A stretch of DNA of 43,162 bases from a virus, in the IMG/VR virus record IMGVR_UViG_3300031673_000134, positions 1 to 43,162 of that record, one strand, 5' to 3'. Under the pieces are notes generated by a model. That model did not search any database and was not told the origin of the DNA. It saw only the letters and a list, made by a program, of their open reading frames with translations. Positions within the stretch are counted from its first letter, which is position 1; every line of letters begins with the position of its first letter. The translations under genes and the position numbers were made by a program. Shown piece by piece: positions 1-43,162 of the stretch.

Positions 1-509
1 TCTTCAGTAGGCCCTTTCATCATTATTATGTCTTCACCATAACGAATTTCAATGGAATGATTTTCATTAAAACGAATAAAAACATCCTTCCTCCATGGAG
101 ACTTTATTAGAATGACATTAGGATACTTGGCAACAGTCCCCTCATACATGCTTGTTGGTTCTCTGGCCTCCTGTGGCATTGCCTGGTCATTGTTAAACCA
201 CATTCCAATATAGATTGGAGACATCGGGTTCCCTTGCTCAAACATTATCCACACCGTTGCACCAACCGGAGGAATTGCAACCTGACCGTATTGTACAGTC
301 TCACCATCCTCAACCTCATACGGTGGACCTCCAAGAAAGTTCATGCATGGCCATGCCCAGGGAAGTAGGTCCTCATCGTCAATATCACCATGAACTACAG
401 GAACTTTGACCTTGATTCTTGCAAGATAGGGAATCTCCTCCTTACTGTCATCATTAGCCACAACAAGACCACGATAAACACCAAAATATTTTTCTCTGTT
501 CGCTGTCAT
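1..509 (-). CDS. Baseplate central spike, gp5/VgrG-like N-terminal part (truncated by window edge)
   Basis: The reading frame opens with ATG at 509 and runs off the left edge with no stop, so only the first 169 residues are visible. Its ATG overlaps the stop of the upstream hub gene (ATGA), which fixes the start. Residues 8-105 read as an OB-fold spike domain: GVYRGLVVAND, then ARIKVKVPVVHG, PWAWPCMNFLGGPP, QVAIPPVGATVWIMFEQG and SPIYIGMW. This pattern is typical of T4 gp5 / VgrG / gpV-type spike proteins, which cap the tail tube and pierce the host envelope. The beta-helix or lysozyme part expected downstream lies outside the window. Position directly after a gp27/gpD-like hub gene supports the call. 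Confidence 0.8.
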   Translation of the reverse strand, partial: MTANREKYFGVYRGLVVANDDSKEEIPYLARIKVKVPVVHGDIDDEDLLPWAWPCMNFLGGPPYEVEDGETVQYGQVAIPPVGATVWIMFEQGNPMSPIYIGMWFNNDQAMPQEAREPTSMYEGTVAKYPNVILIKSPWRKDVFIRFNENHSIEIRYGEDIIMMKGPTE

Positions 510-1594
510 CCCTTGTGCCCTGCCCTCTCAAGATATGTTATGGTATATGCCCCCGCCTTTGATACTCGCGTATAGAAAGCATAGATGAGATATTTGCCAG
601 CACAGTACATACCTAAATAATCCACCTCTCCCTCCATACCTACCTCAAGCTTGGGAAGAACCATCGTCCATATTGCCATTCTGAATCTTTTGTAAAGCTC
701 AGGCTTTGTCATCCGTCCCCTGACAATCTTCTCCACATCGACATTTTTCTTAATAGCATTCATAACAATGCTATCAATCTTCCCAGGACCTTTCTTGAAA
801 TTAGGGGCCAACCCAAACGAGTCATATTTCAAACCCAAATCCGGGGATTCAAGATGTCTGAAGAAGAACGGCTGTTTTATGAAGTTAACAGTCTTTCCAA
901 TGGTAAAATACTGACCTGGAGAATTATGAACAGCCATTGCCACGCTATTTACAGGTATTCCAGCTGTGGGGTCTTTGGAAAACTTGATAGGACCAGCCTT
1001 TGAGGGCTGCCGCGTCTTCACGATAAGTGTAAGACCCTTATCAACATAAAACATAAAGTCACACGTCGTATTATCACCAAGGTTTTCCCTTGCAATAGGT
1101 ATAACGACATTTTGGATGAAATCATAATCTGACTCATCACACTGAAGAAAATTCATTGTATCACTCGTGGCATCGGTATCAAGTTCAAGGTCATAGTCTT
1201 TTGCTATATCACCCAAGACGGTATCTACAGTTACTTCTTTCCACGTCCTGCCCGGTCTCTTATTCTTGAAACCATATAGCCTATCTGTGGCCTTAATCCT
1301 GACATTGAATCCAAAGACCTCCTGATTTACATGGAAGTCTATGATGTCAACGGTTCTCCATTCGGACCACACCTCATCCTTGTCAGGACGATAGACAGCC
1401 CACCTCACCTCAAGCTGATCTTCACCCTCAGCTATCTTCTCGGCAAGGCCATCCACATCACTGATGTTTGGAAATGCCATCATAATGTCATACTTTGAAT
1501 TACCATACAGACTCTCAAAAACCTCAATTGAAGTCTCTGCACGTTGGTCATATGTCTCCTTACCTATTTTGGCCTCAACCACAAGCCCATGCAT
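506..1594 (-). CDS. Baseplate hub protein, gp27/gpD-like
   Basis: A 362-aa protein with the look of phage late-control gpD / T4 gp27 hub proteins: an early segment with VNQEVFGFNVRIKATD, a central part with SDYDFIQNVVIPIAREN followed by CDFMFYVDKGLTLIV, and a C-terminal beta-rich part. In this family the hub trimer joins the tail tube to the spike. The start codon overlaps the upstream stop (TAATG at 1594) and is preceded by GGGGAATG. The stop overlaps the ATG of the spike gene, so hub and spike are translationally coupled. Family assignment rests on motif impression and gene order, not on an alignment. Confidence 0.7.
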   Translation of the reverse strand: MHGLVVEAKIGKETYDQRAETSIEVFESLYGNSKYDIMMAFPNISDVDGLAEKIAEGEDQLEVRWAVYRPDKDEVWSEWRTVDIIDFHVNQEVFGFNVRIKATDRLYGFKNKRPGRTWKEVTVDTVLGDIAKDYDLELDTDATSDTMNFLQCDESDYDFIQNVVIPIARENLGDNTTCDFMFYVDKGLTLIVKTRQPSKAGPIKFSKDPTAGIPVNSVAMAVHNSPGQYFTIGKTVNFIKQPFFFRHLESPDLGLKYDSFGLAPNFKKGPGKIDSIVMNAIKKNVDVEKIVRGRMTKPELYKRFRMAIWTMVLPKLEVGMEGEVDYLGMYCAGKYLIYAFYTRVSKAGAYTITYLERAGHKG

Positions 1595-1974
1595 TATACA
1601 TTCCCCGACTTTTCACCTACGGTAGCCATAACAAGACTCTTATTCGGGACTATAAGTTCATCCCCAACACTCATATCAACAAGAGGATTATGAATTCCGT
1701 TTATCCAACAGATTACCCACCAAAATTTCACATCACCATAATACTTATAAGAAATATAGTCCATTCTGCCTATGTCAGTCTCTATCACCCTGTGCTTTGT
1801 ATAATCTCCCTCTTTCAACTCAAGTTCAGGTCTCGTTCTGAGTGCAGGCGCCTTCCATAGTCCCAGTCGTGCTCTGCCTGATGCTACATAATCATCCACA
1901 AAGACCACCGTCTGATAGTATCTGCTATCCTTTGGAAAAATATTCTTAAGCTTCTCAGTATCTTCAATTGCCAT
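1594..1974 (-). CDS. Baseplate wedge protein, gp53/LysM-like
   Basis: This 126-aa protein has a C-terminal half that reads GRMDYISYKYYGDVKFWWVI, then WINGIHNPLVDMSVGDELIVP. That is the pattern of LysM-like baseplate proteins (T4 gp53 and relatives), in which a short LysM fold helps assemble the baseplate around the hub. The N-terminal half (residues 1-55) has no motif I recognise. It sits between a putative tube-initiator/baseplate gene and the gp27-like hub, the usual place for this family. Its stop overlaps the hub start. Confidence 0.65.
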   Translation of the reverse strand: MAIEDTEKLKNIFPKDSRYYQTVVFVDDYVASGRARLGLWKAPALRTRPELELKEGDYTKHRVIETDIGRMDYISYKYYGDVKFWWVICWINGIHNPLVDMSVGDELIVPNKSLVMATVGEKSGNV

Positions 1975-1979
1975 CTATC

Positions 1980-2531
1980 TCACCCAGTAAATTTCCAGTT
2001 AAAATTTTTAGACGTTGGAAGCCTCGACTCGATGTACTTATATGACTTCCCTCCATCCTTTGAAACAGCCGCATTGAAGTCAGCCTCAAGTTGGAACGTG
2101 ACCAACACACGATGGGATAAACCCGTTTCCACATCATAGGGTGGCATCCATTCTACATCAAAATTCTTTATGAATCCCTGACGCTCAAACCAAGTGCCAA
2201 CCGAAACTATGACTCTGTTTGGTAACTGCAACCCAGCCTTCTCAATAAGTGTCATAAGAAAAAGCTGACGAACAATCTCACTAAGACCTTTAGGAGTTTT
2301 CATTCCTTGTTCCTGCTTCTGGACACCAACCATTAGGTCAAGCTGTATATTCAAAGGCTTGAATCTCCCACCCGTCCAGAGGAATCCTGGCGCATGTGAA
2401 ACACCCCAGTTACCCGCCATAGGCTTGATTTCATTTGTATACCCATCTTTCATACTACCCTGAAGCTCAAACGTCAAAGTTTCACCACCACCAGAAATAG
2501 CCATCGTAGGAGCAGCATCCTCTCTCATCAT
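1980..2531 (-). CDS. Baseplate or tube-initiator protein, contractile-injection tube-associated type
   Basis: A 183-aa protein starting at a double ATG with AAAGGG upstream, one base after the stop of the tape measure. The order of elements (GRFKPLNIQLDLMVGVQ, then LSEIVRQLFLMT, then PNRVIVSVGTWFERQGFIKNFDVEW, ending LVTFQLEADF) matches the general layout of the proteins placed between the tape measure and the LysM/hub genes in contractile tails and injection systems. These attach the tube to the hub. A specific T4 equivalent (gp48 or gp54) cannot be chosen by eye. An alternative start at the third Met (residue 10) is possible. Confidence 0.5.
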   Translation of the reverse strand: MMREDAAPTMAISGGGETLTFELQGSMKDGYTNEIKPMAGNWGVSHAPGFLWTGGRFKPLNIQLDLMVGVQKQEQGMKTPKGLSEIVRQLFLMTLIEKAGLQLPNRVIVSVGTWFERQGFIKNFDVEWMPPYDVETGLSHRVLVTFQLEADFNAAVSKDGGKSYKYIESRLPTSKNFNWKFTG

Positions 2532-4346
2532 TTATACCCTTTCTATTCCAGCGTAAGACATTTCTCTGGCAATCTGGCCCTCCTCAAAATTTGCCCACGG
2601 CATATCTTCCTCTATCCTGGCCATCCTCTCATTGCTACCAACGATATTTTTAAGCAACGCAACCATCTGATTCATGACAATCTCCAATCCCCCACTTGGT
2701 GCCCTCGACGATGGCTCCAACAATTCTTCTAAAAACCCTTCAAAACCTCCTTGGATTCTCTCACCTACCGGCTTGGGAACAAGTCTACCCTCTGGACCTA
2801 CCTGATAATGGTAATGAAGGCTTGGGTCCAGATAGAGTTGAACTTGCCCTGGCGTGGGCTCAAATGAAGGCTCTTTCCCCTCTCCCAATCCATCTCCAAT
2901 AAACTGCTGACGCATTTGCCATTCGTGACGGCTAAGTGCCTCCAAGTCAGCAATAGCACCTTTCTCCCTTTGTTCTTGTTCTTCTCCACCTATGAGTTCT
3001 TGACCCCATGGGGTTGCAAAAAATGCTGCCCAAGGAAGTTTACGAGCAGCTCCTTTTGCAAGCTTTCCGAAAACCCCCCACTCCGTGGCAGTTTTTCCTG
3101 TGACTGTATCATAATAAGACGGACGAGAAGTTCGAGCCCAAGAGTATGCTCTCTTCCCAACTCTTGAAATTTTTCTACCTAACAGCCCAAGAACCCCTAA
3201 TCCAGTGAGAGTCGTCAGAAGAGGATGTTCCTCAGCTTTTCCTTTTACATACTCACCACCCCCACGAAGAAGTCCTCTATCAAATTCTTCTGGAGCAATA
3301 AGCCCTTCCTCTTCTCTAACCAAAGGACCTCCAACTCTCTTCGCTACATATGCACCTGTAGTTTTATCATATACAAACTGTGCTGGTCCCCCAACTGCTC
3401 TCTGAACCTCCTCTCTAAATCCTCCCAGTACCATCCTCTCTTCCGCAGCCTGCCTCTCGCTAATTGTCATCTCACGAGGTTTATATTTGTCTCCCTTAAA
3501 ATACCTAACAAGACTATCTATAAATGAGGCAAGTTTCTCAATAACAGGAACAAGGACGTTCTCAATCACACCAGCCACCGAAGTTGTAAGCCATGTAATC
3601 ATGGGAAGCAAAACACTTATCATCTTCGCTATTGGAGGAAGCAAAGCCTGAACCATTTGTGATACCGCTGGAAGAAGAGTACTAATCATCTCGTGAATAG
3701 CTGGCATGAGACTCCGGACAAGCTCTTGCATGGCCATTGCAATGGTAAACATAACAGGCCCAAACTCACGAACAAAAGGAGCAAAGACAACCTGCATCAT
3801 CTCCATCAATGGAGCAAAGATACTTGACACAAGTCCACCAAGAGCGAACGCCGCTGTAAATTTTGAAAATATTCCACCTGCCACTTCTCTGGCAAAGCTA
3901 CGCTGGCTTTTTCTTTCTTCATCAGGTGTTGGAATTTTCATTCCCATACCAAGAAGTCCTATGGCCCTTTGAAAATCAAGAACATTAGCAATGTCAATTG
4001 GTATACTTTTGATGACAGAAACACTCATGATACCACCAACTGGAAATTGAGAAGCAGGACCTTCAGGAGATTTTGCAAATCTCCCACCAGGACCCCTGTA
4101 CACAGTCTTCAATTCAGCAGTTATGCCTCCACCAACTTCAATCCTTTGTGAACCAAGACCGGAGAAAACATTGCTTGCTTCAGATGCATATCCAAGAACT
4201 TTTGCCATTGAGTCCTCAACTGCCGTCTCAATGCTGGTCACAAGTTCCTTGAAAGAGTTAGTAACATCTCCCACCGACTTTGCAGCAGGTACAGTAAACT
4301 CATCATAAAATTTGACTTTGAATATTTGCTCTGAAAACAAAGGCAT
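2532..4346 (-). CDS. Tail tape measure protein
   Basis: This 604-aa protein has a long hydrophobic and amphipathic central stretch (about residues 155-285: FALGGLVSSIFAPL, VVFAPFVREFGPVMFTIAMA, repeated LLPxIxxMIxxLLP units) flanked by charged helical segments. Tape measure proteins set tail length and are found just after the tail-assembly chaperones, as here. At roughly 0.15 nm per residue, 604 residues would give a tail near 90 nm, close to T4 (gp29, 590 aa). The ATG overlaps the stop of the chaperone ORF (TGATG at 4346). There is no obvious lytic or peptidase domain. Confidence 0.75.
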   Translation of the reverse strand: MPLFSEQIFKVKFYDEFTVPAAKSVGDVTNSFKELVTSIETAVEDSMAKVLGYASEASNVFSGLGSQRIEVGGGITAELKTVYRGPGGRFAKSPEGPASQFPVGGIMSVSVIKSIPIDIANVLDFQRAIGLLGMGMKIPTPDEERKSQRSFAREVAGGIFSKFTAAFALGGLVSSIFAPLMEMMQVVFAPFVREFGPVMFTIAMAMQELVRSLMPAIHEMISTLLPAVSQMVQALLPPIAKMISVLLPMITWLTTSVAGVIENVLVPVIEKLASFIDSLVRYFKGDKYKPREMTISERQAAEERMVLGGFREEVQRAVGGPAQFVYDKTTGAYVAKRVGGPLVREEEGLIAPEEFDRGLLRGGGEYVKGKAEEHPLLTTLTGLGVLGLLGRKISRVGKRAYSWARTSRPSYYDTVTGKTATEWGVFGKLAKGAARKLPWAAFFATPWGQELIGGEEQEQREKGAIADLEALSRHEWQMRQQFIGDGLGEGKEPSFEPTPGQVQLYLDPSLHYHYQVGPEGRLVPKPVGERIQGGFEGFLEELLEPSSRAPSGGLEIVMNQMVALLKNIVGSNERMARIEEDMPWANFEEGQIAREMSYAGIERV

Positions 4347-4588
4347 CAGAACATCCTCGCCTTGCCTACAACTCCTGGCATCAGGTCACTACCCTGCTGC
4401 TGTCTTCTGTTATGTATACTCTTAACCGCTTCCCTAATCATATCCACCTCAGGCAGACTCATCTGATTACTTTCGGTAAAAGAAATTCCAACAGACATGG
4501 AAAGAGCAGTCTGGTCCTCAATTAAAGACTTAAGTCTATCTAAGTCCCTCCTGAACTCCTGGACGAAAAAACTCCGTTGTAAACTCAA
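4346..4588 (-). CDS. Downstream ORF of tail-assembly chaperone pair, probably read by +1 frameshift
   Basis: An 80-codon open frame overlaps the 3' end of the 4536-5405 gene by 53 bases and ends at the tape-measure start codon. Its first possible start is a TTG without a Shine-Dalgarno site, and the first internal ATG (of MSVGISF) lies far inside. The better reading is that it has no start of its own and is entered from the upstream gene at TTT-TTT-CGT (4563-4571). That would add 72 residues to a 280-residue upstream part. Visible sequence: VQEFRRDLDRLKSLIEDQ, then SLPEVDMIREAVKSIHNRR. Position between tail tube and tape measure is the classical place for frameshifted chaperones (lambda G/GT type). 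Confidence 0.6.
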   Translation of the reverse strand: MSLQRSFFVQEFRRDLDRLKSLIEDQTALSMSVGISFTESNQMSLPEVDMIREAVKSIHNRRQQQGSDLMPGVVGKARMF

Positions 4589-5405
4589 TCAATGTTGTAT
4601 TCTCATACTGGCAAGCAGGACATATAGCTGTAGTCCTAAGATCAATGCCAGTCTGCCTCTTCTCAAATTCTGTCCGCAATGCCAAGGAATCTTTTCCAAG
4701 CATGTTCTCACAGAAAGCCAGCTTCTGCATAAGTCCAGGGTCCTGCCCATCTATGGTCACAATACCACATGAAAGCCTATAGGCATAAGCAGGATCACCT
4801 TCCGAAACAACATCAGTAGACTTGACATACTGGTCAACAGCTTTCTCGTCATGGCCACGAAGAAATCTGCAAGTAAGAGTCTTGTTGCTAACAGGTAGAT
4901 GAACCTCAAACGGCTCAACATCGTCATCTGAAGCTACCTTTTTTCGAAGCCCCTCCGGAAGCCTGACATGATGTTTGAATTCATTCTTACAGGAAATACA
5001 TGTCATCAGGAACGTATAGTCCGGCCCATAACTAAGCGTCCTCAGATTGAGAACCAGGAAAAACTTATCGGTCATCAGGTAATCATCAACTGAAAGAGCC
5101 CTAGTCACGAGACACCTGTCCAGCACTTTGTCAATGACACCAACCCTGTCCCTTGCCGACACCATCAGCTTTTCCTCCTGCACAGTAATCGGCCTAATGA
5201 CCACTTTTCCACCAAGAAGCTTGTCACCATAGAACTTACCAAGACTTGGAAGCTCAACCTCCTCTTGAAACATAGCAAATCTATCTGGTTTCTTCTGAGA
5301 TTCTGAAGAAACAAATCCAGGCTGCATTCTTTTCTCTTGTGAACTCTCCTCAGGTGCCTGAGCCTGCTTCGCAACACCAGGGTTCAACTCCTTTTTTTCT
5401 TCCAT
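4536..5405 (-). CDS. Tail-assembly chaperone / baseplate hub-assembly protein, T4 gp26-like, with zinc ribbon
   Basis: The start is placed at ATG 5405, preceded by GAGGGG at good distance; a TTG five codons upstream has no such site. Of 289 aa, the first 45 are charged and probably disordered. Then comes VELPSLGKFYGDKL with KVVIRPITVQEEKLM, the signature I associate with T4 gp26-type hub-assembly proteins. A zinc ribbon follows, with CISC near residue 140 and CPAC near residue 265. The gene lies between the tail tube and the tape measure, where chaperones that coat the tape measure are found. It ends in a 53-base overlap with a second frame and a likely +1 slip site. Confidence 0.6.
   Translation of the reverse strand: MEEKKELNPGVAKQAQAPEESSQEKRMQPGFVSSESQKKPDRFAMFQEEVELPSLGKFYGDKLLGGKVVIRPITVQEEKLMVSARDRVGVIDKVLDRCLVTRALSVDDYLMTDKFFLVLNLRTLSYGPDYTFLMTCISCKNEFKHHVRLPEGLRKKVASDDDVEPFEVHLPVSNKTLTCRFLRGHDEKAVDQYVKSTDVVSEGDPAYAYRLSCGIVTIDGQDPGLMQKLAFCENMLGKDSLALRTEFEKRQTGIDLRTTAICPACQYENTTLIEFTTEFFRPGVQEGLR
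4563..4571 (-). promoter_or_regulatory. Candidate +1 ribosomal frameshift site TTTTTTCGT
   Basis: In the zero frame of the chaperone gene this reads GAG TTT TTT CGT. Slipping forward by one base on the second Phe codon (TTT to TTC) enters the open 72-codon frame that ends at the tape-measure start. UUU-CGU is the known +1 slip motif of influenza PA-X, and tRNA-Phe pairs well with UUC. The zero frame stops only nine codons later, at 4536. No downstream pseudoknot was modelled. Confidence 0.5.
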
Positions 5406-5425
5406 TTCTTTACCCCTCAATTGTT

Positions 5426-5938
5426 TTAGTAATTGTTCTCTATGACTTTATCAACCCGAAGTGTGATTGCAATAACGTTTGTCACATTGGCAGACATATC
5501 ACCACTGCCTGGATTGACCTCACTCGGCCATAATCCTATCAGACGCCATTCCCTGGAAATCTGACCACCAGGACCAAGCATTCTTGCCACACCTTGTACT
5601 TTATAGTCACCCGCATGGCCAATCTGTCCTGTCCTTGGATTATGAATGGAACCGTCACGCCAGTTCATTATCTGCTGCAGGACATCACTGTCGATGAAAT
5701 CATACAGTTCCAGGACGGCATTCGTAAAACGTGCTGCACCAGCAACCTTCCTTTCCTCATTCCCATACGAGATTGTAAGTACCTCATTACTATCCGTGGG
5801 AACAGGAAATCGAGAAAGTGCCTTTCGAATGAGGTTGCCACCAACAGGAAGTATAACAACAAAGTTGTTTTTCTTCTGTGGCTCCAATCCTCCACCAACA
5901 CTGGCAATATGGTCTGCATTAAAAGCGTTCCACGGCAT
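5426..5938 (-). CDS. Tail tube protein, copy B (gp19-like)
   Basis: This 170-aa protein has the T4 gp19-type tail-tube pattern: NADHIASVGGGLEPQKKNNF at the start, VLELYDFIDSDVLQQIMNW in the middle, then LIGLWPSEVNPG and a closing IAITLRVDKV strand. Subunits stack as hexameric rings to form the rigid inner tube. It has a strong site (GGGAGG) before its ATG. It is clearly related to the adjacent upstream gene at 5972-6478, with shared ADHIA, GNE-R-VAG, RxWxLIGxWPSE and LxxDK blocks. Which of the two makes the main tube cannot be told; this copy keeps the more standard DxxxxIMNWRDGSIHNPRTG loop. Confidence 0.8.
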   Translation of the reverse strand: MPWNAFNADHIASVGGGLEPQKKNNFVVILPVGGNLIRKALSRFPVPTDSNEVLTISYGNEERKVAGAARFTNAVLELYDFIDSDVLQQIMNWRDGSIHNPRTGQIGHAGDYKVQGVARMLGPGGQISREWRLIGLWPSEVNPGSGDMSANVTNVIAITLRVDKVIENNY

Positions 5939-5971
5939 TTTCGTTTCCTCCCTATGTCAAATGACTTTCTT

Positions 5972-6478
5972 TTAGACCGGATATGCCTTATCAAGCTGCA
6001 AAGTTGCAACTATCAGGTTTTGCGCTGACCCACCCATTGCACCTTCTGCAGGTGTACACTCACTTGGCCAGCATCCAATGAGCAGCCACTGTCTGATATG
6101 AGAAGCATCAGGACCTGCCCACTGCAATCTAACATCCTTCTTGTATGCACTTGCAAGATGTACATAACCATCTGCAGGAGTATAGACCTGCCTTCTCCAT
6201 CCTCGTATCGCTTCATTCGCAGGACCTCGAAAAAAGTCCTTAACCTGTATCACAATGGCTCGATACTTTGCAATACCCGCAACGAAACGCTGCTCATTCC
6301 CAAAGTCGATTACAAGCTCATCGTTTGATGGCCTTGGCCACTCACAACTATGCAATGCCATGCTGACAGCCCTTCCAGCTACCGGAAAGACTATCTGGAA
6401 GTTGTTCCTCCTTTGAGGTTCAAACCCTCCACGTGCATTGGCAATATGGTCCGCAGAGATTCCTTCAATAACAGGCAT
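5972..6478 (-). CDS. Tail tube protein, copy A (gp19-like paralogue)
   Basis: A 168-aa paralogue of the next gene, placed directly after the tail sheath and preceded by TAGGAGG. Shared blocks with copy B are ADHIAxxxGGxEPQ, NNFxxxxPVxG, GNEQRFVAGIAKY, QWLLIGCWPSECTPAEG and IVATLQLDKA. It has diverged in the middle loop (VYTPADGYVHLASAYKKDV). One copy may be the main tube and the other a terminal ring, or the two may alternate. That is inference. Confidence 0.75.
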   Translation of the reverse strand: MPVIEGISADHIANARGGFEPQRRNNFQIVFPVAGRAVSMALHSCEWPRPSNDELVIDFGNEQRFVAGIAKYRAIVIQVKDFFRGPANEAIRGWRRQVYTPADGYVHLASAYKKDVRLQWAGPDASHIRQWLLIGCWPSECTPAEGAMGGSAQNLIVATLQLDKAYPV

Positions 6479-6506
6479 GAAAAACCTCCTATCATTTTCT
6501 TTTTAC

Positions 6507-8003
6507 TTATAACTCCATGACCTCTGAAGCCCCAGAGGCCAAGACCACGAAGTCCAACATTACGACCTCGGCTGTCTTGGTCGGCCACAGAAGAATCTTC
6601 GCAATCATCTGGTTACGATTTCTGACCGTATTGGTATTTGTCGTCTCATCACAGATTACATCAAACTGCTCAAGACCATTTCTGGCCTCCACGTCAGCAA
6701 GAAACGGTCTAATGATATTCTTGAGTTGAGTCCAAGTTTCTTCATCATTCGGCTCGAAGACCAGGGGCCTAACAGCTTCTGCAATTGCCCTCTTGAGATA
6801 CAGCAGAAGTCTTCTCACGTTAAGCCGGTCACGTGCAGACGCCGTTCTGTCCATTGTCCGTTGACCCCAAATCATCGCTCCTCTTCCTGCAAAGTTGACG
6901 ATAGGATTGACTACATTCCCATTCGTATACATGTAGTCACGCTCTCCCTGCGTGGGTGAATGCTCAAGTGCAAGAACCTCACGAAGGATTCCTCTCTCTT
7001 CACCTGCAGGAGCAGCCCACACCGTCTCCATCTCGTCAGTATAGGCATAAACACCACCTGCAAATCCTGATGGTGGAACCCAAATGTTTGCTTCACTATA
7101 GCTGTCATAAATCTGCACCCACGGCCAGTAGATCGCAGCATATGAACTATTGAAAGCCACACCGCCGTCAGGACCATTGGTCCAGGCAACAACACCAAGT
7201 ACCGTCAGGTCCTGTGGAGGGTCCACGATGTAGATGGCATCACCACGTTCTTCACACAGACTTATCCCCGCCGCAATCACTGATACAGTACTCACTCCAG
7301 GAACACAGAGCATGTCTACACCAATTGTCTCTGCATTGTCAAACAAGTGCATTCCTGTCGCCGGGATAGTTGGAGGAGTTCCAACAATACCAATTATGTC
7401 AGCAGCCGAAACTGGAATTCCATCATCACCACCGATAAGTGTGAATGTCCCCGTATGGAGACTTTCAGGAACAGAGGTCAGTGAGACAGTTATATAATCA
7501 CTCTCTCCATTGATTCTCGTGGTAATGTAGTTTCTATGGCTCGTGTTTGCAGCCCCAACCCTAATGAGGTCGTAGACTTCCTGAACAACACCATCATAGC
7601 TGACAGTAATTTTGTACGTTCCAGCATCCGTACCAGCCTCAACAAGAATGGAGATGACATTACCCCATGAACCGGAACTGGTCGCACGATATTCTCCAGC
7701 CTTCGTCACACCTCCTGAAATATGAAGGTCAATCTCGGCAGTCACATCATAATCGGCAACCCTCACAAATCGAAGCTGACTACCTCTGTTGAGATAAGCA
7801 ATGGCAGCATAGAGCGCAAGATGACTTGCAGATGGCTCACCGAAAGTCGCCACAAGCTGAGCCTCATTTGTGATGAGTGTTACTTCATCCGTTGGCCCCT
7901 TGCTTGCCGTCCCTATCATGCCGAGAATTGAGGTACTGATTTCCGGTACATACTGACTTGCATCAATCTCCCTCGTATACAATCCTGGGCTTGTATTCAA
8001 CAT
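6507..8003 (-). CDS. Tail sheath protein (gp18-like)
   Basis: This 498-aa protein begins with the sheath signature SPGLYTREIDASQYVPEIST, continues GMIGTASKGPTDEVTLITNE and has NPIVNFAGRGAMIWGQRTMD and RDRLNVRRLLLYLKRAI in the C-terminal part. These are the conserved sheath blocks that form the contractile outer tube. The ATG is preceded by AAAGGAG, and that site overlaps the stop of a decapeptide ORF (8017-8049). Length is in the usual 400-650 aa range for sheaths. The family call is secure. Confidence 0.9.
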   Translation of the reverse strand: MLNTSPGLYTREIDASQYVPEISTSILGMIGTASKGPTDEVTLITNEAQLVATFGEPSASHLALYAAIAYLNRGSQLRFVRVADYDVTAEIDLHISGGVTKAGEYRATSSGSWGNVISILVEAGTDAGTYKITVSYDGVVQEVYDLIRVGAANTSHRNYITTRINGESDYITVSLTSVPESLHTGTFTLIGGDDGIPVSAADIIGIVGTPPTIPATGMHLFDNAETIGVDMLCVPGVSTVSVIAAGISLCEERGDAIYIVDPPQDLTVLGVVAWTNGPDGGVAFNSSYAAIYWPWVQIYDSYSEANIWVPPSGFAGGVYAYTDEMETVWAAPAGEERGILREVLALEHSPTQGERDYMYTNGNVVNPIVNFAGRGAMIWGQRTMDRTASARDRLNVRRLLLYLKRAIAEAVRPLVFEPNDEETWTQLKNIIRPFLADVEARNGLEQFDVICDETTNTNTVRNRNQMIAKILLWPTKTAEVVMLDFVVLASGASEVMEL

Positions 8004-8016
8004 CTTTTTTCTCCTT

Positions 8017-8049
8017 TTACAAACCTAATTCTTTTTCTGTCCAAACCAT
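8017..8049 (-). CDS. Decapeptide ORF MVWTEKELGL, copy 1
   Basis: Ten codons (MVWTEKELGL) and a TAA lie between the gene ending at 8077 and the tail sheath. AGAGGA stands 11 bases before the ATG. The same peptide is encoded at 27801-27833 with two differences, both synonymous Leu codon changes (TTA/TTG and TTG/TTA). Its stop runs into the Shine-Dalgarno of the sheath gene, so translation of the peptide would end at the sheath ribosome-binding site. Role unknown: a tiny peptide, a coupling leader or a duplicated gene tail. Confidence 0.4.
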   Translation of the reverse strand: MVWTEKELGL

Positions 8050-8076
8050 AAAGTCTATATTCCTCTTTTCACAATA

Positions 8077-8436
8077 TCACTCAATAATAGCAACGTCACT
8101 GGTTACTCTAATTTCAATCCAGGACCCCGGCTCAACGGTTCCAATCTGAAAACATAGAAACCTTAACACAGAACCTTGGTAGACAGAAACATCTATCGGA
8201 AAATCAATTACCCCTCGACGCTGATTTTTAGCTATCATTAAAGGTTCCCCTACTTCATAACTATCAACTATGAGACGAAACCCCAAGTCCAACCCTGAAG
8301 AAACACTACCATTTACAGTACCCTGAAGCCCAGTAATAACCATATCCGCAGGTACAGTGATATAACCATAATACTGTGCTTGAATTGCATCACCTGGAAC
8401 AATACATCCAAGAAATACTGTACTAACTATCGCCAC
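8077..8436 (-). CDS. Small beta-rich virion protein candidate
   Basis: A 119-aa protein not recognised by family. It is rich in predicted beta strands (YYGYITVPADMVITGLQG, LDLGFRLIVDSY, GSVLRFLCFQIG, SWIEIRVTSDVAI) and has few charges. It abuts the upstream neck-type gene with no gap and is followed by the sheath. This position and composition suggest a tail-terminator, collar or decoration component. The family is not determined. Confidence 0.6.
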   Translation of the reverse strand: MAIVSTVFLGCIVPGDAIQAQYYGYITVPADMVITGLQGTVNGSVSSGLDLGFRLIVDSYEVGEPLMIAKNQRRGVIDFPIDVSVYQGSVLRFLCFQIGTVEPGSWIEIRVTSDVAIIE

Positions 8437-9207
8437 TTAATTCTCCTCTTCTGCAACTACAATCAACTGGTCCTCAAACGTCTCGTTCCCATCCTCATCC
8501 ACATAATAAAAGTTATTGATAATCGTTTCGACTATACCATACGTCTGAGGTGCATAACAAAGCCAGCCCGAAACTTTGAATGTAAAACTCTCTCGAAGCA
8601 GCCTCTGCTCTGTCTCAGACTCCAACTGTGAGTTGTCAACCATCCCCTCGAAATCTACAACCACTCTCACGTTGTTAATAGGAGCAGGATGACTAACAGT
8701 CATCCAGAACTCTGTACTTCGAAGCCAGAGCATCATCTGTACATGAAGGTCATCACGAACCTGGATATTTCTGGCCCAAGTATCAACCTGAAATTTGAAC
8801 GTCCACGGAAGTGGCCTCCTGGTGCCATAATACCTTGTGTTCTCAAACTCATTCGTTATTGCAAGCCTCTTGAACTGATAATTGACAAACCTGCTCTGGT
8901 CCACACTTCCCACGAGCCTTGAGACTGATGCAATTGGAAGGGGGATAGTCTTTATTATCTCATCCAATTGTGCCCGTGACGGCTTATCCAGATTCTTTCT
9001 CCTTGCTATTTGTTTGGCTATCTGAGCAAAGGCCCTCTCTGGAGTAGCAAAAACACACATAATTGGCTTCTCAATATATACTCCATCAGCACCAGTTGTT
9101 CTGTACTTTACAGTCCGGAGCTTATCAACAAACGATTTATCATAATTTGCAAATAATTGAACAAATCTTTGTGGCGTAGCAGACTTTTGCATTTTAGTTA
9201 TAGTCAT
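8437..9207 (-). CDS. Neck / tail-completion protein candidate
   Basis: This 256-aa protein starts at an ATG that overlaps the stop of the 39-aa gene before it (ATGA). Features include YRTTGADGVYIEKPIMCVFA, then RRPLPWTFKFQVDTWARNIQ and LHVQMMLWLRSTEF. It resembles the tail-completion and sheath-terminator proteins that lie just upstream of the sheath in T4-like phages (gp15-like position). The tail end (YYVDEDGNETFEDQL, then VVAEEEN) is acidic. The specific equivalence is inferred from gene order only. Confidence 0.5.
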   Translation of the reverse strand: MTITKMQKSATPQRFVQLFANYDKSFVDKLRTVKYRTTGADGVYIEKPIMCVFATPERAFAQIAKQIARRKNLDKPSRAQLDEIIKTIPLPIASVSRLVGSVDQSRFVNYQFKRLAITNEFENTRYYGTRRPLPWTFKFQVDTWARNIQVRDDLHVQMMLWLRSTEFWMTVSHPAPINNVRVVVDFEGMVDNSQLESETEQRLLRESFTFKVSGWLCYAPQTYGIVETIINNFYYVDEDGNETFEDQLIVVAEEEN

Positions 9208-9323
9208 GCAACTAACCTCTCCAATGTCTGCAAAGTCTTCTCAGAAGACCATCGAGCACATATAGGAAGAATATTTGCCATACGTCTTGTTTCACCCTCA
9301 AACTTGGCTGATTTCTGCATCAT
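9204..9323 (-). CDS. 39-aa small protein, coupled on both sides
   Basis: This ORF begins at ATG 9323 (or the adjacent ATG 9320), two bases after the stop of the gp10-like gene, and its TGA overlaps the ATG of the next gene. The product begins MMQKSAKFEGETRRMANILP and ends TLQTLERLVA; it is basic and helical. The exact fit into a 118-base gap with overlap at the downstream end argues for a real gene. No function is recognised. Confidence 0.55.
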   Translation of the reverse strand: MMQKSAKFEGETRRMANILPICARWSSEKTLQTLERLVA

Positions 9324-9325
9324 TG

Positions 9326-9736
9326 TCATCGCATATGCTCACGTAAATCTATTAAAGAATCAAGTTTGTCAATAAGTATCCGAAAATGTGGACAAGCAGG
9401 AAATGTCCTACTTCCAAATTCAAGGAGCCTATGAATCGTCGGACTAAGCCCTACTTTCTTGGCCTGCTCCGGTGAAAACATCAATGTCGCCGTCTTCTCA
9501 GTTCTATCTACAGAGAACCCTAGGCAACTCATATAATCCTCTACGAACCCGGCCTTGTCTTTAAGAAACGGAAACTTCCCAACAACCTCCAGAGTTACCA
9601 CAACCTCATCGATAGCCTCTAGCAAAATCCGTCTCAGTTTCTCAATAGCTCTGTCCGGTAACGAATTGAGAATCGAATCGAAAGCTCCTTCTATGTCGGG
9701 AGGATTCTCTCTTCCCTCAACGGATACTTTCAACAT
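9326..9736 (-). CDS. Tail/neck completion protein, HK97 gp10-like
   Basis: This 136-aa protein ends with THRLLEFGSRTFPACPHFRI, close to the LExGTxxxPAxPFxRPA signature of HK97 gp10-type head-tail joining proteins. The N-terminal half is a long helix (RAIEKLRRILLEAIDEVVVT). In this family the protein forms the ring that ends the tail or joins it to the connector. It is the first gene after a late-promoter candidate (-10 at 9785-9790). No clear Shine-Dalgarno precedes its ATG; instead AGTACA occurs three times in the 5' leader. Confidence 0.6.
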   Translation of the reverse strand: MLKVSVEGRENPPDIEGAFDSILNSLPDRAIEKLRRILLEAIDEVVVTLEVVGKFPFLKDKAGFVEDYMSCLGFSVDRTEKTATLMFSPEQAKKVGLSPTIHRLLEFGSRTFPACPHFRILIDKLDSLIDLREHMR

Positions 9737-9784
9737 CTTATGTACTTTGTAGCTGTACTATGTGCCCTGTACTGTTTCTGCTTA

Positions 9785-9799
9785 ATTATACAAATTTTC
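9785..9799 (-). promoter_or_regulatory. Late promoter candidate (GTATAATTA)
   Basis: Minus-strand AATTTGTATAATTAAG with TATAAT at 9790-9785, in the gap upstream of gene 9736. One of six minus-strand copies of TTTTYGTATAATTW. No sigma70 -35 box is visible at the proper distance. Confidence 0.55.
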
Positions 9800-9804
9800 A
9801 AGCC

Positions 9805-10293
9805 TCATGAAGAATACATATCTGCTTTTTCACGATAAAGTTCACTATGAAGCTCAAAATAAAGAACTGCATCCGTGTTGGCCCATCTCGCTCCTGGAAT
9901 AAAAGTTAGCACAGAGTAGTCTCTGCCATGATATGTAAACCTGTCTCCTATGCCTGCCACCAATGTAATCTCGAATGTATGTTCATCCTGTATGGCAAGT
10001 CCTGCTGCAACCAGGTCCGGAACACTTATCACCAGGTCACATACCCTCTTGTCCTCAATACCAAACTTCGTGAGAGGTTGAGTAACCATCGTAGGTACAC
10101 CAAAACCCCTAACATCCACAGGGTTGGCCCATGTCTTGTTCTCTTCGAGTATCTCACCATGAATATCATCAACTTCCTCGATACTCGTCTGAAGGACTCT
10201 ATAAGGAATGACAGGAAAAAAGAACCTGCAGTAATCCCTGGTCAGGATATAAGCCATCCTTATCTCGGCAATAGTAGGAAATTTCGTTTCCAA
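9805..10293 (-). CDS. Head-tail connector / neck protein candidate
   Basis: A 162-aa protein beginning with TTG at 10293, with AGAAGAG upstream. The sequence is VDDIHGEILEENKTWANPVD, then PTMVTQPLTKFGIEDKRVCD, GDRFTYHGRDYSVLTFIPGA and LYFELHSELY. This arrangement (a beta-barrel with a YxGxxYxVxxxxxxGxW-like turn) is usual among small neck proteins in myoviruses. It is followed by a late promoter. No exact T4 equivalent is assigned. Confidence 0.5.
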   Translation of the reverse strand: METKFPTIAEIRMAYILTRDYCRFFFPVIPYRVLQTSIEEVDDIHGEILEENKTWANPVDVRGFGVPTMVTQPLTKFGIEDKRVCDLVISVPDLVAAGLAIQDEHTFEITLVAGIGDRFTYHGRDYSVLTFIPGARWANTDAVLYFELHSELYREKADMYSS

Positions 10294-10302
10294 AAACTCT
10301 TC

Positions 10303-10413
10303 TCACAAATTCAATGCTACTTCAGCCCAAATTGAAAAATCTATGCCTCTGGCTTTACAAAACTTCTCAGCCACTCTTCCAAATGATACCAAGCTTGTGT
10401 CTCCATCCTCCAT
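10303..10413 (-). CDS. 36-aa small protein between neck genes
   Basis: The start is placed at ATG 10413, four bases after the stop of the gp13/14-like gene, with GGGG about 8 bases upstream. A longer in-frame ORF would begin inside the neighbour and is not needed. The product begins MEDGDTSLVSFGRVAEKFCK and ends DFSIWAEVALNL. Its stop lies 10 bases before the next start, so it fits tightly into the operon. Function unknown. Confidence 0.5.
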   Translation of the reverse strand: MEDGDTSLVSFGRVAEKFCKARGIDFSIWAEVALNL

Positions 10414-10417
10414 TCTT

Positions 10418-11125
10418 TTATCCCCAAATAATTGGACTCGTGGTGTACTTCGCTTTGTTCTCCAGCCTCTCTTCAATCTCGATGATTGTCGCTTGACCTT
10501 CGGCACGAAGCTCCGAAGCATCCGTAGAAAGAGTTCCACCCGGAACAGGAATACTGTCCCCAAACTTACCTCTTCTCCTTCCCAAGATAAGCTTACAAAG
10601 AGCAGTTACATATTCCTTAAAGTCGGATATGTACCCCACCTTGTGAGTATCAATGTTATCAAGAGTAAGGTCCGTTGCTATCAAATAGAAAACATCATAC
10701 GGACCAGAGGCACAATCAACCCACAACACTCTGTCTACTTCATCGAAAAACCAATCAGGATCAGTTCCTCTCACCCGCTGATATGATTCATAAAATGACT
10801 TCAACAGATACCAATCAGATATTGGAAACCTGGGAAAGACCATTCTGTACATCAATTCAAAGATAGACATCTGAGCGTATGTGCGAGTGTCCTCAGGAAA
10901 CAAAGTCTCTACAAGAAGAACTCCTCTATCACCTTCCAGAAGCGGTATCCTGACACTTCCTGCCTGGTTCTTGCTTATCCTAGGGTCCGGAAGGGTCAAA
11001 AACTGGTTGAACTTCTCCAGAGTCCTGTCCGTTGCCGTATCAATGTCATTATTGACAAGTTCTATGCCAACGTCGGGGCCACCTAAGATTGTCCTAACGT
11101 AAGACCTCAGATCGTCCTTGTTCAC
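10418..11125 (-). CDS. Neck / head-completion protein candidate (gp13/gp14 position)
   Basis: This 235-aa protein starts with GTG at 11125 and AGAGGT upstream, overlapping the end of the preceding gene by 32 bases. Its N-terminus (LRSYVRTILGGPDVGIELVN, then DIDTATDRTLEKFNQFLTLP) is the helical opening typical of T4-like neck or adaptor proteins that bind the portal. The middle has SDWYLLKSFYESYQRVRGTD and the C-terminal part has KEYVTALCKLILGRRRGKFG. The role is inferred from order: after capsid, before tail completion. Confidence 0.5.
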   Translation of the reverse strand: MNKDDLRSYVRTILGGPDVGIELVNNDIDTATDRTLEKFNQFLTLPDPRISKNQAGSVRIPLLEGDRGVLLVETLFPEDTRTYAQMSIFELMYRMVFPRFPISDWYLLKSFYESYQRVRGTDPDWFFDEVDRVLWVDCASGPYDVFYLIATDLTLDNIDTHKVGYISDFKEYVTALCKLILGRRRGKFGDSIPVPGGTLSTDASELRAEGQATIIEIEERLENKAKYTTSPIIWG

Positions 11126-11990
11126 TATGGAACCTCTTCTTATGGATATTCAGTCCCCTCTCACTGGAAAAGACCTTTCCACAACCTACAACCTCACAGG
11201 AAAAGATGTTTGCCGATTGACTCAGTACCTGAGCCTCCTGAGGAGTTGGCGTAGTCATAGGCACAGGTTTAACAATCTCCTCTGAAGGTTGAGAGACCCC
11301 TATAGCCGGAAGCACATCAGCCTCCTCAGAGGTATCCACAAGCGGTTCACCAACATCCCTGATGCGGTCAGGGTCAGCAACATCCCTTGCCGCTGTTTCC
11401 TCCATGGCCTTTTTCTCAACCTCCAATTGCTTCAGCCTCCGTTCTTCCTTGCCCCTCTTGACAAAGTCTGGAATCTTCTGTTGGGCTACCGTAGTAACAA
11501 GTTCCTCCTCCACAGGTGGTTTAATAGCCTGTTTGTCTGCTTCCACGGCACTCATAGATTTCTTAGAAGTCAGTGAAAGCTCCTCCTCCTCTCTCTCCTT
11601 CAACACATCTTCCCTCTTGTGAAACTCCTGCAGATGGGCATTGAAAGACTCTATGCTCGCCGTGCGGAACATACCTTTACATCTCTTGCATGAGTATATC
11701 CCCTTCGACAATTTGTAGTCCACCGTTTCCTCATCTTTCATTGATCCAAACTTCGTCTGAAGGAAACTAATAGAATTTGTTGGAGGTTGGGTGTCAATCT
11801 TCTGGAGCTTTTCAATTCGCTCTTTGGTCTTAGCATCCAAGACTACGTCAACCACTGATAGCTGACGGATACCTATAAACCGAGAAAACCAATTCTTGAA
11901 AGTCCCCTCACCAGGCTTGAACTGAACCGAGCCTCCACGACCATCCGGTAGAATTACCGGATAGGGATTTCTGTTTACATACTTTTTCAT
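11094..11990 (-). CDS. Protein with two C2H2 zinc fingers, post-capsid gene
   Basis: A 298-aa protein preceded by AGGAGG and by a late promoter. Residues 1-50 hold a compact domain with YPVILPDGRGGSVQFKPGEG, like small virion proteins that follow the capsid gene. Two C2H2 fingers follow: C101, C104, H119, H124, and C265, C270, H283, H288, the second with eukaryote-like spacing. Between them lies a long charged helical linker (EEEELSLTSKKS, RRLKQLEVEKKAMEET). Such fingers bind DNA or protein. In a structural operon this could be an internal head protein or connector factor. Function not known. Confidence 0.6.
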   Translation of the reverse strand: MKKYVNRNPYPVILPDGRGGSVQFKPGEGTFKNWFSRFIGIRQLSVVDVVLDAKTKERIEKLQKIDTQPPTNSISFLQTKFGSMKDEETVDYKLSKGIYSCKRCKGMFRTASIESFNAHLQEFHKREDVLKEREEEELSLTSKKSMSAVEADKQAIKPPVEEELVTTVAQQKIPDFVKRGKEERRLKQLEVEKKAMEETAARDVADPDRIRDVGEPLVDTSEEADVLPAIGVSQPSEEIVKPVPMTTPTPQEAQVLSQSANIFSCEVVGCGKVFSSERGLNIHKKRFHSEQGRSEVLR

Positions 11991-12028
11991 TTTCGTCCTG
12001 CCTCCTTATTACATTTCCATCTCATATA

Positions 12029-12044
12029 ATTATACAAAAAAGAC
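12029..12044 (-). promoter_or_regulatory. Late promoter candidate upstream of gene 11990
   Basis: Minus-strand TTTTTTGTATAATTATAT with TATAAT at 12034-12029, 39 bases before the start codon of gene 11990. Matches the six-copy consensus. It stands back to back with a plus-strand GTATAATTA at 12059-12067. Confidence 0.6.
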
Positions 12045-12058
12045 TTGGATTTTCCAAA

Positions 12059-12067
12059 GTATAATTA
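12059..12067 (+). promoter_or_regulatory. Divergent plus-strand -10 element GTATAATTA
   Basis: The plus strand reads AAAGTATAATTACAC here, carrying the same GTATAATTW core as the phage late promoters but pointing rightward. Transcription from it would start near 12072 and read straight through the hairpin series at 12078-12171. It is the only rightward promoter-like match I noticed that faces a plausible product. Confidence 0.4.
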
Positions 12068-12200
12068 CACTAATGTCTGCATCGTGATTATAATGCATCT
12101 TTGAATATATTGAGTCTGGGGCTACAGACTCTTGGACTTGTCCATAGAAGCTCCTGACTTTAGTCATGGAGAGTAGTCACACGAATTTATGCCTTCCTCT
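12068..12200 (+). ncRNA. Orphan omega-RNA-like element (IS200/IS605 right-end type), copy 1
   Basis: A non-coding gap folds into a row of hairpins on the plus strand: TGCAT/ATGCA (12078-12097), a perfect 7-bp GAGTCTG/CAGACTC stem (12112-12131), GGAC/GTCC, and CTCC-TGACT/AGTCA-GGAG (12151-12171). The last hairpin is framed by GAAGC on the left and GAGTAGTCAC on the right. That frame is typical of IS200/IS605 right ends, the source of TnpB guide (omega) RNA, where the guide follows the final TCAC. Here the would-be guide begins ACGAATTTATGCCTTC at 12181. No tnpA or tnpB is adjacent. It could be a transposon scar, a non-autonomous element or a working guide RNA. Confidence 0.45.
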
Positions 12201-12214
12201 CCAGTTACATAATC

Positions 12215-12242
12215 AAAAAAGGGGCCAGACAGTCCGACCCCC
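12215..12242 (-). terminator. Intrinsic terminator after major capsid gene
   Basis: On the minus strand a GC-rich hairpin (GGGGTC...GGCCCC with inner GAC/GTC) is followed by six T. It lies 37 bases after the major capsid stop. Confidence 0.75.
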
Positions 12243-12278
12243 AATGCTCGGTGTTTCTATGTCCCCATGCTTACTACC

Positions 12279-13715
12279 TTAGAATGCTGCACCACTCTGG
12301 TCCAATGTACCCATCGAGTACATTCTGCTGTTCACAACTTTCTGGCCGGAACGCATTCCCATACCCTTTCTGGCAATCATGTCATCCAAGGTGATGGTAT
12401 CCGTGGTGAAAAGTTGCAGGTAAGGGGCATGTATGTAACCTGTGTCCAAGAACGAACTCCCCTTATGGCCCATCAACCATTCACTTGAATAGAAAGTTGG
12501 GTCCTTGAAGATGGTAAACTCACCCAAGGTCCCAATTTTCTTGACACCGGCAAGGCCGGAGCTTCCAACACCAATGGACTGGAACTTACTCAAGGTTTCA
12601 ATGACGTTACAGACTTCAACGGAGGCCACAATCCAGTTACCTTGTGCCCTCTGCGTTCCGCTGAAAATGGCATTTGACTGTTGAATCAAAGCGTCATACA
12701 ACGACTCCTTATGCCATATCCACGGTACATTGAGAGGAGGCGTTCGATCCCACGTAATAGCGGCAGACGAGGCAACCTGCGCAAGGTGCCGAATTATCTT
12801 GTAATTCAGTTCCTTGGCAATCTCGTTTGCCATATACGCGACCAACTCCACCTCGGCATTTATCCCGTGGTATGCCTGGAAGTCCTGCTGAGCTTCCAAA
12901 GACCAACGGGCACGAAGTTTCTGTGTCCTTGCCACAACCGGAGCCGAAGTCAACTGAAGGTCAATTTCAGGTGTACCCTCATTGGCCTCACTGTTGTACT
13001 CGTATGTCGCCGTGACAGCATTTCCATTGACAATGACAACCGCGAACGTCACATCATAAACTCCGGTGTTATAGGCAATAGTGTTCACCCCTTCTCCAAT
13101 GTCACCAACAAGATTACCATTTCCATCATCTGACACACGCTGAGTCCCATCAGTGATGATAACAGTTCCCGGACGAATCGGAGTGTAGGCAAAAGCAGCC
13201 GCACCGCCACCAAACTGGGCAGTAGCTCCATCACCAGCACCTAACTGTTCCTGTTGGATAACCTCGTCAGTGTAATGGACATTCCGGCTGGGACCAGTAC
13301 GAACATCGTACATCTTGGTCCCTCTGACAATGCTCCCTTTGGAGGACCCATAGACCACATCGAAGTAGAAAACAAGTCCTGTTGGAGCATCCAGTGGTGA
13401 AACTGTCACGAGTTCCGATGCAATGAGATTGGCCATCAACGCACGAAGGATGGGAAAAACAAACTTCTCAAAAGAACCCACCTGAAGGGTCCTTGTTGAC
13501 TCGTTGAGTCTATTCAGCCAGTTGAATGTATTCTCATACAACTGGGAGAGAACAGCACGTTCATGGTCGTTATCCACACCTTCCAAGAAGTCGATGTTAC
13601 CATGGCGTTCAAAACCACGAATTTTACGACCATCCATATTCGACCAAGCTTCAGCAAGAAGCATTCCTTTTTCTTTCTGAGCTTCCAGCAATTGTGTACC
13701 TTCATTTTCAGGCAT
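12279..13715 (-). CDS. Major capsid protein (gp23-like)
   Basis: This 478-aa protein lies between the prohead protease and a strong terminator and has its own late promoter. The N-terminal arm (about the first 30 residues) is charged, as in T4 gp23, where it is removed by the prohead protease. Conserved T4-type segments include FVFPILRALMANLIASELVT with SPLDAPTGLVFYFDVVYG, LRARWSLEAQQDFQAYHGIN, ELVAYMANEIAKELNYKIIR and, near the end, WLMGHKGSSFLDTGYIHAPY. It forms the icosahedral shell. Assignment is firm. The residues cut by the protease are not defined. Confidence 0.9.
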   Translation of the reverse strand: MPENEGTQLLEAQKEKGMLLAEAWSNMDGRKIRGFERHGNIDFLEGVDNDHERAVLSQLYENTFNWLNRLNESTRTLQVGSFEKFVFPILRALMANLIASELVTVSPLDAPTGLVFYFDVVYGSSKGSIVRGTKMYDVRTGPSRNVHYTDEVIQQEQLGAGDGATAQFGGGAAAFAYTPIRPGTVIITDGTQRVSDDGNGNLVGDIGEGVNTIAYNTGVYDVTFAVVIVNGNAVTATYEYNSEANEGTPEIDLQLTSAPVVARTQKLRARWSLEAQQDFQAYHGINAEVELVAYMANEIAKELNYKIIRHLAQVASSAAITWDRTPPLNVPWIWHKESLYDALIQQSNAIFSGTQRAQGNWIVASVEVCNVIETLSKFQSIGVGSSGLAGVKKIGTLGEFTIFKDPTFYSSEWLMGHKGSSFLDTGYIHAPYLQLFTTDTITLDDMIARKGMGMRSGQKVVNSRMYSMGTLDQSGAAF

Positions 13716-13786
13716 ATCTCAATCTCCCTATTTTGTCTTGCACATTCTCACTATTTCTCTTTGGCTCCACAGCCCTAATCCTTTAA

Positions 13787-13800
13787 ATTATACGAATTTC
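13787..13800 (-). promoter_or_regulatory. Late promoter candidate for major capsid gene
   Basis: Minus-strand AATTCGTATAATTTAAAG, TATAAT at 13792-13787, in the 123-bp gap between protease and capsid genes. One of six copies. Confidence 0.6.
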
Positions 13801-13838
13801 AGTAGCCCAAAAATGTTTCTTATTTGGATTTTGACGTT

Positions 13839-15770
13839 TTATCCCGCCAACCGTCTACTCGTGGCAGACATCAGATTTGAGGACTCCCTGACAGGTTTTC
13901 TTTTATCATCCGTCTTTTCAGGAATGCTACTTTTTATCCGCCTGCGAAGGTCCTTGGAACCCTCGGTAATTCTGTATCTCTGAGAAGACTTTCTCCCAGG
14001 AACTTCCCTTTTGCCCTCAGTAATGGTCCTTTTTCCTTCCTCGTCAGACTTACCTTTTTCGACAACAACCCCATGCTGTTTTGCCATCTTCCTCAGAAGT
14101 TTAACCGAGGCTGCAGACTTGCGAGACTCTTCAATTGCCCTTTTCTCAGCCTTTTTGGTCCTCTCCACAAGAGCACCTGCAAGCTTCTTTGCAGCCTCAT
14201 ATTTCTTCCTGGAAACTGACTCGGCAAGCTGCTGCTTGAGTTTTGCGTTCTCCACAGTGAGCTTATCAACCAATTCCAAACATTTCACACCCATGTCATC
14301 TATCTCCTTATCTTCCACTCGTTCCTTTATTTCGAGTTTCTTGACTTTTTCAAACGGTACAAAAACATCATAGTCAGAGGCCGGGGATTCGAAGAAATGA
14401 ACCACATAGCCCAACGTCCCACGTGATATGACCTGAGCCATGACAGGCTCTTCCTTTGATTCCAACCAGCCAACAACTTCAGGATGTGGTATACCAATAT
14501 TTTTAAGTACATCCAGCTTAATGGTCACACATTCCCCATCGTGGATATACTCCTTCTCAGCCTCATGAAGACTCTCATACTTTTCCTCATCAACATCAAG
14601 ACCAGCAGCACGAAATTCAGCCGACAGTCTAGTCACATTATCCAACGTAGGTTCATGACCCGACTTTTTGAGAATGGATTCAATTTCACCCTTATAAACC
14701 GTTCCTTCCTTACCTTCCTTCTTTCTGTAATCAACAGTAGTCTGAGCAAGGGTCTTCATATCCTGCTCAACAATTGACTCTTCTTTTTCCTTTTTGCTTT
14801 TTGATTTTTTATCTTTTTTGCCGGTATCTTTCACCACAGTACCCACAACATCCTTTCCAACTTCTTGAGACATGACTCTGGCAGTGATAACCTGATTCAG
14901 GGCAAGTATCTGTGTCTTCAGCTTAATTGCCTCAGGCTCCTGAAGAACGGCAATCATATCCATCACGTCGGTAGCTTGTGAAATCAATCCAATCATCTCC
15001 TCCTTGTCCGGTTCCGCCTGGCTCGCCACATCCTGCATCGACCTCATAAGGGCCTCGGCAGTGCCTTTCCAGGCTCCCGTAGTCGTGGCACCCATATCCG
15101 GAGCAGGAGTTCCTGGAGTTTCCACCGCTCCAAAATCCTCTTTACCTCCAACGTCAACACCCAACGGCTCAGCCTGCTCTCTCACAACTTTCGGACGTGC
15201 TTCAGTAACCGAGGGAAGATAAACAACATCCCATGTATCAAGGTCATAATCATAGACATGCTCAACACCATCCTCCATCGTGGTATCACCGCGACCTCTT
15301 GATGAGACGCCTATATCCACCTTATTCTCAAAATAGACCCTAAGAATCTTACCCTTGGGAGTTGGTAGAACCTCCATATTACCAAGGACATACTTACCAG
15401 GTTTAACATCAGCAGGATCATATCCAAGCTCTTTGATTCTGCTCTCATTCAGCGTCTCTATCCATGCAGCCGTTACAAGGTGAGACCCTCTCTCCAAGTG
15501 TGTATTGCCACTCTCAGGATGCTCCAACTCACCAATAACACCACGACGAGCCATCCTGCTCTGAAAGGATGACCCTTCCTTCAGATTCCTTTCGAACTCC
15601 GCTCCAGGATATAACCTGTTATTCTCATTCTTTGAATCTAGCTTGCCAAATATGCCCTCAACAACAAGATTCATCTGTCCAGGAGTTTTGACATCCTCGA
15701 CAAGCACAGGCTTCTTAGTGGAAATAAATGGAAATGGATTCTCTTTCTCAATCAGCAATCGTTTAGCCAT
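13839..15770 (-). CDS. Prohead core protease (gp21-like) fused to a long scaffold-like region
   Basis: Residues 1-185 are a T4 gp21-type prohead serine protease. VVEGIFGKLDSKNENNRLYP leads to the catalytic His in GVIGELEHPE (H84), and the catalytic Ser lies in VDIGVSSRGRG (S156/S157). T4 gp21 is about 212 aa; this protein is 643 aa. The rest is charged and largely helical (KKDKKSKSKKEKEE near 330, KLKQQLAESVSRKKYEAAKK near 540) and ends in a basic tail. That suggests protease and core scaffold in one polypeptide, a self-digesting scaffold. It is preceded by AGGAG and followed by the capsid gene. A separate gp22-type scaffold was not recognised. Confidence 0.8.
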   Translation of the reverse strand: MAKRLLIEKENPFPFISTKKPVLVEDVKTPGQMNLVVEGIFGKLDSKNENNRLYPGAEFERNLKEGSSFQSRMARRGVIGELEHPESGNTHLERGSHLVTAAWIETLNESRIKELGYDPADVKPGKYVLGNMEVLPTPKGKILRVYFENKVDIGVSSRGRGDTTMEDGVEHVYDYDLDTWDVVYLPSVTEARPKVVREQAEPLGVDVGGKEDFGAVETPGTPAPDMGATTTGAWKGTAEALMRSMQDVASQAEPDKEEMIGLISQATDVMDMIAVLQEPEAIKLKTQILALNQVITARVMSQEVGKDVVGTVVKDTGKKDKKSKSKKEKEESIVEQDMKTLAQTTVDYRKKEGKEGTVYKGEIESILKKSGHEPTLDNVTRLSAEFRAAGLDVDEEKYESLHEAEKEYIHDGECVTIKLDVLKNIGIPHPEVVGWLESKEEPVMAQVISRGTLGYVVHFFESPASDYDVFVPFEKVKKLEIKERVEDKEIDDMGVKCLELVDKLTVENAKLKQQLAESVSRKKYEAAKKLAGALVERTKKAEKRAIEESRKSAASVKLLRKMAKQHGVVVEKGKSDEEGKRTITEGKREVPGRKSSQRYRITEGSKDLRRRIKSSIPEKTDDKRKPVRESSNLMSATSRRLAG

Positions 15771-15771
15771 T

Positions 15772-16107
15772 TCAAACTCCTGCTATTACGTTCTTGGCAG
15801 CCACTCTTATGACTGCTCTGTCTTCTGTCTTGACCGCCGACATTTCCCCAAACACTCCAATCAATTGCTCTCTCGTCACCTGGACAAGAAAATAATTCGT
15901 TATATCAAGTATTCCATTGTAAAAATTCTGTATGTAATCCAAAAAAGCATAACCTTCAGGAACCTTAATAAGCCTTAAAAACGTTTCAGCCTCCTCTGAA
16001 TTCAGTTCGTAGGTGTCTCCATTTTCAAAATAGAATACAAATGCACTTCCCTGAGGCTCCCTGGATATTCCAATCCATCTATCGCTCAAATTCATAGGAG
16101 GTATCAT
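15772..16107 (-). CDS. Small unknown protein upstream of protease
   Basis: A 111-aa protein with a start overlapping the upstream gene stop by 4 bases and GAAGAAGAG upstream. It begins MIPPMNLSDRWIGISREPQG and then has SAFVFYFENGDTYELNSEEA, a short beta hairpin and helix, followed by a helical C-terminal half. No family is recognised. Placement before the protease suggests a head-assembly role. Confidence 0.5.
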   Translation of the reverse strand: MIPPMNLSDRWIGISREPQGSAFVFYFENGDTYELNSEEAETFLRLIKVPEGYAFLDYIQNFYNGILDITNYFLVQVTREQLIGVFGEMSAVKTEDRAVIRVAAKNVIAGV

Positions 16108-17552
16108 TCTCTTCTTCCCATCCTGGTAATGTCATTCAGTACGGACTCTAAATCTTCATCACTTGGTATAAATTCTTCCTCTTCCTCTTCCTCACCACTT
16201 AGCAGTTTGAGAATCTCCGGACTTATCTCTTCCTCATCACTTGGCTCAAGTTCCTCCTCACCCATTTCATCCATGATGTCCAGAATCTCATTATTGTACT
16301 CTTCAGAAAAAACATCATAGACACCAGGTACAGCAAGAATCTGTGCTGGACTCATCTCACCAATAAGCCGCTCCATTGCAGCCGTAAACTTATCATCATC
16401 ATACCGTCCTTCATTCTCGTCAGGTTCAGATTCAAGCCCAAGCTCCTGAGCAGGAACTTGCTCAGCAACTTTATTTCCACTCTCTACCCAACCAGGACCA
16501 GGACGCTCAATCCGTCTCATTTCGCCACCACATTCAGAACATTTGATGTCACGACAGTGCTTGGAACTTATCATCTTACGACCACATTTCAAGCACTCAC
16601 AGTTATAAGATTTCTCTCTGATAACCCTTCTCTCCTTCAAGTTCTTAAGATATTCCGGATTGATATTTGGAAAAAGCTTGGCCACTGTATCTGCACCAAG
16701 AGAATCAAGAGCACTCTTTGCTTCCTGAATCAACATATTCAGATAGCTTGGGTCTACATGAGGAAACAACTTCTCAAGCTCGTCACGATAGTTCTTGTCA
16801 AATGCCTCAGAAAACTTCTCAACAAGTTCATTGGTAAGTTTTAATGGCTCTTTTCTGGCAAGTCCCGCCACGAGAAGAGCCGAAAGTTTGGAAAGTCTGC
16901 TGACAGGTCTGTAATCCTCCTCGACAGGCACACCCCACGATGATACACCACCTCCATATACCTGACGGAGAACCTTCAGAACATCATCATATCTTCCAGA
17001 TTTAAGTGCATCAAACGGCTTGTCGAAGGACTTGGTAAATGGCTTTATTTTCTCCAAGACATCCCCAATAGGCACCCGTTTCACGTTCCCTTTGTCATCT
17101 TTCATGACAAGAAATTTGTAGGGTGATTCCTCGTAGATAAGACCAACTACAGGTATTGAATTCACGATAATCTGCGGCTCCATTCCTGCCCTGAGAAGGT
17201 CCTCACTCTTAATGCCAAAAGCTTTGGACATATTTCCCGTGAGGAAGGACCAGTATTTCTCAGGCTTGATTACCTTCTCCTCAGCCTCTTTCCTCAACGC
17301 CGTCCAATGTTTATCCACAAAGTCAAGAATGGACTTTGTCTTCCCTGTCAGATTCATTATCTCACCATGCTTTTCTTTGGCTTCGTTGACATCATGCATC
17401 TTACCCTCAACACACTTGCTATTCGCGATTCGGATGGCCATTCCCTCGTCTCCACTATCTTTAAGGACACTATTAGCAATTGCCGTCCACTTTCTTTTTT
17501 GAGCAGGTGTTAAACCTTTTTTATGACGACTTACATCAGATACATTCCACAT
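16104..17552 (-). CDS. Head-module protein with zinc ribbon and acidic tail
   Basis: The start is placed at ATG 17552 with AGAGGT upstream, rather than TTG 17561. Of 482 aa, the N-terminus (HKKGLTPAQKRKWTAIANSV, then GDEGMAIRIANSKC) is the short helical module often seen at the start of phage head-maturation and internal proteins. Residues about 325-360 form a zinc ribbon (CECLKCGRKM, CRDIKCSECGGEM). The C-terminal 90 residues are extremely acidic (LSGEEEEEEEFIPSDEDLES), like scaffold or core proteins. It may be part of the prohead core processed by the protease. The function is inferred. Confidence 0.5.
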   Translation of the reverse strand: MWNVSDVSRHKKGLTPAQKRKWTAIANSVLKDSGDEGMAIRIANSKCVEGKMHDVNEAKEKHGEIMNLTGKTKSILDFVDKHWTALRKEAEEKVIKPEKYWSFLTGNMSKAFGIKSEDLLRAGMEPQIIVNSIPVVGLIYEESPYKFLVMKDDKGNVKRVPIGDVLEKIKPFTKSFDKPFDALKSGRYDDVLKVLRQVYGGGVSSWGVPVEEDYRPVSRLSKLSALLVAGLARKEPLKLTNELVEKFSEAFDKNYRDELEKLFPHVDPSYLNMLIQEAKSALDSLGADTVAKLFPNINPEYLKNLKERRVIREKSYNCECLKCGRKMISSKHCRDIKCSECGGEMRRIERPGPGWVESGNKVAEQVPAQELGLESEPDENEGRYDDDKFTAAMERLIGEMSPAQILAVPGVYDVFSEEYNNEILDIMDEMGEEELEPSDEEEISPEILKLLSGEEEEEEEFIPSDEDLESVLNDITRMGRRE

Positions 17553-17659
17553 TTTATCCAACCTCTAAATTCAGTTTTTTCTCTGTCCAATATGTCCTCT
17601 TTTAGCCTGAGACATCTTTCTCTTCGACTCTTCAGTATGTCGTTGCCCTTAGAAGGCAT
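17531..17659 (-). CDS. 42-aa basic protein, coupled to upstream gene
   Basis: ATG 17659 overlaps the stop of the 128-aa gene (TAATG) and has GAGGAG five bases upstream, an excellent site. The product begins MPSKGNDILKSRRERCLRLK and ends FRGWIKCGMYLM; it is basic and helical. It overlaps the next gene by 22 bases. It fills what would otherwise be a 106-base gap in a tightly packed operon. Function unknown. Confidence 0.55.
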   Translation of the reverse strand: MPSKGNDILKSRRERCLRLKEDILDREKTEFRGWIKCGMYLM

Positions 17660-18045
17660 TATCTCTCCTCAGCTTCAGCATCGTATGAATCGTGGTCGGA
17701 AAAATAATGCATTTCACAACGGACACCCTCCGGTATCGTTACACTTAGCACCACTCTGAAGTATCTCTCCGGGGGTCGGAACATGATGACAGCTAGACCA
17801 TGAGGTTGTATTGTTTTCTCGGTTACTATTCCAACCCCACAATCGGCAAAAGGTATTGCAATCCAATAATCCGCCACACCACCATCTACACTACTCTCAA
17901 TGGTTACAACCACAGGAATATCAGATGAATTGTTATACAAAAACAGAACTCTACATGGAATCTCAGTAGGCTCTGCTATGGGGCTGGACATTGAACTGTC
18001 CCTTATCCAGAAAGTTTTCCTGACAACTGGATGTTCAAGTGCCAT
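17659..18045 (-). CDS. Small beta-sandwich-like virion protein
   Basis: A 128-aa protein with a strand-rich pattern: CRVLFLYNNSSDIPVVVTIE, SSVDGGVADYWIAIPFADCG, QPHGLAVIMFRPPERYFRVV, then EMHYFSDHD. The layout (V-I-SVDG-W-, a Pro-Gly/His turn, then an Arg-containing strand) resembles two other small proteins in the window (22161-22526 and 30192-30596). Such folds are used as head decoration or fibre adaptors. The relation is a visual impression only. Confidence 0.5.
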   Translation of the reverse strand: MALEHPVVRKTFWIRDSSMSSPIAEPTEIPCRVLFLYNNSSDIPVVVTIESSVDGGVADYWIAIPFADCGVGIVTEKTIQPHGLAVIMFRPPERYFRVVLSVTIPEGVRCEMHYFSDHDSYDAEAEER

Positions 18046-18059
18046 TATCTATTCTCCTC

Positions 18060-19442
18060 TCAGCAAAAGTATTTACGCACCGCTTTCTCGACCTCGCTTT
18101 TCAGGTCATCTTTCTGTTCTCTTTCGTCATCCGCAGCCTCACCTTCAGTGAATGCTTCAACCTGACCAAGAGGCTGCACATTTCCAAATGCTAAGTCACT
18201 GCCAAAATCATCAGGAAACTCCGGCTCCATTCCTACATCCAACTCCGGCTCTGGAGCAGGTTCAACAAAGTCGTCATCATCAATAGAAGAAGGCTGTGGA
18301 AGAGTAGGGTCAGGCATGTAAGCTTTCCTGTTTTTATCCTCAATAAAACCAATTACAATGTCAATGGTCTTCTCAACATCAACTTCGATGCTATTCTGCT
18401 TCAGGACAACTGCATCCCCTTCGCTAAGGTCCTTAATCATATCCTCCACGTCATCCAAGGAGACGTTCAAATCGTCAGCAACACCAAACAACTTGGCCTG
18501 GAAGTCAACAAGACTGCCTTTCCAGAATTCTTTCTTTGACCCCCCACCTTCGTCAATCGACTTTCTGACAGTAAGGATACCAAAAGCCTCTTCAACAGAC
18601 AATTCACCCTTATCCATTCGTTCAAGAATATTCGCGGCCTTTTCTGGAAAACTCTCCGGTCTAATTTGCCCTTCCTCACCTGGAGCAGCCGCACCTTCAA
18701 CTCCGGGCTCTTCTTCCTCTTCTTCTTCAGGAGGCTCAAACTCTTCCTCAGGTTCATAAGCACCGGGACCCGCCGCTTCCTCACCACCAGGCTTGGTCAG
18801 AAGAGCCGAAATAGCAAACTCAGACTGGCAGACAGGACATATCATCTTTGCATCCTCAGTAATCCCATCTTCGTCGGTAACAAGGTCAAAATCAAGGTCA
18901 TCTATGACAAGTTGCTTTCCACAACCCCAACAGGTTACAGTCTCCTTAGCCACTTCCATTTCTTTTTCCTTATCCTGATCTTTTTCTTTTCCTTTTGATA
19001 CCTGCTCTGGCTCAACATCACCTTTCAGGTCAACTTCAGTGGGAACAAAATCTTCACCCCCGTTAGGCATCAACTCACCAGCATAAAGTTCAACTATCCA
19101 TGCTGGACCATCCTGAAAGCTACTCTGACGATACTTGACGTGGACAGGAACCTCATCTTCACCATGCATAGTTGACTGGTCAAAAAGCTCAACCAGCTTA
19201 TCCATCTCCTCTTTCTTGACTTCACCGGAAAAGTAGGTAAGAATACGGTTCTCAAACCTTTCATATCCCACAAAGTAATCAAAAAGCCCCAATATAGCCA
19301 GTCTGGACATAAGAGACGTAAAGACTTTCCCCAACGTCGTCTCAGCATTTAATGGCTCTAAGGACTTCTTATCAATCAATCCAAATACCTCATAGAAATA
19401 AGACACACCGAATCTATCTAAATTATACGGAAAACAGGACAC
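18060..19442 (-). CDS. Large acidic protein with zinc ribbon, start uncertain
   Basis: The longest frame (460 aa) opens with GTG at 19442, but a late-promoter -10 lies inside its first codons (19422-19427). The true start is probably GTG 19406 or later. No Shine-Dalgarno is seen at either, so leaderless translation is possible. After a helical N-terminus (LGKVFTSLMSRLAILGLFDY) there is a zinc ribbon (CWGCGKQL...CPVCQSEF), a long glutamate run (EPEEEFEPPEEEEEEEPG), and a C-terminal acidic region ending VEKAVRKYF. The resemblance to the neighbouring acidic, zinc-ribbon protein (16104-17552) suggests both are prohead core components. Confidence 0.5.
   Translation of the reverse strand: MSCFPYNLDRFGVSYFYEVFGLIDKKSLEPLNAETTLGKVFTSLMSRLAILGLFDYFVGYERFENRILTYFSGEVKKEEMDKLVELFDQSTMHGEDEVPVHVKYRQSSFQDGPAWIVELYAGELMPNGGEDFVPTEVDLKGDVEPEQVSKGKEKDQDKEKEMEVAKETVTCWGCGKQLVIDDLDFDLVTDEDGITEDAKMICPVCQSEFAISALLTKPGGEEAAGPGAYEPEEEFEPPEEEEEEEPGVEGAAAPGEEGQIRPESFPEKAANILERMDKGELSVEEAFGILTVRKSIDEGGGSKKEFWKGSLVDFQAKLFGVADDLNVSLDDVEDMIKDLSEGDAVVLKQNSIEVDVEKTIDIVIGFIEDKNRKAYMPDPTLPQPSSIDDDDFVEPAPEPELDVGMEPEFPDDFGSDLAFGNVQPLGQVEAFTEGEAADDEREQKDDLKSEVEKAVRKYFC
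19422..19433 (-). promoter_or_regulatory. Late promoter candidate inside 5' end of gene 19442
   Basis: Minus-strand TTTTCCGTATAATTTAGA with TATAAT at 19427-19422. It follows the glycosyltransferase gene and precedes the head module. Its position argues that the head-module gene starts downstream of about 19414. Confidence 0.5.
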
Positions 19443-19460
19443 CCAAAATCATTCATATAT

Positions 19461-20339
19461 TCATTTTTTCAGGCGAGATAGGTGGGATTTTGGCCTCTGC
19501 TTCTTTCGAAGGTCCTTGAAATAGCCTCTAATTATGTATTCGTATCTCCTTCCCTGATTTTTGTTGCCATCAGACTTGACCGGATGGAATATTTTCTTTC
19601 CCCTCTTCTCCAAACCCCTTGGGTCCACGGCCATCTTCCAACTACATCGAGCAAACTTCGATATATCCTTGATTGTGAAACCATGCATCTTTGCAATAAG
19701 TGGAAGAAGATGGTCATCCGCAATCTGTGTATGTGAGACAACATCCTCACATCTCCGGAGAAGATGACTCTTATCAAAACTCGTAATCAGTGCATTTGTA
19801 AGAACCATTGCACCACCCTGAAGCCCTTCTTTACATGAAATTTTCGGGGATATTGTCCCCAAGACCCCACGCAGATGGACCTTCTGCAGCCTAAACATCT
19901 TCTGCCATCTGTCACTCTCTCTCAGTACACCAAGAAGACCTATGTTAGGATCGGTTATTTCGTCCAGAATGGCACGATCAACATCAGGAGCCAAAAACAA
20001 TGTATCATAGTCAATCGTCATGAAATGACTATAATTGTAGATACCCGAAAAATAGAGAATGGACCTGCAAAGCATACCAAAGAGACCTGCTCCCCACCCC
20101 CATTTTCTCTGCGCCACATACACATTCTCCAGACCAAACCTCTGCACCATTTTCACGGTAAAGTCTGAATCCACTTTGTCTATGGCAAAAACCAGCTTTG
20201 TTGTTTTTGGGTCAGTATTTGCAACCACAGACTCTGCAGTATCAATTACATGGTCGTAGAAAGTATGACACCTCAAGCAAATCAGCAAATCATAGTGATT
20301 TGGTTTTTTTACGTTTTGAATGCTTTTCTTGGCTCCCAT
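19461..20339 (-). CDS. GT-A fold glycosyltransferase-like protein
   Basis: This 292-aa protein has LLICLRCHTFYDHVIDTAES at the front, a Rossmann-like strand (TKLVFAIDKVDSDFTVKMV) and a DxD-type motif in HFMTIDYDTLFLAPDVD (about residues 105-121). It also has an EGLQGGAMVLTNALITS acceptor-side segment and QIADDHLLPLIAKMHGF. These are features of nucleotide-diphospho-sugar transferases. The basic C-terminal tail (RKKQRPKSHLSRLKK) is unusual. The start has GAGG upstream and overlaps the previous gene by 31 bases. It is one of three clustered transferases. The substrate is unknown; virion protein glycosylation is likely. Confidence 0.65.
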   Translation of the reverse strand: MGAKKSIQNVKKPNHYDLLICLRCHTFYDHVIDTAESVVANTDPKTTKLVFAIDKVDSDFTVKMVQRFGLENVYVAQRKWGWGAGLFGMLCRSILYFSGIYNYSHFMTIDYDTLFLAPDVDRAILDEITDPNIGLLGVLRESDRWQKMFRLQKVHLRGVLGTISPKISCKEGLQGGAMVLTNALITSFDKSHLLRRCEDVVSHTQIADDHLLPLIAKMHGFTIKDISKFARCSWKMAVDPRGLEKRGKKIFHPVKSDGNKNQGRRYEYIIRGYFKDLRKKQRPKSHLSRLKK

Positions 20340-21094
20340 CCCATCCTCGACACTGAAAGATTTTCATTAACAAGCATCTTCGTATACTGTGGAAGTTCAT
20401 CAGACGAGGGCTTATTCTTTCCACTCCAGTGGCGTATTATCGTACTATGCATGAAAGAGAATTCCTTAGACGATAATGTGGCGTAAATAAGCTTCGGAGA
20501 GTTTGCAACAGCACAGACCAATGGAGGCATGTCTCTCAGCTTTCTCTTGCTCCAATACTCATACCACAGTTTGAAAAAAGCTCTGGTCCTCTTGTTCTTC
20601 TTGAATGATACAACTCCTGCCTGAAAGACTCTGCTAACATGAGGTGGATGAAAATCCATAATGGCCTGCTTATATAACCTGGCTCCCCTGAGCCGTCTGT
20701 CTGAATCATGTACAGAACAGACCACAAGCGCAATATCACATAGCTGCAGGATGTCGAAAGCCTTAACAAACTTAGATGACACACACACCGTGTCAGCATC
20801 AGTATATAGAGTTTCATCAAATATGCTGTAGAGGTCAGGTTGACACTTCGGATGGCGGTTCTCATCATCTCTAAGATTAACCTCAGTAAAGATTACCCCA
20901 TCACTCTCCCCCCATACATGATGCCTATGTTTCTTTTTTAGATTGGTGATAACTTGAACAGGAAGATTTGAATACTTACGAAGCTCACGAACGGAATGTG
21001 CAGCAGTCTGGTCGTATTGGTCTCCAAAGGCCACATAAAGATGCCCTCTTCTCGTCTCTACAGATGGCTCCATATCTTGCTGTATGATTCCCAT
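20309..21094 (-). CDS. Glycosyltransferase, GT8-like
   Basis: A 261-aa protein with HLYVAFGDQYDQTAAHSVRE at the N-terminus and the DxD motif in FDETLYTDADTVCVSSKF (about residues 92-109), as in GT8-type glycosyltransferases that use UDP-sugars and a metal ion. FQAGVVSFKKNKRTRAFF is the usual acceptor-region strand. It overlaps the next transferase by 31 bases. No signal peptide or membrane segment, so it acts in the cytoplasm. Confidence 0.65.
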   Translation of the reverse strand: MGIIQQDMEPSVETRRGHLYVAFGDQYDQTAAHSVRELRKYSNLPVQVITNLKKKHRHHVWGESDGVIFTEVNLRDDENRHPKCQPDLYSIFDETLYTDADTVCVSSKFVKAFDILQLCDIALVVCSVHDSDRRLRGARLYKQAIMDFHPPHVSRVFQAGVVSFKKNKRTRAFFKLWYEYWSKRKLRDMPPLVCAVANSPKLIYATLSSKEFSFMHSTIIRHWSGKNKPSSDELPQYTKMLVNENLSVSRMGWEPRKAFKT

Positions 21095-21131
21095 ACCTTA
21101 ACAACCTTTCATTTATCAGTCCCACAGGTTT

Positions 21132-21215
21132 TCACCTTTTACGTCTACAGACCACTGTAATAATTGTAAAACAGATTATGGCAGCACAAACCACGAATGC
21201 TGTTGGCCATTCCAT
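21132..21215 (-). CDS. 27-aa single-span membrane peptide
   Basis: ATG 21215 is preceded by GAGGGG at 8 bases. It is nested out of frame over the 3' end of the zinc-ribbon gene. The product is MEWPTAFVVCAAIICFTIIT followed by VVCRRKR: one hydrophobic span with a basic C-terminus (positive-inside rule: N-out, C-in). Phage micro-membrane proteins of this kind serve in lysis or envelope modification. Here it sits among glycosyltransferases. Confidence 0.5.
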   Translation of the reverse strand: MEWPTAFVVCAAIICFTIITVVCRRKR

Positions 21216-21445
21216 TTCTCTTCCCCCTCACTCTTTTTGCTTTCTTCAACAAGTTTTTCAACACCTGCTCGAATCTTTTTATTTTTTCGTACACACCTAC
21301 ATGGAATTAGGATAAGAGTACGTCTCAGTCTGCCTGTATAACCTCTACCAAAACATCGTTTGCAGTTTGGAGTTGCAAATTCCTTCAATTTCTCCTTGGC
21401 CGGACCAAGCTGCACCTCTACAAGTTCATCTTCTGTTCTTTCCAT
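21176..21445 (-). CDS. Small zinc-binding protein, DnaJ-type CxxCxGxG-like
   Basis: An 89-aa protein with C28-KR-C31-FGRGYTGR and a second cysteine pair CRC (about residue 50). This resembles half of a DnaJ zinc centre. The C-terminal part is charged. The start overlaps the preceding glycosyltransferase by 20 bases, with AAGGG upstream. Proteins of this shape bind unfolded polypeptide or act as small assembly chaperones. The role here is unknown. Confidence 0.5.
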   Translation of the reverse strand: MERTEDELVEVQLGPAKEKLKEFATPNCKRCFGRGYTGRLRRTLILIPCRCVRKNKKIRAGVEKLVEESKKSEGEEKWNGQQHSWFVLP

Positions 21446-22142
21446 TCTTCAAACCCTTAACCCACTTTCTTATTCCATTCACCGCAACCCTCTGTTTATC
21501 CCTTCCCTGCGACGACAGAGAACCAGGACGCATCCGCCTGTACCAATAAGTAACTTTCTCAACGTGAAGCACCCTGCAACCTACCCATGCCAAAAGCAAA
21601 ACCAACTGAAAATCTGATGCCCTGTCAAACTCAGAATTCAACCCTGGCGTCAAGTCGTAGACTGACTTTCTAAAGAACTTGTGATGAGGAGCATTCCACC
21701 ACTCACCTCTCATCATAACATCATACATGCTCTTTCCGCAAGGAACATCCCTAGCCCATCCCATGCCTCCATTAAACATCATAAATCTTGACCAAGCAAA
21801 ACCTACATCATGATTAGCCTTAAACACTTTGGCCATGACCGACAATGCATCAACAAAGATTTTATCGTCACTATCAACGATAGTGATAATAGGTCCTTTG
21901 GCATGTTGTAATCCTATACGAGTAGCTTCGGTAACATTAACATGCTTTGGAAGAGAGAGGAGGTTGACACGCTTGGTGTAAAGATACCCCTCAACCACCT
22001 TTTCCGTCTGGTCCGTGCTTCCATCATTGACTACAATAACATCGTAGTCAGTGTAATCCTGAACGAGAATAGAATTAAGACACTCAGAAATAAATGTGGC
22101 AGTATTATACGCCGGTACGACTACTGTTACATGAAGTCCCAT
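21426..22142 (-). CDS. Family 2 glycosyltransferase
   Basis: This 238-aa protein is a typical GT2 enzyme: VTVVVPAYNTATFISECLNS, then YDVIVVNDGSTDQTEKVV, and the metal-binding IITIVDSDDKIFVDAL (DxD about residues 90-93). It has GAGGAG before its ATG. GT2 enzymes transfer sugars from nucleotide donors. It is the first of three transferases in the operon, so a short glycan may be built stepwise, perhaps on a virion protein or on the host surface. Confidence 0.85.
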   Translation of the reverse strand: MGLHVTVVVPAYNTATFISECLNSILVQDYTDYDVIVVNDGSTDQTEKVVEGYLYTKRVNLLSLPKHVNVTEATRIGLQHAKGPIITIVDSDDKIFVDALSVMAKVFKANHDVGFAWSRFMMFNGGMGWARDVPCGKSMYDVMMRGEWWNAPHHKFFRKSVYDLTPGLNSEFDRASDFQLVLLLAWVGCRVLHVEKVTYWYRRMRPGSLSSQGRDKQRVAVNGIRKWVKGLKNGKNRR

Positions 22143-22160
22143 TGCATCTCCTCGGTCTTA

Positions 22161-22526
22161 TCACGTCATAGGTGCAGTCCAGTTGACCGAGTCTGTAGCA
22201 TAGGCTCTCGTATATGAAATAACTAAGTCCGTGTCATCACCACCACCCTGGGCCTGAATCCTAAATGGATTGACAGAATCAATAGAATGCCAGACAATCT
22301 CACTTCCGGAACCTATAGCACCAACCGAGAAAGGACCCCCCAGGTCCACCCAACCACTTCCACTATTCTCCTGAATCTGAACCGACAACGTATCAGCCGT
22401 AAGATTCTCAAAATACAGAAGCCTATTTCCCATAGCTCCAATAGCTATTGTCTGTACATCCCTCACCGTCAGTATTACAGCCTCTATGTTGGGAACATCA
22501 AAAACATCAGACTGAGAAACCAACAT
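22161..22526 (-). CDS. Small beta-sandwich-like virion protein
   Basis: A 121-aa protein with GNRLLYFENLTADTLSVQIQ, then SGSGWVDLGGPFSVGAIGSG and FRIQAQGGGDDTDLVISYTR. This is a clear run of strands with low charge, like immunoglobulin-type decoration domains. AGGAG precedes the ATG. It is similar in layout to 17659-18045 and 30192-30596. A head decoration or fibre-associated role is inferred. Confidence 0.5.
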   Translation of the reverse strand: MLVSQSDVFDVPNIEAVILTVRDVQTIAIGAMGNRLLYFENLTADTLSVQIQENSGSGWVDLGGPFSVGAIGSGSEIVWHSIDSVNPFRIQAQGGGDDTDLVISYTRAYATDSVNWTAPMT

Positions 22527-22543
22527 ATCTATTTCTCCTTCTT

Positions 22544-23269
22544 TTAATCAGTCATCTTATTTATCACTACATCTACATTTCCAGTCCGAAGAAGCTCATC
22601 AACAAATGAACCCAATTTGTTCACAGCCAACGGTGTCCTGATTCCAACAGAATCAAGCCTGTTCTCCAGATGAGCCATAAATTCCTCATCACTCTCCTCC
22701 TCAGGTGGTATCTCTTTCTGAAACTTCCCCGGAACTGGTGCTTCTGTTGGAAATTCGATGTCAAAATCCTTCAATCCCACATCATCACCATCAATCACCT
22801 CCGTAGGGGGTTCCGGTATCTCAGCCGATGTCACTTCGTATTCCCCATTCATTGCCCCAAATTCCGATACAAGGTCATTTATTGCCTGGGCCGTGGCCAC
22901 CGACGGTGTTCCATCACCAAGCTTGCCAGCAAGCATGGCCGAATATACAGCATCTTCCACAGAAGACCACTTGTCTTCAGGAATATCCATACCTGCAAAA
23001 GCAGTACTGATTTTTGAGGTAATCCATGCCTTGACATCACCTTCCTTGATCTCTTTCCTACCTGCTCCCAGTATGCTGCCTACGGCAACCACACTCGCCT
23101 CATCCATACTGAATTTTTTGGCAGCCCTGGCTACACGAGACTCAGAATGCCCTATCTGGTCTTTCTTCTCCTCACCTGAAGGAGGAGCTTTGCTGAAAAG
23201 ATTGCTCAGCATATTCTGTGTACCCTCATCAAGCTTCTTAGCAGTACCACTTAAAACAGATGGATTCAT
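22544..23269 (-). CDS. Unknown acidic protein
   Basis: This 241-aa protein has a helical N-terminal half (TAKKLDEGTQNMLSNLFSKA, ESRVARAAKKFSMDEASVVA). A proline- and acid-rich middle follows (PEPPTEVIDGDDVGLKDFDI, PPEEESDEEF), then a helical C-terminus. The ATG overlaps the stop of the KTSC-domain gene. The composition fits a structural or scaffold-associated protein. No family is recognised. Confidence 0.45.
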   Translation of the reverse strand: MNPSVLSGTAKKLDEGTQNMLSNLFSKAPPSGEEKKDQIGHSESRVARAAKKFSMDEASVVAVGSILGAGRKEIKEGDVKAWITSKISTAFAGMDIPEDKWSSVEDAVYSAMLAGKLGDGTPSVATAQAINDLVSEFGAMNGEYEVTSAEIPEPPTEVIDGDDVGLKDFDIEFPTEAPVPGKFQKEIPPEEESDEEFMAHLENRLDSVGIRTPLAVNKLGSFVDELLRTGNVDVVINKMTD

Positions 23270-23730
23270 GGCCTTATTCCTCGTCTAAGTAATCTTGCTT
23301 CTATTCTTTTGCCTGTCTCCGACTCAAACTTTACCTTGCCTGGTATGTATCTAATCCTTTTTCTTCCCTTCCGCTTCGGCACAATCTTCTTTTTCCGTGC
23401 AACCTTCTTTCTACGCCCAACTACCGGAACCTCTTCGGGAGATACAACCCTTCTCCGACCAACTCCAACACGCATCACACGTCTAGCACCCTGGACTATC
23501 TTCTGATATGGATACCCATTCGCCTTGATGGTAGACCATACAAACTTTCCCTTCGAAGGAGCAGCGACAAACAGCATCCATGTGCCATTGTCAACACCAA
23601 AATATTTGTATACTGACCCATCTAAAAACGCTATGTAGAGGTCCTCTGTCTCATCGTTATAACCGATAGCCTCAACATTAGAGGACACAACCGACTGAAG
23701 TGGGATTCCCTCGATTTCCACCCGTGCCAC
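23266..23730 (-). CDS. KTSC-domain protein with basic tail
   Basis: A 154-aa protein starting with GTG 23730 after AGGAG. Residues 10-70 match the KTSC pattern: VVSSNVEAIGYNDETEDLYI, FLDGSVYKYFGVDNGTW and APSKGKFVWSTIK. KTSC domains occur in small phage and bacterial proteins, some linked to lysyl-tRNA synthetase C-termini. The other half is strongly basic (RRKKVARKKKIVPKRKGRKR), suggesting nucleic-acid contact, perhaps with packaged DNA. Confidence 0.6.
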   Translation of the reverse strand: MARVEIEGIPLQSVVSSNVEAIGYNDETEDLYIAFLDGSVYKYFGVDNGTWMLFVAAPSKGKFVWSTIKANGYPYQKIVQGARRVMRVGVGRRRVVSPEEVPVVGRRKKVARKKKIVPKRKGRKRIRYIPGKVKFESETGKRIEARLLRRGIRP

Positions 23731-23731
23731 A

Positions 23732-24628
23732 TCATGCTCCTATGAGGTCGTCAACCTTGCTCTTGAGATTCGTCACTCTTCTTGTTATGCCCTTAAGCCA
23801 TCCAACAAAGCTGTTCCAAAGTCTGGATAACCTCGGCCATGCTTCCACCATCGGATATTTGACACTACTCTCCACCGTGCCATATTCAACCTCCGCCGGA
23901 GTCGTCAATATCTTCTTACTATCGTCAATAAGCTGCTCCAGCTTATCCGACATATCTTTCCCAAGTGCTTCAAGCTCTATGACAAGCTTATCAGCCAGGT
24001 CTCTATATGAAGGCTGTGCCGATTTGTACCTGCGCTCAGGAACCAGCTTGAAATACATGTCTTTAATGATTGCAATGTTACTTTCGTACTCAGGCAAAGC
24101 CAGAATCCATTCCCGATTGAACTCTTTAATCTCAGTCTGAGCAGTCCTCACCAGCTTCTTGAGCGGAGCAATCATCCCCTCTGCCTTCTTTATCATGAAC
24201 AAAGCATTCCTGAACTTCTCAGCCCTAGCTATATCAGGCTTAGTCGGTCTCGTCGAGCGTCTCTTGGCTTTTTGTTTCTTGGCCTCCTCGACACGATATC
24301 TCCTCAAGGTCTCCTGCACCGTTGGCTTTATTTGTAATTCTTCTGCTGACTCCGGCATTTTATTTTCTCCTCGATTTCTTGCATTTTCCCTGGCTTCCTC
24401 AGCACTCTTCCCAATACCGACGACACACCCAGGATTTACATCATGAAGATAATCAGAATCTCCAGTCTCTCTAAACATCTGAAAATCTTCAAGAGCATCT
24501 TCCTTTCCAAAATATGCCGCCTGAACAAGAGTTATTCCAGCTATACCAGCATTATCAGTATCAAGCTCCATAGATAAACGGCGTGCATGTCCTGTCTTAG
24601 GGTCTTCTATATATCCAAACCATCTCAT
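23732..24628 (-). CDS. Unknown helical protein
   Basis: This 298-aa protein has an N-terminal mixed region (MRWFGYIEDPKTGHARRLSM) and then long helices (ESAEELQIKPTVQETLRRYR, MIKKAEGMIAPLKKLVRTAQ, LEALGKDMSDKLEQLIDDSK). The ATG overlaps the stop of the previous gene. A structural or assembly role is probable from context. No family is recognised. Confidence 0.45.
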   Translation of the reverse strand: MRWFGYIEDPKTGHARRLSMELDTDNAGIAGITLVQAAYFGKEDALEDFQMFRETGDSDYLHDVNPGCVVGIGKSAEEARENARNRGENKMPESAEELQIKPTVQETLRRYRVEEAKKQKAKRRSTRPTKPDIARAEKFRNALFMIKKAEGMIAPLKKLVRTAQTEIKEFNREWILALPEYESNIAIIKDMYFKLVPERRYKSAQPSYRDLADKLVIELEALGKDMSDKLEQLIDDSKKILTTPAEVEYGTVESSVKYPMVEAWPRLSRLWNSFVGWLKGITRRVTNLKSKVDDLIGA

Positions 24629-24993
24629 CAGACATCCGACTCCGCCACAGGTGTTGATGTTATTAAAGGTGCTCCAACACTCTGCAGGTCCAGTACAGGT
24701 TCAAAATCAGCCCTCGTATCTCCTCCAACAACGACCTCAATGAAAACAAATAAAGTTTCAAGGTCAACAAAGTAGTTTGTGACATCAACCACAACCCCCC
24801 AAAAGCCTGTCTTGTTCTGAAGCTTGACAAGAACCTGGGCTCCAAGACTATGTTCCACGACATTTCCACTCAAACTGATTGTATAAAAAGTTGCAGTGGC
24901 AAAAGTCGGGTCCTCAGCAACCTCTGTATCAGGGTCTGTCACCAGAACTCCACAGAAGAGGCTTGTTCCAGACAAAACAAATTGCGTTTTCAT
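24628..24993 (-). CDS. Small beta protein, paralogue of 27526-27789
   Basis: A 121-aa protein with GGAG upstream and a late promoter 20-25 bases before that. The core (ATFYTISLSGNVVEHSLGAQ, then FWGVVVDVTNYFVDLETLFV, then FEPVLDLQSVGAPL) aligns by eye with the 87-aa protein at 27526-27789 (GTFYITDSNGRVVEHALGTC, MWICVIDIEDYHSDLPSLFV, IPALDFVRKGSL). The two arose by duplication. The copy here has extra N- and C-terminal residues. Possible virion decoration or adaptor; function unknown. Confidence 0.5.
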   Translation of the reverse strand: MKTQFVLSGTSLFCGVLVTDPDTEVAEDPTFATATFYTISLSGNVVEHSLGAQVLVKLQNKTGFWGVVVDVTNYFVDLETLFVFIEVVVGGDTRADFEPVLDLQSVGAPLITSTPVAESDV

Positions 24994-25013
24994 AATTCTC
25001 CAATCTCTGCATA

Positions 25014-25025
25014 ATTATACGAAAA
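25014..25025 (-). promoter_or_regulatory. Late promoter candidate upstream of gene 24993
   Basis: Minus-strand TTTTTCGTATAATTATGC with TATAAT at 25019-25014, in an 83-bp gap. One of six copies. Confidence 0.6.
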
Positions 25026-25076
25026 ATATGCCATACCGAAAGACTCATATTCAAGTCATAGAAGAAGACTCAACTC

Positions 25077-26066
25077 TCATTGACCAAGTAAATCATAATG
25101 CTTCTTGTTTTTCTTCACCCTTCTTCGTTTTTTTCGACCAGGAGGACGAGCACCCAAAGGCACCTCATAAGAACCAGCAGCACCCGCTGTCGTCATCTCA
25201 TCAACACCTGCTTCAACGTATTTCATCAATACATCAACCTCAGACGGTTCGTCTATTTTCCCTTCTGCCCCTCTCAAGATGATAGCAAGCTCCCTCAAGA
25301 ACCGAATGTAATGATATTTCTCCAGAAGCTTATAGATGATATTGCCCGGAAGCAGATTCTTGGTTTGCATCTCCTTTAGTTGTTCCGGTGTATAAACTCT
25401 CTTAAACCCAGCCCCCCGCAAACCGTGCATTACCCTGTAGATAGAAGCAAGTTTTCTGACCTGGTCATCAATAGCCTGAATCTTGGCCTCAATGAGAACC
25501 CTAATTGTCTCCACAGATTCAGAACTAAGTCTACTCAGTTGAGAATAATCTATAAGGTCCCGCTGAAGTTGGCCTCTCTCAAGGTCTATGTGTTTTGCAA
25601 GCCTTGAAAACCCACCAAGAAAATCAGCAAAATCAGGATAGTTAATCTTGGATTGCTTTACCCATCTGTCATTAGGAATATCATAGATGTCATCAAATGA
25701 CGTAGGATCATACTCTTCAGAGTAAAGATAAAGGTCTATCGGATGCTGTGTTCCCTCAACAAAAATCTTCTGACCTGTCACAGCTTTTGCTTCCTCACGT
25801 GCCCTATCTTTCTCCTCTTCACTATCAAACCTCATTTCCAACGTGAGGTCCACATCAGTATCATCAGCATACCTCTTCGTCAGAATGCTTCCCTTAACAA
25901 AGATTGACTTCATCATTCCCAAACTGTAGAATGGCTCGGCAATATCAAGCAACTGCTGCCTGACTGATTCCTTCAACTCCGGCTGCTCTGCCTCTGGATT
26001 TTCAAACATGCCAGGAGCATATGTTTCTCTCTCAATATCAACAATACTCTCAAAGGCATGGGTCAC
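25077..26066 (-). CDS. Nucleotidyltransferase (Pol beta superfamily) with helical region
   Basis: A 329-aa protein. Residues 53-115 hold the nucleotidyltransferase signature: SIFVKGSILTKRYADDTDVD gives GS (59-60) and the metal-binding pair D71/D73, and the third Asp lies in HPIDLYLYSE (D111). Such enzymes add nucleotides to RNA, tRNA, protein or small molecules. Residues 165-290 are helical, and the C-terminus is strongly basic (ARPPGRKKRRRVKKNKKHYD). The GTG start overlaps the lipoprotein gene stop. No partner HEPN gene was recognised. The target is unknown. Confidence 0.65.
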   Translation of the reverse strand: MTHAFESIVDIERETYAPGMFENPEAEQPELKESVRQQLLDIAEPFYSLGMMKSIFVKGSILTKRYADDTDVDLTLEMRFDSEEEKDRAREEAKAVTGQKIFVEGTQHPIDLYLYSEEYDPTSFDDIYDIPNDRWVKQSKINYPDFADFLGGFSRLAKHIDLERGQLQRDLIDYSQLSRLSSESVETIRVLIEAKIQAIDDQVRKLASIYRVMHGLRGAGFKRVYTPEQLKEMQTKNLLPGNIIYKLLEKYHYIRFLRELAIILRGAEGKIDEPSEVDVLMKYVEAGVDEMTTAGAAGSYEVPLGARPPGRKKRRRVKKNKKHYDLLGQ

Positions 26067-26521
26067 TTGTCATTTTTCCTTTTCAATTCCAAAGCTTCAA
26101 GTGGAACTATGATTTCACCAATCTGCATTAGTTGGCGTTCACCTGTCCCAATCCTCAATAGACATTTGTATTGCCGCGTCCTATGTGGTATCCACATATT
26201 CTTGCTTACTTCCTCCCTAGCCACTTCGGAAAAGGTTATCTTTGCAATACCACTAATCTCTTTAATCATACCATTAATGTCAAGAATTTCCTTCAGAATT
26301 TCAAGGTCGGGGTCTATTCCAACAGGCAGGAAGAGTTCTCCCCTGGCGTTAAGTCTGATATTTTTATCGTTAGGGTCACCATTCTCAAAAATCTTTACAA
26401 GAACTTCGTCTCCAGGAAGAATAGGCTCAGTCTCGATGATAGTAGTGTACAAGTCCAAAAAACAACCTGTACAAAACAAGGCAATAAACAGAACAAGTAT
26501 GATTAACACCATGATTTTCAT
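26063..26521 (-). CDS. Lipoprotein
   Basis: This 152-aa protein starts with a signal peptide and lipobox: MKIMVLIILVLFIALFCTGC, cut before C20. The mature part is beta-rich (PILPGDEVLVKIFE, IRLNARGELFLPVGIDPDLE) and faintly recalls polysaccharide-export-type domains. It has a strong AAGGAGG site, but that site lies just after an omega-RNA-like hairpin. Candidates are an outer-membrane spanin subunit paired with the coiled-coil protein upstream, or a superinfection-exclusion lipoprotein. The lipobox is certain; the role is not. Confidence 0.65.
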   Translation of the reverse strand: MKIMVLIILVLFIALFCTGCFLDLYTTIIETEPILPGDEVLVKIFENGDPNDKNIRLNARGELFLPVGIDPDLEILKEILDINGMIKEISGIAKITFSEVAREEVSKNMWIPHRTRQYKCLLRIGTGERQLMQIGEIIVPLEALELKRKNDK

Positions 26522-26560
26522 TTTTCACCCCTCCTTAAAAGGTTACACTTTTCACATACC

Positions 26561-26669
26561 GTGAACTACCCATGGTTAAAACACATAGGCTTCAGGGGTC
26601 GTGAACTCTGTTTAAAACCAGACGCCTTACCCTGTTTTTGATTTAATTCGGATTGCGTCCCACAACCCG
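26561..26669 (-). ncRNA. Orphan omega-RNA-like element (IS200/IS605 right-end type), copy 2
   Basis: On the minus strand this gap carries a 7-bp hairpin with the loop TGGGACG (CGGGTTG/CAATCCG, 26669-26649), then TCTG/CAGA (about 26620-26605). GAAGC follows, with the hairpin CCTATG/CATGGG (26589-26569) and then TAGTTCAC (ending 26561). GAAGC-hairpin-GTAGTTCAC is the form of IS200/IS605 right ends from which TnpB omega-RNA is made. The position of the guide would be GGTATGTGAAAAGTG from 26560 leftward. Copy 1 at 12068-12180 has the same order of elements. No tnpB is nearby. A 22-aa ORF overlaps the 5' part. Confidence 0.45.
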
Positions 26670-26695
26670 AAAGAAGTTTCAATCATTATATCCAT
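26627..26695 (-). CDS. 22-aa ORF overlapping omega-RNA-like element
   Basis: ATG 26695 has GAGGGG eight bases upstream and encodes MDIMIETSFGLWDAIRIKSK plus TG. The site is good, but the same DNA makes the 5' hairpin of the omega-RNA-like element. It may be a true micro-gene, or the ORF may be incidental. Confidence 0.3.
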   Translation of the reverse strand: MDIMIETSFGLWDAIRIKSKTG

Positions 26696-26708
26696 TTTTA
26701 TCCCCTCA

Positions 26709-27071
26709 TCAGCCACCATGATTCCGCACATCCCGTCGTAGCTGCTCTATTTCACTTTTCAATTCATCAATAGCTTTCGTCTGATACTTTAACTCCGTGA
26801 GAACACTTACTGAAAGAATGCTGTGATTCTTCTCAAGGTTGGTATGAAGTTTGAGAATCTCAGCATCAAACCTCTCCAGCTTCTCATGGTCATCTTTTAC
26901 TTCCTTAAAACCCTTAGATATTGACTCAATTTTAACATCCATTCGAGCCGCCACCATACTGGGAATGACCTCGAACAATGAAATAAAAAATGCTACAAGA
27001 AGTCCTACTCCAATCCCACCACCAACCAACTTTCCTTTGTGATTGCTCAACATTTCTTTCACCATCTCCAT
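26709..27071 (-). CDS. Inner-membrane coiled-coil protein, spanin- or holin-like
   Basis: The start is placed at ATG 27071, preceded by GGTGGAAG. The 120-aa product has a basic N-terminus (MEMVKEMLSNHKGKLVGG), one transmembrane span (IGVGLLVAFFISLFEVIPSM) and a long coiled coil (ESISKGFKEVKDDHEKLERF to EIEQLRRDVRNHGG). This N-in, periplasmic coiled-coil layout is that of inner-membrane spanins, and a lipoprotein gene follows, as in two-component spanins. No endolysin lies in the window to support a lysis cassette. Alternatively, a membrane-anchored accessory protein. Confidence 0.5.
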   Translation of the reverse strand: MEMVKEMLSNHKGKLVGGGIGVGLLVAFFISLFEVIPSMVAARMDVKIESISKGFKEVKDDHEKLERFDAEILKLHTNLEKNHSILSVSVLTELKYQTKAIDELKSEIEQLRRDVRNHGG

Positions 27072-27169
27072 GTTCTTCCACCCTCTATTTGGTTCTCTAC
27101 TAAGCATTAAGAAGACATTTCAACAAGCCTATCCTTTGATAGCCTTATCAAATTCAAAAATTATATGCA

Positions 27170-27472
27170 TCACTTACTTTCTTCAAGCAATTTGTAAGCA
27201 GCCCCAACAACCACAACAGAGTAAGCTCTCCCAACACAATCTTTTATCTCAGAAATCTCCTCCGCAGTAACCTCAACCATACCTCCTGCATGAACTTTCT
27301 CTGCCAACTTATATCTCTCAAACTTCTTCATCGGTTCTACCATCTTACCTTCAATAGTAGCAACCAACGCATTAACAGCAACAATTCTTAATGAAATCTC
27401 TTTCTGTGTATTGGAATCTTTAATTGACTCACCATTGAAATCCAACAACAGATTATCAAAATTTACTTTCAT
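27170..27472 (-). CDS. Conserved small phage protein
   Basis: A 100-aa protein with NFDNLLLDFNGESIKD, then EISLRIVAVNALVATIEGK, KFERYKLAEKVHAGGMVEVT and CVGRAYSVVVVGAAYKLLEE. This pattern (a target strand, a short helix, a LTAEEI-type turn and a VGxxY-LLE end) is common in small phage proteins of unknown function. GAGGGG precedes the ATG. The 98-base gap downstream holds only a 13-codon ORF overlapping this stop, without a clear site. Confidence 0.5.
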   Translation of the reverse strand: MKVNFDNLLLDFNGESIKDSNTQKEISLRIVAVNALVATIEGKMVEPMKKFERYKLAEKVHAGGMVEVTAEEISEIKDCVGRAYSVVVVGAAYKLLEESK

Positions 27473-27525
27473 CTCATACCCCTCTTTTGTTAAGTCTTTT
27501 TGCCAAATAATTCCCCAGACTGCAA

Positions 27526-27789
27526 TTAGAACTCTTGCCTCATCAAACTCCCTTTCCTCACAAAATCCAAAGCAGGAATTGTCATTGTTTCTCCGTTCTC
27601 TGCTTCTACAACAACAAAAAGCGAAGGCAAATCAGAATGATAATCCTCAATATCAATAACGCATATCCACATACGATTATTACTTTCAAGTCTGGAGAAA
27701 ACACAAGTACCAAGAGCATGTTCTACTACACGACCATTAGAATCAGTGATATAAAACGTTCCTTTAACCCAATCTGAAAGAATAGCCAT
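27526..27789 (-). CDS. Small beta protein, paralogue of 24628-24993
   Basis: This 87-aa protein aligns by eye with the core of the 121-aa protein at 24628-24993 (TFYITDSNGRVVEHALG against TFYTISLSGNVVEHSLG; DLPSLFVVVEA against DLETLFVFIEV). The upstream leader carries the second copy of the MVWTEKELGL decapeptide ORF. Both the gene and its leader may therefore come from duplicated cassettes. Function unknown. Confidence 0.5.
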   Translation of the reverse strand: MAILSDWVKGTFYITDSNGRVVEHALGTCVFSRLESNNRMWICVIDIEDYHSDLPSLFVVVEAENGETMTIPALDFVRKGSLMRQEF

Positions 27790-27800
27790 ATCTTATCTCT

Positions 27801-27833
27801 TTATAAACCCAATTCTTTTTCTGTCCAAACCAT
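27801..27833 (-). CDS. Decapeptide ORF MVWTEKELGL, copy 2
   Basis: Same peptide as 8017-8049, with two synonymous Leu changes; the DNA match includes TTT before the ATG. AAGGAG is present but far from the ATG (over 25 bases). A GTG 15 bases upstream in frame lies 13 bases from it and would give a 15-aa form. It lies between the LamG-type protein and the small beta protein. Confidence 0.4.
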   Translation of the reverse strand: MVWTEKELGL

Positions 27834-27872
27834 AAAACCACCATACACTCAAACAACACCACTCCTTTTTCG

Positions 27873-28982
27873 TCAAATGTAAGTGATTAAATTATCCGTT
27901 TGTGAAAGAAACATTGCTCTGATTCTTGCCGGACTCCATGCACCTGCCAAAACTTGTACCTCATCTATCATGCCATTGAATAGAGAAAAGTAGTCTGTAT
28001 TGTCAAACCGACGACGACCACCTATGATAGTATCATAATTATTTATAGAAGAACCAGAAACCCCACCCACACCAACCGCAGCACCATCAATATAGATACG
28101 AAATTTCTTTGTCCCTGAATCATCATAATTACGAACTACAATGTGATGCCATTCATTATCAGCAAAATGACCCTCACCTTCTAGCGTCTCTTGGGTACCT
28201 CCAATCCTCACATCGACATCACCATCACTCTGCACGAATATCATGTATTGATAGAGCCATAAAGGTGCTCCACCTGCTTTGGCAAATAGTGTAGACACAT
28301 CACTAACCCATTTTCCCCACACTCCGAGTGTAAACTCATCGGTATCAGGTTTGAAATCAAGGTCAGGGCAAACCGCATGAGGAAAATTGATATAATCATC
28401 ACCACCATCAAAATCGAGACATTCACCTATCTGACCATCTTGTAAGGTCGGAGCACTGTTTAATGTACCATTATTGCCACGGCCTGTTGAATCAATGACC
28501 GCACTTGCACTATAGAGATGCTGAACTAAACGGTAATCACCAGTCCAAACTCGTTGACCAGGAACACTCCCAATATCACCGACATAAGTTAAATTATCTA
28601 CCGCAGTTCTATCATAATATAAATAAAAAGTTGTTACACCAACAACAGGAACAAAAACTCGAACATGAAGCCATGCTTCCTGTCCTGCAGTAGTCCAATC
28701 CTCAATTTCAACATAACATTGAGTTACAGCATCAGCACCAGTTATTGCAATCTTAAAACGATTTTCATCACTAAGAAGCTCAGCAAAAACAGCAGTTAAA
28801 TCCTGATTAGTAACACCAGAACTATTAGAAAGATGTACAACTATAACATCATCAAATGCTTCACCTATATCAGTAGAATCAATTTGAAACTCAATACGAT
28901 TCTCAAAACCAGCCAGCCATGGCTGGCTAAGCAAAGCACTTAAAAAAAGGTTATTGCCATCTTTTCTGCTCTGTACTTTCAC
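27873..28982 (-). CDS. LamG/concanavalin-type lectin protein, fibre or adhesin
   Basis: A 369-aa protein with a GTG start and GAAAGGAT upstream. Residues 25-140 match the DUF2341-type beta domain (FENRIEFQIDSTDIGEAFDD, VGVTTFYLYYDRTAVDN). Residues 150-350 are a concanavalin A-like/LamG lectin domain (LVQHLYSASAVIDSTGRGNN, DGQIGECLDFDGGDDYINFP, HFADNEWHHIVVRNYDDSGT, FRIYIDGAAVG, FNGMIDEVQVL). Such domains bind glycans and are common in phage adhesins and decoration proteins. Host-surface binding is inferred. Confidence 0.7.
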   Translation of the reverse strand: MKVQSRKDGNNLFLSALLSQPWLAGFENRIEFQIDSTDIGEAFDDVIVVHLSNSSGVTNQDLTAVFAELLSDENRFKIAITGADAVTQCYVEIEDWTTAGQEAWLHVRVFVPVVGVTTFYLYYDRTAVDNLTYVGDIGSVPGQRVWTGDYRLVQHLYSASAVIDSTGRGNNGTLNSAPTLQDGQIGECLDFDGGDDYINFPHAVCPDLDFKPDTDEFTLGVWGKWVSDVSTLFAKAGGAPLWLYQYMIFVQSDGDVDVRIGGTQETLEGEGHFADNEWHHIVVRNYDDSGTKKFRIYIDGAAVGVGGVSGSSINNYDTIIGGRRRFDNTDYFSLFNGMIDEVQVLAGAWSPARIRAMFLSQTDNLITYI

Positions 28983-28993
28983 TAGTTATCCTT

Positions 28994-29188
28994 TCAAGGA
29001 ACTCGTTTATCTCGTAATTCTATATACTTTGCTTCAAGGATTTGAAAATATGCCAAGTCAGTTTCTAATTGAATCCGTCTCTGTTGAATTTGTATCAAAG
29101 ACATTTCCACAATCATCGACTTATGCGGTGTCGTAATTTCAAGTCTATCGGATTCATCAGTACCTTTAATAAATTTGTATGTTTCCAA
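28994..29188 (-). CDS. Small coiled-coil protein in fibre cluster
   Basis: A 64-aa protein with a TTG start and AGGAGATC site. LIQIQQRRIQLETDLAYFQI is a coiled coil. It lies between the fibre-like and lectin-like genes, spaced by 12 and 11 bases. It could be a fibre-assembly chaperone or linker. No family is recognised. Confidence 0.5.
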   Translation of the reverse strand: METYKFIKGTDESDRLEITTPHKSMIVEMSLIQIQQRRIQLETDLAYFQILEAKYIELRDKRVP

Positions 29189-29200
29189 TATGATCTCCTA

Positions 29201-30028
29201 TTATGATGGTACGCTATAAGCTATAAGCGAGTAACTTGTTCCATTTAATTTTATGTGAACTAATTTCTGTTCTCCTACTGGACGATAATTAACAATCGAC
29301 CCAGTATCAAATATTCCCGCTCCCGCATCTGTACCTTCAAGATTCCAAAAAGCCTGGTCACTATCGTTTTGGTCAATTGTCAATGCCACTTTACCCTCTG
29401 TTACTCCTGTTTTGATTTCAAATCTACTCTGAGGCTCGGCATCCCCAATTCCTACACCAGCGTAGCCTGTTTTATCAACTGTAAGTACTTTAACTGCAGC
29501 TCCTGCATTACGAGTAGAAAAGAACATTCTCCCACTATTGTCAGCTCCTGCTCTTACTGCTCCAATTCCAGCAATATTTTGCTCACCCGATGTATCGTCT
29601 TCTATAAAAAAGGTAAGGGCTCCACCAAACCCATCTGACATGTTAGTTATTGCCTTAGCAACAAAAGATACAACCCCCATCGGGTAAGTAACAGCTGCCG
29701 CCACCATCTTAACTTTTAGAACCATATCAGAATCTTCTACATGTAAACGACATCCAGGAGTAGCTGTTCCAATACCAACTCTGTCTGTATATTCAGGAAC
29801 ATTTACAACAAGATTAGGAGAATCAATTGTTAAGGCAGCAAAAGTAGGAGATGCAGCAATAGTTACAGCTTGGTCTATAAAAGTATGGCTGGCTCCTGAC
29901 GCGGCAATATGAGCCAAACAGGTATTCAACTGAGTTTGAATATTAGATGTTACACCATCCAGATAGCCAAACTCAGTTGCATTGATAGTTCCTGGAAAAA
30001 TATCTTGTGGGTCTATATGTACTGGCAT
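29201..30028 (-). CDS. Tail-fibre-like protein
   Basis: A 275-aa protein starting MPVHIDPQDIFPGTINATEF, then GYLDGVTSNIQTQLN, the classic N-terminal segment of phage fibre and spike proteins. It continues TDRVGIGTATPGCRLHVEDS (a GIGTATP...L-V motif, repeated as VGIGDAEPQSRFEIKTG), a beta-helix-type pattern, and ends LVHIKLNGTSYSLIAYSVPS. No chaperone domain is present. A GAGGTG site precedes the ATG. It probably trimerises into a fibre used for host recognition. Confidence 0.65.
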   Translation of the reverse strand: MPVHIDPQDIFPGTINATEFGYLDGVTSNIQTQLNTCLAHIAASGASHTFIDQAVTIAASPTFAALTIDSPNLVVNVPEYTDRVGIGTATPGCRLHVEDSDMVLKVKMVAAAVTYPMGVVSFVAKAITNMSDGFGGALTFFIEDDTSGEQNIAGIGAVRAGADNSGRMFFSTRNAGAAVKVLTVDKTGYAGVGIGDAEPQSRFEIKTGVTEGKVALTIDQNDSDQAFWNLEGTDAGAGIFDTGSIVNYRPVGEQKLVHIKLNGTSYSLIAYSVPS

Positions 30029-30074
30029 CTATATATCACCTCACATCAAAAAAGCAAACACCACCCAAGTTGTC

Positions 30075-30179
30075 TCAGAAAATTCCTGGATAGTGTATTA
30101 AAACTCCATCAAGTACAGTCAAAAGATTCCTCCATTCTGCTCCGTCCTTGACGAAACAATCAGTTTTTGGATGAAGAAT
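30075..30179 (-). pseudogene. Small ORF without a normal start, possible remnant
   Basis: The 163-bp gap between the fibre gene and gene 30596 contains a frame reading ILHPKTDCFVKDGAEWRNLL then TVLDGVLIHYPGIF, ending at TGA 30075. It is protein-like but has a TAG just upstream. Its only 5' start would be ATT at 30179, with GAGG ten bases before. It may be a decayed gene or a rare ATT start. Confidence 0.3.
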
Positions 30180-30191
30180 TTTCTAACTGCC

Positions 30192-30596
30192 TCAGTATGT
30201 AGCAACTTCATCACACCATAGAGCCGGATTCGCAGCAAACTCAGGTCTCAGCATGGATGCCGTTATTCTTCCCGCAGCCGCCGACAGAACCTGACCCCTG
30301 ACAAAGTTCCCTCTATGATGAACCGCAAACGTCAGTTCTCCGCCAGGAACTATTGGAACTGAAGTCACACGTGTAACCCAATTCACTCCATCTACACTAT
30401 CCTGTATTCGCACAGTGACGTTTGCAGCGTTGAGATGGTCTGCCTCAATGTGCAACTGTACTCCGTTGTACCCCCCCATTATGCCTGACGGTGTAATACC
30501 CCCACTGAACATTGGGTCCTCATTTTTGGTAAAGAAGCACGTCCATGTGTCTGGTGCAAAACCTGCGTAAATTCCATCTCTTGATACTGTTGGCAT
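30192..30596 (-). CDS. Small beta-sandwich-like virion protein
   Basis: A 134-aa protein with YNGVQLHIEADHLNAANVTV, then RIQDSVDGVNWVTRVTSVPI, PGGELTFAVHHRGNFVRGQV and LSAAAGRITASMLRPEFA. This is a repeat-strand pattern with an SVDGVNW turn, seen in small phage decoration or receptor-binding domains. GGGAG precedes the ATG, and a late promoter lies 40 bases upstream. A relation to 17659-18045 and 22161-22526 is suggested. Confidence 0.5.
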   Translation of the reverse strand: MPTVSRDGIYAGFAPDTWTCFFTKNEDPMFSGGITPSGIMGGYNGVQLHIEADHLNAANVTVRIQDSVDGVNWVTRVTSVPIVPGGELTFAVHHRGNFVRGQVLSAAAGRITASMLRPEFAANPALWCDEVATY

Positions 30597-30635
30597 TTAT
30601 TCTCTCCCTACTTTGTTAATTAAATCTCTATCCAA

Positions 30636-30647
30636 ATTATACAAAAA
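30636..30647 (-). promoter_or_regulatory. Late promoter candidate upstream of gene 30596
   Basis: Minus-strand TTTTTTTGTATAATTTGG with TATAAT at 30641-30636. One of six copies. Confidence 0.6.
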
Positions 30648-30681
30648 AACATAGTGCATTTCGGATTGTTGACAAAAAAAC

Positions 30682-30969
30682 TTAGCAATCTCCATTTACA
30701 GAAAGAAGTCTAACTGTTTTGAGAACACAATGATTGGACATACTTCCTATCCTAAGAGTATAACTTTCACCAAACAGTTGAGAACATATCCTCTTCATAA
30801 CCTCAAACATGCCCACTGTCAGTTTCCTCTTTCCAATCCCCTTAACAATAAGAACAGGGGTAGCCGTCTTGTAGTCCTCGAACACAACAAACTCATCACA
30901 AAAGTGATAATACCTGCGCCCGTTCCGTCCGAAGATTATCTGCTCAACACTATCGTGACCTGATTGCAT
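30682..30969 (-). CDS. Small unknown protein
   Basis: A 95-aa protein with strands and one helix: EQIIFGRNGRRYYHFCDEFV, TPVLIVKGIGKRKLTVGMFE, then VMKRICSQLFGESYTLRIGS. The start overlaps the previous gene by 20 bases. No family is recognised. It follows two short genes after the portal, so a head-assembly link is possible. Confidence 0.45.
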   Translation of the reverse strand: MQSGHDSVEQIIFGRNGRRYYHFCDEFVVFEDYKTATPVLIVKGIGKRKLTVGMFEVMKRICSQLFGESYTLRIGSMSNHCVLKTVRLLSVNGDC

Positions 30970-31276
30970 TGATTAGTGAATCCATCTTCCTGCTAATTTC
31001 ACCCAACCTATCCAAGTTTCTCGAACTATCCTTTGCGGAAGTAATAATCTGGTCCAACTTCGTCCACAACAAACCAAACACCACACCAAACCTGGTCCAA
31101 TCTCCCGTAGTGAAAGCAGAGCCCTCAATGATAACCGGAACTAACTCTCTAAGCCGCTCCACCTTGTCTCGCAGGGATGGTCCTTCCTTCTTCAAAGTTT
31201 CAAGCATCTTCAGGACATCGTCCCTCTTGCTCTTAATTAGTATTCTCTCAGCTATTTCAGTTTCTTTTGTCATCAT
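30950..31276 (-). CDS. Small helical protein after portal
   Basis: A 108-aa, charged, helical protein with a central hydrophobic part (GDWTRFGVVFGLLWTKLDQI). It directly abuts the neighbouring gene; two adjacent ATGs are possible starts. It resembles no family I know. The long helices suggest an assembly or internal head protein. Confidence 0.45.
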   Translation of the reverse strand: MMTKETEIAERILIKSKRDDVLKMLETLKKEGPSLRDKVERLRELVPVIIEGSAFTTGDWTRFGVVFGLLWTKLDQIITSAKDSSRNLDRLGEISRKMDSLINAIRSR

Positions 31277-31471
31277 TCATCCCAACAGTAGTTTCTTTCC
31301 ACCGACACTCTCTCTGAGAACAGCCTTCTTCACGACTTTCGTAGCCGTACAATCCTCATGTTTGCATACGAGAGTGACCTCATCACCTTTCTCCTCAAGT
31401 TTCTGCCAATCATGCTCATGGCTCTTGGCACCCGAACTCGGAAGCTTTTCAGTCAAGATTTTCTTACCCAC
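31277..31471 (-). CDS. Small protein with possible zinc site, overlapping portal
   Basis: A 64-aa protein with a GTG start and GGAGGTG upstream, overlapping the end of the portal by 8 bases. SHEHDWQKLEEKGDEVTLVC with KHEDC gives His and Cys residues (H18, H20, C36, C41) that could bind zinc. A mostly basic C-terminus follows. Function unknown. Confidence 0.5.
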   Translation of the reverse strand: MGKKILTEKLPSSGAKSHEHDWQKLEEKGDEVTLVCKHEDCTATKVVKKAVLRESVGGKKLLLG

Positions 31472-34436
31472 TGTTCTTCACCTCCTCTTTTGCTTCAGCA
31501 TTTATCTTTCTTATGGTTTCAGTCATAAGGTTCTTCGTTCGTATCACCTCTAATTCTTTCTCGTCACTATTCCAATATGCAACCTGTTTACTCTCAACAA
31601 GAGTTCCTGTACCACTGAGAGCATGAAGAGGAAGCGATTCTGGAGATACTCTAAGCCTATGGCTTGAAAAACAGTTACTGCCAACTTTGTGGCTAAACAT
31701 GTGTTTACCTGAAATGAAAAATTCCTGAAGTACAATCCTATCTTCTCTATCCAACTTCTCTGCGATGACGTTGTCTATCTCCTTACATCTCGACTCCGTG
31801 ATATGCACAGAACTCTGTATGAAATCCCTAACCTTATATCCTTTGTCATATTCCTTATCCTCGTTCTCAGAAAGCTCACTCATCATACCCATGTCTTCAA
31901 GACGTGCAAGAATCTTTGATTCCTCAACCCTGACCACACCCTTAATGATTCCTGAAATCTTTCCCTTCCCATCCCTGCGAAAGAGATGGGGAGGAATCAT
32001 GCTGCGCTTAAGAAGATACTCATGCCACTCCTGGCCTTCCATACCGAGCATTTTTCCAATATCAGTAAGTGTAGCAAGTGTATCCATCCTTATTTTATCA
32101 ACCTCCAGACGCTGCTTCTCGTCAACTGCACTCACCGGATTCATATGTATCGTAAACTGAGCCTTCTCTGAGAAGGGGTCAATGCCAATCCAACACAGGT
32201 TAAGCATGATGAACGTAGCATAGCCCTCCATAATTGCAGTTTGTAACCTCTTCTCTTTCCTAGCAAAGTTCACGTCCTGAAAACTCAAAGGAATGTCCGC
32301 AGCAAAAGACCCTGGAGTATCGGAAAAACCCAGATAATCCGGAGGGACACCAAGAGTACCAAAGAACCGCTTTCTAAGATAATCTATATCAAGAACCTGA
32401 TTTATCTGCTGAGACCCGGTAAGCCTGTCGATGTCAACTGCATCACTGTCTACTATGAAATCCTCATCTATACCAATCGGGTCCATCTCCGTCCTGACTT
32501 TGCCCGTTGTTTTGTCAATCTCATACTTCTTGCGAAGCTCCTGACGGATAAGACGCATGGCTTTGGCCCTATCATCAGGAGTTAGACCCGTTAAATTCTT
32601 CATCTTGAACACAAACCTGTCCGGAGCACGTTTCAACCGGTAAAGAACAAGATTATCCTCACAAAGCCTAAGTTTTCTAAACATCCTTCTAGCAGGAAGA
32701 AGAAACGAAGTACCATAATTGGTCATCCTGTTCCTGCCAAGAAGTTTGAAGTGAATAAACGACCACGGTGCATCTGTTGGTTTCTCCGTCTTAAGCCTGC
32801 CCAACTTCGACAGAAGATGTTTGTGTGCAAGCTGCTCTATCGGAGATACGACAAACCCTGTAAGCCTGTTGTCGTTGTCCTCAATCCTGGACACTGAATA
32901 TACCGGAGCAGCCATAAAATCAACAATAGGTCCAGGAGTCCCATCCTCCCTAACGGATTGCACATTACCCTCGAAGCAATCTCCATACTTCGCAACCTCT
33001 CTTGCCTGGGCAAAAACTCTCGCTTCGGCGTCAACATCATCCATCCACTGGTTTGCCAAGTCCTCAATCTCTTTGTTGTCCGCCTCAACCCAAATGGTTT
33101 TTCCAGTAGTTACATCCCTTTGACAATTATGGACAAAGACACCAGCAGATAAAGCAAAGTTATGGTGTGTTTCTACATCAAGACAATAGACATCTTCTTT
33201 CTTATCAAGATACTTTACTGAGACCACTTTGTGGTTCTGCTTTGCCTTTGATATTGCAGCACCAACGGCTTCCCTATATCCAGGACGATTCCAGACCTCT
33301 GATATAGCCTGGCTATGCTTAATCCGCTTTTCTGGCGTCCACCTATCTTTAAGCATCGAACGAGCACCACGACGGCATATCCCACCTTCAACAAATTTTT
33401 TCCGATATTCTGGATTTTCCCATCGTTTCTTAGCAACCACAGACATCTTCTCTCGGAATTTCCTCTTGCGCCCAAGAGACCAATTTCTCTTTACCACATT
33501 CGCCCCCTTCGCAGCCAAAACATTTCTCTTTCTTGCTTCAGGATGATTCCGAAAATAATCTAACCTGCTCTGACGCATTCTCTCCACGACAGCAGGGTCA
33601 CACATAGGATTATTATCAGTAAGAAGCTTGCTCAACAACTTCCTATGCTTCTTGCTAATAACCTGACCCTTCGCATGAAGACTTGCATGTTCTTCTTTCA
33701 TCATCCACATAAGGTTGTCTGGACAGTTATTTCGTTTGTTGTAGTCTCGATGATGTACAATGGCACGTCTTTCAAGACCTGGCCGTGACACAAACTGACG
33801 GTGGGTATAATGCCATTTGCTTTCATCCGGCTGATAAAGGAGTTCATAACCAGGAATACTACCATTGTACTTTCGGTAAAGAGGCATTAAACTATCTTCA
33901 AGTTTCAAATCCCTTGCTTGACGGTAACTCCCATTTCTCATCAAAAATCTATGGTCCGGAGTACACTTGATTCTCTCACCATTATCGAGAACAATCTCAA
34001 CGAGACGAGCATCTTTTCGCGTCTTCCGAGCAGTAGCTTTCGCCGGAACAATCTTTTTTCTTTTTATGTCATAAGCATAGACCCAAAAAGAACCCCTATC
34101 TACAAGGTCTTTGATTGCTACTTCCTCTCCTTCAAGCAAAGAAACTTGTGTATCACCTGCAAAACATGCATCCTCAGAGTACAAATCCAATACTTGTACT
34201 ACGATGTCGTCGCTGTCCATGTCGTCAAATTCTTTGTACATCTCATATCTATCAACATGAAGATGCATTGAGTCGTAAAAAAACATGGAAAGAACATCAT
34301 CCCAACTGCTGGACATAAGCTCCCGCAAACCTTCAGGTGTTATGCGTTCTGGAGCTTTGCCCTTCGTCGAAAAACCAAACATCAACTTTATCCCAGTCCA
34401 GGGCTGTGGCTTTATAATCTGAAGTTCTCTCGCCAT
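31464..34436 (-). CDS. Portal protein (gp20-like) interrupted by an intein
   Basis: The 990-aa precursor consists of a T4-type portal of 643 residues split by an intein (C91-N437). Extein residues 1-90 end at LYSEDA, and C438 continues CQRDVTTGKTIWVEADNKEI. Portal features are AREVAKYGDCFE, IHFKLLGRNRMTNYGTSFLL, ARRMFRKLRLCEDNLVLYRL, KAPDRFVFKM and, late, TLGVPPDYLGFSDTP and LCWIGIDPFSEKAQFTIHMN. The dodecameric portal forms the DNA entry channel and binds the terminase. Its upstream neighbour is the terminase gene, 11 bases away. AAAGGA precedes the ATG. After splicing, the joined sequence reads YSEDA-CQRDV. Confidence 0.85.
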   Translation of the reverse strand: MARELQIIKPQPWTGIKLMFGFSTKGKAPERITPEGLRELMSSSWDDVLSMFFYDSMHLHVDRYEMYKEFDDMDSDDIVVQVLDLYSEDACFAGDTQVSLLEGEEVAIKDLVDRGSFWVYAYDIKRKKIVPAKATARKTRKDARLVEIVLDNGERIKCTPDHRFLMRNGSYRQARDLKLEDSLMPLYRKYNGSIPGYELLYQPDESKWHYTHRQFVSRPGLERRAIVHHRDYNKRNNCPDNLMWMMKEEHASLHAKGQVISKKHRKLLSKLLTDNNPMCDPAVVERMRQSRLDYFRNHPEARKRNVLAAKGANVVKRNWSLGRKRKFREKMSVVAKKRWENPEYRKKFVEGGICRRGARSMLKDRWTPEKRIKHSQAISEVWNRPGYREAVGAAISKAKQNHKVVSVKYLDKKEDVYCLDVETHHNFALSAGVFVHNCQRDVTTGKTIWVEADNKEIEDLANQWMDDVDAEARVFAQAREVAKYGDCFEGNVQSVREDGTPGPIVDFMAAPVYSVSRIEDNDNRLTGFVVSPIEQLAHKHLLSKLGRLKTEKPTDAPWSFIHFKLLGRNRMTNYGTSFLLPARRMFRKLRLCEDNLVLYRLKRAPDRFVFKMKNLTGLTPDDRAKAMRLIRQELRKKYEIDKTTGKVRTEMDPIGIDEDFIVDSDAVDIDRLTGSQQINQVLDIDYLRKRFFGTLGVPPDYLGFSDTPGSFAADIPLSFQDVNFARKEKRLQTAIMEGYATFIMLNLCWIGIDPFSEKAQFTIHMNPVSAVDEKQRLEVDKIRMDTLATLTDIGKMLGMEGQEWHEYLLKRSMIPPHLFRRDGKGKISGIIKGVVRVEESKILARLEDMGMMSELSENEDKEYDKGYKVRDFIQSSVHITESRCKEIDNVIAEKLDREDRIVLQEFFISGKHMFSHKVGSNCFSSHRLRVSPESLPLHALSGTGTLVESKQVAYWNSDEKELEVIRTKNLMTETIRKINAEAKEEVKNSG
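33126..34166 (-). mobile_element. Intein with HNH homing endonuclease in portal protein
   Basis: 347 residues from C91 to N437 of the precursor. It opens with CFAGDTQVSLLEGEEVAIKD (splicing block A). Block B is RIKCTPDHRFLM, with the catalytic His in the TPDH form. The C-terminus is VYCLDVETHHNFALSAGVFV followed by HN, then Cys as the +1 residue. All nucleophiles needed for splicing are present. The centre carries an HNH endonuclease (RRAIVHHRDYNKRNNCPDNL, EEHASLH). Three short repeats follow that resemble NUMOD-type DNA-binding units (FRNHPEARKR, RWENPEYRKKF, VWNRPGYREAV). It is expected to spread by homing into intein-less portal genes. Confidence 0.9.
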
Positions 34437-34447
34437 AGTTAAATCCT

Positions 34448-36298
34448 TTATTTCATTGTTAGTCTTTCACGAGTATCAATCACAGGCATAATAATTGTTT
34501 TAATATCAGGCATCCTGACATGCTTCCTGTCGTCTCTATCTCCTTTTCTCTTTGTCCCCGCAATGTTATAGCATTGACTCACAACACTCGTCAAGGCGTC
34601 AAGAATATCATCATAACCCTCAGTTGAATGATGAGGTCTCTTGCCCTCAGGGTCCCTAAGAAGTGTGTCCACCTCTTCAAGCATAGGAGCATAATCATAC
34701 ATATCAATCCGGCTCTCATTGAAACAAGTTTTGAGATGATTATAATGCTGTATCTTCACACTTAAAAGTTCAGCATCAAATCCCTGCTGGACCAGAAGCT
34801 GTATAGGCATTCTCGACTGATACTGGTCAAACGTAACCTTCTTTATGATGTATCCTATCGACCTGAGATATTTGAGAAAGTCGATAGTACTTCCCAGGTC
34901 AAGCTCACCAATTATCGGTGGACGTATTCTCAACATGAAGTCGACGTAGACCCCAAACTTATCATCAAGCATCATGAACGGATGTCCCATCACGATTGCA
35001 AGACACTCCTCTGTAAGTGCTATATCTATGTGAAGATGTCTTGGAACACCAGGATGAACAATAGGAGTCCTCATGGACCTCTGTATCTTAATTAAGTCCC
35101 TCTCTATAACATAATCACTGATTTGAAGATTCTCACCAAAAGGAAGTACAATTTCACTTTTTGTAAATGGATGGTCTCTCTTGTCATTAATGCATTGAAA
35201 AATCCGCTGCTTTACTGGAAAGAATGCCGTTGACCCTTTTGTAGAGAGACCTGCAATGTCTCTAAGAGCAAGGTCCGGGTCCATCAGAAACTGATCTATA
35301 TATTCCATAGGGACTTCTACAACTTTCGCCCCTTCCGGAACGATTTCATCAACTTCAAGGACCCTGGAGTTATAATATTCAGTTCCAACCAGCATCATGA
35401 ATTTCTCGCCGGAGAAATCTCTTGGGTCCTTGATAGCCCACAATGGAAGTTCTACCACCCTAGTGGTTCTGGCCATCTTTGGATTTCTGTTAGCCCTCTC
35501 AATCAACGTATCTACAAAACTTGTTTGAAATTTTTTGCTCGAAACGATTATGACAAGACCCGGTACCTTCCCACCACGCATGAATCTTGAAACAATACGT
35601 GTCTGAGCACTGTTGAAAAGTTGATGTGCTCTCGTTTTCTCTCCAGGACTCTCAGCAAGTTTTCTTCCCCTTGTGTAAAAATTAGCCTCGTCAAGAACAA
35701 AGCCAAGAATGTGGTCACCTAAAGCATGATTGCCCATACTACCAAGAGCCACCTCAATATTTTTGGATGGGAAAAAGATTGGATTATTTGGCCTCAACTT
35801 GCGAGGACAATGTTCCCTGAAATAGGGACTATCATCCGTGTACATTCGAATCAACTCATTGGCATCATCAGCTTTGTCAAGGGTAAGACTATAGATACCA
35901 AAGGTAATCCTACAACCAGGAAGAAGATTGTAGAACTCTGCAGGGTCTTTGAGACAACTAAGCTCATAGATTTTTCTCACCACGCAAATAGCCGCCGCTG
36001 TGGTTTTTCCCGAGCCGATGGAACCCGTGAGAATAAGAGTGACGACCGAACTAAGAGGATGGAATACATCGTCGAGAATATCCTTCCAGACATCAGATAA
36101 ATACTTTACAGACTTACCAAGATAATATTCATCTTCAAGAAACTCCCGCATGGAGACAAGGTTCCGCTCATAGTCCATTCTATAGAGGTAATCAAGAGTT
36201 GATGAAGTTCCTGTCTCCTCAATCTCCTCCAATATCACCTGAACCGTCTCCATCTCCTTTGGGTCCAGGCTCCTCATTTCCTCCACCACGTTCAGCAT
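34448..36298 (-). CDS. Large terminase subunit (gp17-like)
   Basis: This 616-aa protein has an ATPase domain with Walker A GSIGSGKT (92-99), Walker B ILGFVLDEA (about 197-205) and a coupling segment LVIIVSSKKF (249-257). The C-terminal nuclease domain has HIDIALTEECLAIVMG (D425), KKVTFDQYQSRMPIQLLVQQ and YDDILDALTSVV. It packages DNA through the portal. GGAG precedes the ATG, and it overlaps the zinc-finger gene by 80 bases out of frame. Length and motif order are normal for T4-like terminases. The split between DNA cleavage and packaging is as in T4. Confidence 0.9.
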   Translation of the reverse strand: MLNVVEEMRSLDPKEMETVQVILEEIEETGTSSTLDYLYRMDYERNLVSMREFLEDEYYLGKSVKYLSDVWKDILDDVFHPLSSVVTLILTGSIGSGKTTAAAICVVRKIYELSCLKDPAEFYNLLPGCRITFGIYSLTLDKADDANELIRMYTDDSPYFREHCPRKLRPNNPIFFPSKNIEVALGSMGNHALGDHILGFVLDEANFYTRGRKLAESPGEKTRAHQLFNSAQTRIVSRFMRGGKVPGLVIIVSSKKFQTSFVDTLIERANRNPKMARTTRVVELPLWAIKDPRDFSGEKFMMLVGTEYYNSRVLEVDEIVPEGAKVVEVPMEYIDQFLMDPDLALRDIAGLSTKGSTAFFPVKQRIFQCINDKRDHPFTKSEIVLPFGENLQISDYVIERDLIKIQRSMRTPIVHPGVPRHLHIDIALTEECLAIVMGHPFMMLDDKFGVYVDFMLRIRPPIIGELDLGSTIDFLKYLRSIGYIIKKVTFDQYQSRMPIQLLVQQGFDAELLSVKIQHYNHLKTCFNESRIDMYDYAPMLEEVDTLLRDPEGKRPHHSTEGYDDILDALTSVVSQCYNIAGTKRKGDRDDRKHVRMPDIKTIIMPVIDTRERLTMK

Positions 36299-36971
36299 CT
36301 AACTCTCCAACTGTCAATCCTGCGACAACACTTCTTATTTTTTCACGACGACCTGCATCCGGAGATACAAAAGAGCCATGAATCCCAAAAGCCATATCAC
36401 CTTTCCCAACAAGTGGAGTAAAGATAGCTCCAAGCTTATCAATAACATCGGCAATAGAAATGTTAGTAATAGAAGACATGTCCTGCAGGACTTCAATCTC
36501 AGAAGAAATCTGGTTTTGTACTTTTCTTGACAACTCCACAAGCGAGACCGGGGTCTCCTTTTCCTTCCAATCTTTTTTATTAAGCTTGGCACGCAACTCT
36601 TTGTCCACCCTATCCTGAATCTTGGATAATCCAAAAACCCTCTGAATCTTTGCAATAGCAATAATCCTAAGAGCAATCTGAACTTTCACATCCTCTTTAC
36701 GAAGCTCCTCCATGACCTCCTTTGGAACAGTACCATCAAAAATGTCCCCAGAAGCCAGAAAATCCGCAGTAGCATGAAGCATCGCAGGAATAGATTTGCT
36801 CTTCTCAAGAATATTCATAAGGGCATGTTTCTCTCCACTCTTCTTGCCCTCATGACTTCTATTTATATGCCGTGCCATCACGGATGCACGTTGGCAGGTA
36901 TAATCGCAGAATGGACAAAACTGTGTTCCTTCTCGTCTGCGCTTACGTTTTCTTTTATCGTCGTCACTCAA
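36219..36971 (-). CDS. C2H2 zinc-finger protein upstream of terminase
   Basis: This 250-aa protein starts with TTG at 36971 and GGGAG upstream. A basic N-terminus (RKRKRRREG) is followed by a C2H2 finger: C19, C22, H35, H40 (FCPFCDYTCQRASVMARHIN, then RSH). The rest is helical with KEVMEELRKEDVKVQIALRI and KIQDRVDKELRAKLNKKDW; the last 30 residues are Gly/Glu-rich and overlap the terminase start. Position suggests a small terminase-like DNA-recognition protein, which would be unusual for its finger. No helix-turn-helix is recognised. Function inferred only. Confidence 0.55.
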   Translation of the reverse strand: MSDDDKRKRKRRREGTQFCPFCDYTCQRASVMARHINRSHEGKKSGEKHALMNILEKSKSIPAMLHATADFLASGDIFDGTVPKEVMEELRKEDVKVQIALRIIAIAKIQRVFGLSKIQDRVDKELRAKLNKKDWKEKETPVSLVELSRKVQNQISSEIEVLQDMSSITNISIADVIDKLGAIFTPLVGKGDMAFGIHGSFVSPDAGRREKIRSVVAGLTVGELDAERGGGNEEPGPKGDGDGSGDIGGD

Positions 36972-37650
36972 TGAAATCTCCCTTGGGAAAAACTCTTATG
37001 AAATCAGAAAGCAATACCACACTCAGTATGTAGATATTAATCTTGCATCCCTCAAGAGGAGTGTCATACACATCAATATGCCTAGCAGATACAGTTATCA
37101 AATCGTCTTTGCTGTATGCGACATAGTCCGATTTGTTGTTTGCTCCAAAAACAAGAATTGGAATCCTCTTATTATTGAGAGCGTCCTGAGAACATTTTGG
37201 CCACCAGTCCTTAGAGAACAACACACACGAGGCATTGAAGATATTTATCTCCTTGGCCGTCTTCTTGCACTCGACCGAGAACGGGCACTTTGACTCCTCC
37301 GGAATAACCAGGTCACCAAAAGCAAGCTGCTGCCCGTCTTTTGCCTGCTTGTCCCAGGCTCCAGAACCTGGAGTATGTCTGAACGGTTTGCCCCACCACC
37401 ATTCACCAAGAATCTTTCCTATCTTCTTCTCATACTCTCTGCCTTTTTTCTTTGGCCTCCCACCTCCAGTCTCTTTAAGCATGATTCTAAGGTCTCTCCT
37501 CAGCATCGTTTCCATGTTGAGACGATTCTCAACTCTGTCCTCCCCATAAGTGAGAACCTTCTTCACATATTCCAGAACTTTTTTTCGCTCCGGCTGGACT
37601 TTCTTCTTGATACGCTTCGCCGGAATGAAAAATTCAACCACCCATTTCAC
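36964..37650 (-). CDS. PD-(D/E)XK nuclease candidate
   Basis: A 228-aa protein starting GTG 37650 after GGAGGTG. The N-terminal 65 residues are basic and helical. The core has KKKGREYEKKIGKILGEWWW (E74), FRHTPGSGAWD, FGDLVIPEES (D113) and FSVECKKTAK (E127, K129). The GD...ExK spacing is that of PD-(D/E)XK nucleases such as Holliday-junction resolvases or restriction-like enzymes. It probably trims recombination or packaging intermediates, since it lies directly before the terminase operon. The last 50 residues are not recognised. Confidence 0.55.
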   Translation of the reverse strand: MKWVVEFFIPAKRIKKKVQPERKKVLEYVKKVLTYGEDRVENRLNMETMLRRDLRIMLKETGGGRPKKKGREYEKKIGKILGEWWWGKPFRHTPGSGAWDKQAKDGQQLAFGDLVIPEESKCPFSVECKKTAKEINIFNASCVLFSKDWWPKCSQDALNNKRIPILVFGANNKSDYVAYSKDDLITVSARHIDVYDTPLEGCKINIYILSVVLLSDFIRVFPKGDFIE

Positions 37651-37667
37651 GATACACCTCCATACAT

Positions 37668-37772
37668 TTATATTGATTCATCATTTGATTTACCAAGAGG
37701 GATAGGCCATCCAACAGACATACCATAGGATGAGAAAGAACACAAGAATTTTTTCACAGACCTTATCTTCAT
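37668..37772 (-). CDS. 34-aa ORF in promoter gap, weak
   Basis: ATG 37772 to TAA 37668, product MKIRSVKKFLCSFSSYGMSV then GWPIPLGKSNDESI. No Shine-Dalgarno site is visible. A GTATTATT element stands just before the ATG, so a leaderless message is possible. The 224-bp gap between the DUF932 gene and the nuclease gene otherwise holds only the terminator at 37825. Confidence 0.25.
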   Translation of the reverse strand: MKIRSVKKFLCSFSSYGMSVGWPIPLGKSNDESI

Positions 37773-37824
37773 TTAATAATACAGATTTCAAGAGCTCAGA
37801 AAGAATTCAAAATAAAGCTTAGAC

Positions 37825-37851
37825 AAAAAAAAGGCCAGATCGAATCTGGCC
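37825..37851 (-). terminator. Intrinsic terminator after DUF932 gene
   Basis: Perfect 8-bp stem GGCCAGAT/ATCTGGCC with a 3-base loop, followed on the minus strand by eight T. Located 24 bases after the DUF932 stop. Confidence 0.9.
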
Positions 37852-37874
37852 CTCTTTTCCTTTTACCTAGTTAC

Positions 37875-38906
37875 TTAATTCAACATAGCTATCGGCGGAA
37901 GTCCTATCTCCTCCAGTGCTATGTCCAATGCTCGTTCTTTCACTATGGCTCCGTTACCAAACCAGATAGAACGAAGCTTCCGAGTACGATCCTCAGTTTT
38001 ATAGGTTGTCCGGTAGTGGTCCACATATTGAGTGACAGAGTTGTAGGCTGCCCAAGCCGTACCACGAATCCCAGGAAGCCTGTTCTGAGGACTGTCAAAA
38101 AGGTTGACCACATCCTGGCGAATGTTTCTCAGGCGAGTTGAAATCTCATCTTCCCTGCCTTCTTCTTTCTCTTTCGAAGGAGGAAACACCCTGTTCACAT
38201 AGGTCTCAAGCCGGTCCCCGTTCCAATTGTGTTTGTTCAGCGCATTGAATACTTTACCAATAACGTCATACTGCTTGATAGCAAGGCCCAGGACCTTTCT
38301 GGCCTCATTAACTTTTTCCTTCACACCAGGAAAATGACGGATGGCAATACCCTCACCCTTTTTCCTGCGACTGATAGCCATTGAGAGTGTGTTAAAACAC
38401 ACCACCCTGACCGGAGTGTAGAAAACTCTAACCGAACGAGAGCCATCATGCGTGTTCGTGAGAAGCAGATACTTCTTCGTCACGTCATCCGTCCCCTCAA
38501 TCCGAAGTTCCCCCGGCAACTCGGCAAGAATCCAGACGGTCTCACCACGGCCCAGGGCACCACACACCTCATAGATTGCCTCCCCCGTACCCACAAGTTT
38601 GTCAAAGAACTCGAAAGCCTCAGTGTTCTGAAGTGGCGTGTACTTCTTCCCAACGACTCCAAGAGCCTGCATGGTATCCATCCGGACAGTCGCAAATTTG
38701 TCTGGAATGTAAACCCTCTTGTCCTCTTTAGATGCCAATGCATAGACCGGAAGCAACTCGACCTCAAAGTCCAGATGTGCTGCCACAATTCCTTCCTGCG
38801 AGGTCATCTTACCCTTCATACTTGTCCCCAAGCCATGCCAGGGTGGGCCGTTCTCCACATTATACGCGATAGCGGCCTTTCCATTTTCGATGTTGATGTT
38901 ATGCAT
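37875..38906 (-). CDS. DUF932 phage/plasmid-like protein
   Basis: The start is placed at ATG 38906 with GGAGGG upstream; a longer in-frame ORF lacks a good site. The 343-aa product has the DUF932 (TIGR03299-like) pattern: GPPWHGLGTSM, then FATVRMDTMQALGVVGKKYT, QNTEAFEFFDKLVGTGEAIY, LLLTNTHDGSRSVRVFYTPV and RVVCFNTLSMAI. The family is widespread in phages and plasmids, with unknown biochemistry. The gene stands alone between an early-type promoter (38958-38986) and a strong terminator, so it is a single-gene transcription unit. Confidence 0.85.
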   Translation of the reverse strand: MHNINIENGKAAIAYNVENGPPWHGLGTSMKGKMTSQEGIVAAHLDFEVELLPVYALASKEDKRVYIPDKFATVRMDTMQALGVVGKKYTPLQNTEAFEFFDKLVGTGEAIYEVCGALGRGETVWILAELPGELRIEGTDDVTKKYLLLTNTHDGSRSVRVFYTPVRVVCFNTLSMAISRRKKGEGIAIRHFPGVKEKVNEARKVLGLAIKQYDVIGKVFNALNKHNWNGDRLETYVNRVFPPSKEKEEGREDEISTRLRNIRQDVVNLFDSPQNRLPGIRGTAWAAYNSVTQYVDHYRTTYKTEDRTRKLRSIWFGNGAIVKERALDIALEEIGLPPIAMLN

Positions 38907-38957
38907 TCTTCTTCCCTCCATCTGTTTGTTAAAATCTAACTTCAATTCACAAGCCCA

Positions 38958-38986
38958 AATCTACCAAAAAAGAACTCCGATGTCAA
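38958..38986 (-). promoter_or_regulatory. Sigma70-like early promoter P1
   Basis: Minus strand TTGACA (38986-38981), 17 bp, TGGTAGATT with -10 TAGATT (38963-38958). It belongs to a three-member family sharing TTTTTCCTTGACAT and a similar spacer. It drives the DUF932 gene. Confidence 0.8.
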
Positions 38987-39008
38987 GGAAAAAGTAAGAT
39001 AAATTTTA

Positions 39009-39032
39009 GGACCAGAAGTCTCCTCCTGGCCC
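39009..39032 (-). terminator. Weak terminator-like hairpin before P1
   Basis: Minus-strand GGGCCAG/CTGGTCC (7 pairs, one G-U) followed by TAAAATTT. It lies between the interrupted gene 39050-39221 and promoter P1. Confidence 0.4.
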
Positions 39033-39049
39033 CTATAAATCCAGACCTC

Positions 39050-39221
39050 TTACCAAGTAAAACCCAAGGTCTCCATATCCTTCCTGAAAGCCTCCAGTAG
39101 GTCACCCTTGCGGTCATGAAGCCATTTCACAAGGTCATTGTTATTCATCTTCTCAGGAACTTTGCCCTCATCCCATTTTGGCACAGCACCAAAGACGATG
39201 AGTAAGTATGCTCTCTTTCAT
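39050..39221 (-). pseudogene. Small gene apparently broken by a one-base frameshift
   Basis: ATG 39221 has GGAGG upstream but runs only 17 codons. In the next frame the same DNA encodes KRAYLLIVFGAVPKWDEGKV, PEKMNNNDLVKWLHDRKGDL then LEAFRKDMETLGFTW, with no start of its own because a TGA precedes it. Skipping one base after the second codon would restore a 56-aa protein beginning MKRAYLL. It is either a recently inactivated gene, a sequencing indel or a programmed shift. It follows gene 39225 by 3 bases. Confidence 0.45.
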
Positions 39222-39224
39222 CTC

Positions 39225-39626
39225 TCAGCCCTCCAATGCCTTCTTGATTCGCCTGACCAGCTTCGCTGTACCCCTTAGCCTCATATGTCGTACCTCAGCA
39301 CAGGTAGCAAAGTCCAAGGCATCCTCCAGGGCAGCTACCATCTCAAGCGTGGTCTTCTTCTGCCTGATATAATGATTGTGTACCATAGTGATGTGCGTGG
39401 CCACTTCTTCATGTATAACACCAACCTTGATACCTTCGTCGGTTCCACCACGAACAACCACAGTCCAGTCCTTGCTCTTCTCGGACAAGTAGCCCAAGTC
39501 TTTGACCAGAATATATGCTCCCTCAGCCCACATTGCGTCATCGTCCGTGGCATGACCAGTTCCGTCGGAAAATCCAATTATCCACGGCTTCCTGATAATG
39601 TCTTTTACCCTCATGTTACTACTCAT
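39225..39626 (-). CDS. Unknown accessory protein
   Basis: The start is placed at ATG 39626 (MSSNMRVKD), preceded by AGGAAG; upstream in-frame residues lack a site. The 133-aa product has KPWIIGFSDGTGHATDDDAM at the start, then WAEGAYILVKDLGYLSEKSK, WTVVVRGGTDEG and a helical C-terminal part (MVAALEDALDFATCAEVRHM). No family is recognised. It follows the pilin-like gene in the P2 operon. Confidence 0.5.
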   Translation of the reverse strand: MSSNMRVKDIIRKPWIIGFSDGTGHATDDDAMWAEGAYILVKDLGYLSEKSKDWTVVVRGGTDEGIKVGVIHEEVATHITMVHNHYIRQKKTTLEMVAALEDALDFATCAEVRHMRLRGTAKLVRRIKKALEG

Positions 39627-39723
39627 CTTTCTTCCTATATTTACGCTGTTCAATTTTAATCCTTGTCAGTTTTTTCTTTCCAAATGAATCATTGTCTCTA
39701 TTCTTTAGTTTATTTAGCCTCAC
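39619..39723 (-). CDS. 34-aa basic ORF spanning the gap after pilin gene
   Basis: From GTG 39723 to TAG 39619. The product begins with GTG read as Met, then RLNKLKNRDNDSFGKKKLT, and ends KIEQRKYRKKDE. It overlaps the pilin stop and the next start. Its last 12 residues match the end of the metallopeptidase (IEQRKCRRKEK), and the DNA is repeated too. It may be a real small gene or only part of a duplicated translation-start segment. Confidence 0.3.
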   Translation of the reverse strand: MRLNKLKNRDNDSFGKKKLTRIKIEQRKYRKKDE

Positions 39724-40321
39724 TCTTTACCATTCCCGTCACACCCTGGACAGTGATAACTCTAGTCTTGCTCTTCTCCCCTTCACCTGAGTTGAAATCG
39801 ATTATCGCAAAATCAATAACTGTTAGTGAATCCGGCGAGTCGGAACTATATGCCGTCCCATTCGGCTTGAACTGGATATATTTCGGAGGATGGTTGTAAT
39901 AGCCCTCTCGATCATTTGGGCCGTGCCATTTATAGGTATCGCTTTTGTAGAATTCAACCTTCTGAGGTAGGGCTTCCCATTCTCCAACGGTGATCTGCTT
40001 GTATCTCGTTCCGTTTTTTCGCACCCAGAAATATGTCCGCAGACGATTCTTGGGGACATCAAACTCAACGTATCGAGAACGCTCACCCTTCGTCTCAAAC
40101 ACCACATTACCGGCATCATCCTCGACGCTGCACGAGTAAACCTGTTGCGTGATTGCCATTTGCCGTGCTGCTGAAAGTGTTTGCGTTATTAATCTCGAAG
40201 CATTTCTTAATTGCACACCACGACTCATCAGATGAAATGCAGGTAAGGCAATAGCTGTAATAACAGCAATAATCGCCATAACCACGAGCAATTCCATCAA
40301 AGTAAAAGCTTTGTTTCTCAT
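39710..40321 (-). CDS. Type IV pilin / pseudopilin-like protein
   Basis: A 203-aa protein beginning MRNKA-FTLMELLVVMAIIA, a class III prepilin signal. The cut follows A5 (Ala in place of the usual Gly), Phe is +1 and Glu is +5 (E10). A hydrophobic helix of about 25 residues follows, then a globular domain with ASRLITQTLSAARQMAITQQ, as in GspH/FimT-type minor pseudopilins. GspH-like strands (NVVFETKGERSRYVEFDVP, KYIQFKPNGTAYSSDSP) complete it. The ATG overlaps the metallopeptidase stop by 4 bases. Processing would need the host prepilin peptidase. No other pilus gene is in the window. Confidence 0.85.
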   Translation of the reverse strand: MRNKAFTLMELLVVMAIIAVITAIALPAFHLMSRGVQLRNASRLITQTLSAARQMAITQQVYSCSVEDDAGNVVFETKGERSRYVEFDVPKNRLRTYFWVRKNGTRYKQITVGEWEALPQKVEFYKSDTYKWHGPNDREGYYNHPPKYIQFKPNGTAYSSDSPDSLTVIDFAIIDFNSGEGEKSKTRVITVQGVTGMVKSEAK

Positions 40322-40896
40322 TTTTCTTTCCTCCTACATTTACGTTGTTCAATTTGAACTTTTCTTTGATTTTGTCTTTCCTCCAATGCAATACCAAGCT
40401 CCAGTATAGCATCATTACAACCTTCCCTCTTGTAGATACGCCTCACAGCCGTAGATGCCGCCTGCATTGCTCTTTTCTCATGAGGCCGATTCCTATACAA
40501 CCGATGATAATCTCCAAACTTCACACCCCTCTGATAATCCTTAACATGCCTCCACTCATGTGCGGCCACCTCATAAAAGTTCATGCTGCCATAAAATGGG
40601 TCACGGTTAATGTAAAGTTTGATTTCAATCCACCCACCATCAGTGATAATAAGACGCCCAAGTGGATTCTTGCCTGCATCTCTACGAGCCTGACACTGTT
40701 TGGGTGTCCAGCCTTTAGCATACCATTCATATATCATACTGCGATGAGCACAGGAGCGTGAATACCATATAGACCGGGTTGGCTTGACCAGCACCACAAC
40801 ACCTGATGTACGTACACCTCCAACATTCTTTGCCGCATGATACAAAACCCGTTCGAGCAATCTATCAGGCAGGTCAGTTCTGTTGTACAATTTCAT
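40318..40896 (-). CDS. Putative zinc metallopeptidase (HExxH)
   Basis: This 192-aa protein carries AAHEWRHVKDYQRG with H113, E114 and H117, a zinc-protease HExxH site, after a beta segment (LIITDGGWIEIKLYINRDPF). The C-terminal 40 residues are helical and basic (ILELGIALEERQNQRKVQIE, then QRKCRRKEK). The third zinc ligand is not clear. It resembles small SprT/peptidase-like domains in phage genomes. It is translationally coupled to the pilin-like gene, suggesting joint action such as processing of a secreted or surface protein. Confidence 0.6.
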   Translation of the reverse strand: MKLYNRTDLPDRLLERVLYHAAKNVGGVRTSGVVVLVKPTRSIWYSRSCAHRSMIYEWYAKGWTPKQCQARRDAGKNPLGRLIITDGGWIEIKLYINRDPFYGSMNFYEVAAHEWRHVKDYQRGVKFGDYHRLYRNRPHEKRAMQAASTAVRRIYKREGCNDAILELGIALEERQNQRKVQIEQRKCRRKEK

Positions 40897-40980
40897 CTTC
40901 CTTCATCCTATGTTTAAAATCTTAATGACTGTCTCCAGTTCCTGAGACCAACCAAAGCTGATACCAGGTCAAGAGACTCG

Positions 40981-41256
40981 TCAGTTTCTTTGAAAAGAAA
41001 CCCTCATGGAGGTTCCAATTATCCTTTCCGCTTCCCTCTCCGAAACACCCATCTCCTTGTTCATCACTTTGGCTACCTCACAAGCCTTATTGTAGTCCTT
41101 ACCCCATTTCCAGGATGCAACACATGACCCGTTACCCTTCATAGGATAATAGCCCGGCTCGTTCTCAATGACGAGAACAGGGATATGTTCCCCATCATCA
41201 GCAAGACAATCAGTGATAATGTGATAACACCATTTCTTTCCTGTTAAATCAACCAT
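40981..41256 (-). CDS. Small unknown protein, 3' end apparently frameshifted
   Basis: The start is placed at ATG 41256 after GGAGGAG, 38 bases downstream of the P2 -10 box. The 91-aa product begins MVDLTGKKWCYHIITDCLAD and contains WKWGKDYNKACEVAKVMNKE and SEREAERIIGTSM. After that Met, a +1 shift would continue GFLFKETDESLDLVSALVGL then RNWRQSLRF to a stop at 40914, adding 22 residues beyond the current end. The longer form looks more natural and would fill the gap to the next gene. No family is recognised. Confidence 0.5.
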   Translation of the reverse strand: MVDLTGKKWCYHIITDCLADDGEHIPVLVIENEPGYYPMKGNGSCVASWKWGKDYNKACEVAKVMNKEMGVSEREAERIIGTSMRVSFQRN

Positions 41257-41293
41257 TCTTCTCTCCTCCGTTTTTGATTTCTGATTATGCGCC

Positions 41294-41322
41294 ATTCTAT
41301 CATAGAAGGAGTCCGATGTCAA
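41294..41322 (-). promoter_or_regulatory. Sigma70-like early promoter P2
   Basis: Minus strand TTGACA (41322-41317), 17 bp, TGATAGAAT with -10 TAGAAT (41299-41294). It leads into gene 41256 and the peptidase-pilin operon. Confidence 0.85.
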
Positions 41323-41334
41323 GGAAAAAATAAC

Positions 41335-41934
41335 TTAATTTTTCAGTTTCCTCGCCACCCAATCTTCAAGCTCACTGACAGGAAATCTAAACGGCTTCTC
41401 CATTGGATAACCAGCAATAACCTCAAACTTGAAATCCTGATACCACCTCAGCGCAAACGTCTCGTCAGTGAAGTGAAGCAACAGGGCTAAGGCAAGCTGA
41501 GCAGGTCCAGACCCACTATAGCCCCAGGAGAAGCCGTCCGGACTGTGGTTCCGAAGCTTCAAGCTTTCCTCAGGCCGTAATTCTTCTCCACCAATCGTCA
41601 CACCTGAGCCCGGAATGTAATGAGGCAACTCAGACTCCTGGGGAGGAGTACCTTCAATGACCACAGCACGTCTGGCCAAGTAAGCCCTGAGGTCATCTTC
41701 CATGCCATACCTATACTCGTCAAACCAGTCCTCCCACTCCTTCTTCTCCACATCAAACTGCTGCAGGCCACTCGCATTGCTGTAGTCCGGCTTAACACCA
41801 AATTCAAGTTGGAACGCATCATAATTAGTAAGAACGTCAAGAATCTTAACCCCCTCCTCGACGCTCTCCACACCCACAAAGAACGGCTCCATAGGAACCT
41901 GTGGGATATGCCATACTCTCAATGTCTTTTCCAT
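41335..41934 (-). CDS. Conserved phage protein with DUF6166-like C-terminal domain
   Basis: A 199-aa protein with AAGGAAG upstream. The N-terminal part (LRVWHIPQVPMEPFFVGVES, VEEGVKILDVLTNYDAFQLE, NASGLQQFDVEKKEWEDW) is a common phage and plasmid module. The C-terminal part (LRPEESLKLRNHSPDGFSWG, YSGSGPAQLALALLLHFTD, ALRWYQDFKFEVIAGYP) matches the DUF6166 pattern. The two are often separate genes, so this looks like a fusion. Function is unknown; often found among early genes. Confidence 0.7.
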   Translation of the reverse strand: MEKTLRVWHIPQVPMEPFFVGVESVEEGVKILDVLTNYDAFQLEFGVKPDYSNASGLQQFDVEKKEWEDWFDEYRYGMEDDLRAYLARRAVVIEGTPPQESELPHYIPGSGVTIGGEELRPEESLKLRNHSPDGFSWGYSGSGPAQLALALLLHFTDETFALRWYQDFKFEVIAGYPMEKPFRFPVSELEDWVARKLKN

Positions 41935-41948
41935 TTTTCTTCCTTCTC

Positions 41949-42113
41949 TTAGAAATTCTCGTGATACTCACCACCCCTATATTCCAAAGCTCCAATATCA
42001 ACAAGTTTTTCCTTGTTAATATGCACCATAAAGTCAATTGCCTCATCCTTAGTGAAGCCTTTCTGACCTAGATCATTTCCCAGGTCCTCAAAGGTAATCT
42101 CTTTCTCGTCCAT
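41949..42113 (-). CDS. 54-aa acidic protein
   Basis: The start is placed at ATG 42113 (MDEKEITFED) with GGAGGA eight bases upstream; the longer frame upstream overlaps the previous gene. The product has DLGNDLGQKGFTKDEAIDFM and ends GALEYRGGEYHENF. Acidic, with one helix. Function unknown. Confidence 0.5.
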   Translation of the reverse strand: MDEKEITFEDLGNDLGQKGFTKDEAIDFMVHINKEKLVDIGALEYRGGEYHENF

Positions 42114-42150
42114 TCTTTCTTCCTCCATTACAATACTGTTCAAAAAGAAT

Positions 42151-42366
42151 TCAATGGATTTCATTAACAACAATTTCTTGTCCACGAACCTTGAGTGGAA
42201 TCTCTTTCCTTATACCATCATGTCCCTCTCGGACAGGCCACCTTGGATCACTATAATCACCCAATGCCGTAGATACATACTCACAAACACGTCTCAGCAT
42301 GGGGTCACTCCCACACATTCCCTTAGGCTCTATCTCAAGAATAATTGAAACCAAATACTTCTTCAT
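42151..42366 (-). CDS. Small unknown protein
   Basis: A 71-aa protein with GGAG seven bases before the ATG, first gene after promoter P3. It has MKKYLVSIILEIEPKGMCGS, RRVCEYVSTALGDYSD and an extended C-terminus (IPLKVRGQEIVVNEIH). It may be a single alpha/beta fold. No family is recognised. Confidence 0.5.
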   Translation of the reverse strand: MKKYLVSIILEIEPKGMCGSDPMLRRVCEYVSTALGDYSDPRWPVREGHDGIRKEIPLKVRGQEIVVNEIH

Positions 42367-42402
42367 TGCTTTTCTCCACTTTTAGATTACTGATTATCCG
42401 GT

Positions 42403-42432
42403 ACTCTACCATAGAAGACATCGGCATGTCAA
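42403..42432 (-). promoter_or_regulatory. Sigma70-like early promoter P3
   Basis: Minus strand TTGACA (42432-42427), 18 bp, TGGTAGAGT with -10 TAGAGT (42408-42403). The same upstream TTTTTCC and a similar spacer as P1 and P2. Confidence 0.75.
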
Positions 42433-42471
42433 GGAAAAACTTAAGATAATTCCCAAGTCCTAATTAAACTA

Positions 42472-42510
42472 AGAAAGAGGCCCATCACATGCAGCAACGA
42501 ACCTCTTTCT
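42472..42510 (-). terminator. Hairpin, possible terminator before P3
   Basis: Perfect 9-bp stem AGAAAGAGG/CCTCTTTCT with a 21-base loop, followed on the minus strand by TAGTTTAATT. It separates gene 42545 from promoter P3. The long loop and poor T-run make it weaker than 37825. Confidence 0.45.
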
Positions 42511-42544
42511 ACACAATGCATCATCAATAGAAGGAAAATGATTA

Positions 42545-42784
42545 TTACAAGTCCTCAGCCAGTACCTCCATGACCTGTTTCTCCTCAACCAAGGTCTTGA
42601 TGGTCTGGTTCAACTGAAAAAGCAGCAGGCCAACCTCTACCATCGTCTCGTCATTGTTGAATTCCAACTTCATCTCCATGAAGCTTGGAAGGTCCAGATT
42701 CTCTATCGTCTTTTGAAGCTTGGTTATCATTTGACCCAGAACCTTGGAACTTAGACACACTTTCTCCTTGCCCTTCTTCGGCAT
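42545..42784 (-). CDS. Small helical unknown protein
   Basis: The start is placed at ATG 42784 with AAGGAG upstream. The 79-aa product (MPKKGKEKVCLSSKVLGQMI, TKLQKTIENLDLPSFMEMKL, LFQLNQTIKTLVEEKQVMEV) is helical. It overlaps the 3' part of the preceding gene by 134 bases out of frame. Function unknown. Confidence 0.5.
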   Translation of the reverse strand: MPKKGKEKVCLSSKVLGQMITKLQKTIENLDLPSFMEMKLEFNNDETMVEVGLLLFQLNQTIKTLVEEKQVMEVLAEDL

Positions 42785-43082
42785 TTTCACTCCTTGCCAA
42801 ATCCTTCTGTCGTTCTCTTTTATTTTCTCGAACCACAAACATATACGCTTTCTGAAGAGCAGCTATCCGGCTTGTTATCGTATCTGTAATCTGTGGAATA
42901 GCTTCCTCAACAAATGTGCCAACTATGTTCCTGTCATACTTCAACAACCTAACAGGTATTTTCATTGTGAACTGATAGTCGATGGTCTCATCAATGTCTG
43001 GAAACCCAGCCACAAAAGTAAATGCTCTCATAGTAATTATGTCCCGTATATCCGAACCTGTGCGTTTCTTCTGCTTGCTCAT
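42651..43082 (-). CDS. Unknown protein with overlapping 3' end
   Basis: A 143-aa protein with AAAGGAG before ATG 43082. Residues 1-100 look like a real fold (TMRAFTFVAGFPDIDETIDY, QFTMKIPVRLLKYDRNIVGT, ITSRIAALQKAYMFVVREN). The last 43 are Ser/Gly/Glu-rich and coincide with the start of the next gene in another frame. The tail may simply be tolerated overlap. Confidence 0.45.
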   Translation of the reverse strand: MSKQKKRTGSDIRDIITMRAFTFVAGFPDIDETIDYQFTMKIPVRLLKYDRNIVGTFVEEAIPQITDTITSRIAALQKAYMFVVRENKRERQKDLARSENAEEGQGESVSKFQGSGSNDNQASKDDRESGPSKLHGDEVGIQQ

Positions 43083-43162
43083 TATAACTCCTTTCTCATT
43101 GGAATCATCCCTTCCTCCTCACCATACCTAACCCCACCTAGCCAACTCCAACCCCATCATGT
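43083..43162 (-). other. Right-edge stretch without an assignable gene
   Basis: On the minus strand a frame ends VRYGEEEGMIPMRKEL with a TAA that overlaps ATG 43082 (TAATG). It may be the tail of a gene that begins outside the window, but a TGA lies in frame near the edge. Confidence 0.3.

Follow-up and report, generated by a model that had tools for sequence, protein, structure and literature searches.

The DNA considered here (the window) is the whole of the 43,162-nt viral record IMGVR_UViG_3300031673_000134 of IMG/VR. Nearly all of its large open reading frames (ORFs) are carried on the minus strand, and marks of a T4-like virus are evident in a gp20-type (T4-type) portal, a gp23-like major head protein and a tail sheath. 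Known phages share <60% identity with the capsid protein of the record, and the ten nearest viral contigs by capsid share 53–71%. Since one of these relatives lies on a 135-kb contig, the record is probably an incomplete piece of a larger T4-like genome, and absences reported below are valid for the record only. The initial annotation had placed the element in a lean phage genome; the portal, the capsid and the 135-kb relative instead point to a probable 43-kb T4-type fragment. The T4-type portal gene (31464–34436, minus strand) contains an intein with an HNH endonuclease domain.

The feature of interest lies between the capsid gene and the gene downstream of it, gene 11990 (Table 1). Read along the minus strand, this gap consists of the capsid terminator (12242–12220), the element and, ahead of gene 11990, a GTATAATT site and the ribosome-binding region of that gene. 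The location of the gap is as first annotated, but its description as non-coding is not, as codons from the tail of a tnpB gene lie inside it. Gene 11990 itself gives weak C2H2 zinc-finger matches that fall under the Pfam cut-off, and relatives carry a similar gene downstream of their capsid gene.

Table 1. Features of the capsid-gene gap and its borders, with positions counted from the first base of the window.
Feature	Position	Strand	Basis or remark
Gene 11990, downstream of the capsid gene	11094–11990	minus	
Intergenic gap	11991–12278		288 nt
Probable phage promoter of gene 11990, GTATAATT	12028–12035	minus	motif enrichment; sites upstream of genes
Single plus-strand GTATAATT copy, possible promoter	12059–12066	plus	just 5′ of the remnant; inferred only
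tnpB 3′-end remnant, RuvC-III tail LHRDYNASLNILSLGLQTLGLVHRSS then TGA	12077–12157	plus	match to L040 TnpB; overlaps the omega-RNA
TnpB omega-RNA scaffold/IS200-IS605 right end, complete	12106–12180	plus	covariance model R1
Stem 1, GAGTCT/AGACTC (12112–12117/12126–12131), loop GGGGCTAC	12112–12131	plus	family covariation
Stem 2, TGGA/TCCA (12133–12136/12141–12144)	12133–12144	plus	family helix 2
Stem 3, right-end hairpin CTCCTGAC/GTCA-T-GGAG (12151–12158/12163–12171), one bulged T	12151–12171	plus	family helix 3; R1 alignment
Right-end terminus AGTAGTCAC	12172–12180	plus	hardly varies within the family; included in the recruiting pattern
Would-be guide, i.e., insertion flank (ACGAATTTATGCCTTC)	12181–12196	plus	position only
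Terminator-like hairpin of the capsid gene	12220–12242	minus	just past the would-be guide; similar hairpin at the same place in relatives
Capsid gene	12279–13715	minus	PHROG 138

The window contains seven copies of the GTATAATT motif where 1.1 would be expected, a count reached by 0 of 100 shuffles. Six of the sites are on the minus strand (9784, 12028, 13786, 19421, 25013 and 30635) and lie 27–80 nt upstream of ORF starts, with a consensus of approximately [AT]TT[CT]GTATAATT that precedes minus-strand genes, including the capsid gene. On the strength of this enrichment and placement, the motif is probably a phage promoter, and specifically the late promoter of this phage. The lone plus-strand copy, which is the sole candidate for a promoter on that strand, has a 5′ flank (CCAAA) that is unlike those of the minus-strand sites. 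Both GTATAATT sites of the gap are linked by an inverted repeat at 12025–12067 (AATTATAC...GTATAATT) that has an inner ACTTGGA/TCCAAAGT hairpin and is possibly a two-way promoter.

The element was initially described as an IS200/IS605 right end, or TnpB omega-RNA, unaccompanied by its nuclease. A recruiting pattern (GAAGC..TTTAG..AGTAGTCAC) retrieved 64 stretches of viral DNA, about ten of which look like chance matches; in many of the 64, a tnpB reading frame ends at the motif. The covariance model R1 was trained on 19 viral loci other than the window, most of them linked to tnpB and one (L031) with a tnpB fragment only. When run over the window, the model aligned along its full length (positions 1–74 of 74) to the plus-strand scaffold at 81 bits (E = 2.6e-19), and all other matches in the window were ≤13.6 bits. 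In the underlying alignment, 94% of cells are paired compared to 67% after shuffling, two-sided changes number 78 versus 20, and slid controls reach 33–55% pairing. The ends of stem 3 are set by the recruiting pattern, while stems 1 and 2 are independent of it.

The closest kin of the scaffold are right ends that belong to full tnpB elements, one on viral contig L040 (81% DNA identity) and others in environmental bacterial MAGs. In addition, a protein search recovered the six closest TnpB relatives of L040 in genomes (69–78% identity), and the RNA recurs at the 3′ end of every one of their genes (70–87 bits). Rfam searches of both strands, at gathering and relaxed thresholds, returned no relevant family, and DNA similarity searches of phages and plasmids gave short fragments only. 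The R1 match and the recurrence of the RNA behind all six tnpB genes bear out the original identification: judged by sequence homology, the scaffold is a true TnpB omega-RNA or IS200/IS605 right end without its nuclease rather than a group of hairpins that arose by chance. It agrees with TnpB omega-RNAs in sequence and structure and overlaps a tnpB 3′ end in the right frame and position; no cognate TnpB was found within the 43-kb record.

Four consecutive plus-strand stems had been counted in the element. The stem sequences quoted and the closing GAAGC...AGTAGTCAC are indeed present at the coordinates first given, and three of the stems belong to the covarying family, but the 5′-most (TGCAT...ATGCA, ~12078–12097) falls within tnpB codons and is absent in L040. 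Stem 1 shows two-sided changes across the family at six of six pairs, all of which are kept in the window, and 98% of family cells are paired in stem 2. All three family stems form in the plus-strand fold of the window, but the folding energy is not above chance (z = −0.52 over 251 nt and −1.34 over 121 nt). The significance of the omega-RNA therefore comes from homology and covariation, and not from folding energy.

On the minus strand, the gap folds better than expected by chance (z = −3.6). This score prompted another reading of the locus: the minus strand, where the large genes lie, would yield a structured RNA or a leader for gene 11990, and the plus-strand likeness to omega-RNA would be a by-product. 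The capsid terminator and the inverted repeat of the promoter region contribute to this energy, however, and the element is placed after that terminator and before the promoter of the next gene. Rfam also gives no family on either strand, the element is missing from ten relatives, and plus-strand homology already accounts for the stems. This reading was rejected on the basis of placement, relatives and homology, and is regarded as extremely improbable.

Overlapping the 5′ part of the scaffold are the last 26 codons of tnpB, including RuvC-III tail codons (LHRDYNASLNILSLGLQTLGL...). Residues 355–382 of the L040 TnpB match 12071–12154 with 71% identity (E = 4.2e-7), and the window frame from 12077 reads LHRDYNASLNILSLGLQTLGLVHRSS plus a stop where the L040 protein ends in LHRDYNASLNILRLGLQSLGF. 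The earlier statement that no tnpA or tnpB coding sequence is present thus holds for tnpA and for an intact tnpB, but not for this tail. Over the 21 codons compared with L040 tnpB, differences at codon positions 1, 2 and 3 number two, zero and seven, respectively, and second-position changes are likewise zero against L072, L070 and L071. As the changes relative to L040 are mostly synonymous, the pattern indicates that most of the divergence dates from a time when tnpB was still a gene, and that the loss of tnpB is recent. Homology to close relatives breaks off abruptly at ~12076 (12075–12078).

Searches of the 43-kb record, including those with the TNB domain and the L040 TnpB, revealed no TnpA or TnpB domain. 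Left ends of this IS605 family consist of a hairpin followed by GATGAA and are located upstream of tnpB. A model built from ten such ends (R2) found no left-end hairpin between 11000 and 13000, where its best scores were ≤8.1 bits. Most intact relatives and two-ended, tnpB-less copies score 35–52 bits, several of these being members of the R2 training set; some intact relatives reach only 18–26 bits, and the model could thus overlook a left end that has diverged. The stretch 11991–12080 appeared plausible by eye as a homologous left end when set beside L017, L040 and L070, and was discarded when its scores proved to be at shuffle level.

In sequence, its three stems, the terminal AGTAGTCAC and the overlap with the tnpB 3′ end, the element resembles those of L040 and the bacterial MAG clade; in contrast to these, the window keeps only the last 26 nuclease codons and has no left end. 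A similar layout is known from a Halanaerobium PATE-like sequence, which comprises the last 58 nt of tnpB plus an entire right end (PMC7290912), and two-ended, tnpB-less copies occur in related viral contigs (L013, L015, L034 and L051). By analogy, the element could be a miniature two-ended PATE that is mobile with TnpA supplied in trans. It has the short tnpB tail and full right end of a PATE and is phage-borne, but no left-end hairpin was detected in 11000–13000, and 11991–12080 resembles known left ends no more than shuffled sequence does. This makes a PATE very unlikely.

None of the ten contigs with a related capsid gene has the omega-RNA or a TnpB. A similar next gene is kept in seven of them (L132–L135 and L003–L005), with gaps of 82–198 nt versus 288 nt here; without the 105-nt remnant, the present gap would measure 183 nt. 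In L136–L138, the next gene is different or not resolved. The ten relatives without the element, the gap lengths, and the lack of a left end, TnpA and TnpB together suggest a lineage-specific insertion that has since been truncated.

The bases that follow the right-end terminus occupy the position of a guide. Searches for such a target, as initially proposed, yielded no second site: within the window, 12181–12196 matches nowhere else at ≤3 mismatches, and its first 17 nt have no match in viral contigs. Judging from the left ends of kin, an empty insertion site would carry a TTTAC-like motif immediately before ACGAATTTATGCC. A link to TldR had also been suggested. TldR is a nuclease-dead TnpB of phages that has a guide RNA (PMC13418256), and the present element is similarly a TnpB-derived guide RNA on a phage. 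The TNB-domain and L040-TnpB searches, however, revealed no adjacent RuvC-dead TnpB homologue, no target was seen, and the remnant codons are those of an ordinary TnpB tail. With neither TldR nor TnpB found in the record, the proposed link is unsupported.

Copies of the omega-RNA that lack tnpB recur in viral contigs (L013, L015, L017, L022, L029, L034, L038, L051, L052, L054, L061 and L064). Several immediately follow genes of phage structural type, with which they mostly share a strand. Stem 1 has six of six pairs in all 13 tnpB-less copies compared (the window included), although their sequences differ, and a mean of 5.8 pairs in 18 tnpB-linked copies. Its integrity in the tnpB-less copies could mean that they arose recently or that the RNA is under selection. 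Three contigs (those of L022, L017 and L038/L052) carry two copies each and no TnpB that matches the L040 query, although they may be fragments.

The tnpB-less right ends of L015 (6651), L017 (4237) and L022 share TGAATTTCA ≤1 nt from the TCAC terminus. Twelve letters are common to L015 and L017, and the window has only GAATTT. A degenerate-pattern search for a shared guide recovered the three known copies and two unrelated matches only; the sharing represents a common guide, a common insertion context or chance. In a separate group (L019, L027, L037 and L058), the same tnpB-poor right end is bordered by the same flank, and the flank was not found without the right end. These could be one virus sampled four times.

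Alternatively, the RNA of the window could be functional, being transcribed from the plus strand and guiding, in trans, a TnpB encoded by the host or in the part of the phage genome outside the record. Its guide, the phage flank (ACGAATTTATGCC...), would direct cutting of insertion-free sibling phages, which would then copy the element by repair. A complete scaffold, a candidate plus-strand promoter, and about a dozen other tnpB-less viral copies with stem 1 intact are consistent with this, as are a G-C to T-A exchange in stem 1 that distinguishes the two L017 copies and the lack of a TnpB matching the L040 query in several contigs with tnpB-less copies. On the other hand, the record has no TnpB, no target was found in the window or viral contigs, and the flank of the plus-strand promoter differs from those of the minus-strand sites. 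The recent age of the tnpB stub would also leave the stems intact regardless. Function in trans is thus considered unlikely. Unlikely too, and slightly more so, is the general form of the idea, i.e., that tnpB-less omega-RNAs are recurring, trans-acting phage guides whose scaffold is selected, whose nuclease comes from the host or a co-infecting element, and whose effect is to defend the insertion against siblings that lack it or to drive it into them.

The best fit to the missing left end, the coding signature of the tnpB stub and the ten related phages without the element is the relic that the initial annotation had listed as one option. Accordingly worded, the element is quite likely a recent, 5′-truncated IS605 remnant that consists of the last 26 tnpB codons and the whole omega-RNA right end, and it is probably non-functional. 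A complete IS200/IS605-family tnpB element would have inserted at the capsid-gene gap of a T4-like phage, and a later deletion would have removed all but the last codons of tnpB along with the left end; the absence of these parts and the abrupt end of homology are observed, and the order of events is inferred. Lacking a left end and TnpA, the remnant would not be expected to move, and lacking TnpB, its RNA, if transcribed, would be inert unless the host or another part of the phage genome provided a related TnpB. The relic most likely sits in a neutral, tolerated spot between the capsid terminator and the next promoter, where it could persist. Four points count against a relic: all three stems are intact, as in other orphan copies, and selection would give the same result; a plus-strand GTATAATT lies just upstream; TnpB could be encoded elsewhere in the phage, as the record is probably a fragment; and a diverged left end may have escaped the R2 model.

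The feature can be taken as a genuine guide-RNA end from which the nuclease appears to have been lost recently. Its study also brought up roughly a dozen tnpB-less copies of the guide RNA, some of them on contigs that carry the RNA twice and lack a nuclease to match. If such orphan copies were expressed and used by TnpBs of the host, phages would be making use of borrowed RNA-guided nucleases.
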